Assembly: GCA_025356035.1 (NCBI GenBank)
Contig: JANXYN010000119.1
Span: forward strand, 1 to 34,973
Direction of reading: 5' to 3'
DNA length: 34,973 nucleotides
Origin: Geobacteraceae bacterium
Lineage (GTDB): Bacteria > Desulfobacterota > Desulfuromonadia > Geobacterales > Geobacteraceae
This document shows, one piece after another, positions 1 through 34,973 of this stretch; position 1 is the stretch's first letter; each line of letters starts with the position of its first letter. The notes below the pieces were generated by a model. That model did not search any database, was not told where the DNA came from, and worked only from the letters and a program-made list of their open reading frames with translations. Position numbers and translations under genes: made by a program.

Positions 1-117
1 TTTTGGTTGGGATGAGGTAAAGCGACAACAGCTTTGCGCTAGACCTGACGGGCGAGGTTATGCCCATTCATGGCCCGAGCGCTGATTATGCGCAACCTCG
101 TTAATAACGAGATGTGC

Positions 118-498
118 TTACACAATCTTGCACCTTATCCATGCGTCTTCGTCGAACCCATAAATTGCACAAAGTCGATGATAGCCGTCTGCAATGACAA
201 CCCTCCCGTTATTTTCGTCCCTGACCAGGAGCAGCGGCGAAAGGGGCGTTCCGTTTTTGATCTTCTTTCTGTCTTTATCAACGTGTAAATTACTGATGCC
301 AAGGATAGATAACCCTGATGCCCTGAAAATGTCCTTTGCCTTGAACTGAACAACCTCTGTGGATCTCAAGCGAACAATGATTTTTGTTACTTTCGATTCA
401 TCGTAAACAAGGCGCAAATAAGATTCAGCGGCTGGATAGTTATGCTCCTCCGCATCATCGAGCCAATTAATTCCTTTATCGTTGTCATTCTTACTCAT
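118..498 (-). CDS. Small ParB/sulfiredoxin-fold-like protein, probable integron cassette gene
   Basis: The 126-residue product has no signal peptide or membrane segment. Near its C-terminus it carries A-D-G-Y-H-R-L-C-A-I-Y (about residues 104-114), which resembles the G-H/Y-R-R/L-x-x-A signature of the ParB/Srx nuclease-like fold, preceded by a beta-rich stretch (PLLLVRDE). I recognise the motif but not a named family, so the function is unknown. The ATG at 498 has a good GAGG ribosome site 6 nt upstream. It lies 33 nt downstream of the attC-like site at 532-594 and its own transcript runs toward the window edge, as expected for a promoterless integron cassette. An alternative is an antitoxin-like or solitary chromosomal ParB-like protein. 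Confidence 0.6.
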   Translation of the reverse strand: MSKNDNDKGINWLDDAEEHNYPAAESYLRLVYDESKVTKIIVRLRSTEVVQFKAKDIFRASGLSILGISNLHVDKDRKKIKNGTPLSPLLLVRDENNGRVVIADGYHRLCAIYGFDEDAWIRCKIV

Positions 499-531
499 CT
501 GGAACCTCGCACTTTGTTTATGAGCATATTG

Positions 532-594
532 CCCTAACGGCTTTGGGCTTGGCCTGCGCGGCTTGCCGCGCCAGTGTCTACGCCCTGGTTATGA
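532..594 (-). repeat. attC-like integron recombination site
   Basis: Read on the minus strand the site begins with TCATAAC and ends with GTTAGGG, the pattern of the outer attC boxes (RYYYAAC and GTTRRRY). The 63-bp interval folds on itself: a central GCGCGGC/GCCGCGC stem with a 2-nt loop, a single unpaired G just outside it, and a GGGC/GCCC outer pairing. An unpaired base on one arm is typical of attC. It lies directly after the 604-1026 gene and just before the 118-498 gene, exactly where a cassette attC should be. No integrase is in the window. Confidence 0.6.
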
Positions 595-603
595 GACATC
601 CTA

Positions 604-1026
604 TTACTCATACCCCTGACAATCCCATTTAAAGGCTTTCCATTCAATATTGCCTTCTGACACTTTGAAGCTAAGGTCAATAGTTCCGTCATAATGGCCA
701 TCGCTGAAAGTCGCTGTTACCCGATCCCGGCCCTTCATATTAATTTCATCGGGATAGTCAAAACCAGGAACGCCGCCTAGAGTCCCCTTGCATGGGATCA
801 ACTCGGGGTGCTTCATCAAGTCCCTTACGATGTCATTTGCTGGATCTGCTAGCCCCCGGCTCTTCAAAAATTGGCGATCAGATTCCTGGATAGTTGACGA
901 ATTGATAACAACCCTGTCGGGGTCTTTGGTCTTCCTGAACTCGAAATAAATGATAGGCAATGTGACACCAAGCAAAAGAAGGACCAGAGACCCGATAGCT
1001 ATAAGTGATTTCTTTGTCTTCCTCAT
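604..1026 (-). CDS. Hypothetical protein with one N-terminal membrane anchor, probable integron cassette gene
   Basis: The 140-residue product starts MRKTKKSLIAIGS and has one hydrophobic segment (about residues 8-27) after a positively charged end. This suggests an inner-membrane anchor or uncleaved signal with the rest outside the cytoplasm. There is no lipobox. The soluble part has two cysteines (near residues 79 and 136), which could form a disulfide in the periplasm, and a C-terminal beta-rich region (ATFSDGHYDGTIDLSFKV) that hints at a small beta-sandwich or cystatin-like fold. I do not recognise the family. It sits between two attC-like sites, with its ATG 26 nt after one of them, so it is probably a gene cassette. 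Confidence 0.6.
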   Translation of the reverse strand: MRKTKKSLIAIGSLVLLLLGVTLPIIYFEFRKTKDPDRVVINSSTIQESDRQFLKSRGLADPANDIVRDLMKHPELIPCKGTLGGVPGFDYPDEINMKGRDRVTATFSDGHYDGTIDLSFKVSEGNIEWKAFKWDCQGYE

Positions 1027-1051
1027 GGTTTAGGTGGTCCTTGCTTTCATT

Positions 1052-1109
1052 GCATAACGGCTTGGGAGAACAGCGGCGGTATTAGGCCGCTGCTTCTGCC
1101 TGGTTGGGG
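1052..1109 (-). repeat. attC-like integron recombination site
   Basis: On the minus strand the site runs from CCCCAAC to GTTATGC, 58 bp. The inner arms AGAA-G-CAGCGGC and GCCGCTG-TTCT pair perfectly apart from one extra G, the extrahelical base expected of attC. Outer CCAGG/CTTGG boxes also pair in part. The same gene-start spacing (26 nt here, 33 nt at the other site) supports a cassette array. The first box departs from the consensus at its first base, so this is a candidate. Confidence 0.55.
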
Positions 1110-1244
1110 GCGCATAAGGGGACGTTGTCAGGTTGTCAATTTACCGCAGCTAAGTACCTGTTTTTTAGTATGACAAAGACAATCAAGGTACCGGGATTGT
1201 AGATTTTACAAGAACCACAGGGGGCACTAATCGCAGTAAACACA

Positions 1245-1283
1245 AAAAAGCCGCCACATCAGCACCACCCTGACGTAAACGGC
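1245..1283 (-). terminator. Rho-independent terminator candidate
   Basis: On the minus strand GCCGTTTACGTCAG pairs imperfectly with CTGATGTGGCGGC across a 7-nt loop and is followed by six T. It would stop transcription from the ORF6N gene before the cassette-like genes. The rest of the 1027-1449 gap holds the attC-like site, a direct-repeat copy and no gene I can support. Confidence 0.55.
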
Positions 1284-1371
1284 CTTTACTCAGATATTCC
1301 GAACCCGGCGTGCCGCACCCTTCATCCGCCTCTCCCAAACCTTAGAATTTGCCCATCCTTACTACACCAGC

Positions 1372-1401
1372 AGCGGGGTAAAGTCAATGGGAAAGGCGGG
1401 G
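1372..1401. repeat. Direct repeat copy 1 flanking the ORF6N gene
   Basis: This 30-bp stretch matches 2082-2111 at 28 of 30 positions. On the minus strand it carries a TTGACT box. 17 bp farther along is TAGTAA, a poor -10, so any promoter here would be weak. It would point at the cassette-like genes, through the terminator at 1245-1283. Confidence 0.7.
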
Positions 1402-1449
1402 ACTGGAGACTGGGGAAAGGCCGGGAAAAGCGAGCGGGCACGACCCCTT

Positions 1450-1962
1450 TCACTCCCCCTTGAACCCGATCTTCCTATTTTTCGATTCCGGCTGAGCCAT
1501 GAGACTACGGATGGCATCGAATACCATCTTGAACTGTGAATCGTATTTCTTCTCGAGAGCATTCAGCTTGCGCGAAAGGTCAGCATTGGAAGCAAGCAAC
1601 TGGCGAAGTCTTACGAAGGCCCGCATAATCTCGATATTTACCTTAATCGCCCTTGAACTATTCAGAATCCCGGACAGCATGGCTACTCCCTGCTCGGTAA
1701 AGGCATAAGGGAGGGCGCGGCGTATGCCACCCCAACTTGAAATCACAATTTGTGATTTCAAGTTGGCAAACTCCTGATCCGACAACTGAAACATGAAATC
1801 TTCCGGGAACCGCTCTATATTGCGCTTGACAGCCTGGACCAGCACCCTCGGCTCAACTTCGTACAGTTCCGCAAGATCAAAGCTGAGCATGACCTTATGC
1901 CCGCGAATGAAGAAGATGCGCTGCTCGACGTCAACCACAGGGAGTTCAGACTCTTTACTCAT
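1450..1962 (-). CDS. ORF6N-domain DNA-binding protein
   Basis: The 170-residue product has the ORF6N domain over about residues 10-100: [10 protein letters not shown] near the start, then [19 protein letters not shown] and the hallmark [12 protein letters not shown]. It ends in a charged, probably coiled-coil tail (about residues 115-150). Family members are found in phages, plasmids and islands and are thought to bind DNA, often as regulators. I chose the ATG at 1962 because the homologous block starts just after it and GAGGGA lies 8 nt upstream. The in-frame TTG at 2058 would add a non-conserved stretch. The gene sits between two near-identical 30-bp direct repeats, so it may be a small mobile or excisable unit. 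Confidence 0.85.
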
Positions 1963-2068
1963 CAATAATTTCCCTCGAAATCTTTCTTGGTTCGATAGCT
2001 GGGGCAGGTATTTGCTCGTGAGTCCTAAAAATCCGAAACGCCTTGCCCTTCCTAACAATTACCATGCT

Positions 2069-2097
2069 TTAATACACTTAGAGCGGGGCAAAGTCAA
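2069..2097 (-). promoter_or_regulatory. Sigma70 promoter for the ORF6N gene
   Basis: On the minus strand TTGACT (2097-2092) is followed after exactly 17 bp by TATTAA (2074-2069). The start would be near 2062, leaving a leader of about 100 nt. The -35 box lies inside direct repeat copy 2. Confidence 0.6.
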
Positions 2098-2111
2098 TGG
2101 GAAAGGCAGGG
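2082..2111. repeat. Direct repeat copy 2 flanking the ORF6N gene
   Basis: It matches 1372-1401 at 28 of 30 positions. In addition, the first 10 bases (AGCGGGGCAA) recur in inverted form at 2140-2149 (TTACCCCGCT), so this copy sits at the edge of a roughly 68-bp stretch with inverted ends. Confidence 0.65.
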
Positions 2112-2159
2112 GCTTACTCGGGATTCGGAAGGGACATCTTACCCCGCTAGTTTCGTATT

Positions 2160-2429
2160 TCACTCCCATTCCGGCATGGTGGGTTGGGTGCTGACCGCGG
2201 CGAGGACATCGGCAGAAAAAGATTCATCCCCGGCAAGGGAAGGAAGTTTTTTCAGAATGCCGGGGAGTTCCTTCAGGGGACGTTCCCGCCAGATCTCTTC
2301 GGCAGGGACGAGAGCGGCGGCAGGCTTGCCGCCACGGGTGATCGTATAACTGTCGCCTCTGTATTTTACCACGTTAAGAAGCTCCGAGAAATGTCTTACA
2401 GCCTCTGTCGCGCTAATAGCTTTGTGCAT
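2160..2429 (-). CDS. Phd/YefM-family antitoxin, apparently orphaned
   Basis: The 89-residue product begins with the typical antitoxin fold: A-T-E-A-V-R-H-F-S-E-L-L near residues 6-17, then Y-T-I-T-R-G-G-K-P-A-A-A-L-V-P around 29-43. The family binds its own operator with the N-terminal half and neutralises a partner toxin with the C-terminal tail. The ATG at 2429 has GGGGG 7 nt upstream; a GTG two codons earlier is also possible. It follows the membrane oxidoreductase gene by 15 nt and may be read through from the etf operon. No toxin follows. Only a GTG-AAA-TAC triplet set overlaps the stop, as if a toxin gene had been cut after three codons. Confidence 0.85.
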   Translation of the reverse strand: MHKAISATEAVRHFSELLNVVKYRGDSYTITRGGKPAAALVPAEEIWRERPLKELPGILKKLPSLAGDESFSADVLAAVSTQPTMPEWE

Positions 2430-2444
2430 CACCACACCCCCAAC

Positions 2445-4415
2445 CTACCTGAGCCCCTCCGCCACCACCTCCGCCACATCCCGCACCCGCACCTGACCGG
2501 CCTGCTCGTCCTTCAATCCATCCTCCAGCATAGTCATGCAGTAGGGACAGCTGACGCAGACCGTGTCGGGCTTTTCGGCAAGAGCCTCCCTGACCCTGGT
2601 TAGGTTAATCCTGGTGCCCAGGAACTCCTCCAGCCACATCCTCCCCCCGCCGGCGCCGCAACAGAAGGAGTTATTGTGGTGCCGCTCCATTTCCAGCGGC
2701 GCCGAACCGGTAGCGGTGGCAATCACCTGGCGCGGCGCGGTATAGACGCTGTTGTGCCGCCCCAGGTAACAGGGATCGTGGTAGACGAGCCGGCCGAGAT
2801 CGGTCACCTGCTGCTTCAGCTTGAGTCTGCCGCTCTGCAACAACTCGTCGATCAGCTGGCTGTGGTGGATCACCTCCAGCTCCAGGCCGTACTGGCGGTA
2901 GTCGTTCTGCAGGGTGGAGAAACAGTGGGGACACTGGGTAATGACCTTGGTCACCCCCTTCTCCTGAAACAGCTTGACGTTCTCCTGGGCCATCCGGTCG
3001 AAGACATACTCGTTCCCCAGTCTTCGCAGGCTGTCGCCGCAGCATCGCTCCTCTTTCCCCAGTATCCCCCAGGAGATGCCGGCGGCGTTGAGGATGGTGG
3101 CGACAGCCAGGGTCACCTGTTTGCTTCGTGAATCGAAGGCGCCGGCGCAGCCGACGTAGAAGAGATACTCGGTCTTGCCCGCCTCGAAAGGTTGCACCTC
3201 GAGGATCGAGTGCCATTTGCTCCGCTCGCTGGGCGCGATCCCCCAGGGGTTGGAGCGCTGCTCCATGTTTTCGAACAGGTTCAGCAGTTCCTCGGGGAAT
3301 TTTGCCTCCATCTGCACCAGATGCCGACGCATCTTGATCAGCTTCGGCATCTGCTCGATAAAGACCGGGCAAGTCTCCATGCAGGCACCGCAGGTGGTGC
3401 AGGCCCAGATGGCGTCTTCGGCGACGCTCCCCGCCCCGGCCGAGCCGATCAGCGGGACTGCCGCTGCCCCCCCTTGCTGCAGAGCCGCGCCGTTACGCTG
3501 CAGGTTGAGTTTGATGTCGTAGATCACCTGCCGCGGGTTCAACGGCTTGCCGGTGATGCCGGCCGGGCAGACATTCTGACACTGGCCGCATTTGGTGCAG
3601 GCAAAGGAGTCGAACAGGTCCTTCCAGGTGAGCTGGTCGACCGCCGCTGCTCCATAACTCCGCCCGGCAGCAAACTCCTCCCACGGCTGGCTGTTCGGCA
3701 GCTCGAAACGACGCAGGAAGCAGTTGAGGATCGAGGTGATGATATGCAGATGCTTGGTGTAGGGGACCAGCAGGTTGATGAAGAGGATCAGGACCACCGC
3801 GTGCAGCCACCAGCAGCCGCTGGCAATCGACTCCAGCAGGGGCTCCCTCTGGTTGCCGAGGAGTTGGGCGAGGGAGGAGGAAGCGGGCATCCAGGCGTCG
3901 ACCGTAGCCCGCCCCAGGGCGATTTCCGTGGCGTGGATGCCGAAGAAGGCGGCCATGTGCAGGGCGATCAGAGTGAGGATGAAATAGGCCTCGAAGGTCC
4001 GCCCCTCTGGATAGGGGGGGAAGATGCAGCGTCGAATCATCGCGATCAGAGCCGCCGCCAGCGCCAGCAGCGAGGCGATGTCGAAACAGGTCAAAAGCGG
4101 ACCATAGATGGAAGCGGGGAGCCTGGCCAGGCTCAGGGCGGGGAAGATGCCGCTCACCATGAATTCCAGGTTGGCCAGGAGCAGGATGATGAACGACCAG
4201 AAGATGACCAGGTGGTTGAAGCCAAACGGCTTGCGCAGCACCCGCTTCTGGCCGAAGGCATAGACCAGCATCGCCCGGAACCGGGCCCCCAGCCGGTCGA
4301 ACCGCTCTTCTGGTTGACCGAGCCTGACCAGGCGAAACCGCCGGTACAGGCTGGCGGCAAAGAGGACGAGGGAGGCGATGAAAAGCGGAGCGATGATGGC
4401 AGGATTAGGTTGCAT
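2445..4415 (-). CDS. Membrane Fe-S oxidoreductase, Etf:(methyl)menaquinone oxidoreductase type (EMO-like)
   Basis: The 656-residue protein combines an N-terminal NarI-like membrane part (about five or six hydrophobic segments, residues 5-235, with histidines that could bind heme b) with a cytoplasmic iron-sulfur part. Two ferredoxin motifs Cx2Cx2Cx3CP lie at C273-C283 and C339-C349. Two CCG domains of the heterodisulfide reductase type follow, with CCG at 458-460 and a second CCGAGGG near 590. This is the architecture of the membrane proteins that take electrons from EtfAB and reduce menaquinone during acyl-CoA oxidation. It lies downstream of etfB and etfA in the same orientation, which supports that role. 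GAGG stands 7 nt before the ATG. An HdrD/GlpC-like or lactate-linked role is less likely given the neighbours. Confidence 0.88.
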   Translation of the reverse strand: MQPNPAIIAPLFIASLVLFAASLYRRFRLVRLGQPEERFDRLGARFRAMLVYAFGQKRVLRKPFGFNHLVIFWSFIILLLANLEFMVSGIFPALSLARLPASIYGPLLTCFDIASLLALAAALIAMIRRCIFPPYPEGRTFEAYFILTLIALHMAAFFGIHATEIALGRATVDAWMPASSSLAQLLGNQREPLLESIASGCWWLHAVVLILFINLLVPYTKHLHIITSILNCFLRRFELPNSQPWEEFAAGRSYGAAAVDQLTWKDLFDSFACTKCGQCQNVCPAGITGKPLNPRQVIYDIKLNLQRNGAALQQGGAAAVPLIGSAGAGSVAEDAIWACTTCGACMETCPVFIEQMPKLIKMRRHLVQMEAKFPEELLNLFENMEQRSNPWGIAPSERSKWHSILEVQPFEAGKTEYLFYVGCAGAFDSRSKQVTLAVATILNAAGISWGILGKEERCCGDSLRRLGNEYVFDRMAQENVKLFQEKGVTKVITQCPHCFSTLQNDYRQYGLELEVIHHSQLIDELLQSGRLKLKQQVTDLGRLVYHDPCYLGRHNSVYTAPRQVIATATGSAPLEMERHHNNSFCCGAGGGRMWLEEFLGTRINLTRVREALAEKPDTVCVSCPYCMTMLEDGLKDEQAGQVRVRDVAEVVAEGLR

Positions 4416-4440
4416 CTGAAAACCTCATTTTTTGGAAAGC

Positions 4441-4515
4441 AGAATCCAGGATTCAGGAGCCAGGAGTCAGAATGAAAACCTTCTGGATTCTGAATTCTGG
4501 CTCCTGACTCCTGAC
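4441..4515. repeat. Inverted heptamer array (locus a)
   Basis: Five 7-bp units of the type AGRAKYC read rightward (4441-4475), then a 5-bp core AAACC, then five units of the type TYCTGRM (4481-4515) that are the inverted counterpart. The whole can fold into a long imperfect hairpin. It ends exactly at the stop codon of etfA and fills the gap to the membrane oxidoreductase gene. Confidence 0.85.
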
Positions 4516-5850
4516 TTATTGACCCTTAGCCTGTTTCAGCTCCCGGACCCTCCTGGTGATGGCCGGGATGATCTGGAACAGGTCGCCAACCAGGCCGTAG
4601 GTGGCCACCTGGAAGATGGGGGCGTCCTTGTCCCGGTTGATGGCGATGATCAGGTCCGAGTCCTGCATCCCGACCAGATGCTGAATGGCGCCGGAGATGC
4701 CACAGGCGATGTAGACCTTCGGCCGGACAGTCTTGCCGGTCTGCCCCACCTGGCGGTCAGCTGGCATCCAGCCGGCATCAACCGCGCTGCGTGAGGCACC
4801 TACCACCCCCCCAACTTCGTTTGCCAACTCCTGGAGCATGGCAAAATTCTCCTTCCCCATCATGCCACGGCCGCCCGAGATGATAAATTCAGCCCCCGCG
4901 ATGTCGATCTGCTCCCCTTGCTTGTCACTGATCACCTGCAGGACCCTGATGAGGAGCTCTTCCTCCCGCAGCGGTAGATCAACCCTGACAATCTCCCCAG
5001 TGGCGCCCGGCATATGCTCCGGCATGGACATAACGTGGGGACGGACGGTGGACATCTGTGGCCGGTAATGGTCGCAGACAATGGTCGCCATGATGTTACC
5101 GCCGAACGCGGGCCGAGTCTGGAGCAGGTTACGTTTTTCGTCAATGGCAAGACCGGTGCAGTCGGCGGTGAGGCCGGTCTGCAGGCGGGTTGCCACGGCG
5201 CCGGCCAGGTCCCGGCCAAGGCCGGTGGCACCCATCAGGATGATCTCCGGCTGGTACTTCCCCACCAGATAGCTGACTGCCTCCAGATAGGAGGCAGTGC
5301 GGTAATGTTTGAACACCGGCGCATCGACCAGGTAGACCTTTTGCGCGCCGTAGGCGAAAGCCTCGTCGCAGAGATGCCCGACCTGGTCCCCGACGACCAC
5401 GGCGCAAAGCTCGACGTTCAAATCCCGGGCCAGTAGCCCCCCGGCCCAGAGTAATTCCCACGAGACCTTGGCCGCCTCTCCGCCGGTCTGTTCAACAAAA
5501 ACCCAGACCCCTTGATAGGCCGCCAGTTTTTGCCGCAACTGGGCTTCTTCATCACTGATCTCCACCGCAACCGGGGGTGCACCTGCCTGTTCCTGCAGTT
5601 TTTTCAGCTCAGCCAGAACCTGCTTTTCTTCCAGGGTAAAAAACATCTCCAGGGCCGTTACTGGACAGGCCTTAACACACTTGGCGCAGCCGATGCACTT
5701 GCCAAAATCAATGATCGGCTCGCCCTTTTCGTTCATCTCCACGGCATCGACCGGGCAGGCGCTCTGGCAGCGGGCTCCGCAGGCAATACAACTGTTATCG
5801 ATGAGACGTGCAGTGCCGCGTGGCTTCTTCGGTGGTTTCTGTTCGGCCAT
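4516..5850 (-). CDS. etfA: Electron transfer flavoprotein alpha subunit with N-terminal ferredoxin domain
   Basis: The 444-residue product starts with two 4Fe-4S motifs: C21-C24-C28-C32 (spacing Cx2Cx3Cx3CP, one residue longer than usual) and C52-C55-C58-C62 (standard). A linker leads to the Etf alpha N-terminal domain (about 115-300). The C-terminal FAD domain (about 315-440) has the signature around C-G-I-S-G-A-I-Q-H and A-I-N-R-D-K-D-A-P-I-F. Plain EtfA is about 310-330 residues, so the length is explained by the ferredoxin extension, known from Etfs of anaerobes. With EtfB it accepts electrons from acyl-CoA dehydrogenases and passes them to the membrane protein encoded next. AAGGA precedes the ATG by 8 nt. 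The intervals on both sides hold heptamer arrays rather than promoters. Confidence 0.93.
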   Translation of the reverse strand: MAEQKPPKKPRGTARLIDNSCIACGARCQSACPVDAVEMNEKGEPIIDFGKCIGCAKCVKACPVTALEMFFTLEEKQVLAELKKLQEQAGAPPVAVEISDEEAQLRQKLAAYQGVWVFVEQTGGEAAKVSWELLWAGGLLARDLNVELCAVVVGDQVGHLCDEAFAYGAQKVYLVDAPVFKHYRTASYLEAVSYLVGKYQPEIILMGATGLGRDLAGAVATRLQTGLTADCTGLAIDEKRNLLQTRPAFGGNIMATIVCDHYRPQMSTVRPHVMSMPEHMPGATGEIVRVDLPLREEELLIRVLQVISDKQGEQIDIAGAEFIISGGRGMMGKENFAMLQELANEVGGVVGASRSAVDAGWMPADRQVGQTGKTVRPKVYIACGISGAIQHLVGMQDSDLIIAINRDKDAPIFQVATYGLVGDLFQIIPAITRRVRELKQAKGQ

Positions 5851-5874
5851 GGATGGGTCCTTTGTAAATATTTT

Positions 5875-6033
5875 AGAATCCAGGAGCCAGGATTCAGGAG
5901 CCAGAATGAAGATCTTCAGGCTTCTGACTTCTGACTTCTGACTTCTGACTTCTGACTTCTGACTTCTGGCTTCTGGCTTCTGGCTTCTGGCTTCTGGCTT
6001 CTGGCTTCTGACTCCTGGCTCCTGGCTCCTTTG
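5875..6033. repeat. Inverted heptamer array (locus b), expanded right arm
   Basis: The left arm has five units (AGAATCC, AGGAGCC, AGGATTC, AGGAGCC, AGAATGA) and the core is AGATC. The right arm begins TTCAGGC. From 5922 to 6026 it then holds 15 perfect-period units: six TTCTGAC, six TTCTGGC, one TTCTGAC and two TCCTGGC. It ends with TCCTTTG. The other loci have four or five right units, so this arm has grown by tandem duplication. It lies between etfB and etfA. Confidence 0.9.
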
Positions 6034-6039
6034 ATAGTT

Positions 6040-6852
6040 CTACAGCGCCAACAGTTCCTTCTCCAAAAGCTTATCCACCAGCAGGCCGGCCGCTCCGACC
6101 GGGTCGTTGATCCCGTCGCCGAGCATCTCCCCTGTGGTCCGTTCCGGCGAAAAGATTCTGCTCACCCAGGTAGGGGAGCCCTTCAGACCGATGGTGGTTG
6201 CGTCCAGCTGCAATATCTGGTTGTTCCAGAGCTGAATCTCTGCCGTGCCAGCCATCAGGCGCATCGGGACCTTGGCGTAGCGGGGCCGGTTGATCTCCCG
6301 CACCACGGTGAGCAGAGCCGGCAGCGGTGCCTCAACGATCTCGTGGCGCCCCTCAAGTTTGCGCCGAACCCTGATCCGCCGTCCCTGCATATCCAGCTCC
6401 TCGATACGGTCCACCAGCGTGAGCTGGCTGTAGCCAAGGCGGGTGGCGATGCCAGGACCGACCTGGGCAGTATCGCCATCAATGGTCTGCTTGCCGCAGA
6501 TGACCAGGGCGATCTCATCCTGTTCGGCTAGCTTGGCGATTGCGGTAGCCAATACTTTGCTGGTGGCCAGTGTGTCGGCCCCGCCAAAGGCACGATCGGA
6601 GAGGAGAATCGCCTCATCGGCCCCGAGTGAGAGAGCCTTGCGCATGGTCGCTTCGGCATTGGGCGGGCCCATGGAAATGGCAGCTACCCGGCAACCAAAC
6701 CGGTCCTTGAGCTTTAAGCACTCTTCCAGGGCATGGGTGTCAAAGGGGTTCATGATGAACGGAATTCCCTCCCGCACCAGGGTGTTGGTCACCGGGTCGA
6801 TCTGCACCTGGGTAGTGTCGGGGACCTGTTTAATGCAGGCAACAATGAGCAT
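6040..6852 (-). CDS. etfB: Electron transfer flavoprotein beta subunit
   Basis: The 270-residue product has the EtfB fold from the first residue (V-A-C-I-K-Q-V-P-D), an N-P-F-D-T-H-A-L-E-E segment near residue 38, the nucleotide-binding stretch with G-A-D-E-A (about 75-80) and I-C-G-K-Q-T-I-D-G-D-T-A-Q-V-G-P near 119-134. The ATG at 6852 was preferred over a TTG two codons upstream because GGAGG stands 6 nt before it. It forms the EtfAB heterodimer with the next gene and heads the operon etfB, etfA, oxidoreductase. The promoter region holds an HcpR-like palindrome. The C-terminal tail L-L-E-K-E-L-L-A-L is typical of EtfBs that dock on an EtfA. Confidence 0.93.
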   Translation of the reverse strand: MLIVACIKQVPDTTQVQIDPVTNTLVREGIPFIMNPFDTHALEECLKLKDRFGCRVAAISMGPPNAEATMRKALSLGADEAILLSDRAFGGADTLATSKVLATAIAKLAEQDEIALVICGKQTIDGDTAQVGPGIATRLGYSQLTLVDRIEELDMQGRRIRVRRKLEGRHEIVEAPLPALLTVVREINRPRYAKVPMRLMAGTAEIQLWNNQILQLDATTIGLKGSPTWVSRIFSPERTTGEMLGDGINDPVGAAGLLVDKLLEKELLAL

Positions 6853-6900
6853 CGGCAACCTCCGGCAGAGGACATGAATGGATAACCTGCTTCTGCAGTG

Positions 6901-6942
6901 ATCTTACCCCACCTCTCCGCCGGAATCCTCGACCTGGGTCAA
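6901..6942 (-). promoter_or_regulatory. HcpR-like operator and -10 box of the etf operon
   Basis: On the minus strand TTGACC-CA-GGTCGA (6942-6929) is a palindrome with one mismatch. The hexamer TAAGAT (6906-6901) begins exactly 30 nt from its centre. That puts the palindrome at -41.5, the class II activator position of the CRP/FNR family. The same palindrome and spacing occur before hcp (28003-28044). Regulator identity is inferred from the known HcpR-type site, not shown. Confidence 0.6.
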
Positions 6943-6997
6943 GTTTGCGCGACGGTGGCAACCGAGGGGCTACAGAGTGGAAGAATTTTAGATTATT

Positions 6998-8866
6998 TTA
7001 AGGTCGTTGGCAAGCACGGAAAGAGGCAAAAAGCTCGATTGCTGCGTTTTCACGCCCGCACGCCTTAAGTGCCTTGATAATTGTAGCGCGCTGATCGGGG
7101 AGATGGTAGAGAAGCAGCGCCTTTTGCAAGATTTTTTCCCGGTCGGTGCGGGGGACATGGACCTCATGCCGGCTGAATGGGTCGATTCCCGTATGATAGA
7201 TACAGGTGGCAAGCGTCCCCGGGGTGGGGGTAAAGTCCTGCACCTGCTCCACCTTCAACCCGCTCCGTTTGAGAAACAGCGCCAGCTCCACCATGTCATC
7301 CAGCGTACACCCCGGATGCCCCGACATGAGATAGGGGACAATGAACTGTTTTTTACCGAGCCTTTTGCTCTCGGCCTTGAAGTGAGTCAGAAAACGCTCG
7401 AATGCAACCCGGCCTGGTTTGCGCATGGCTGCCGTGACCTTATCGGCGATATGTTCCGGGGCGACCTTGAGCAGCCCCCCCACGTGATGGGCAAGCAGTT
7501 CGGCCAGATAATCGGGCTGATGCTCAAGCAGATCATAGCGGACGCCGGAGGCTACCGTCACATGCTTCACCCCGGCAATGGTGCGGACAGTTCTGAGCAG
7601 CTCGGCAGCCTGCTTCCCGGACTTCTGCAGATTTTTGCACGGCCGGGGATAGAGGCAGCTATCCTTCCGGCAGGTGGCCAGTGCCGCAGGGTCCGCGCAG
7701 CTAAGGCCGTACATGTTGGCGGTGGGTCCCCCGACATCGCTAATGCTCCCACGGAACCATTTCTGCGTGGTGAGTCTGCGGATCTCGTCGACAATGGAGC
7801 TTTTACTGCGCGACTGGATGGTTTTCCCCTGGTGGTGGGTAATGGCGCAGAAGGCACAGCCGCCGAAGCAGCCACGATGGGTGGTAACAGAGCTCCGGAT
7901 CTGCTCATAGGCCGGGATCGGCTCGGTATAGGATGGATGAGGGGCTTTGCAGAAGGGGAGCAGGTAAAGCGCATCCAGTTCCTTTTCGGAAAGGGGAAGC
8001 GCCGGCGGGTTACAGACCAGCCAGCGGTCGCCATGTTGTTGCACCAAGGCTTTAGCACAGAAGGGGTTCTGCTCCTGGGCGATAAGGCGAAATGCCTCGG
8101 CATAGATGAATCGGTCGCTGGAGACTGCCTCGAAGGATGGCAATTCCTCAGGGGAACTCAGCCGTGGCGCATTTGCAGACGAGGTCGCCGAGGCTTTTGA
8201 ATCCCCGACGCACTCTGAATCCAGCGAAGCAGGCATTGTTCCAGCAAAGGCGGGTAAGGTACGCTCCACATAGGCCGTGCCGCGGATATCCCGGATCTCC
8301 CGGAACGACTCCCCTTTCCGCAGGCGCTCGGCCAACTCCAATAACGGCCGCTCCCCCATGCCGAACACCAACAGGTCGGCCTTGGCATCAAAGAGGATGG
8401 ACCGGCGCACCTTGTCCTCCCAGAAGTCATAATGGGCGAAACGACGCAGGGACGCCTCGATGCCGCCGATAACCACCGGCACATCCTTATATGCTTCCTT
8501 CAGTCGCGAGGTGTAGATGATGGTGGCACGATTGGGACGGGCGCCGTGGCGATTGCCGGGGGTGTAGGCGTCGTCTCGGCGAATTTTTCTGGCTGGGGTA
8601 TAATGGGCCACCATGGAATCCATGGCACCGGCGGCAACCGCAAAGAAGAGCCGCGGTCGACCCAGGGTCATGAACGGCTCCTTGGCATGCCAGTCTGGCT
8701 GGGGGATGATCCCGACCCGAAACCCGTGAGACTCAAGAAAACGTGCCAGGAGCGGCACCCCGAAAGAAGGGTGGTCAATATAGGCGTCGCCGGTGACAAA
8801 GATGACGTCCAACTCGTCCCAGCCGCGCTTTGAGGCATCTGCTTTGGTTATTGGGAGAAAAGACAT
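6998..8866 (-). CDS. YgiQ-family radical SAM protein
   Basis: The 622-residue product belongs to the YgiQ/UPF0313 radical SAM family. The N-terminal part (about 1-310) is the family-specific domain, with [17 protein letters not shown] near residue 20 and [17 protein letters not shown] near 130-147. The radical SAM CxxxCxxC is C333-C337-C340. The substrate of the family is unknown. A low-complexity stretch around residues 202-236 (rich in A, S and E) lies where homologues, as I recall them, go straight from R-G-T-A-Y to E-L-P-S-F, so it looks like an inserted segment. The ribosome site is weak (AAGAAAG before the ATG at 8866). It is downstream of argC after a heptamer array and may be cotranscribed. 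Confidence 0.9.
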
Positions 8867-8904
8867 AGCTTTCTTTTACCAAGGGAGACGGGGGAATTAC
8901 TCGA

Positions 8905-8971
8905 AGAATTCAGGAGCCAGAATCCAGGAGCCAGAAGAAAACCTTCTGACTCCTGACTCCTGACTCCTTTG
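8905..8971. repeat. Inverted heptamer array (locus c)
   Basis: The left units are AGAATTC, AGGAGCC, AGAATCC, AGGAGCC and AGAAGAA (8905-8939), the core is AACC, and the right units are TTCTGAC, TCCTGAC, TCCTGAC and TCCTTTG (8944-8971). It lies between the argC stop and ygiQ. The left start AGAATTC and right end TCCTTTG are shared with locus d. Confidence 0.85.
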
Positions 8972-8972
8972 T

Positions 8973-10013
8973 TTACGGAAACAGCGCCAGCCCTTCCAGC
9001 CCCAGGCTCTCCGGGAAGCCGTTCATGATGTTGAGGTTCTGGATCGCCTGGCCGGCCGCACCTTTCACCAGGTTATCTATAACGGAGACCACGATCACCC
9101 GGCCGGTCCGGCTATCCACGGTGAGGCCGATGTCGCAGAAGTTGGAGCCACGCACGTGGGCGGTTGAGGGGAAGCTCCCAGCTGGGAGCACCCTGACGAA
9201 GGGTTCGCCCTGATAATACTCCTCATAGACAGCCAGCAGGTCGGCCGTTGTCTGCGCCACGACGGGGGTAGCATAAATGGTGGAGAGTATCCCCCGATCC
9301 ATCGGGACCAGGTGCGGAGTAAAAGAAATGGTCACCTTTTTCCCGGCCAGCAGCGCCAGCTCCTGCTCGGTCTCCGGGATATGGCGGTGCACACCGCCAA
9401 CGCCATAGGCCTTGAAGCCGTCATTAACCTCGCAGAAGAGGTTTTCCACCTTGGCGCTCCGCCCCGCTCCTGTTACCCCGGATTTGGAATCGGCAATGAT
9501 GGTGGCGGGATCAATCAGCCGCTTCTTCAACAAAGGGGCCAGGCCAAGGATGATGCTGGTCGGATAACAGCCGGGATTGGCCACCAGATCCGCCTCAGCG
9601 ATCTTCGCCCGCCGCACCTCCGGCAGGCCATAGACTGCCTGTTTCAGAAGCTCGGGGCTGAGATGGGGCTCGTACCACTTGGCATATTCCTTGGGGTCAT
9701 GGAGCCGATAATCGGCCGACAGGTCCACCACCCGCTTCCCAAGCTTGATAAAAGTAGGGACCACTTCCATGGCTGCCTTGTGCGGCAGGGCGGTGAAGAT
9801 GAAGTCGGCCTTGTCGGCGATCCGGACCGGTTCCAGGTTCTCCAGCAGCATGTCGCAGCGTCCCCGTAGCGTCGGAAACACCTCCGAGATTCGCTTCCCG
9901 GCACTTTGCTCGGAAGTCACGCAGGTCACCGCCACCTCCGGGTGGCAGTATAGAAGCCGCAACAGCTCGACACCGGTATAGCCGCTGGCTCCGACAATGG
10001 CAACCTTTAACAT
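8973..10013 (-). CDS. argC: N-acetyl-gamma-glutamyl-phosphate reductase
   Basis: The enzyme makes N-acetylglutamate semialdehyde from the acyl phosphate with NADPH, the third step of arginine synthesis. The 346-residue product has the nucleotide-binding start [16 protein letters not shown] (residues 4-19), the catalytic Cys149 in N-P-G-C-Y-P-T-S, and the late motif [11 protein letters not shown] typical of the family. The ATG at 10013 was chosen because the conserved N-terminus begins there and AAGGAG lies 6 nt upstream. A longer frame to 10058 adds 15 non-conserved residues. It follows rpsI on the same strand, after a terminator and a heptamer array, so it likely has its own promoter, which I could not identify. 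Confidence 0.96.
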
Positions 10014-10057
10014 GGAAGACTCCTTGTTTATCGCCACAGACGCGCATGGCTTTCTCA

Positions 10058-10131
10058 AGAATTCAGGAGCCAGGAGTCAGAATCCAGAAGGTTTTATTCT
10101 GGCTCCTGACTCCTGGCTTCTGGCTCCTTTG
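10058..10131. repeat. Inverted heptamer array (locus d)
   Basis: The left units are AGAATTC, AGGAGCC, AGGAGTC, AGAATCC and AGAAGG (10058-10091), the core is TTTTA, and the right units are TTCTGGC, TCCTGAC, TCCTGGC, TTCTGGC and TCCTTTG (10097-10131). It lies between rpsI and argC. The core is the inverse of that in loci a and c, so this copy is flipped or was rearranged. Confidence 0.85.
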
Positions 10132-10148
10132 GTGATTTTCCAAAACAA

Positions 10149-10178
10149 AAAGGGGAAACCCTTGCGGATTTCCCCTTT
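10149..10178 (-). terminator. Rho-independent terminator of rplM-rpsI
   Basis: On the minus strand AAAGGGGAAA pairs with TTTCCCCTTT around a 10-nt loop and runs into TTTTGTTTTG. It lies 35 nt after the rpsI stop. Confidence 0.85.
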
Positions 10179-10212
10179 ATATAACCATACTGCTTCTGGT
10201 TTCGCAAGCCTC

Positions 10213-10608
10213 TTAACGTTTAGAGAACTGGAAGCTAGCGCGAGCAGCTTTCTTGCCGTATTTTTTCCGCTCTTTAATGCGCGAATCCCGGGTGATGAAA
10301 CCGGCCTTCTTCAGGGTGCCACGCAGGCCCACGTCGGCAATCAGCAGTGCCTTGGTGATGCCGTGTTTGATGGCGCCCGCCTGACCTGAATCGCCACCGC
10401 CGCAGACCGTAACGAAGACATCGTACTTGCCGACGTTTTCGGTCAGCTCGAACGGCTGCTTTACCACCATCTTCGAGGTCTCCCTGCCGAAGTACTCGTC
10501 AAGGGTTTTCTTGTTAACCGTAAACTTGCCGGTCCCCGGCTTCAGCCAGACCCGTGCGATGGAAGTTTTTCTCTTGCCGGTACCGTAAAAGCTTTTTGCA
10601 GCCATCAT
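10213..10608 (-). CDS. rpsI: Small ribosomal subunit protein uS9
   Basis: The 131-residue product has the S9 features throughout: [15 protein letters not shown] at the start, [19 protein letters not shown] in the middle and the basic tail ending F-S-K-R, whose last residues reach the ribosomal P site. Two ATG codons stand side by side (10608 and 10605). AGGAG is 5 or 8 nt upstream, so either may be used. It is the second gene of the rplM-rpsI operon, 34 nt after rplM, and is closed by a strong terminator. Confidence 0.97.
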
Positions 10609-10642
10609 ACTATCTCCTGGTCCTTAAAATATCTGGGAATGT

Positions 10643-11071
10643 CTATATACTCAGAACCTTGGGGTTCTGGGCCTTATGGGGATGTTCGCCACCGGTGTAA
10701 ATTTTCAGCTTCTTGATCATGTGGCGGGATAGTTTATTCTTGGGGAGCATCCCTTTCACCGCTTTTTTGATCAGGTCTTCGGCCTTTTTCTCGATGAGCT
10801 TGCCGGCAGTGATCGACTTGATGCCGCCGGGATACTCGGAATGGTGGTAATAAATCTTGTCATTCAGCTTGTTACCGGTAAGCGCAATTTTGCCGGCATT
10901 CACTACTACGACGAAATCGCCGGTGTCAACGCTCGGGGTAAAGGTCGGCTTGTTCTTGCCGCGCAGCACATTGGCAATCTGGGTAGCAACCCGGCCAAGC
11001 ACTCTGTTCTCAACGTCCACCAGATACCAATCCCTGGTTACTTCATCTTTTCTAGCCACTTCGGTCTTCAT
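10643..11071 (-). CDS. rplM: Large ribosomal subunit protein uL13
   Basis: The 142-residue product matches bacterial L13: W-Y-L-V-D near residue 16, then [24 protein letters not shown], the H-H-S-E-Y-P-G-G segment and the K-G-M-L-P-K-N-K-L motif, ending [11 protein letters not shown]. It binds 23S rRNA early in 50S assembly. GAGGGA is 7 nt before the ATG. It heads the operon with rpsI. A clear sigma70 promoter lies at 11126-11154, leaving a leader of about 50 nt, in which L13 autoregulation, known in other bacteria, could act. Confidence 0.97.
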
Positions 11072-11125
11072 TTTGAATCCCTCACGCCTATCTGAATTTA
11101 TGCCATAAATGCACAGGAAGCGTGT

Positions 11126-11154
11126 AACATAATCTATCCTAAAGCGGTTGTCAA
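11126..11154 (-). promoter_or_regulatory. Sigma70 promoter of rplM-rpsI
   Basis: On the minus strand TTGACA (11154-11149), a 17-bp spacer and TATGTT (11131-11126). It starts just after truA, so the ribosomal genes are independent of it. Confidence 0.85.
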
Positions 11155-11191
11155 GAAAAAATTCCCATTTGTAAAGCGGGCCTTGAACAGA

Positions 11192-11938
11192 TCAGCCACC
11201 TTTCCCATAGAAAACCTCCATCAGACACAGACCGTGCGCTGGGGCAGTGATGCCGGCGCCATTTCGATCCGGCACAGTGAATAACTGCTGAACCATGCCC
11301 GGCGCAAGCTTCCCCTCCCCCACTGCCACCAGCGTGCCGACCATAACCCGGACCATATTCCGAAGAAAACCTGAGCCGTGCACATCGATGGTGATGAAGT
11401 CGCCGTCACCAACGATCTCCACCGCGTCGATCCGGCGCACGGTGGTAGCGGAGGCACAGCCGGAAGAACGGAATGCGGCAAAGTCATGCTCACCGACAAA
11501 ATGGGCAGCGGCCTGACGCATCAGCAAAAGGTTGATGTTTCCCCGCAGGTGCCAGGCCTGAAGGCGTGCAAGTGGAGAGCGTCGCTGGGCTTTGTATATG
11601 GTATAACGATAGTGTTTGCCTATGGCATCGAAGCGCGGGTGGAACTCCAGCGGAACTTCTACCGCATCATTGATTGCAATGTCAGGGGGGATCAGGGCAT
11701 TAAGCCCATCGCTGAAGGCAGTCAAGGGGATCTGCTTGTCGGTCCGGAAACAGGCGACCATCGCCTTGGCGTGGACCCCGGCATCGGTGCGACCCGAAGA
11801 GTGCAACCGAACCGGCCCCCCAAGAAGCTTCGCCAGCGCCTCCTCCAGCACCTGCTGAATGGCAAGACCGTTAGGCTGAATCTGCCAGCCGGAGTAGTTG
11901 GTGCCGTCATATTCGATCAGCAGTTTAATGTTGCGCAT
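11192..11938 (-). CDS. truA: tRNA pseudouridine(38-40) synthase
   Basis: The enzyme converts uridines 38-40 of the anticodon arm to pseudouridine. The 248-residue product has the TruA start I-K-L-L-I-E-Y-D-G-T-N-Y-S-G-W-Q, the catalytic Asp52 in S-G-R-T-D-A-G-V-H-A, and R-S-P-L-A-R near 140 leading to the H-D-F-A-A-F-R motif. Length is normal. AAGAG precedes the ATG by about 6 nt, a modest ribosome site. It follows asd on the same strand after a 96-bp gap that carries an inverted repeat. Confidence 0.96.
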   Translation of the reverse strand: MRNIKLLIEYDGTNYSGWQIQPNGLAIQQVLEEALAKLLGGPVRLHSSGRTDAGVHAKAMVACFRTDKQIPLTAFSDGLNALIPPDIAINDAVEVPLEFHPRFDAIGKHYRYTIYKAQRRSPLARLQAWHLRGNINLLLMRQAAAHFVGEHDFAAFRSSGCASATTVRRIDAVEIVGDGDFITIDVHGSGFLRNMVRVMVGTLVAVGEGKLAPGMVQQLFTVPDRNGAGITAPAHGLCLMEVFYGKGG

Positions 11939-11961
11939 ATGGACTCTTCTGAGTAAGTTCC

Positions 11962-12028
11962 CTTCGACTCCGCTCGGGGAACGTGCGACTCCGCTCAGGG
12001 AACGTGCGTGCGCCGAGCGGAGTCGAAG
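11962..12028. repeat. 16-bp inverted repeat with a 21-bp tandem duplication
   Basis: CTTCGACTCCGCTCGG (11962-11977) is repeated in perfect inversion at 12013-12028. Between them a 21-bp unit beginning CGACTCCGCTC occurs twice in tandem (11965-11985 and 11986-12006) with one difference. This type of dyad is common between genes in many bacteria. It lies between asd and truA and could stop or stabilise the asd transcript. Confidence 0.8.
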
Positions 12029-12034
12029 CGTTAT

Positions 12035-13054
12035 TCATTTAAGATATTTCTCGATCAGGATTTCGGCAATCTGCACCGCATTGGTGGCCGCCCCCTTACG
12101 GATATTGTCCGCCACCACCCAGAGATTGAGTCCGTTCTCGATCGACTCGTCCTCGCGAATCCTCCCGACAAAGGTCAGATCCTGGCCGGCGACGTCAAGC
12201 GGCATCGGGTAGACCCTGTTCGTCACGTCGTCCACCAGTTTTACCCCGGGTGCACTGGTCAGGAGTTCCATCGCCTTAACGACGGTGAGCTTCTTCTCGG
12301 TCTCGATGTTCACCGCTTCGGAATGGCCATAGAAGACCGGCACCCGCACAGCGGTGGCGGTGACGCCGATCTCCGCCCCCATGATCTTCCTGGTTTCAAA
12401 GACCATCTTCATCTCTTCCTTGGTGTAGCCATTGGGGCCGAAGGAGTCGATCTGCGGCAGGCAGTTGAAGGCGATCTGGTATGGATAGACTTTTGCCTTG
12501 GCCGGCCGGCCGTTCAGCAGTTCCCCCACCTGGATGCGCAGCTCCTCAATCGCCTTCTTGCCGGTGCCAGAAACCGCCTGGTAGGTGGAGACCACGATCC
12601 GCTTGATCTTCGCGTAGTCGTGCAGCGGCTTCAGCGCAACCACCATCTGGATCGTGGAACAGTTGGGGTTGGAGATAATCCCCTTCTTGGTGTACTGGGC
12701 GATGGCGTGGGCGTTCACCTCGGGGACCACCAGCGGCACATCGTTATCCATCCGCCAGGCACTGGAGTTGTCGATGCAAACCGCCCCGGCTCTTGCCGCC
12801 GAAGGGCAGAACTCCTTGGCACGCTCGCCGCCGGCCGAAAACAGGACGATATCGATCCCCTCAAAGGAGTCGTGCTTCAACTCTTCAACCAAAACCGACT
12901 TCCCCTTGAACTCCAGGATCTCGCCGGCGCTCAGCTCACTGGCCAGATATCTGATCTTTCCGACCGGGAAATTGCGCTCTTCGAGACACTCGATCATCTG
13001 CTTGCCGACCACGCCGGTTGCACCGACGACAGCTACATTCCATAATTTGCCCAT
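12035..13054 (-). CDS. asd: Aspartate-semialdehyde dehydrogenase, Gram-positive/archaeal-like class
   Basis: The enzyme reduces aspartyl phosphate to aspartate semialdehyde, the branch point to lysine/diaminopimelate, threonine and methionine. The 339-residue product shows V-A-V-V-G-A-T-G-V-V-G (NADP binding, residues 7-17), catalytic Cys132 in N-P-N-C-S-T-I-Q, the Y-Q-A-V-S-G-T-G segment near 175 and R-V-P-V-F-Y-G-H-S-E-A-V carrying the substrate-binding Arg and active-site His. All key residues are present. GAGGAG lies 8 nt before the ATG. A second asd gene of a different class lies immediately upstream, so the pair is not a recent duplication. A TATAAT hexamer (13142-13137) is a possible -10 box, but no good -35 box fits it. 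Confidence 0.94.
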   Translation of the reverse strand: MGKLWNVAVVGATGVVGKQMIECLEERNFPVGKIRYLASELSAGEILEFKGKSVLVEELKHDSFEGIDIVLFSAGGERAKEFCPSAARAGAVCIDNSSAWRMDNDVPLVVPEVNAHAIAQYTKKGIISNPNCSTIQMVVALKPLHDYAKIKRIVVSTYQAVSGTGKKAIEELRIQVGELLNGRPAKAKVYPYQIAFNCLPQIDSFGPNGYTKEEMKMVFETRKIMGAEIGVTATAVRVPVFYGHSEAVNIETEKKLTVVKAMELLTSAPGVKLVDDVTNRVYPMPLDVAGQDLTFVGRIREDESIENGLNLWVVADNIRKGAATNAVQIAEILIEKYLK

Positions 13055-13159
13055 GTTCCGACTCCTCTATCAATGGCCGCCTTGGTTGGTCGGCCCTGCT
13101 TTTGTAACGAGTGGCCTGGTTTACGGCCCCCTGCGGATTATAACGCCAAAAATGAAAAG

Positions 13160-13177
13160 CGCCCCATGGCAGGGGCG
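13160..13177 (-). terminator. Terminator after the leuB-asd pair
   Basis: On the minus strand CGCCCC and GGGGCG pair around a 6-nt loop and are followed by a T-rich run (TTTTCATTTTT). It lies 34 nt after the stop of the upstream asd gene. Confidence 0.75.
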
Positions 13178-13211
13178 ACATTTCTTGCGTTATTCCATCT
13201 GACTCAAAAAA

Positions 13212-14309
13212 CTACTTCTCCATCAGAATGCGCAGCATCCGCCGCAAGGGCTCTGCAGCCCCCCAGAGGAGTTGGTCGCCACAGGTAAAGGCCTGCACAT
13301 ACTGGGGTCCCATCTTCATCTTGCGCAGGCGGCCGATGGGAACTGTGAGAGCCCCAGAGACTGCCGCCGGGGTGAGTTGGGCCAAAGTTTCAGCCTTGGT
13401 GTTGGGTACCAGTTTGACCCACTGGTTATCGTTTTTGATCAGGTTTTCGAGGTCGGCGAGCGGCAGGTCCTTGTTCAGCTTGATGGTCAAGGCCTGGCTG
13501 TGGCAGCGCATGGCGCTGACCCGCACACAGATGCCATCAACTGGAATAGGCTTAGCGCTGCCGAGAATCTTGTTGGTCTCGGCGTAACCTTTCCACTCCT
13601 CGCGGCTCTGGCCATCCTCCACCTCCCGGTCGATCCAGGGAAGCACATTCCCCGCCAGCGGGTTACCAAACTCCTTCTTCGGCATGGCGTCGCTACGCAG
13701 GGTGGCGGTGACCTGCCGGTCGATATCGAGAATGGCCGACGAGGGGTTCTTCAGCAGGGTGGCGACCGAACCGTGCAGGACCCCCATCTGGTCGAGCAGT
13801 TCGCGCATATTAGGAGCGCCGGCGCCGGAAGCGGCCTGGTAGGTCATGGAAGAGAGCCACTCTACGAGATTGGCGCGGAACAGCCCGCCCAAAGCCATCA
13901 GCATCAAGCTGACGGTGCAGTTACCGCCGATGAAATCCTTCTCCCCCTTGGCCAGGGCGGCGTCGATGACATTGCGGTTGACCGGGTCAAGAATGATCAC
14001 CGCATTTGGCTCCATTCGCAGCGTGCTGGCCGCGTCGATCCAATAACCCTGCCAGCCGGCTTTGCGCAGCGCCGGGTGAATCGCCTTGGTGTAGTCCCCT
14101 CCCTGACAGGTGAGGATCACATCCAGCTTTTTCAGCTCCGCGAGATCATCGGCATTCTTGAGGGTCCCGGCATTCATGGGGGCAGGCTGCCCCGCCTGGG
14201 AGGTGGAGAAGAATACCGGTTCAATCCCCGCAAAATCGTTCTCCTCCTGCATGCGCTGCAAAAGGACCGAGCCTACCATGCCACGCCAACCGATAAGTCC
14301 GACTTTCAT
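13212..14309 (-). CDS. asd: Aspartate-semialdehyde dehydrogenase, proteobacterial (E. coli-like) class
   Basis: The 365-residue product is the long class typified by the E. coli enzyme: [14 protein letters not shown] at the start, C-Q-G-G-D-Y-T near 68, Cys131 in [10 protein letters not shown], and [12 protein letters not shown] with the active-site His. All catalytic positions appear intact. AAAGGAAA precedes the ATG. It shares only the fold with the downstream asd. Two intact, differing enzymes for one step suggest separate coenzyme preference, regulation or pathway use, or one gained by transfer. It is downstream of leuB, separated by 192 bp that hold an imperfect inverted repeat. Confidence 0.94.
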
Positions 14310-14375
14310 AGTCTTTTCCTTTTCTGAATTGATGATTAGCTCGTAAAGCGAAGATAAATGTCTCTCGCCCGCTCG

Positions 14376-14453
14376 CTAGAGCACGCGAAGAAAACAGAGA
14401 ACACCATGTAACCGTATTGCTTTTGATTTTCTCTGCGTACTCTGCGCGAGGCG
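14376..14453. repeat. Imperfect inverted repeat between leuB and asd
   Basis: TAGAGCACGCGAAGAAAAC at the left matches the inverse of the right side (CAGAGTACGCAGAGAAAAT on the minus strand) with a few differences. The right side also has CTCTGCG twice, 9 bp apart. It has the look of the common dispersed intergenic elements and could act as a transcript end for leuB. Confidence 0.5.
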
Positions 14454-14501
14454 TTTTTCAGATTCTGCTTTTCTGCAAATGCCGCAAAACTTGGCGACTA
14501 T

Positions 14502-15590
14502 CTAAAGATTGGCGATGATCGCGTCACCCATCTCCTTGGTGTTGACCAGCTTTTCGCCACCCTTCTTCATATATATATCCCGGGTCCGGTACCCCTGATC
14601 GAGGACCTTGGCTACGGCGTCGTCAATGGCGTCGGCCGCGTCCACCATGCCGAACGAGAAGCGGAGCATCATCCCCGCCGAGAGGATCTGGGCAATCGGG
14701 TTGGCAATCCCCTGGCCGGCGATGTCAGGCGCCGAACCGCCGGACGGCTCGTACATACCAAAGGTCCCTTCAGCCAGTGAAGCAGAGGGGAGCATCCCGA
14801 GGGAACCGGTCAGCATGGCGGCCTCGTCGGAGAGGATGTCGCCGAACATGTTTTCGCAAAGAATCACGTCGAACTGCTTGGGCCACTTGACCAGCTGCAT
14901 GGCGGCGTTATCCACATACATGTGGGAGAGCTCCACGTCCGGATATTCCTTGGCAATGGTGGTGACGACTTCCCGCCACAAGACCGAGGTGGAGAGGACG
15001 TTGGCCTTGTCGATAGAGCAAACTTTATTGCCCCGCTTGCGCGCCGCCTGGAAGGCCACATGGGTAATCCGCTCGATCTCCGGCACGCTGTAACGCATGG
15101 TGTCGACGCCAACCCGTTCCCGCCCAACCCCTTCAATCCCTTTCGGCTGGGAAAAATAGATGCCGCCGGTCAACTCGCGGACCACCAGCACATTGAAACC
15201 GCCGGCTATCACCTCTTCCTTGAGGGAGGAAGCGCCGGTCAGCGACGGGAATATAATGGCCGGCCGCAGGTTCGCGTAGAGGCCGAAGATTTTTCGCAGC
15301 GGCAACAGCGCTCCGCGCTCCGGCTGCTCTTCAGGCGGAAGTTTTTCCCATTTTGGGCCCCCCACCGAACCGAACAGAATGGCATCGGCCCCCTTGCAGA
15401 TGTTTATGGTCGTGTCGGGGAGCGCCTTCCCCTCCTTATCGATCCCGGCGCCACCCACATTGGCGTGGGTCCGCGCGAATTTCACGCTGTATTTCTTTTC
15501 CACCACATCCAGAACGCGGAGTGCCTCGGCCATCACTTCCGGCCCGATGCCGTCTCCCGACAGAACCGCCACTTTGAACTGCTTGCCCAT
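14502..15590 (-). CDS. leuB: 3-isopropylmalate dehydrogenase
   Basis: The enzyme oxidises and decarboxylates 3-isopropylmalate in leucine synthesis with NAD. The 362-residue product starts [14 protein letters not shown] (residues 7-20), has L-Y-A-N-L-R-P-A near 104-111, [11 protein letters not shown] near 135-145, and near the C-terminus [14 protein letters not shown]. These are the isopropylmalate rather than isocitrate signatures. The GGGGAAGAGG before the ATG is close but usable. It has its own promoter at 15631-15660. The next genes make aspartate semialdehyde, so the segment groups amino-acid genes. Confidence 0.95.
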
Positions 15591-15630
15591 CCTCTTCCCC
15601 TTCCGTCATTGCAAAATGATATATCGTTTT

Positions 15631-15660
15631 ATTCTATTTTCTCCGAGGAGCTGTTGTCAA
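15631..15660 (-). promoter_or_regulatory. Sigma70 promoter of leuB
   Basis: On the minus strand TTGACA (15660-15655), an 18-bp spacer and TAGAAT (15636-15631). The leader is about 35 nt. No leader-peptide attenuator is visible. Confidence 0.8.
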
Positions 15661-15697
15661 TAAAAAAGCTGAACTGGCAACCGTTTCTCGATGATCC

Positions 15698-16834
15698 TTA
15701 TGTTTCTTCGAGCCGGCCACCAGGCAGGAGGCGAAACTCGTGGCCCCGCCAGCTAACCCGGTTACCGAGGAAAGAGAGGCCCCAGGTGGCAAAGGCGAGC
15801 AGGTCACGGAAAGGAAGGAGCCAGAGATACCGGGGGAAAATATTGTCCCGTACGAAGCGCCTACTGTAGATGACGACAACAGCAGAGCGGACCCCATAGA
15901 GGAGCAGAGCTGCCGCCAGACCGGCAAGGGAAAAACCGGAGACGATGAGGGCCATGACGGCAGCCGGGAACGGCTGGGTGAGACCAGCCGCAAGATAGCC
16001 GCCGGGCCGGGATGCCCGCATGGTCCGCGCCCAGCGGAGCTGGCGGGAGAGGACCGTTGGAAGGCTTTCCCGGTGCATGACACTCTCCACAAAGTAACCG
16101 GAGAGCGCCAGCCGGTAGCCAGCCCGGGAAATCTTGTTCCCCAGCTGGTAATCGTCCGCCAGATAGTCAACAAGGGCCGCAAAACCGCCGATTTGTTCCA
16201 GCGCTTCACGCCGGCAGGCCATGGAGGCACCGAGAGCGAAAGAGAGACCCTCCAGCTGCAGCGCCACCAGCACATTGGGAACCATCTCGCTGGTAAAGCC
16301 CATCGCCTCGAAGGCAGTGGCATTCCCCTGAATTGCGGGGCTCCGGTACAGGGAGGTAACCAGCCCCACCTGCGGTTCGGCAAACGCTGAGCAGACTTCC
16401 CGCAGGTACTCCGGCCCGACCCGAATATCGCTGTCGCACACGATGAGGATATCGTACTTGGCCCGCGGATAGGCGTTGATCAGGTTGCAGACCTTATAGT
16501 TAGGACCATGGAGGTGACCATCCACCACCAGCTCGATATCGTGCTGGGGAAACTCCCGCTTAAGCCGTTCGATCACCGCAATGACCGGGTCCTCGGCCGA
16601 AGCAACGGCGAAGAGGAGTTGCCAGGGGGCAGGATAGCGCTGCCGGCAGAAGGAGGCGAAATTGCCGAAACTCCCCGCATCCATCCCCTTGACCGGTTTA
16701 AAGATGGTGACCGGTGGGGAAAAGCCGTGTTCGACCTCCTTGCGGGCAAAGAACCGCCGACCGCACCAGAGGGAGATGAGGGCGTAGGCGAGAGACGGAG
16801 CGATGATTAAGAATGGGAGCAGATCGAGGAGCAT
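15698..16834 (-). CDS. hpnI: Hopanoid glycosyltransferase HpnI
   Basis: The 378-residue product is a family-2/21 glycosyltransferase of the ceramide-glucosyltransferase-like kind. It has an N-terminal membrane helix (about 3-24), the start P-V-T-I-F-K-P-V-K-G near 41-50, D-S-D at 134-136, D-Y-L-A-D-D-Y-Q-L-G and R-Q-L-R-W-A-R-T-M-R (the D1,D2,D3,(Q/R)xxRW pattern), and two or three C-terminal membrane helices. HpnI is known to add an N-acetylglucosamine unit to bacteriohopanetetrol in the inner membrane. Co-location with hpnN, shc and hpnH makes HpnI the best reading. It follows the methyltransferase by 13 nt, with AGGAAA overlapping that gap, so the two are cotranscribed. Confidence 0.87.
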   Translation of the reverse strand: MLLDLLPFLIIAPSLAYALISLWCGRRFFARKEVEHGFSPPVTIFKPVKGMDAGSFGNFASFCRQRYPAPWQLLFAVASAEDPVIAVIERLKREFPQHDIELVVDGHLHGPNYKVCNLINAYPRAKYDILIVCDSDIRVGPEYLREVCSAFAEPQVGLVTSLYRSPAIQGNATAFEAMGFTSEMVPNVLVALQLEGLSFALGASMACRREALEQIGGFAALVDYLADDYQLGNKISRAGYRLALSGYFVESVMHRESLPTVLSRQLRWARTMRASRPGGYLAAGLTQPFPAAVMALIVSGFSLAGLAAALLLYGVRSAVVVIYSRRFVRDNIFPRYLWLLPFRDLLAFATWGLSFLGNRVSWRGHEFRLLPGGRLEET

Positions 16835-16847
16835 GATGGGCGGTTTC

Positions 16848-17435
16848 CTATGCCATCTTTTCTATAACCAGGAGATACGGTGCAGTTGCCGCCCGGTTCA
16901 GCTGGCGGCTGCACCAGACTGAGTAGTTTTCGGGAGCAAACCGGGCACCCCATCCCTCCACTGCCGCCGCTTCCTCCGCGCCGCCCGGGTGGCCGGGGTA
17001 GATTACGACAGCCACGATACCGCCCGGCGTCAAAAGCTGCAAAGCCTGATCGAGGGCGATCAGTGTAGATGGCGACCGGGTGATGACGACCTTATCGCCG
17101 CCGGGCAGATAACCGAGGTTAAAGACCACTGCCCGGACCGGCTCCTGCACGTAATCGGCGAGCCGCTCGTGGCCGGCACCGATCAATTCCACCCGCCCAC
17201 GGCAGCCGGCTTCGGCGAGCCTTGCCCCAGTGGCCACCAGCGCATCTGGCTGGATATCGAAGCCCCAGACCTTACCTGTCGGGCCAACCAGCCCGGCCAG
17301 CAGGAGGGTGTCGTGGCCATTGCCACAGGTGGCATCCACCGCCCGATCACCAGGCCTCAGATACTGGCGGAGAAAGAAGTGGGCAAGCGCCACCGCCCCG
17401 CGCAGCCCGATATTTTCATCATTCCATTTTTGCAT
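16848..17435 (-). CDS. Class I SAM-dependent methyltransferase, MnmM/YtqB-like
   Basis: The 195-residue product has SAM motif I as A-V-D-A-T-C-G-N-G-H-D-T and the family hallmark F-N-L-G-Y-L-P-G-G-D-K. This places it with the YtqB/rRNA-methylase-like family (PF06962). A member of that family, MnmM, finishes mnm5U34 in tRNA of Gram-positive bacteria; whether this one does is unknown. I chose the ATG at 17435 because the family begins about there. The longer frame to 17540 runs through a tandem repeat and a dispersed dyad element. The ribosome site is poor. It lies between hpnN and hpnI, so a role tied to hopanoids cannot be excluded, but the motif fits RNA modification better. Confidence 0.82.
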   Translation of the reverse strand: MQKWNDENIGLRGAVALAHFFLRQYLRPGDRAVDATCGNGHDTLLLAGLVGPTGKVWGFDIQPDALVATGARLAEAGCRGRVELIGAGHERLADYVQEPVRAVVFNLGYLPGGDKVVITRSPSTLIALDQALQLLTPGGIVAVVIYPGHPGGAEEAAAVEGWGARFAPENYSVWCSRQLNRAATAPYLLVIEKMA

Positions 17436-17439
17436 AGAG

Positions 17440-17463
17440 TTTATGCCAGCCTTTATGCCAGCC
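17440..17463. repeat. Perfect 12-bp tandem duplication
   Basis: TTTATGCCAGCC occurs twice without a gap (17440-17451 and 17452-17463), just upstream of the methyltransferase start codon. It could alter translation of that gene by changing the spacing to any upstream ribosome site. Confidence 0.9.
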
Positions 17464-17471
17464 GGGTTCGA

Positions 17472-17573
17472 GAAAAGCTCCAGATGCAAGGCGCGCGAGG
17501 ACCGGGACGCGAGGCGCACTGAAGGTACGTTGAGCGTCACGGCCCGCAGCGCAACGCCGCAGATGGACTTTTA
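17472..17573. repeat. About 100-bp dispersed dyad element downstream of hpnN
   Basis: The ends AAAAGCTCCAGATGCAAGG and CGCCGCAGATGGACTTTT are imperfect inverses, and the inside is also roughly symmetrical. The pattern is familiar to me as a very common intergenic dyad of proteobacteria. It overlaps the hpnN stop codon and lies before the methyltransferase, so it may end or protect the hpnN transcript. Confidence 0.7.
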
Positions 17574-20321
17574 TCGGAGCCGTTTTTTCTCGGCCAGGGT
17601 CAGCAGCGCTGGCAGCACGACGATGAATGCGACAAGACAGGCCACCATCCCGAGGGACATGACTGCGCCGATACTGAAAACCCCCTGGTGGTGCGCCACC
17701 ATCAGGGCACCAAAGCTCGCCAGGATGGTGAGGGTGTTGAAGATTACCCCTTGCCCGGCGCTCCTGGTCACCACCTCCACGGCGGTCTCGTGCTCGCGGC
17801 GGAAGCGGTTGATGATGTAGATACCGGAGTCGATCCCGACCCCGAGCACCAGTGGCATCACGATGATATTTGCCGAGTTGAAGCTGATGCCGAACAGCCA
17901 CATGCCGCTGATCATGAAGAACAGGCCGATCACCAGCGTCAGCAAGCCGATGCAGGCATATTTCAGGCTCCTGAAGGTAATCAACAAGATGGCGATAATG
18001 GCGAGAAACGCATAGAAAAAGGCCCAACGGTAGGCATCGCGCATGATGGTCATCGATTCGTAGACCATGATCGGCTCTCCGGTGACGTTGGCATCGACGC
18101 TACGGATATCGTCGATAAAGCGTTTCAACGGCGCCAGATCGAAAATCATCCCCTTTGGCGCCACCTGGATCAGGTACTGGCCGGTTTTACCGATAAAGCG
18201 GCTCCGCAGCTCCGGCGGGATATCAGACACCTTTACCGGCGAGGCATCGAGGCTCTCCTTGAGAAACTCGATCTTCTCCGGCAGGCTAGCCAGCATCCCA
18301 CCCTGAAACTCCTCCAGCATGCCACGGGCATTGCTGTCCCGGTTTTTTTCCAGTCTGGCAAAAAAGGCGTCGAGGGTAGTCAGGAATGCCCCCACTTCCC
18401 TCGCTTCGCCCTTCCCATCCCTTGCCAGGCGTAGCTTCAGCCGTTCCACTGCGTTCCGGAAATTTTCGAATACCGTCGGCAACGCCATGACGTTGAGCGC
18501 ATCGTCATATTTACCCGGCTTGACATCGTCCAGAAGCGCCCGGATCGCCCGCAGCTCCCTGAGCTTCTGCTCCTGGTCTTCTGGCACAAAGGTATTGAGG
18601 CTCACAACGTGATCAACCGTCGGCAGCGCTTCCAGTGCCCGCCCTTTGGCTGCAGCTTCAGCGGCTGAAGATGCGCTGACTACGGCAAAATAGCCGGCAT
18701 TCTCCGCGCTGGTCATCAGCTTGTAGGCGTACTTAACCGACTCCAACCCCTTGGCCTGCAGGTTCATCAGGTTATAGTCGAAACTTACCCGGCTGATCGG
18801 GTAGAGGGAGGCGGCACATAATATCACGGTCACTGCCAGCACCACCCGCGGCTTGCCAAACAGCAGCTGCTGTATTTTAGGGACCAGGGACCGGGAACCA
18901 GAAAGCAGGCCTGATCTTTTGCCTTTACTGCCTTTACCGGTCCCCGGTTCCCGGTTCCCGAGTCCCGAGTCCCGAGTCCCGGCCTTGCGATATTTAGCCA
19001 GCAGCACCAGCATGGCAGGGAGGACGGTGAAGGTGGTGAGGACGCAGATGATGATGCCACTCCCCGCAATGATCCCCAATTCGGCAACGCCCTTGAAGTC
19101 GGTGAAAACGAAGGTGAGGAACGCCGCCGCCGTTGTGGCCGCCGCCATGACAATGGCCCAGATGTTCTTTTCCAGCCCGACCCGGATCGCTTCCAGCTCG
19201 CTGGCCCCGCCAGCCAACTCTTCCTGATAGCGGAGCACCAGCTGAATGCCGTACTCGACCCCGATCCCGACCAGCATCACTGCAAAAACCATAGAGAGGA
19301 TATTCAGGTGGCCGATCGCCAGGGTGGCAAAACCGAACGATACGGCGATGCCAATCAGCAGGGAGACCATGGCAGCAGTAACATTCAGAATCCCGCGGAA
19401 GGCTATGAGGAGCAGCATTACCGTCAGGACGATGGAAAGCACCAGCGCCAGATCGATGTCGCGCTTGCTGGTGGCCATCTCTTCAAACTCCAGCACCGGC
19501 GTGCCGGTGAGCCCCGCCGTTACTCCCCTGAACTCCGGTTTGGCGGAGAGCGTCTTGAGCTCCGCCCAAATCACCTTAATGGCCTTTTCCGCCGGCACGA
19601 AGCTACCGTTGTCTTTGACCGGCAGTGCTGTCAGAACCTGCATCCGACCGGCCTTTGCCAGCTGCGACTCCTCGCCGTTTGCGTTCTGGGAAAAAAACTC
19701 GTTGAAGGTAAAGGCTGCCTTTCCCCCATCGAACTGCTGCAGCCCCTTCTCCAGCCCCTTCAAGGTAAACACCAGACTTGCCAGCTCCTGGTTGGCACCG
19801 GCAGAGTTGCCGCTGCGGCCTGTATAACCATCCATCCTGCGGGTGAGAGAGGAAAATAGGGTTTCCACCGAGGGTGAGGCAGCGAGTTCCTTGATCATCG
19901 GCTTTGCCAGTGCAAGATTTGCATGGAGGGTCTGCAGGTCGGCAAGAGGGAGGAGCAGCAGGCCATTCTTCTTGAAGAAGGGGAGCCCGTAGGGGTAAAA
20001 CACCTCCCGAATGCTCTGCTTGTCGCCCTGCAGCCGTCCATAGAGCTCTTCGCCAAAACGGGCAGCCTTTTCCTGATCCTCGGACTCGATGACCACCACG
20101 ATATCTTCCATGTCGCCAAACTCCTGGCGATATGCCCGATAGTCGGCGTGGAATTTGGTATTCTTCGGCATCAGGTCGTCCCTGCCGGTGAGAAACTCCA
20201 TCTTCTGGGTGGTATAGAGAATTGACAAGGCGGCCAGCAGAAGCGCTGCCGCCAAAATCAGGCGGGGATGGCGCATGATAAAACCGAACGGCCCCCGATA
20301 ATCGGCGTGAGAATTGGACAT
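17571..20321 (-). CDS. hpnN: Hopanoid RND transporter HpnN
   Basis: The 916-residue product is an RND/MMPL-type inner-membrane protein. It has a helix at about 14-34, a large periplasmic domain, membrane bundles at about 285-440 and 745-905, and a second periplasmic domain between them. HpnN moves hopanoids toward the outer membrane. Motifs include G-R-D-D-L-M-P-K-N-T near residue 46 and G-V-G-I-D-S-G-I-Y-I-I-N-R-F in the second bundle. GAGGG is 10 nt before the ATG. Residues about 447-481 are encoded by a heptamer array (18880-18982) and form a G/R/S/K-rich stretch on the cytoplasmic side between the two halves. The frame stays open and the gene looks intact. It diverges from shc. Confidence 0.92.
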   Translation of the reverse strand: MSNSHADYRGPFGFIMRHPRLILAAALLLAALSILYTTQKMEFLTGRDDLMPKNTKFHADYRAYRQEFGDMEDIVVVIESEDQEKAARFGEELYGRLQGDKQSIREVFYPYGLPFFKKNGLLLLPLADLQTLHANLALAKPMIKELAASPSVETLFSSLTRRMDGYTGRSGNSAGANQELASLVFTLKGLEKGLQQFDGGKAAFTFNEFFSQNANGEESQLAKAGRMQVLTALPVKDNGSFVPAEKAIKVIWAELKTLSAKPEFRGVTAGLTGTPVLEFEEMATSKRDIDLALVLSIVLTVMLLLIAFRGILNVTAAMVSLLIGIAVSFGFATLAIGHLNILSMVFAVMLVGIGVEYGIQLVLRYQEELAGGASELEAIRVGLEKNIWAIVMAAATTAAAFLTFVFTDFKGVAELGIIAGSGIIICVLTTFTVLPAMLVLLAKYRKAGTRDSGLGNREPGTGKGSKGKRSGLLSGSRSLVPKIQQLLFGKPRVVLAVTVILCAASLYPISRVSFDYNLMNLQAKGLESVKYAYKLMTSAENAGYFAVVSASSAAEAAAKGRALEALPTVDHVVSLNTFVPEDQEQKLRELRAIRALLDDVKPGKYDDALNVMALPTVFENFRNAVERLKLRLARDGKGEAREVGAFLTTLDAFFARLEKNRDSNARGMLEEFQGGMLASLPEKIEFLKESLDASPVKVSDIPPELRSRFIGKTGQYLIQVAPKGMIFDLAPLKRFIDDIRSVDANVTGEPIMVYESMTIMRDAYRWAFFYAFLAIIAILLITFRSLKYACIGLLTLVIGLFFMISGMWLFGISFNSANIIVMPLVLGVGIDSGIYIINRFRREHETAVEVVTRSAGQGVIFNTLTILASFGALMVAHHQGVFSIGAVMSLGMVACLVAFIVVLPALLTLAEKKRLR
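18880..18982. repeat. Inverted heptamer array (locus e) inside hpnN
   Basis: The left arm has GGGACCA, GGGACCG, GGAACCA and GAAAGCA (18880-18907). After a 29-bp core the right arm has CCGGTCC, CCGGTTC twice and CCGAGTC three times, then CCGG (18937-18982). The plan is the same as in the intergenic arrays but with a different heptamer. It lies in a coding sequence without breaking the frame. Confidence 0.85.
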
Positions 20322-20690
20322 GGCAATTTTTCCCTCATGGTGTATATTTATAAATAAATATCAGATCCAGGCGGCCCAATCACCCTATAGATGAACAGAA
20401 TGGGGCCGCAACGTGCATCACCCGCCACGCCCCACAACCGATCAAGGCCCTTGCATCCTGCTACTGAACTGGTGGAGATTACCATAGCCGGCGCCTGAAA
20501 TCAACCGCCTTGGCAAGGCATGATCCGCCGCTCCAGCCGTATCTCCAAGCATGCCAATATTAAAAAAGGCTACCCCTTTCCCCAAAAATATGTTAGTTAA
20601 GAAGTTTATTTATCTTTTATCGCTATCTAACGTCGCCGAGTGAAAGTGAGAAAGATTGCCATGGATCTTACCAGGAGGGAGCACGACACC
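20322..20690. other. Divergent control region between hpnN and shc
   Basis: This 369-bp gap separates the two hopanoid units. Next to hpnN is a very AT-rich, partly self-complementary stretch (20345-20361, with TATAAA on the minus strand) that could supply a -10 box, though no good -35 box fits. Next to shc is another AT-rich run (20590-20625). No clear palindromic operator or gene was seen in the GC-rich middle. Confidence 0.4.
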
Positions 20691-22733
20691 ATGAAATCCT
20701 CTAAATTTCCCATTTCCCATGCCCTTACCTCGTTCAACGGGTCCCCGGCGGAGAATAGAGAAACCCCTGCAAAGAAGCCGCTGGCCAAAATTCACCATTT
20801 CCCGGCGTCGATCTGGAAAAGGAAGGAAGCGGAGAAGAAGAGCCTGCTCGACAGCAGTATTGAACGGAGTCAGGAATTCTTTTTTCGCGAACAGATGCCT
20901 GAAGGATACTGGTGGGCAGAACTGGAGTCAAACGCCACCATCACCGCCGAATACATCATGCTGTTCCATTTTCTCGGCATGGTGGACAAGGGGCGGGAGC
21001 GGAAAATGGCCCACTATCTCCTTAGCAAACAGACCAGCGAGGGATACTGGACCATTTATTTCGGCGGCCCCGGCGACCTCTCCACCACGGTCGAGTCATA
21101 TTTTGCCCTGAAGCTGGCCGGCTATCCGGCTGACCATCCGGCGATGGTCAAGGCGCGTGCCTTTATTCTGGAAAAGGGCGGGATCATCAAGTGCCGCGTC
21201 TTCACCAAGATATTCCTAGCCCTGTTCGGCGAATTCGCCTGGTTCGGGGTGCCATCCATGCCGATCGAGCTGATCCTGCTCCCCAACTGGGCCTACTTTA
21301 ACATGTATGAGCTCTCCAGCTGGTCCAGAGCGACCATCATTCCGCTCTCCATCGTCATGTCGGAAAAGCCGGTACGGAAGCTGCCGCCCTGGGCCAGGGT
21401 CCAGGAACTGTACGTCCGGCCGCCACGTCCGATTGACTACACCTTCACCAGGGAAGACGGCATCCTCACCTGGAAAAACTTCTTCATCGGCGTCGATCAT
21501 ATGCTCAAGATCTACGAAAGCAGCCCGGTCCGGCCGTTCAAGAAGCAAGCGCTAGCAATGGCAGAAAGATGGGTGCTGGAGCATCAGGAGCCGACCGGCG
21601 ACTGGGGCGGCATCCAGCCTGCCATGCTCAATGCGGTGCTGTCGCTCCACTGCCTCGGCTACGCCAATGACCACCCTGCGGTAGCCAAGGGACTGGAGGC
21701 ACTGGCCAATTTCTGCATCGAAGACGAACACGGCCTGGTCCTGCAGTCCTGCATCTCTCCGGTATGGGATACCGCCCTGGCGCTTAAAGCAATGGTAGAC
21801 GCCGATGTCCCTATTGATCATCCTGCCTTGGCCAAAGCGGCCCAGTGGCTGCTCGATCGGGAAGTCCGCCGGGACGGTGACTGGAAGATTAAATGCCCGG
21901 AACTCAAACCTGGCGGCTGGGCTTTCGAGTTTCTCAATGACTGGTATCCCGATGTGGATGACTCGGGTTTTGTGATGATCGCCCTCAAGGAAGTGCCGGT
22001 CAAGGATAACCAGGCTAAAGAAGATGCCGTCAAGCGCGGCATAGACTGGTGCCTCGGTATGCAGAGCAAAAATGGCGGGTGGGGGGCATTTGACAAAGAC
22101 AATACCAAGCATATGCTCAATAAGATCCCGTTTGCCGACCTGGAGGCACTAATCGACCCACCCACTGCTGACCTGACTGGTCGGATGCTGGAGTTGATGG
22201 GCACCTTCAACTACCCGAAGGACCACCCTGCCGCGGTGCGCGCCCTGGCATTCATCCGCAAGAATCAGGAACCTGACGGTCCCTGGTGGGGCCGCTGGGG
22301 AGTCAATTACCTCTATGGCACCTGGTCTGTTGTTTCCGGGCTTGCGGCCATCGGTGAGGACCTCTCCCAGCCCTACATCAGAAGGGCGGTCAACTGGATT
22401 AGATCCCGGCAGAATTTGGATGGCGGCTGGGGCGAGACCTGCGAGTCTTACCAGGAGCCGTCACTGGCCGGCATTGGCGAAACTACCCCGTCGCAGACCG
22501 GCTGGGCACTCCTTTCTTTGATGGCAGCCGGCGAGGTGAACTGTTCGGCCGTTGCCAGAGGGGTCCAGTATCTGATCGATAGTCAGAAAGCCGATGGCAC
22601 CTGGGATGAGGAGCAGTACACCGGCACCGGCTTCCCCAAATTTTTCATGATCAAGTACCACATTTACCGGAACTGCTTCCCGCTCATGGCGCTCGGCAGA
22701 TACCGCGCCCTGATCGGCGGTACGGTTCAGTAA
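20691..22733 (+). CDS. shc: Squalene-hopene cyclase
   Basis: The enzyme cyclises squalene to hopene/hopanol in one step at the membrane. The 680-residue product has the catalytic acid motif D-V-D-D at 421-424, repeated QW-type motifs (for example Q-S-K-N-G-G-W-G-A-F, Q-N-L-D-G-G-W-G-E and Q-K-A-D-G-T-W near the end) and Q-M-P-E-G-Y-W-W at the start of the barrel. I chose the ATG at 20691, which follows AGGAGG and gives the usual length. A GTG at 20640 would add 17 residues. It heads the plus-strand run shc, hpnA, dxs, hpnH. The first 50 residues are poorly conserved, as in other Geobacter cyclases. Confidence 0.96.
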   Translation: MKSSKFPISHALTSFNGSPAENRETPAKKPLAKIHHFPASIWKRKEAEKKSLLDSSIERSQEFFFREQMPEGYWWAELESNATITAEYIMLFHFLGMVDKGRERKMAHYLLSKQTSEGYWTIYFGGPGDLSTTVESYFALKLAGYPADHPAMVKARAFILEKGGIIKCRVFTKIFLALFGEFAWFGVPSMPIELILLPNWAYFNMYELSSWSRATIIPLSIVMSEKPVRKLPPWARVQELYVRPPRPIDYTFTREDGILTWKNFFIGVDHMLKIYESSPVRPFKKQALAMAERWVLEHQEPTGDWGGIQPAMLNAVLSLHCLGYANDHPAVAKGLEALANFCIEDEHGLVLQSCISPVWDTALALKAMVDADVPIDHPALAKAAQWLLDREVRRDGDWKIKCPELKPGGWAFEFLNDWYPDVDDSGFVMIALKEVPVKDNQAKEDAVKRGIDWCLGMQSKNGGWGAFDKDNTKHMLNKIPFADLEALIDPPTADLTGRMLELMGTFNYPKDHPAAVRALAFIRKNQEPDGPWWGRWGVNYLYGTWSVVSGLAAIGEDLSQPYIRRAVNWIRSRQNLDGGWGETCESYQEPSLAGIGETTPSQTGWALLSLMAAGEVNCSAVARGVQYLIDSQKADGTWDEEQYTGTGFPKFFMIKYHIYRNCFPLMALGRYRALIGGTVQ

Positions 22734-22758
22734 AATTGGCAGTTAAGCGCAGGAGTTT

Positions 22759-23748
22759 ATGAAGAAAGCGTTTGTCACCGGCGCCACCGGTTTCCTCGGC
22801 GCCAGCATAGTCAGAGAGTTGCTCAAGGATGGTTATCAGGTAAAAGTCCTCGCCAGAGCCGGCTCCAATCGAAAAAACCTGGATGGTCTCCCCGTCGAGA
22901 TCTGTGAAGGCGACCTCTGCCACCTGGCATCACTGGAAAAGGGCCTGCAGGGGTGTGACCTCCTGTTTCACGCCGCTGCCGATTACCGGCTCTGGACCAG
23001 GAACCCAGCCAGCATGTACGAGATAAACGTAGAGGGGACCCGTAATATCCTTGCCGCCGCTCTGGGCCAGGGGATCTCCCGTGTCGTTTATACCAGCAGC
23101 GTCGGGACCCTGGGCAATCCCGGCAATGGCGTCCCCGGCAACGAAACAACACCGGTTTCCCTGGCCGACATGGTCGGTCATTACAAGAAGAGCAAGTTTC
23201 TGGCCGAGCGCGCAGCAGAAAGCTTTCTTGGCAAAGGATTACCCCTGGTTATCGTCAACCCCTCCACGCCGGTGGGACCCCATGACGTAAAGCCGACCCC
23301 GACCGGCAAGATCATTGTAGACTTCCTCAACCGCAAGATGCCCGCCTACCTCGACACCGGCTTGAACATAATTGATGTGGAGGATTGCGCCCGGGGCCAT
23401 ATTCTGGCGGCCAGACATGGCCGGATAGGCCAGAAATATATCCTCGGCAATGAAAACCTGACCCTGCGGCAGATCTTCGCCATACTGGAGCAGACAGCCG
23501 GTGTACCAGCGCCAAGGGTGCGCCTTCCCTACATGCCGATTCTGTTAGCCGCCTATGTCAACGAAGCAATTGCCCGCATCTCCGGCAAGGAGCCGCTCAT
23601 TCCGTTGGCCGGGGTGCAGATGGCAAGGAAATTCATGTTTTTTGATTCCAGCAAGGCAGTCCGGGAGCTGGGATTGCCGCAACGCCCGGCCCAGGAGGCG
23701 TTAAGCAGGGCGGTTGCATGGTTTCGCAGCGAAGGCTATGCAAAATGA
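22759..23748 (+). CDS. hpnA: Hopanoid-associated sugar epimerase HpnA
   Basis: The 329-residue product is an extended short-chain dehydrogenase. T-G-A-T-G-F-L-G (residues 7-14) binds NAD(P), T-S-S-V-G-T-L-G follows the fourth strand, and the catalytic Y142-K-K-S-K146 is present. The sequence agrees with the HpnA group found in hopanoid clusters, whose exact substrate is not settled. AGGAG lies 3 nt before the ATG, 25 bp after the shc stop, so the two are one transcript. An alternative is a general dihydroflavonol-reductase-like enzyme, but the context decides for HpnA. Confidence 0.93.
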   Translation: MKKAFVTGATGFLGASIVRELLKDGYQVKVLARAGSNRKNLDGLPVEICEGDLCHLASLEKGLQGCDLLFHAAADYRLWTRNPASMYEINVEGTRNILAAALGQGISRVVYTSSVGTLGNPGNGVPGNETTPVSLADMVGHYKKSKFLAERAAESFLGKGLPLVIVNPSTPVGPHDVKPTPTGKIIVDFLNRKMPAYLDTGLNIIDVEDCARGHILAARHGRIGQKYILGNENLTLRQIFAILEQTAGVPAPRVRLPYMPILLAAYVNEAIARISGKEPLIPLAGVQMARKFMFFDSSKAVRELGLPQRPAQEALSRAVAWFRSEGYAK

Positions 23749-23755
23749 ATAACGC

Positions 23756-23817
23756 AGGCAAAAGGTTAAGGGCTTAAGGTGTTGAATTGCACTTTCGCCT
23801 TTTGCTTTTAGCCTTGC
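23756..23817. repeat. Inverted heptamer array (locus f)
   Basis: The left units are AGGCAAA, AGGTTAA, GGGCTTA and AGGTGTT (23756-23783). After a 13-bp core the right units are GCCTTTT, GCTTTTA and GCCTTGC (23797-23817). The 7-bp period and inverted plan match the other loci, with a different heptamer. It lies between hpnA and dxs. Confidence 0.7.
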
Positions 23818-23833
23818 GCCCAGGAGATCTTTT

Positions 23834-25744
23834 ATGTACCCACTACTCAATAAGATCAACAACCCCACCGACTTGAAAAACCTCACCGACCCGGAGCTCA
23901 TCGCCCTGGCCGGCGAACTTCGCCAGTTTCTGCTGGAAACGGTCTCCAAAACGGGGGGCCACCTCGCCTCCAATCTGGGGTGCGTGGAACTTACCATGGC
24001 CCTGCATTACTGCTTCTCTTCGCCTGCGGACAAGCTGATCTGGGATGTGGGACACCAGGCATACACCCACAAGATCCTCACTGGCCGCCGGGACAAATTT
24101 CACACCCAGCGCCAGTACCATGGTATCAGCGGCTTTCCCAAACGTGCCGAATCGCCCCACGATGCTTTCGGCGCTGGGCATTCCTCTACCTCCATCTCGG
24201 CGGCACTCGGCATGGCGGTCGCCAGCGATTTGAAGGGTACCGATAACAATGTTATCGCAATCATCGGCGACGGCTCCCTCACCGGCGGTATAGCCTTCGA
24301 GGCGCTGAACCAGGCCGGACACCTGCGCAAAAAACTGATCGTGGTCCTGAACGACAACGAGATGTCAATCTCGAAGAACGTCGGGGCCTTTTCCTCCTTC
24401 ATCTCCCGGAAGATGACCGGTTCCCACCTGCGGGAGCTGCGCCAGGAAATGCAGGCCCTTTTGCAAGGCATCCCCGCCATAGGTGGCAACATCCTGCACT
24501 TTGCCCGCAAGGCCGAGAACTCCCTGAAGGGGTTCCTGACACCGGGGACGCTGTTTGAAGCACTCGGTTTCGAATATGTGGGACCGATCCCCGGACATGA
24601 CCTTCCCCAGCTCATCGAGGTGTTCCAGAACGTCAAGTCCCTGGATGTCCCGGTCCTGGTCCATGTGATGACCACCAAGGGAAAGGGGTACGCGCCGGCC
24701 GAAGAGAACCCCGCCATGTTCCACGGGGTCGGCCCGTTTGAGGTGAAAACCGGCAAGCTCACCGCAGGGAAAGGGGGGGCCAAGTCGTACACCGGCATTT
24801 TCGGTGAAACCATGGTGAATCTGGCCGGCGTGGATGAAAAAATCGTGGCGATCACCGCCGCCATGCCGGATGGCACCGGACTCACGCCGTTCGCCAAGGC
24901 CTATCCCCAGAGATTTTTCGATGTGGGAATCGCCGAGCAGCATGGCCTGACCTTTGCCGCCGGGCTGGCCGCCGAAGGATACAAACCGGTGGCTGCCATT
25001 TATTCCACCTTCACCCAGCGCGCCTACGACCAGGTGTTTCACGACATCTGCCTGCAGAAACTGCCGGTAACCCTGGCGCTGGACCGGGCAGGCCTGGTCG
25101 GTGACGACGGCCCCACCCACCATGGAGTCTTTGACTACTCCTACCTCCGCCACCTGCCGGAGATGACGATAATGGCTCCCAAGGACGAAAACGAGCTGCA
25201 GCACATGCTCAAAACCGCCATTGATTCAGGCAGGCCGATGGCGCTCCGCTACCCGCGCGGTGCAGGTTATGGCGTCCAGCTTGACCAAGAGCTGGTGGCC
25301 CTCCCCCTGGGTAAGGGGGAAACCCTGGCCGATGGCGACGATGTTGCCATCGTGGCCATCGGTTCCATGGTATACCCTGCCCTGGAAGCTGCAGAACAAC
25401 TGAAAACCAAGGGAATCCTGGCAACCGTCATTAATGCCCGCTTTGTCAAACCGCTCGATCGGGAGCTGATCCTCTCCGCAGCCAGCCGAACCGGCAGCCT
25501 GGTAACCGTGGAAGAGAATGCTCTGCAGGGTGGCTTCGGCAGCGCCGTGCTCGAACTGCTAGCCGACGAGGGGCTTGCCAACGTCAAAGTGAAACGGCTC
25601 GGCATCCCGGACCGCTATATTGAGCAGGGGAGCCAGGCTCAACTGAAAAAGGACCTGGGCCTTGACGCTGCCGGCATCGCCGCGTCGGTCGAGGTGTTTC
25701 TCGCCCGGAAGGGGACGTCAGCCTCCCTGGCGCGGGTAAAGTAG
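23834..25744 (+). CDS. dxs: 1-deoxy-D-xylulose-5-phosphate synthase
   Basis: The enzyme joins pyruvate and glyceraldehyde 3-phosphate, the first step of the MEP isoprenoid pathway, with thiamine diphosphate. The 636-residue product has D-V-G-H-Q-A-Y near 74, the thiamine motif G-D-G (145-147) with N-D-N-E-M-S-I following, and in the second half [15 protein letters not shown]. Full length and intact. AGGAGA stands 6-7 nt before the ATG. Placement in the hopanoid run suggests a copy that feeds squalene synthesis. Whether the genome has another dxs cannot be told here. Confidence 0.97.
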
Positions 25745-25749
25745 TTTTC

Positions 25750-25877
25750 CGTGCGCCGTACGACGTGCGACGTTCACTGTGCGTCGTGCGAAATTATGAT
25801 AATTCCCGAGTACGTCGCACGTCTCACGAACCACTTAACATGCTGCACGTCGCACGTCGCACGTCGCACGAACCACG
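25750..25877. repeat. Inverted heptamer array (locus g)
   Basis: The left arm is built of CGTGCGA-type units (25750-25791). The core is an AT-rich near-palindrome around AATTATGATAATT. The right arm carries the inverse GCACGTC units, three of them in a row just before 25869. It lies between dxs and hpnH. The 7-bp period is clear though some units have diverged. Confidence 0.8.
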
Positions 25878-25893
25878 AAAGGATACTTAAAGC

Positions 25894-26892
25894 ATGCGTT
25901 TTCCCTGGCGACTCAATTACGACCTGACCAAATACATCGTCAAGAACAAGCTGAAAAAGATCGACAAATTTCCGCTGGTCCTGATGCTGGAACCCACCCA
26001 CCTCTGTAACCTCGCCTGTTCCGGTTGCGGCCGGATTCGCGAGTATGCCGGCACCATCAAGGAGATGATGTCGCTGGATGCATGCCTCGGCTCCGTCGAC
26101 CAGTGCCCGGCACCGGTGGTGACCATAACCGGCGGAGAACCGTTTCTCTACCCCCATGTCTATGAGCTGATCGAAGGGGTCCTGGAGCGTGGCAAGCATA
26201 TCTACCTCTGCACCAACGGCCTACTCCTTGACCAGGCCCTCGACCGGATGCGCCCCCACGACAATTTCACCCTTAATATTCACATGGATGGCCTGGAGGG
26301 GACTCACGACCGGATACTGGAGCGGAAAGGGACCTTCAAGACAGCCATCGAGGGGATCAAAAAGGCAAAAAAGCTCGGCTTCCGGGTCTGCACCAACACC
26401 ACCATCTTCAAGGAGACCGATCTGCTGGAGATCGAGATGCTCTTCTCGCTGTTGACCGAAATCGGCGTGGACGGCATCCTGGTGGCGCCCGGCTTCGGCT
26501 ACGAGGCAGTCGGCGAAAAACTGTTTCTGGAGCGGCGCGAAATCGAGAAGAAGTTCGAGCATGTTTTTGACTTGAGCAAGAAATTCCGCTTCTACTCCAC
26601 CCCCATGTACATGCAATTCCTCAAGGGGGAAAAGAAGCTGGAGTGTACGCCGTGGGGGAATCCGACCCGCAATCCACGCGGCTGGAAAGCCCCCTGCTAC
26701 CTGATCACCGACGAGCATTATCCGACCTATGGGGAGATGATGGCAAAGACCGACTGGGGCAAATACGGGGTAGGCAAGGACGAGCGCTGCGCCCAGTGCA
26801 TGATGCACTGCGGCTTCGAGCCGACCGTGGTGAGCGAGATTGGCAAGAGCTGGAAGGATATCTGGGAAATGATGAAGTGGAATATGTCGTAA
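25894..26892 (+). CDS. hpnH: Radical SAM adenosyl-hopene transferase HpnH
   Basis: HpnH adds an adenosyl unit to hopene, the first step toward side-chain-extended hopanoids. The 332-residue product has the radical SAM cluster motif C38-N-L-A-C42-S-G-C45, G-G-E-P near 74-77 (SAM binding), T-N-G-L-L near 109 and a C-terminal cysteine group (R-C-A-Q-C-M-M-H-C-G) near 295-304 that may hold a second cluster or metal. The start M-R-F-P-W-R-L is typical. AAGGA lies 10 nt upstream. It is the last gene of the hopanoid run and is closed by a terminator. Confidence 0.95.
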   Translation: MRFPWRLNYDLTKYIVKNKLKKIDKFPLVLMLEPTHLCNLACSGCGRIREYAGTIKEMMSLDACLGSVDQCPAPVVTITGGEPFLYPHVYELIEGVLERGKHIYLCTNGLLLDQALDRMRPHDNFTLNIHMDGLEGTHDRILERKGTFKTAIEGIKKAKKLGFRVCTNTTIFKETDLLEIEMLFSLLTEIGVDGILVAPGFGYEAVGEKLFLERREIEKKFEHVFDLSKKFRFYSTPMYMQFLKGEKKLECTPWGNPTRNPRGWKAPCYLITDEHYPTYGEMMAKTDWGKYGVGKDERCAQCMMHCGFEPTVVSEIGKSWKDIWEMMKWNMS

Positions 26893-26906
26893 GTAAATAT
26901 TGTCGG

Positions 26907-26931
26907 AAGGGGCTGGCAACAGCCCCTTTTT
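26907..26931 (+). terminator. Rho-independent terminator after hpnH
   Basis: AAGGGGCTG and CAGCCCCTT pair around GCAA and are followed by TTT. It closes the shc-hpnH run 15 nt after the stop. Confidence 0.9.
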
Positions 26932-27034
26932 AATTGGCTGTGAGACCGGACCTTGCACGCCTCAAACACCTTCAGTACCCATGATTGCTGATCTTCACCG
27001 CCATGTTGCCGGTAAATGATCCAGTCCCCAATCC

Positions 27035-27808
27035 TCAGTACTCGTTATCCTCGATGCCTACGCCGCCGCCGAGCGCCTCTATGATTGCCTCTGATTTGGC
27101 CTTTTCGTTTTCCAGCCTGTTGATCGCCGAGCGGAGCGCCCCCTCCGCCCACCTCTGTTCGCTGATGTCGATCAGGGTTCCCACCGTTGCGGGCCGTCCT
27201 GCGTAGCTGATCGGCTTCCCCCAGACCAAGGCGGCAAAGGTTGAGCCATCCTTGCGCAGCGCTTTCAGCTCGAAGGGCCTGGTCGATTCTCCGCGCCCGC
27301 GCCGGGCGATGTTTTGTGCAACCCAGTCACGCTGTTCCGGGATTACCAGGTCGAGCGGACTTAACTGGCCTGTCAATTCATTGGGGGAATAGCCATGGAG
27401 TTGGGCCATTGCCGGGTTGACATACCAGAAATGCAGGTCCTGGTGCACAAAAATTCCGGCAAGCGAAGCATCCATGATACTGTGGTATTGCAGCTCGCTC
27501 GCCGCCAGCGCTTTCTCGGCTCGCTCCTGCTCGGCCAAGTGAGCCAGGGCGAGTTCATCGGAACGCTGGAGCTTCTGCAGGGAGCGGTTAATTTGGAGAA
27601 ACAGCAGGCAGGCGGTGAGTGCGACAAAAAGCCACCCTTTTTCCGTCTGCAATCTGGTGAGGCTGGCAGGATCATCCACCAGCAAACCGAGCAGCCGGTC
27701 GGAAAATATGATCCAGGCCCCGCCAAGCAGTGCATAACTCGCGACGATCCGGATCGCAGCAGGTTGCAGATCGTTCAGGAGACTATCTGTGAGACGCTTG
27801 GCAGACAT
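27035..27808 (-). pseudogene. PAS-domain membrane sensor, 3'-truncated
   Basis: The 257-residue frame has two membrane helices (about 18-42 and 58-76), a short coiled coil, one PAS domain (about 103-228, with M-D-A-S-L-A-G-I-F-V and the C-terminal I-D-I-S-E-Q-R) and then another coiled coil that begins a second PAS-like block (K-S-E-A-I-I-E-A-L-G-G-G-V) and stops at once. Such sensors normally go on to a second PAS plus a kinase or cyclase. None follows: 104 nt later lies the hpnH terminator. I read it as the 5' remnant of a sensor histidine kinase. A genuine stand-alone PAS protein is possible. Confidence 0.65.
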
Positions 27809-28002
27809 TTATTCAGGGTTTTCCTTTTTGTTTGAAATCATGCCACCCAGTAGCCTTGACAGCGTACCGCCAAAGATTTGGCAGACCCATCTGAAGTTAA
27901 CCGGGGAATTAACACCCTCGCCCCGTTACAAACATCTGCGGGCATGGCAGATTGCTGCTCCCCGATGACTCTTTCAATTGTTATGCCAGAAACACACAGG
28001 TT

Positions 28003-28044
28003 TTGACCCAGGTCAAGGCGGCCTGCTGAAAAGCCAGTTATTCT
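28003..28044 (+). promoter_or_regulatory. HcpR-like operator and -10 box of hcp
   Basis: TTGACC-CA-GGTCAA (28003-28016) is a perfect palindrome of the type described for HcpR in metal-reducing deltaproteobacteria. TATTCT (28039-28044) starts exactly 30 nt from the centre, so the palindrome is at -41.5. Farther down, CCGGTTA (28046-28052) is inverted as TAACCGG (28074-28080) and could form a hairpin in the leader. The rest of the 27809-28139 gap holds nothing else I can support. Confidence 0.75.
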
Positions 28045-28139
28045 TCCGGTTACCAACCATTGAAAACCACCCATAACCGGTTATAGTTTAGGAGGCTTCT
28101 AAACAGCCGAGCGGGACCTAACCAACGAGGAGGAACACT

Positions 28140-29792
28140 ATGTCATCGATGTTTTGCAACCAGTGTGAGCAGGCAGCCAAAGGGGTCGGCTGCGACGTGA
28201 TGGGAGTTTGCGGCAAGAACCCGGAGGTGGCGGCGCTGCAGGATCTGATGTTGTTCGGCCTGAAGGGGATCGGCATCTACGCCGACAAAGCGCGGGAGCT
28301 CGGCAAAAAAGACGAGGTAATCGACTACTTCATCTTCGAGGGGCTCTTCACCACCGTCACCAACGTCGACTTCGACCCGGTACAGATCGCCGCCAAGCTC
28401 AGGAAGTGCTACGACCTCAAGGAAGAGGCCAAGGCGATGTATGAAACCGCCTACCGCGAGAAAAACGGCGGTCACGCCCCGCAAATCGCGACGGGCCCGG
28501 CAGCCTGGGTAATTGCCGGCAATCTGGAAGGGCTGGTCAAGCAGGGGCTGGAGCACGGCGTCAAGTCCCAGCACAGCGACCCGGACGTCCTCTCCGCCAT
28601 CGAAATCGTCATCTACGGCCTTAAGGGGATGGCCGCCTACGCCGATCACGCCTACATCCTAGGCCAGAAGGACGAGGAAGTCTTCGCCTTCTATCACAAG
28701 GCGCTGGCCGCCACCACCGACACCGCCAAGGGGCTGATGGACTATGTGGGCCTCGCCATGGAGATCGGCAAGCTGAACATCAAGGTGATGGGGATGCTGA
28801 ATGAGGGGCACGTGAAGCGCTTCGGCCACCCGATCCCGACCAAGGTCCAGCTCGGCACCAGGAAGAACAAGGGTATCCTGGTCTCCGGCCACGACCTGCG
28901 GATGCTGGAGGAACTCCTCAAGCAGACCGAGGGGAAAGGGATCGACGTCTACACCCACGGCGAGATGCTCCCGGCCCACGGCTATCCGGGGCTGAAGAAG
29001 TACCCGCACCTCTACGGCAACTTCGGCGGCGCCTGGCAAGACCAGTACAAGGAGTTCCCCCAGTTCCCCGGCGCCATCATCTTCAACACCAACTGCATCC
29101 AGCGCCCCGCCGAGAGTTACAAGGACCGGCTCTTCACCTGGGGCCAAGTGGGGTGGCCCGGCATCAAACACATGACCGGCTGGGACTTCTCCGAGGTTAT
29201 CAACAAGGCGCTCGAATGCCCCGACCTCCCCGAGGCGCCAGCCAAGGAGATCCTCACCGGCTTCGGCCACAACGCGGTGCTGGGCGTGGCCGACAAGGTA
29301 ATCGACGCGGTCAAGGCTGGAAAGATCCGGCACTTCTTCCTGATCGGCGGCTGCGACGGCGCCAAGTCCGGGCGCAATTACTACACCGAGCTGGCGGAAC
29401 AGGTCCCCCAGGACTGCGTGATCCTGACCTTGGCCTGCGGCAAATATCGCTTCAACAAGCTGGAGTTCGGCGACATCGGCGGCATCCCGCGCCTGCTCGA
29501 CATCGGCCAGTGCAACGACGCCTACTCGGCGGTGCAGATCGCCCTGGCCCTGGCCAACGCCTTCAACTGCGGGGTCAATGAACTGCCGCTGTCGATAATC
29601 CTCTCCTGGTACGAGCAGAAGGCCCACGTGATCCTCCTCTCCCTCCTCCACCTGGGGATTAAGAACATCAAGATCGGTCCGGCCCTCCCCGCCTACCTGA
29701 CGCCAAACGTCCTCAACTTCCTGGTGCAGAACTTCAACCTCGGCCAGATCACCACGGTGGAGGCGGATTTGAAGACGGCGCTGGGGAAATAG
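28140..29792 (+). CDS. hcp: Hydroxylamine reductase / hybrid cluster protein
   Basis: Hcp carries a cubane Fe-S cluster and a hybrid Fe-S-O cluster and acts in nitrosative stress as a nitric oxide or hydroxylamine reductase in the cytoplasm. The 550-residue product starts with the cubane ligands C6, C9, C18 and C24. Later come the hybrid-cluster regions, for example N-T-N-C-I-Q-R-P near 320 and T-L-A-C-G-K-Y-R-F near 430. GAGGAGG precedes the ATG by 6 nt. It is preceded by an HcpR-like site and followed by a strong terminator. The last 36 codons are duplicated 1,115 bp downstream. The C-terminus ends L-G-K, whereas the duplicate ends L-G. Confidence 0.97.
   Translation: MSSMFCNQCEQAAKGVGCDVMGVCGKNPEVAALQDLMLFGLKGIGIYADKARELGKKDEVIDYFIFEGLFTTVTNVDFDPVQIAAKLRKCYDLKEEAKAMYETAYREKNGGHAPQIATGPAAWVIAGNLEGLVKQGLEHGVKSQHSDPDVLSAIEIVIYGLKGMAAYADHAYILGQKDEEVFAFYHKALAATTDTAKGLMDYVGLAMEIGKLNIKVMGMLNEGHVKRFGHPIPTKVQLGTRKNKGILVSGHDLRMLEELLKQTEGKGIDVYTHGEMLPAHGYPGLKKYPHLYGNFGGAWQDQYKEFPQFPGAIIFNTNCIQRPAESYKDRLFTWGQVGWPGIKHMTGWDFSEVINKALECPDLPEAPAKEILTGFGHNAVLGVADKVIDAVKAGKIRHFFLIGGCDGAKSGRNYYTELAEQVPQDCVILTLACGKYRFNKLEFGDIGGIPRLLDIGQCNDAYSAVQIALALANAFNCGVNELPLSIILSWYEQKAHVILLSLLHLGIKNIKIGPALPAYLTPNVLNFLVQNFNLGQITTVEADLKTALGK
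29679..29786 (+). repeat. 108-bp direct repeat, copy 1 (hcp 3' end)
   Basis: This segment of hcp recurs at 30794-30901 with two differences. The pair encloses the hcp terminator and the PIN toxin/antitoxin genes. Confidence 0.97.
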
Positions 29793-29840
29793 TCCGACTT
29801 CCGTGAAGCGTAACTTAGCAGTAATAAACAGGGGCATCTA

Positions 29841-29884
29841 ACAGAGAAAGGCATGGGCTAATCCCCGTGCCTTTCTCTGTTTTG
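29841..29884 (+). terminator. Strong rho-independent terminator of hcp
   Basis: ACAGAGAAAGGCATGGG pairs along its whole length with its inverse ending at 29880 (one G-T pair) around a short loop, followed by TTTT. Confidence 0.93.
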
Positions 29885-29959
29885 ATACCTGATTTTTTAT
29901 CTATTGACCCGAAATTCCTCCGATTAATACAAGTGTCGCGTATTTCCCCTGAAGCCTCC

Positions 29960-29995
29960 TTGACGGGTGTAAACAAATGTAGTATTTTGTAAACA
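29960..29995 (+). promoter_or_regulatory. Promoter with paired operators for the toxin/antitoxin genes
   Basis: TTGACG (29960-29965), 17 bp, TATTTT (29983-29988). TGTAAACA occurs twice in direct orientation (29968-29975 and 29988-29995), starts 20 bp apart, that is two helix turns. The first lies between the promoter boxes and the second touches the start codon. The predicted start site falls on or next to the ATG, so the mRNA may be leaderless. Confidence 0.65.
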
Positions 29996-30489
29996 TGCGT
30001 ATTGTCTTTGACAGTTCTACCCTTATCCTGCTTGCCAAAATTGACATGTTACGGGATGTGACCCTTCAGAATAAAGCGGCCATTCCGAAGAAGGTAGAAC
30101 AGGAAGTCCTTGCCAAAAAAACTCCCGATGCCGAGCTTGCACGACTGCTCATCCACGAAGGGAAGCTGGAAGTAATCCAGGTCCGGAAAGAGATGGTGCG
30201 TAAACTTGCAGAAGATTTCAGGCTTCATGCCGGAGAAGCTGAAGCGCTTGCCTTGGCCATTGACCTTTCGGCCCCTCTTGCGGTTGACGATGGCCCGACC
30301 ATAAAGGCATGCAAACTAATTGACCGCCCATTTCTGACGGCGATACACTTTCTGATTCATCTCGCCGGGACAGACCGCATCAGTCGTGCAATTGCCTTGG
30401 AAAAGCTCAACCAGTTGTCCATTTATGGGAGATACAAGGGACGGATCATCGAGGATGCGGCTCGACGCATAAAAGGAGATCACCAATGA
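29995..30489 (+). CDS. PIN-domain toxin-like nuclease (DUF3368-like)
   Basis: The 164-residue product has the PIN acidic set: D6 in V-F-D-S-S-T-L-I, a glutamate in G-E-A-E-A-L-A-L-A (about 78-86) and two aspartates in A-V-D-D-G-P-T (about 94-100). This group of metal-dependent RNases serves as the toxin of type II systems, usually paired with a UPF0175 antitoxin, as here. No ribosome site precedes the ATG. Together with the promoter position this suggests leaderless translation. The antitoxin gene overlaps by ATGA. The unit lies between two copies of the hcp 3' end. Confidence 0.85.
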   Translation: MRIVFDSSTLILLAKIDMLRDVTLQNKAAIPKKVEQEVLAKKTPDAELARLLIHEGKLEVIQVRKEMVRKLAEDFRLHAGEAEALALAIDLSAPLAVDDGPTIKACKLIDRPFLTAIHFLIHLAGTDRISRAIALEKLNQLSIYGRYKGRIIEDAARRIKGDHQ

Positions 30490-30791
30490 GTGTTGTAAGC
30501 CTGAGATTGAAAGACGCCGAGATGAAAAAGCTTGAAGAACTTTCCCGGTTCGAACATAAGGAAAAATCCGCGATAGCCAGGGAACTCATCAATTACGGGT
30601 GGGAATTTGTCATGCTGAAGCGGTATCGGGATGGGAAGCTCACCCTCGGGGCCTTGGCGGAGAAGCTAGATGTCTCTGTTGTCGAAGCAATCGACCTCCT
30701 GGCTGAGTTCGGCATCGAGGCGCCCATCGAATACGAGGACTATCTGAGGGGGCTTGAGGTGCTGGGAACAGAACCGAGACAAGGGCATTAA
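30486..30791 (+). CDS. UPF0175-family antitoxin with N-terminal RHH-like region
   Basis: The 101-residue product starts with S-V-V-S-L-R-L-K-D-A-E and S-A-I-A-R-E-L-I-N-Y-G (about 30-40), a ribbon-helix-helix pattern for DNA binding. It then has the UPF0175 core: Y-R-D-G-K-L-T-L-G-A-L-A-E-K-L-D-V-S and I-D-L-L-A-E-F-G-I. Its start overlaps the toxin stop (ATGA), and AAGGAG lies 6 nt upstream inside the toxin gene. It probably neutralises the PIN protein and represses the promoter through the paired TGTAAACA boxes. Toxin first, antitoxin second is the less usual order but common for this pair. Confidence 0.85.
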   Translation: MSVVSLRLKDAEMKKLEELSRFEHKEKSAIARELINYGWEFVMLKRYRDGKLTLGALAEKLDVSVVEAIDLLAEFGIEAPIEYEDYLRGLEVLGTEPRQGH

Positions 30792-30793
30792 CA

Positions 30794-30904
30794 CCGGCCC
30801 TCCCCGCCTACCTGACGCCGAACGTCCTCAACTTCCTGGTGCAGAACTTCAACCTCGGCCAGATCACCACGGTGGAGGCGGATTTGAAGGCGGCGCTGGG
30901 GTAG
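30794..30904 (+). pseudogene. Duplicated 3' end of hcp (36 codons and stop)
   Basis: The segment reads in frame as the last 36 codons of hcp, beginning P-A-L-P-A-Y-L and ending D-L-K-A-A-L-G, then TAG. It matches hcp at 106 of 108 positions but has no start. It is followed by a hairpin related to the hcp terminator. It begins 3 nt after the antitoxin stop. Confidence 0.93.
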
Positions 30905-30929
30905 CAGGCAAGCTTACAAAGCGTACGTA

Positions 30930-30969
30930 ATAAGAAAGGCACGGGTCAGTACGCCCGTACCTTTCTTAT
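30930..30969 (+). terminator. Terminator hairpin after the hcp fragment
   Basis: ATAAGAAAGG pairs with CCTTTCTTAT, and inside it ACGGG pairs with CCCGT. It has the same plan as the terminator at 29841-29884, including the AGAAAGGCAYGGG side, but has diverged. The rest of the 30905-31178 gap holds only the promoter below. Confidence 0.75.
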
Positions 30970-31105
30970 AATCTGCCCGCGTATTCCCAATGGCACCGCG
31001 TACCCCCTATCTTCTTTTATCCGCTTTATAACTGGCTGGTATCAAAATTCAAGAACCGTCCCGCAAAAACCTCTTTGTTACCCTTTGATGCAAAGTCTTA
31101 ACTAA

Positions 31106-31134
31106 TTGACAATTCGTACGGAATCAAGTAATTT
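31106..31134 (+). promoter_or_regulatory. Sigma70 promoter of the glycan genes
   Basis: TTGACA (31106-31111), 17 bp, TAATTT (31129-31134), in AT-rich surroundings. It should drive the three genes that follow. Confidence 0.7.
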
Positions 31135-31178
31135 TTAATTTTTGAATAAATCCCACTTTTTCAGCGGATGATCTAAAT

Positions 31179-32144
31179 ATGTACCTTTCTGTAGTCGTTT
31201 CCGTCTTCAATGAGAGTGATGTCTTACCGCGCTTTCTCGACGAAATCTCTGCCCTAATCAGACAAATACCCCATTCCTTTGAGGTGATTTTTGTCAACGA
31301 TGGCAGCAGGGACAATTCGCTGGCAATTCTGGAAAACGCCGCACGCTCAAACAAGGCTTTCAAAATCATAAACTTTTCCCGGAACTTTGGTCACGAGGCC
31401 GCCATGATCGCCGGCATCGATCATAGCTCCGGCGAAGCTGTCATTTGCATGGATGCTGACATGCAGCACCCCATTGCCTGCATTCCCTCCATGCTGGAGG
31501 CCTTTCTTCAAGGCAATGAGGTCGTGCTCATGACCCGATCCGAAAACAAGGATACAGGGCTGATCAAGCGATGCTGCAATTATATGTTCTATACCATCAT
31601 GAATAAGCTCTCTCCGGAAGGCTTTATGGTCAATGCCTCCGATTTTTTCCTTATTTCACGCAGGGTTGTGCATATCTTAACCAGTGAATTCAGGGAGAGG
31701 GTGCGGTTCCTGCGCGGTTACATTCAAATTGTAGGTTTTAAAACCAAGACATTGGAGTTTGTTGCCGAAAAGCGCTGGGCTGGTTCGAGTAAATATTCTT
31801 CAAAAAAGTTATTCGACCTTGCAGTAAATGCGCTGTTCATCTTCTCTAATGTCCCACTCCGTCTAGGTCTGATGCTCAGTTTGATCGTGGGCGGCTTCAG
31901 TGTAATAGTCGGCATCTATTCTATTGTCATGAAATTTATCGGCAATGCTCCATCCGGCTATACGACAATTGTCGCATTGATTTCTTTCCTCTTTGCTATC
32001 CAGTTTCTACTAATTGGCATTATAGGCGAATATATCGGCTACATTTTTTTGGAAAGCAAAAAGCGACCCATCTATATTGTGGAAACTACGCAAAACATGG
32101 AAGGCAATGGTGCAATTGGACAGGAATATCACAAACAAGATTAA
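31179..32144 (+). CDS. Family 2 glycosyltransferase, GtrB/DPM1-like
   Basis: The 321-residue product starts L-S-V-V-V-S-V-F-N-E, has V-N-D-G-S-R-D-N-S near 46-54 and the metal-binding M-D-A-D-M-Q-H-P near 88-95, all typical of GT-A fold enzymes that load a sugar on an undecaprenyl or dolichyl phosphate. Two C-terminal membrane helices (about 225-250 and 262-290) anchor it to the inner membrane. The substrate cannot be told from sequence. It is first of a three-gene run, with lower GC than the hopanoid block, which suggests acquired surface-glycan genes. The ribosome site is weak. Confidence 0.9.
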   Translation: MYLSVVVSVFNESDVLPRFLDEISALIRQIPHSFEVIFVNDGSRDNSLAILENAARSNKAFKIINFSRNFGHEAAMIAGIDHSSGEAVICMDADMQHPIACIPSMLEAFLQGNEVVLMTRSENKDTGLIKRCCNYMFYTIMNKLSPEGFMVNASDFFLISRRVVHILTSEFRERVRFLRGYIQIVGFKTKTLEFVAEKRWAGSSKYSSKKLFDLAVNALFIFSNVPLRLGLMLSLIVGGFSVIVGIYSIVMKFIGNAPSGYTTIVALISFLFAIQFLLIGIIGEYIGYIFLESKKRPIYIVETTQNMEGNGAIGQEYHKQD

Positions 32145-32817
32145 TTGGTTGTTAGATAATATTCTTCCACCATTTATTCGTGACAGCAAATGGTTCATGA
32201 CCATCTGGTTCATGATGCTGTTTGGTAACAAGCGCCATCATTTTATGCAATTTAAGGATATAGCTCCTTTCCTCTCGAAAAAAGAATTTCAACAGTATTA
32301 TCATTTGCTGGCAGACAAGCATATCAACAGAGAAACTGACCTGAATGTTCAATCAATTCATAAAATCATGGAAACAGTCGTCGGGGAGTCGGTTCTTGAT
32401 GTCGGTTGCGGACGAGGTTATCTCGCTTACCAGATTGCTGAACAATTGGGCAAATCGGTTTCCGCTGTGGATATGCATATTTCTGACACATTAACAGGCT
32501 CGCACAATCCACAATTTATGCAAGGGGATGTTGAAGATCTGCCTTTTTCTGACAATTCTTTTGATACTGTATTGTGCACGCACACCTTGGAGCATACTCA
32601 AAATCTGGGAAAAGCCCTAGGCGAACTCCGACGGGTAGCACGGAGGAAACTCATTGTGGTTGTTCCTCAGCAGCGTGAATATAAGTATACTTTTGATCTC
32701 CATATCCATTTTTTCCCCTATATTTCAAGTCTGAAGAAAGTAATGCAGCGAGAAGACGCCATATATTCGGTCATTGGCAACGACCTGTTCTATTGCGAAG
32801 AACTCACAAAATCATAA
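32107..32817 (+). CDS. Class I SAM-dependent methyltransferase (Methyltransf_11-like)
   Basis: The 236-residue product has motif I as V-L-D-V-G-C-G-R-G-Y-L-A (about 95-106) and L-P-F-S-D-N-S-F-D-T-V-L-C-T-H-T-L-E-H later, the usual Methyltransf_11 pattern. The acceptor is unknown, perhaps a sugar or lipid made with the neighbours. Its start is uncertain: the ATG at 32107 has AAGG only 2 nt before it and overlaps the glycosyltransferase gene by 38 bp. A TTG at 32077 would extend it, and later ATG codons would shorten it. The long overlap suggests translational coupling. Confidence 0.82.
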   Translation: MVQLDRNITNKINWLLDNILPPFIRDSKWFMTIWFMMLFGNKRHHFMQFKDIAPFLSKKEFQQYYHLLADKHINRETDLNVQSIHKIMETVVGESVLDVGCGRGYLAYQIAEQLGKSVSAVDMHISDTLTGSHNPQFMQGDVEDLPFSDNSFDTVLCTHTLEHTQNLGKALGELRRVARRKLIVVVPQQREYKYTFDLHIHFFPYISSLKKVMQREDAIYSVIGNDLFYCEELTKS

Positions 32818-32828
32818 AAGGAGTTTTA

Positions 32829-34154
32829 GTGAAGGTATTGAATAACCTCGGATTTCTGCATAAACCCATCGTCCTACGGCTTGGCATTCTGGTAACGATA
32901 ATCGGTCTTGTCATCTTCCGACAACCGCTCCTTCTGGTGTACCCGCGCTTCTGGTGCGAAGAAGGAACATACATTTTCCCTTATGCATATAGCCATCCCT
33001 GGTGGCAGAGCATTTTTTACACGGTCCCCTATGCCGGCTATCATACTTTATTACATAACCTTGCTGCCATCGTAGCGGCAATGCTCCCCCTCGAATGGGC
33101 ACCTTATGCGACAACGTATATTGCATTCCTCTTCATGATTGTTCCGTGTGCAATCGTGATCTTTGGCAATACCCCCCTATGGGACACCATTTCAAAGAAA
33201 CTGGTCATCTGCTTGAGTATCGTGTTGTTGCCCATGGAACGCGTGTGGCTTAACACCACTTACATCCATTTTACCCTGGCGATTGTAGCGTTTCTGATCC
33301 TGCTAGAAGATCCGGACCAGCTATCACTTCTGAAAAAGAATCTTTATAGACTGCTACTGGTCATTTCGGGGCTGACGGGAACAGTTGCCTGCTTTCTCAC
33401 CCCGGCCTACTTCCTAAAGGCTTTTTGGGCCAGAACACGCGAAAGCTATATCCAGGCCTCAATCCTTGCGATATCCGCACTCATCCATCTACCGATATTC
33501 TTCTCGGTTTTTATTTCTTCCCATGGCCCTCGCTTACAGACCAGATTGGCCAACTCTTCTCTGGCCGGTCTGAAAAACATTCTGTTTTTCCAGTTTGACG
33601 TGCCGTTCTTAGGTCACAGACTTTTCGAAAGCGCAGGAGCAAAAACACTCAATGAGTGGTTTATGTTCGCAACCATGCGTAGGTTCGGTATCTCCGCCCT
33701 TTACCTGCCAAGTCTAACAGAAATCATCATAACTACCTGTGTCCTTTCATACCTCCTTTATCTCATTATTAAGCATCTACGAAACCGGATGACACGACTG
33801 GTCGTGTTTTCATTTTTCCTGGTATTTTTGCTGTCGGCACTTTTGTCGGTCAATATGGCAGGCGGGCCGCGTTATGCTTACGCGCCAGCCGTTATTTTGG
33901 TGACCCTGGTACTTGCAGAATTTCTGCCGGATGTGCGGAGCATGTCACGACGCGTGATAGCCACAGCGTTCTTAATGCTAATGCTTGGAATAAATCTTCT
34001 GGAATACAGGGACGCAATGGATTTTTACTCCTATCGCTGGCCTGTCTGGCGTGAAGAGGTAAGCAAGTGGCGGATGGACAGTTCCTACCCCTTGCAAATT
34101 TGGCCGCAAGACCGAAATGAAAAATGGCACATGAATCTGCAACCTCGCAAATAA
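32829..34154 (+). CDS. Polytopic membrane protein of unknown function, glycan-gene context
   Basis: The 441-residue product is rich in hydrophobic segments (about nine to eleven helices) with an early P-R-F-W-C-E-E-G-T motif in the first periplasmic loop. Acidic pairs at that position recur in GT-C-fold glycosyltransferases, so a lipid-linked sugar transferase or a flippase-like role is possible, but I do not recognise the family. The GTG at 32829 was chosen because AAAGGAG lies 5 nt upstream. An in-frame start at 32793 would overlap the methyltransferase. It is the third and last gene of the run, 11 nt after the methyltransferase. The C-terminal 55 residues are soluble. Confidence 0.75.
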   Translation: MKVLNNLGFLHKPIVLRLGILVTIIGLVIFRQPLLLVYPRFWCEEGTYIFPYAYSHPWWQSIFYTVPYAGYHTLLHNLAAIVAAMLPLEWAPYATTYIAFLFMIVPCAIVIFGNTPLWDTISKKLVICLSIVLLPMERVWLNTTYIHFTLAIVAFLILLEDPDQLSLLKKNLYRLLLVISGLTGTVACFLTPAYFLKAFWARTRESYIQASILAISALIHLPIFFSVFISSHGPRLQTRLANSSLAGLKNILFFQFDVPFLGHRLFESAGAKTLNEWFMFATMRRFGISALYLPSLTEIIITTCVLSYLLYLIIKHLRNRMTRLVVFSFFLVFLLSALLSVNMAGGPRYAYAPAVILVTLVLAEFLPDVRSMSRRVIATAFLMLMLGINLLEYRDAMDFYSYRWPVWREEVSKWRMDSSYPLQIWPQDRNEKWHMNLQPRK

Positions 34155-34183
34155 CCGCGTAGTACTGACATAAAAATGCGTAC

Positions 34184-34199
34184 TGGCCATATATGGCCA
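34184..34199. repeat. Perfect 16-bp palindrome
   Basis: TGGCCATATATGGCCA stands 10 bp outside the 3' end of the group II intron. It may be an operator or part of the former target region. Nothing else is seen between the membrane-protein stop and the intron. Confidence 0.8.
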
Positions 34200-34209
34200 C
34201 CTGGATACT

Positions 34210-34764
34210 ATCGGGTAGGAGGCGGAATTACTTCCGCCGTCCTCCCACACCACCGTGCGTACGGTTCCGTACACGGCGGTTCACGTTGAATGCTGAAAGC
34301 GGTGAAACTGATGCAATAGCCATCGTGTTCGGCCCTTTGCCGGTTGGTTGGCCCGGCTCGTATGGTCTCTGCTGACTTCTGCCGAACATGAAGGCATTCT
34401 GTTTCCAGATTACCCTGCCCCGGTTTTAGTCCAGTGCTGGACGGCAGATCTCCCCAGGTAATGCGCGTGACCTTCACCCCATATACCCGCCACATATACA
34501 GACACACCCTCATGGATGGTTATAGGGCTTTGAAGAGCTATGCCTTCTCGCCCGGATATGTCTGCCTCGTATGCGATTTCTGTTCGTCGGGCCGGGGTTT
34601 TGCCTGCGGCTTCCTTCAGATTCCGGGTCACCCCGGACACCCTTGCCGTTCGGCTAACGGTTCCCACCATCAGGGTCCGTAGAGGACTTCCACCTCCAAG
34701 TCACAAATCAGCTACCACAGCTGATTTGATGGCGCTTCCGCGCCACGCGCCCTGCCGGGCGCAC
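34210..34764 (-). mobile_element. Group II intron without reverse transcriptase gene
   Basis: On the minus strand the element begins GTGCGCCCGGC, the standard group II 5' end, and has the domain I blocks typical of bacterial introns (GTGGAAGTCCTC, then CAAGGGTGTCCGG and GAATCTGAAGGAAGC). The AAGTCAGCAGAG block that normally precedes the protein gene is at about 34366-34380. Then, with no reverse transcriptase frame, come domain V (about 34249-34282, GAACCGCCGTGTACGG and its inverse) and domain VI with the stem GGCGGAA/TTCCGCC, ending CTACCCGAT at 34210. The 555-bp length fits an ORF-less ribozyme, either a deletion form or one moved in trans. It lies just downstream of a terminator hairpin. 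Confidence 0.88.
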
Positions 34765-34772
34765 ACAAAATC

Positions 34773-34802
34773 AAAAGGCCTGCTTGAAAGCAGGCCTTTT
34801 TT
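34773..34802 (-). terminator. Rho-independent terminator, probably bidirectional
   Basis: AAAAGGCCTGC and GCAGGCCTTTT pair around a 6-nt loop. It lies 24 nt after the stop of the partial gene below and 9 nt before the 5' end of the group II intron. Confidence 0.9.
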
Positions 34803-34825
34803 CATCAAAAACAAATTGTTGACAA

Positions 34826-34973
34826 CTAGGGGGGTGTAATCGTTATCGGCGTACTGGCGGCGTTGTTGGTCTCGTCGGATTCCGCTATTTCGCCCCGTTT
34901 ATCCGAGATGGCATTTATATAGTAGGTGCCGCTACTTACCACCGGTATCCCCACCGTAAAACTTTTTGGGAAT
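34826..34973 (-). CDS. C-terminal end of a CARDB-like beta-sandwich protein (partial)
   Basis: Only the last 48 residues are in the window. They read F-T-V-G-I-P-V-V-S-S-G-T-Y-Y-I-N-A-I-S-D and then E-I-A-E-S-D-E-T-N-N-A-A, ending T-I-T-P-P and TAG. The S-G-T-Y-Y and E-S-x-E-x-N-N pattern is that of CARDB domains, extracellular beta-sandwich repeats found in large surface or secreted proteins. The gene is probably long and lies beyond the right edge. It is followed by a terminator and then the intron. Confidence 0.7.
   Translation of the reverse strand, partial: FPKSFTVGIPVVSSGTYYINAISDKRGEIAESDETNNAASTPITITPP

Follow-up and report, generated by a model that had tools for sequence, protein, structure and literature searches.

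The electron transfer flavoprotein (etf) operon and the hybrid cluster protein gene (hcp) of this Geobacteraceae bacterium are preceded by the same palindrome at the same distance from a -10-like box, and they are probably two class II targets, activated together, of the one CRP/FNR regulator of the genome, a protein of HcpR1 type. This reading is built on computed features, that is, the sites, their spacing and conservation, the single regulator and its matching recognition helix.

A common promoter layout at the etf operon and hcp

Within the window, i.e., the whole 34,973-nt stretch of DNA analysed, the etf operon lies on the reverse strand. Its first gene is etfB (6043..6852; Pfam ETF, NCBIfam EtfB-like), encoding the electron transfer flavoprotein beta subunit, which we read from the ATG at 6852 with GGAGG just upstream; the TTG at 6858 given in the ORF list is an unlikely start, and the ATG behind GGAGG was preferred. 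It is followed on the same strand by etfA, whose product has a 2x[4Fe-4S] ferredoxin domain at the N-terminus (4516..5850; Pfam ETF, ETF_alpha, Fer4) and by a gene for a membrane iron-sulphur protein with a hydrophobic N-terminal half (2445..4415; Pfam CCG x2, Fer4), whose product is the probable Etf:menaquinone oxidoreductase partner. This membrane iron-sulphur gene follows etfBA in relatives too, at 54-68% identity. EtfB, EtfA and the CCG/Fer4 membrane partner thus stand in one operon, the arrangement by which Etf:menaquinone oxidoreductase (EMO) operons are recognised, and the etf operon has the make-up of an acyl-CoA-to-menaquinone route, for which electron transfer is predicted. This etfB is the only close one in the genome (one match at E <= 1e-60). 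Between etfB and etfA lies a 7-bp tandem array of CTTCTGG/CTTCTGA (5914-6027; about 16 copies, 94% matches), and runs of the same heptamer also occur elsewhere in the genome, in L015. The window additionally holds two consecutive genes of the semialdehyde dehydrogenase family (12035-13054 and 13212-14309), with an isopropylmalate-dehydrogenase-type gene nearby, and a third member of the family at 8973-10058. The hcp gene (28140..29792, forward strand; Pfam Prismane 8e-170, NCBIfam PRK05290 over cut-off) encodes a hybrid cluster protein of the prismane/hydroxylamine reductase family; divergent from it is a gene for a PAS protein of 257 aa (27035-27808).

Upstream of etfB, the HcpR-type palindrome TTGACCCAGGTCGA occupies 6929..6942 on the reverse strand (centre 6935.5) and carries 11 of the 12 palindrome bases. 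The -10-like box TAAGAT (6901..6906, same strand) starts 22 nt past it, so that its first base stands 29.5 nt from the palindrome centre. At hcp, TTGACCCAGGTCAA (28003..28016, forward strand, centre 28009.5) carries all 12 bases, and the -10-like box TATTCT (28039..28044, forward strand) likewise starts 22 nt past the palindrome with its first base 29.5 nt from the centre, exactly the etf spacing. The claim of the earlier note that etfB and hcp share both the palindrome and the -10 spacing was borne out when the sequence was re-read, the distance being 29.5 nt in both cases. Transcription starts are expected near 6894 for etf and near 28051 for hcp, and at neither promoter is there a TTGACA-like -35 able to work alone. 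Use of the etf site by a divergent gene was ruled out, the upstream gene (6998-8866) being on the same strand.

Searching the window for the palindrome with up to three mismatches gave 22 matches against 14.7 expected, and the etf and hcp sites were the only matches with zero or one mismatch. In the whole genome 23 places matched with at most one mismatch, as against 5 for the reversed pattern, and a codon-usage ORF scan placed most of these near-copies within coding frames; the one exact copy besides that of hcp is also of this kind, lying in a penicillin-binding-protein-like gene. The 23 near-copies were therefore rejected as a regulon when taken together, and the genome by itself is weak evidence for the etf site, because most near-copies are in coding frames. 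The earlier note had held that many random copies genome-wide would speak against its reading; in this genome the near-copies are mostly coding, and it is the comparative data that carry the etf site. Whether the site is real is thus decided by the upstream counts, the EtfB tree, the exact copies in relatives and the -10 spacing.

Conservation of the sites in the order

A sample of 110 etfB upstream regions, all from the order, was searched for the palindrome. It was found in 33 of them with at least 10 of 12 bases, in 25 with at least 11 and in 13 with all 12, while mononucleotide shuffles gave 1.2, 0.05 and 0 and the reversed pattern 2, 0 and 0 at the same thresholds; one of the 33 is not taken as a promoter site, being too near the start codon. 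On the EtfB tree six changes of the site label are needed, and the starred branches force four gains or losses. Since the tree forces at least four changes, the etf site is not one copy inherited by near-identical strains. The site reads TTGACCCAGGTCAA at -88 in genus g9, which also has another, separate etf operon lacking it; in genus g13 it is seen in one paralogue group as TTGACCTAGGTCAA, at about -70, and in g24, which belongs to another family, as TTGACGTGGGTCAA at -158. Sites also occur in g3, g7, g10 and g28, mostly in weaker form, and the site was absent from all etfB upstream regions examined in genera g15 to g18. The etf-site link is recurrent, not universal, in the order. A scan of contigs with EtfB returned mostly Chloroflexota and distant delta-proteobacteria, in which the palindrome was not present; within this sampling the site is thus confined to the order.

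For hcp, the site is present in g1, g8, g9, g10, g14, g17, g18, g24, g25 and g28. Three hcp copies are common in genus g13, as they are in G. bemidjiensis, and the g13 copy closest to that of the window has no good site, although the g13 etf does have one; the etf and hcp promoters therefore do not always travel together. A small operon on contig C74 (L013:1223-1520) has a further near-copy in front of it, TTGACCCAGGTCAT when read towards the gene; its first product matches DUF1858 weakly, the second is a conserved cysteine-containing protein and the third a hemerythrin. In all 30 orthologous upstream regions this operon had the site at 9 or more bases, and in 28 also the -10 spacing, which makes it a better-supported HcpR target than etf and perhaps the most constant one of the order. 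With the DUF1858/hemerythrin operon also carrying the site, the make-up of the regulon is that expected for HcpR. Its conserved cysteine-containing protein presumably resembles FrdX of Desulfovibrio, which we take as a lead. In addition, a multihaem cytochrome c552-family gene on contig C171 (L097:1487-3012) has TTGACGTAGATCAA 75 nt upstream, and 11 of 30 orthologues of this gene have the site.

Exact palindromes are scarce, at 0 to 4 per genome in the eight relatives searched. Two members of the family, G008 and G014, have three and four copies, respectively, every one of them intergenic: in both genomes hcp, etf and a PAS protein have one each, and G014 has a further copy at a cytochrome c. 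A single copy, at hcp, occurs in G007 and likewise in G020; G017 has a copy at etf and one other; and the remaining three relatives lack the exact palindrome. The PAS-domain protein that is among the three or four exact targets in genus g9 is 151 aa long (L264:1501 and L257:1501, from G008 and G014).

The spacing to the -10 box is conserved along with the sites. A TANNNT box starts exactly 22 nt past the site in 16 of the 17 hcp promoters with a site and in 28 of 30 promoters of the DUF1858 operon; for etf, it starts 21, 22 or 23 nt past the site in 26 of 32 promoters, some promoters of relatives being offset by 1 nt, and the etf of genus g9 has a poor -10 box (AAGTCT-like). The three promoters of the organism's own genome share TTGACCCAGGTC, with TATTCT, TATGCT and TAAGAT at the same place. 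The class II activator at -41.5 proposed in the earlier note is thus well supported by geometry, in the form of predicted -10 boxes whose spacing is conserved across the order.

The single CRP/FNR regulator

We found the candidate regulator outside the window, on contig C40 (L016:1054-1791), as one ORF with both PF13545 (2.2e-18) and PF00027 (2.6e-24). In this genome, which is 99.77% complete, PF13545 matches this protein only; PF00027 matches it and two others, in whose frames no HTH domain was found. The regulator is therefore the one recognisable CRP/FNR transcription factor with cNMP_binding plus HTH_Crp_2 architecture. Its recognition helix, GTVSETLSR (P0001), places Ser at 180 and Glu at 181 in CRP positions, the Ser/Pro 180 with Glu 181 combination that is tied to TTGACnnnnGTCAA, and the 40 orthologue helices examined have Ser (Gly in two) with Glu. 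The search for a CRP/FNR gene recommended earlier thus ended at a single gene whose recognition helix matches the motif. Of 117 genomes of the order, 112 encode an orthologue, almost always in single copy, and the best solved relative is DNR, an NO-responsive regulator (E 3e-28). The protein has one cysteine and its orthologues have 0 to 3. Autoregulation of hcpR was looked for at 30 loci, and no upstream site of 10 or more bases was found. In delta-proteobacteria, HcpR proteins with Ser or Pro at 180 have been associated with the motif atTTGACCnnGGTCAAat / wyTTGACnnnnGTCAArw, while the Desulfovibrio HcpR has a CRP-like motif instead (Rodionov et al., 2004, 2005; PMC545781, PMC1274295). The HcpR1 of D. 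desulfuricans binds haem (PMC5701242).

These data bear on the nature of the signal. The same protein might act at both sites as a general anaerobic or redox activator, with hcp and etf as housekeeping targets and NO not being the signal; we consider this possible, though distinctly less likely than an HcpR1-type activator. Being the only CRP/FNR transcription factor of its genome and single-copy across the order, the protein is what a global regulator would be, its targets include the PAS protein and cytochromes, and the Geobacter HcpR regulons are predicted to hold ndh, nar and nrfHA (PMC1274295). However, 0 to 4 exact sites per genome, as counted in eight relatives, are very few for such a role; hcp and the DUF1858/hemerythrin operon, which stand out as the most constant targets, are of nitrosative-stress type; and the protein is not an O2-sensing FNR, because the FNR cysteine cluster is absent.

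Proposed regulation and relation to known systems

According to the HcpR1-type reading, a dimer of the regulator would bind TTGACCnnGGTCAA centred at about -41.5, overlapping the poor -35 region, and would recruit RNA polymerase to the TANNNT -10 box, so that both promoters would be turned on together. The expected signal would be NO, or the redox state that accompanies nitrate or nitrite. The etf operon would then raise acyl-CoA electron flow into menaquinone, while Hcp and the DUF1858/hemerythrin operon would handle NO. Physiologically, such control could supply N-oxide respiration with electrons, the role predicted for ndh in the HcpR regulons of Geobacter, or could make good the loss of Fe-S proteins to NO damage. 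All of this, from binding and activation to the NO signal and the two purposes, is predicted from sequence. Since nrfHA, nar and ndh are predicted members of the Geobacter HcpR regulon as well (PMC1274295), a role in N-oxide respiration plus nitrosative stress fits better than stress alone; an entry point of electrons into the quinone pool therefore fits an N-oxide-respiration regulon. The further proposition, which we consider as likely as not, is that an NO-responsive HcpR couples the oxidation of acyl-CoA (from fatty acids or aromatics) into the quinone pool with NO defence, that this link was gained or kept repeatedly, and that the sole close Etf route of the organism is a nitrosative-stress or N-oxide-respiration gene set.

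It is unlikely that the regulator instead represses etf through occupancy of the -35, or has opposite effects on hcp and etf, and so shuts down acyl-CoA oxidation during stress. The site does overlap the -35 position, and HcpR is a predicted repressor of sat and apsAB in Desulfovibrio (PMC545781); but the etf site is placed at -41.5 just like that of hcp, a gene which nitrite up-regulates in D. vulgaris (PMC1274295), and both promoters lack a TTGACA-like -35 sufficient by itself. That the etf palindrome is a functionless chance near-match in a GC-rich genome is very improbable, since, for all its one mismatch and the 23 near-copies, mostly in coding frames and including the exact one in the penicillin-binding-protein-like gene, other genera keep it before etfB, along with its -10 spacing, where the surrounding sequence has diverged.

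Joint activation of etf and hcp by the HcpR1-type protein would extend what is known of HcpR regulons, which have been associated with NO defence and with N-oxide or sulfate respiration. An Etf-quinone entry under an HcpR site suggests that these anaerobes retune the supply of acyl-CoA electrons when nitrogen oxides appear, a point of interest for the way in which metal reducers and degraders of aromatics withstand nitrate in soils and aquifers. Since each genome has a single CRP/FNR regulator and few exact sites, the prediction is readily testable. The HcpR motif and regulator type have been known since 2004, and etf would be a new target, recurrent across genera. As the earlier note had supposed in calling control of an Etf branch by a nitrosative-stress regulator new, no published etf/HcpR link was found in the main text of the papers searched.

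Among known systems, the closest is the HcpR regulon with the motif atTTGACCnnGGTCAAat in Desulfotalea, Desulfuromonas and Geobacter (Rodionov et al., 2004, 2005), in which the palindrome is identical and hcp is a core target, and which is alike also in its CRP/FNR protein with Ser 180/Glu 181 and in its hemerythrin and cytochrome-type extra targets. For Desulfuromonas and Geobacter these authors name nrfHA, ndh, nar, dnrN, yccM and others, whereas the etfB-etfA-membrane Fe-S operon is not named in their main text. DNR of Pseudomonas aeruginosa (PDB 3dkw) shares the recognition-helix class x-E-T-x-S-R and the absence of an FNR cysteine cluster, but it controls denitrification (nir, nor and nos), and its motif, TTGATnnnnATCAA, is FNR-box-like. 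The layout of the etf and hcp promoters resembles that of class II CRP/FNR-dependent promoters in having the site centre 29.5 nt before the -10 box, at about -41.5, and a poor -35, their starts being predicted ones. G. metallireducens has nine etf pairs, seven of which adjoin Fe-S protein genes (PMC2700814). The EMO systems of Geobacter and of syntrophs likewise combine both Etf subunits with a CCG/Fer4 membrane protein in a single operon; in contrast to them, the predicted system described here is the only close etf operon of its genome and lies under an HcpR-type site.

Follow-up and report, generated by a model that had tools for sequence, protein, structure and literature searches.

The question raised by this locus is how a tandem array of seven-nucleotide units, a repeat of intergenic type, came to lie in frame inside a transporter gene. 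Heptamer repeats occur widely among bacteria; to our knowledge, neither the reason for a seven-nucleotide period nor the way in which the repeats spread has been settled. The window, by which we mean the whole 34,973-nucleotide stretch of Geobacteraceae DNA that was analysed, carries on its minus strand (17571 to 20321) a gene for a 916-residue hopanoid-biosynthesis-associated RND transporter, hpnN. The protein scores 873.6 bits against TIGR03480 (cut-off 751.85), its best MMPL Pfam stretch stops at residue 444, and its nearest solved structures are 6wu0 and 5khn, both HpnN. The frame is intact over 916 codons from start to stop, with no internal stop. TRF finds two period-7 arrays here, numbered along the plus strand. 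The first arm, purine-rich and read from the minus strand (18937 to 18982), holds about six heptamers, with CGGGACT three times, CGGGAAC twice and GGGGACC on the coding strand. A 35-nucleotide spacer (18902 to 18936) separates it from the second, a pyrimidine-rich arm of about three heptamers (18879 to 18901) that is partly complementary to the first; as they stand on the opposite strand its units are AGGGACC and GGGAACC, and TRF counts 3.3 AGGGACC copies along the plus strand. The array is the top lag-7 run of the entire gene (score 30.5). The original prediction placed a frame-preserving, G/R/S/K-rich heptamer array at residues 447 to 481, between the two halves of the transporter; the array is real, positions 18982 to 18880 give those residues by arithmetic, and the composition, open frame and interdomain placement are all as described.

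In an AlphaFold2 model of HpnN (22 sequences, mean pLDDT 80.6), residues 448-479 are the sole interior segment with pLDDT below 50 and are flanked by helices 410-442 and 479-488; in the phmmer alignment with 6wu0 the linker is mostly gap. The array is thus predicted to occupy a disordered linker that joins the two transporter halves, a loop that, from general knowledge of RND transporters, we take to be cytoplasmic, between TM6 and TM7. For comparison across relatives, the linker was taken as codons 443-483 (18873 to 18995, minus strand).

The units of the array are dispersed in the window's genome (G000), where CGGGAMYCGGGAMY has 52 matches at 14 places. Three of these lie within genes that have a family match: hpnN, a fusion that we call cbiH-cobQ (our own reading of TP_methylase, CbiA and GATase_3 Pfam hits) and cbiD. 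Two of the 14 CGGGAMY places, C86:6512 and C195:3665, fall below the run cut-off, and the assignment to genes covers the others. Three further intragenic candidates were rejected, L120 and L127 because their arrays precede the start as read (phoU, hisH) and L118 for having no family match. CGGGAAT units are also present in this genome, and a search of a plasmid collection with the hpnN array gave no match. The intergenic arrays of the window are built of a different unit, CTYCTGR, with 139 matches in G000 and at most four in each of ten relatives. Four such inverted arrays, none assigned a strand, were called by TRF: one with the purine arm first at 4440 to 4516, one with a long pyrimidine arm between two electron-transfer-flavoprotein genes at 5880 to 6030, one between ygiQ-like and argC genes at 8905 to 8968, and one more intergenic array at 10064 to 10128. 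The purine arm comes first in all nine paired arrays seen in the window and 20 sampled stretches. Heptamer arrays also lie on contigs C2 (end), C175 (start), C161 (end) and C225 (near end); arrays at contig ends probably break the assembly and are hence undercounted.

To get a comparative perspective on the linker, we examined HpnN in relatives; a protein search matched 57 of 58 genomes, with 80 loci named from one contig scan, while a search by genus turned up no other genome from that of the window. The comparison covers 88 hpnN genes with both flanks, duplicates merged and the truncated L109 and L036 left out. The linker is hypervariable, and the array stretch is not conserved in sequence in distant HpnN proteins. 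In the window the linker is 41 codons long, whereas the median is 23 and five genes have a longer one; homologues had been predicted to be shorter by about 35 residues, which is half right, as the net excess is about 18 codons. The top lag-7 run falls in the linker in 19 of the 88 genes (2.8 expected by length; codon-shuffle mean 5.4, maximum 13, 200 shuffles) and the top lag-14 run in 23 (mean 3.5, maximum 8, 100 shuffles), while lags 6, 9 and 12 give 1, 1 and 4 genes. By the shuffle means, linkers are relaxed in sequence and start from a higher background of short repeats, which counts against the reading preferred below. Using a fixed run cut-off of 12, chosen after the data were seen in place of an eye-picked set (14 'hept' and 5 'oct' linkers), we found 12 runs in 6,606 nucleotides of linker versus three in 233,610 nucleotides elsewhere, all three in an ORF extension of L004, upstream of the residue where the HpnN match begins.

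The new finding is that heptamer arrays occupy the interdomain linker in 11 of the 88 hpnN genes, and that their units differ between genera. Besides those of the window, the units are CTCGAAC in L002-L004 (with CGGGAAC as well in L004), ACTCCTC in L006 and L008, ACCCCTC in L010, GCGCC types in L067, GGGGCCA and GGGGCAA in L092 and L095, and GGGGACC/T with ACCATTC in L106. With differently lettered heptamers at the same spot in relatives, the spot seems to have been overwritten repeatedly. Arm covariation between L006 and L008 was considered as a sign of a selected stem and dropped, as it amounts to one double change and five pair breaks.

Because a seven-nucleotide unit is not a multiple of three, slippage by a single unit would shift the frame, and the array could act as a contingency locus toggling HpnN off and on. 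The arrays of L002 and L003 do differ in length, by 42 nucleotides, but every linker compared is in frame (length modulo 3 is zero in all rows) and the arms hold just three to six units or so, which makes this explanation extremely improbable.

Another possible explanation is a selected structure in the hpnN message, a hairpin or G-quadruplex that would pause translation between the membrane halves or control expression. On the coding strand the region folds at -54.2 kcal/mol, folding energy is lowest for the linker (-46.9 kcal/mol, z -3.58) among 180 segments of 90 nucleotides scanned along the gene, six G3 tracts stand in a row, and the linker is the strongest fold of the gene in 9 of the 88 hpnN genes; heptamers of this type form G-quadruplexes in vitro (PMC4692102). 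We nevertheless regard such a role as very unlikely, given that 77 of the 88 genes have no array at the cut-off, that folding of the arms is weak in L004 and L095, and that several units lack G3 tracts.

Confinement to linkers is stronger still in the unrelated CbiH-CobQ fusion, which is also found in relatives. Among 28 uncut cbiH-cobQ genes (the cut loci L172 and L173 were left out), the top lag-7 run falls in one of the two interdomain linkers in 19, against a shuffled mean of 4.6 and maximum of 9 (100 shuffles), and lags 6 and 9 give 0 and 1 genes. All 28 runs of at least 12 are in linkers (17 of the 28 genes), with none in the 52,356 nucleotides outside. Three of the genes, L148, L149 and L154, come from one genus (g9) and have 91-95% flanking protein identity, yet carry unlike units.

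The units found in linkers tend to follow the genomes that bear them, as judged by doublet counts on both strands, in which the linker copies themselves are included. CGGGAMY doublets number 101 in G007 and 52 in G000, with at most three in the others. CTCGAAC doublets number 104 in G020, 73 in G025, 26 in G053, 25 in G007, 24 in G009, 15 in G045 and 3 in G015, with none in G000 and the remaining genomes. For CYCCTCA the counts are 103 in G007, 55 in G053, 31 in G045, 28 in G009, 26 in G015, 22 in G000, 17 in G011, 13 in G020 and zero in the rest, to be read beside a reversed-pattern control that is high in several genomes (14 in G015, against its 26). GGGGAMY doublets number 37 in the genome of L106 (Geomobilimonas luticola), 27 in G007 and 9-13 in the genomes of L081, L066, L057 and L080; CCATTCA doublets number 32 in the L106 genome, 5 in G007 and zero in three array-free sisters; and GGGCAAA doublets number 12 in G013, 10 in G007 and zero in G003, of the same genus as G013. 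For each of the six linker units tested, the richest genome has that unit in its own hpnN or cobQ linker. Possession of a unit does not entail its use there: G015 has CYCCTCA doublets and an hpnN linker with no array, and G053, G009 and G045 have CTCGAAC doublets that are not used in the hpnN linker.

These counts bear on the possibility that nothing moves, and that chance seeds simply grow by local slippage in weakly selected linkers. The arrays do lie in relaxed sequence, and heptamers are the commonest long simple repeats in most genomes examined in one study, where slippage was proposed (PMC4679880). Slippage alone is decidedly unlikely, however, in view of the peak of all six units in genomes that bear them in such a linker, the inverted layout and fixed polarity of paired arrays, and the loss of an entire old linker in L106.

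Upstream of the linker, L106 has 90-91% protein identity to the array-free L081, L066 and L057, and the linkers of L081 and L066 are 84% identical to each other. The L106 linker aligns to that of L081 with a score of -18 (shuffled mean -12) between flanks that are 88% identical, and likewise does no better than shuffles against L066, with a net gain of 11 codons over L081. The older linker has been replaced in this lineage, the array having taken its place rather than inserted cleanly; in this one case no target-site duplication and no clean insertion boundary were found between L106 and its array-free sisters. The replacement is unlike a MITE or REP element, for which clean insertion with a target duplication or defined ends would be expected. 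The empty site that was to be sought in related Geobacteraceae is not seen in clean form. Movement or rewriting of arrays is supported indirectly, by L106 versus its sisters and by the unit changes in cobQ within one genus, and the related arrays dispersed in G000 fit the earlier proposal that the element can move, although the clean insertion is missing.

Alternatively, each linker could have received one ancestral array, since inherited, with its units later homogenised by concerted evolution to the current unit of the genome; a single entry with later unit conversion would require no repeated insertion. In keeping with this, cobQ arrays are spread over three families of the order and parsimony requires 6 changes for them, against a shuffled mean of 8.9, so that a single ancestral array followed by losses may account for them, and the linkers of L158/L159, L152/L162 and L148/L149 keep similarity above shuffles. 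The 11 array-bearing hpnN genes need 8 changes on a quick maximum-likelihood tree built with the linker excluded, a figure at the bottom of the range of 8-11 changes given by 50 random sets of 11 genes, so shared descent explains part of their distribution. An ancestral array as the whole explanation is nonetheless unlikely: at 91-92% protein identity the L154 linker is no more alike to those of L148 and L149 than shuffles are, in hpnN an older linker survives unbroken in the array-free sisters of L106 but is gone from L106 itself, and the unlike units lack the homology that ordinary gene conversion requires.

The reading we prefer, with a probability of roughly 60%, is that in hpnN a dispersed heptamer element of G000, one that spreads between sites, has left a copy that is tolerated as linker filler. 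Such an element would have two arms of tandem seven-nucleotide units, the first purine-rich and the second pyrimidine-rich, with a short spacer between them, and the arms often could fold back on each other. Each genome's stock of units would keep spreading by the copying of short arrays, through recombination, template switching or a trans-acting enzyme, and replication slippage would afterwards alter the number of units. Selection would remove intragenic arrays except in frame-keeping linkers; the disordered HpnN linker would accept nearly any in-frame sequence, the array being translated as filler, and no function in HpnN need be supposed. A tentative and less probable variant is a heptamer-writing process, in which each lineage has a small set of units and its array-holding sites, protein linkers included, are rewritten to the current set without sequence homology to the previous array, keeping only the period of seven, the inverted arrangement in which the purine arm leads, and the frame.

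The original prediction also likened the array to the palindromic elements of Rickettsia, which are longer, are conserved in sequence and lie in frame inside genes. The in-frame coding presence is shared, but the Rickettsia element is conserved across copies whereas the hpnN linker units differ among relatives. The likeness is analogy only, because here one unit gives way to another from species to species and what is retained is the period and the place. The earlier reading was correct in the main and its interpretation is partly supported.

The array belongs to a known kind of element, since intragenic GGACCGG elements were reported in 2009: Gmet_H4 of Geobacter metallireducens (GGGACCG / GGACCGG) is a four-heptamer element with 49 copies, some intragenic, which the report on this single species presents as putative regulatory RNA (PMC2700814). 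Both are tandem (about four heptamers in Gmet_H4, about six plus three in hpnN) and multicopy, intergenic as well as intragenic, and the hpnN arms are related but not identical to GGACCGG, the published consensus with which they were compared. Neither protein linkers nor a change of unit between species is described in the available text of that report (PMC2700814). Its class 3 paired MTYCTGA sites, for which binding of a global regulator was proposed and IHF/HU suggested (PMC2700814), resemble the window's CTYCTGR arrays (about five heptamers, pairs on opposite strands) and differ in unit from the hpnN array. G-rich heptamers of the same kind are known in other bacterial groups: GGGAATC in Xanthomonas and GGGGA(C/T)T in Nostoc have at least four G3 tracts at period 7 and are able to form G-quadruplexes (PMC4692102), for which hpnN, with six tracts by sequence, is a candidate. 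The Xanthomonas repeats are dispersed and mostly intergenic (7-11% intragenic), 83% of Xcc repeats hold their place in Xac, and the accessible part of the account describes no exchange of units (PMC4692102). The TAACTGA repeats of Beggiatoaceae are likewise dispersed heptamers, and their authors suggest tolerance between modular protein parts, but they have one fixed unit, with stop codons in one orientation (PMC4679880). A full-text literature search, with most subscription papers outside it, returned no description of heptamer units being exchanged at protein linkers. Two linkers with changing units across one order provide fixed, alignable places where the flanking protein sequence serves as a clock for the gain and loss of arrays and the exchange of units, a dating hardly possible for intergenic copies, and they illustrate how intergenic repeats can turn into protein linkers.

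Several minor observations accompany these results. In one metagenome-assembled genome, hpnN (L036) lacks some 44 linker residues in frame, leaving the linker almost absent; it may be dispensable, or a repeat may have been collapsed during assembly. The hpnN linkers of five loci from another clade (L049, L065, L079, L099 and L075) hold a different inverted repeat family, called by eye (CCCTCTCCC-like, translated as PLPQGEGQGEG). Besides its heptamer array, the CbiD protein of G000 (P0003, locus L113, C26:11200-14200) has in its first third a TLTPALSQRERE stretch, presumably the translation of another common intergenic repeat. Within the window, positions 25750-25879 hold a partly inverted array of another unit (GCACGTC / CGTGCGA) upstream of an ORF starting at 25894, and an intergenic 21-nucleotide tandem repeat followed by an inverted piece lies at 11965-12025. 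At 12035-14309 two adjoining genes encode aspartate-semialdehyde dehydrogenases that differ in type (asd_B and asd_gamma).
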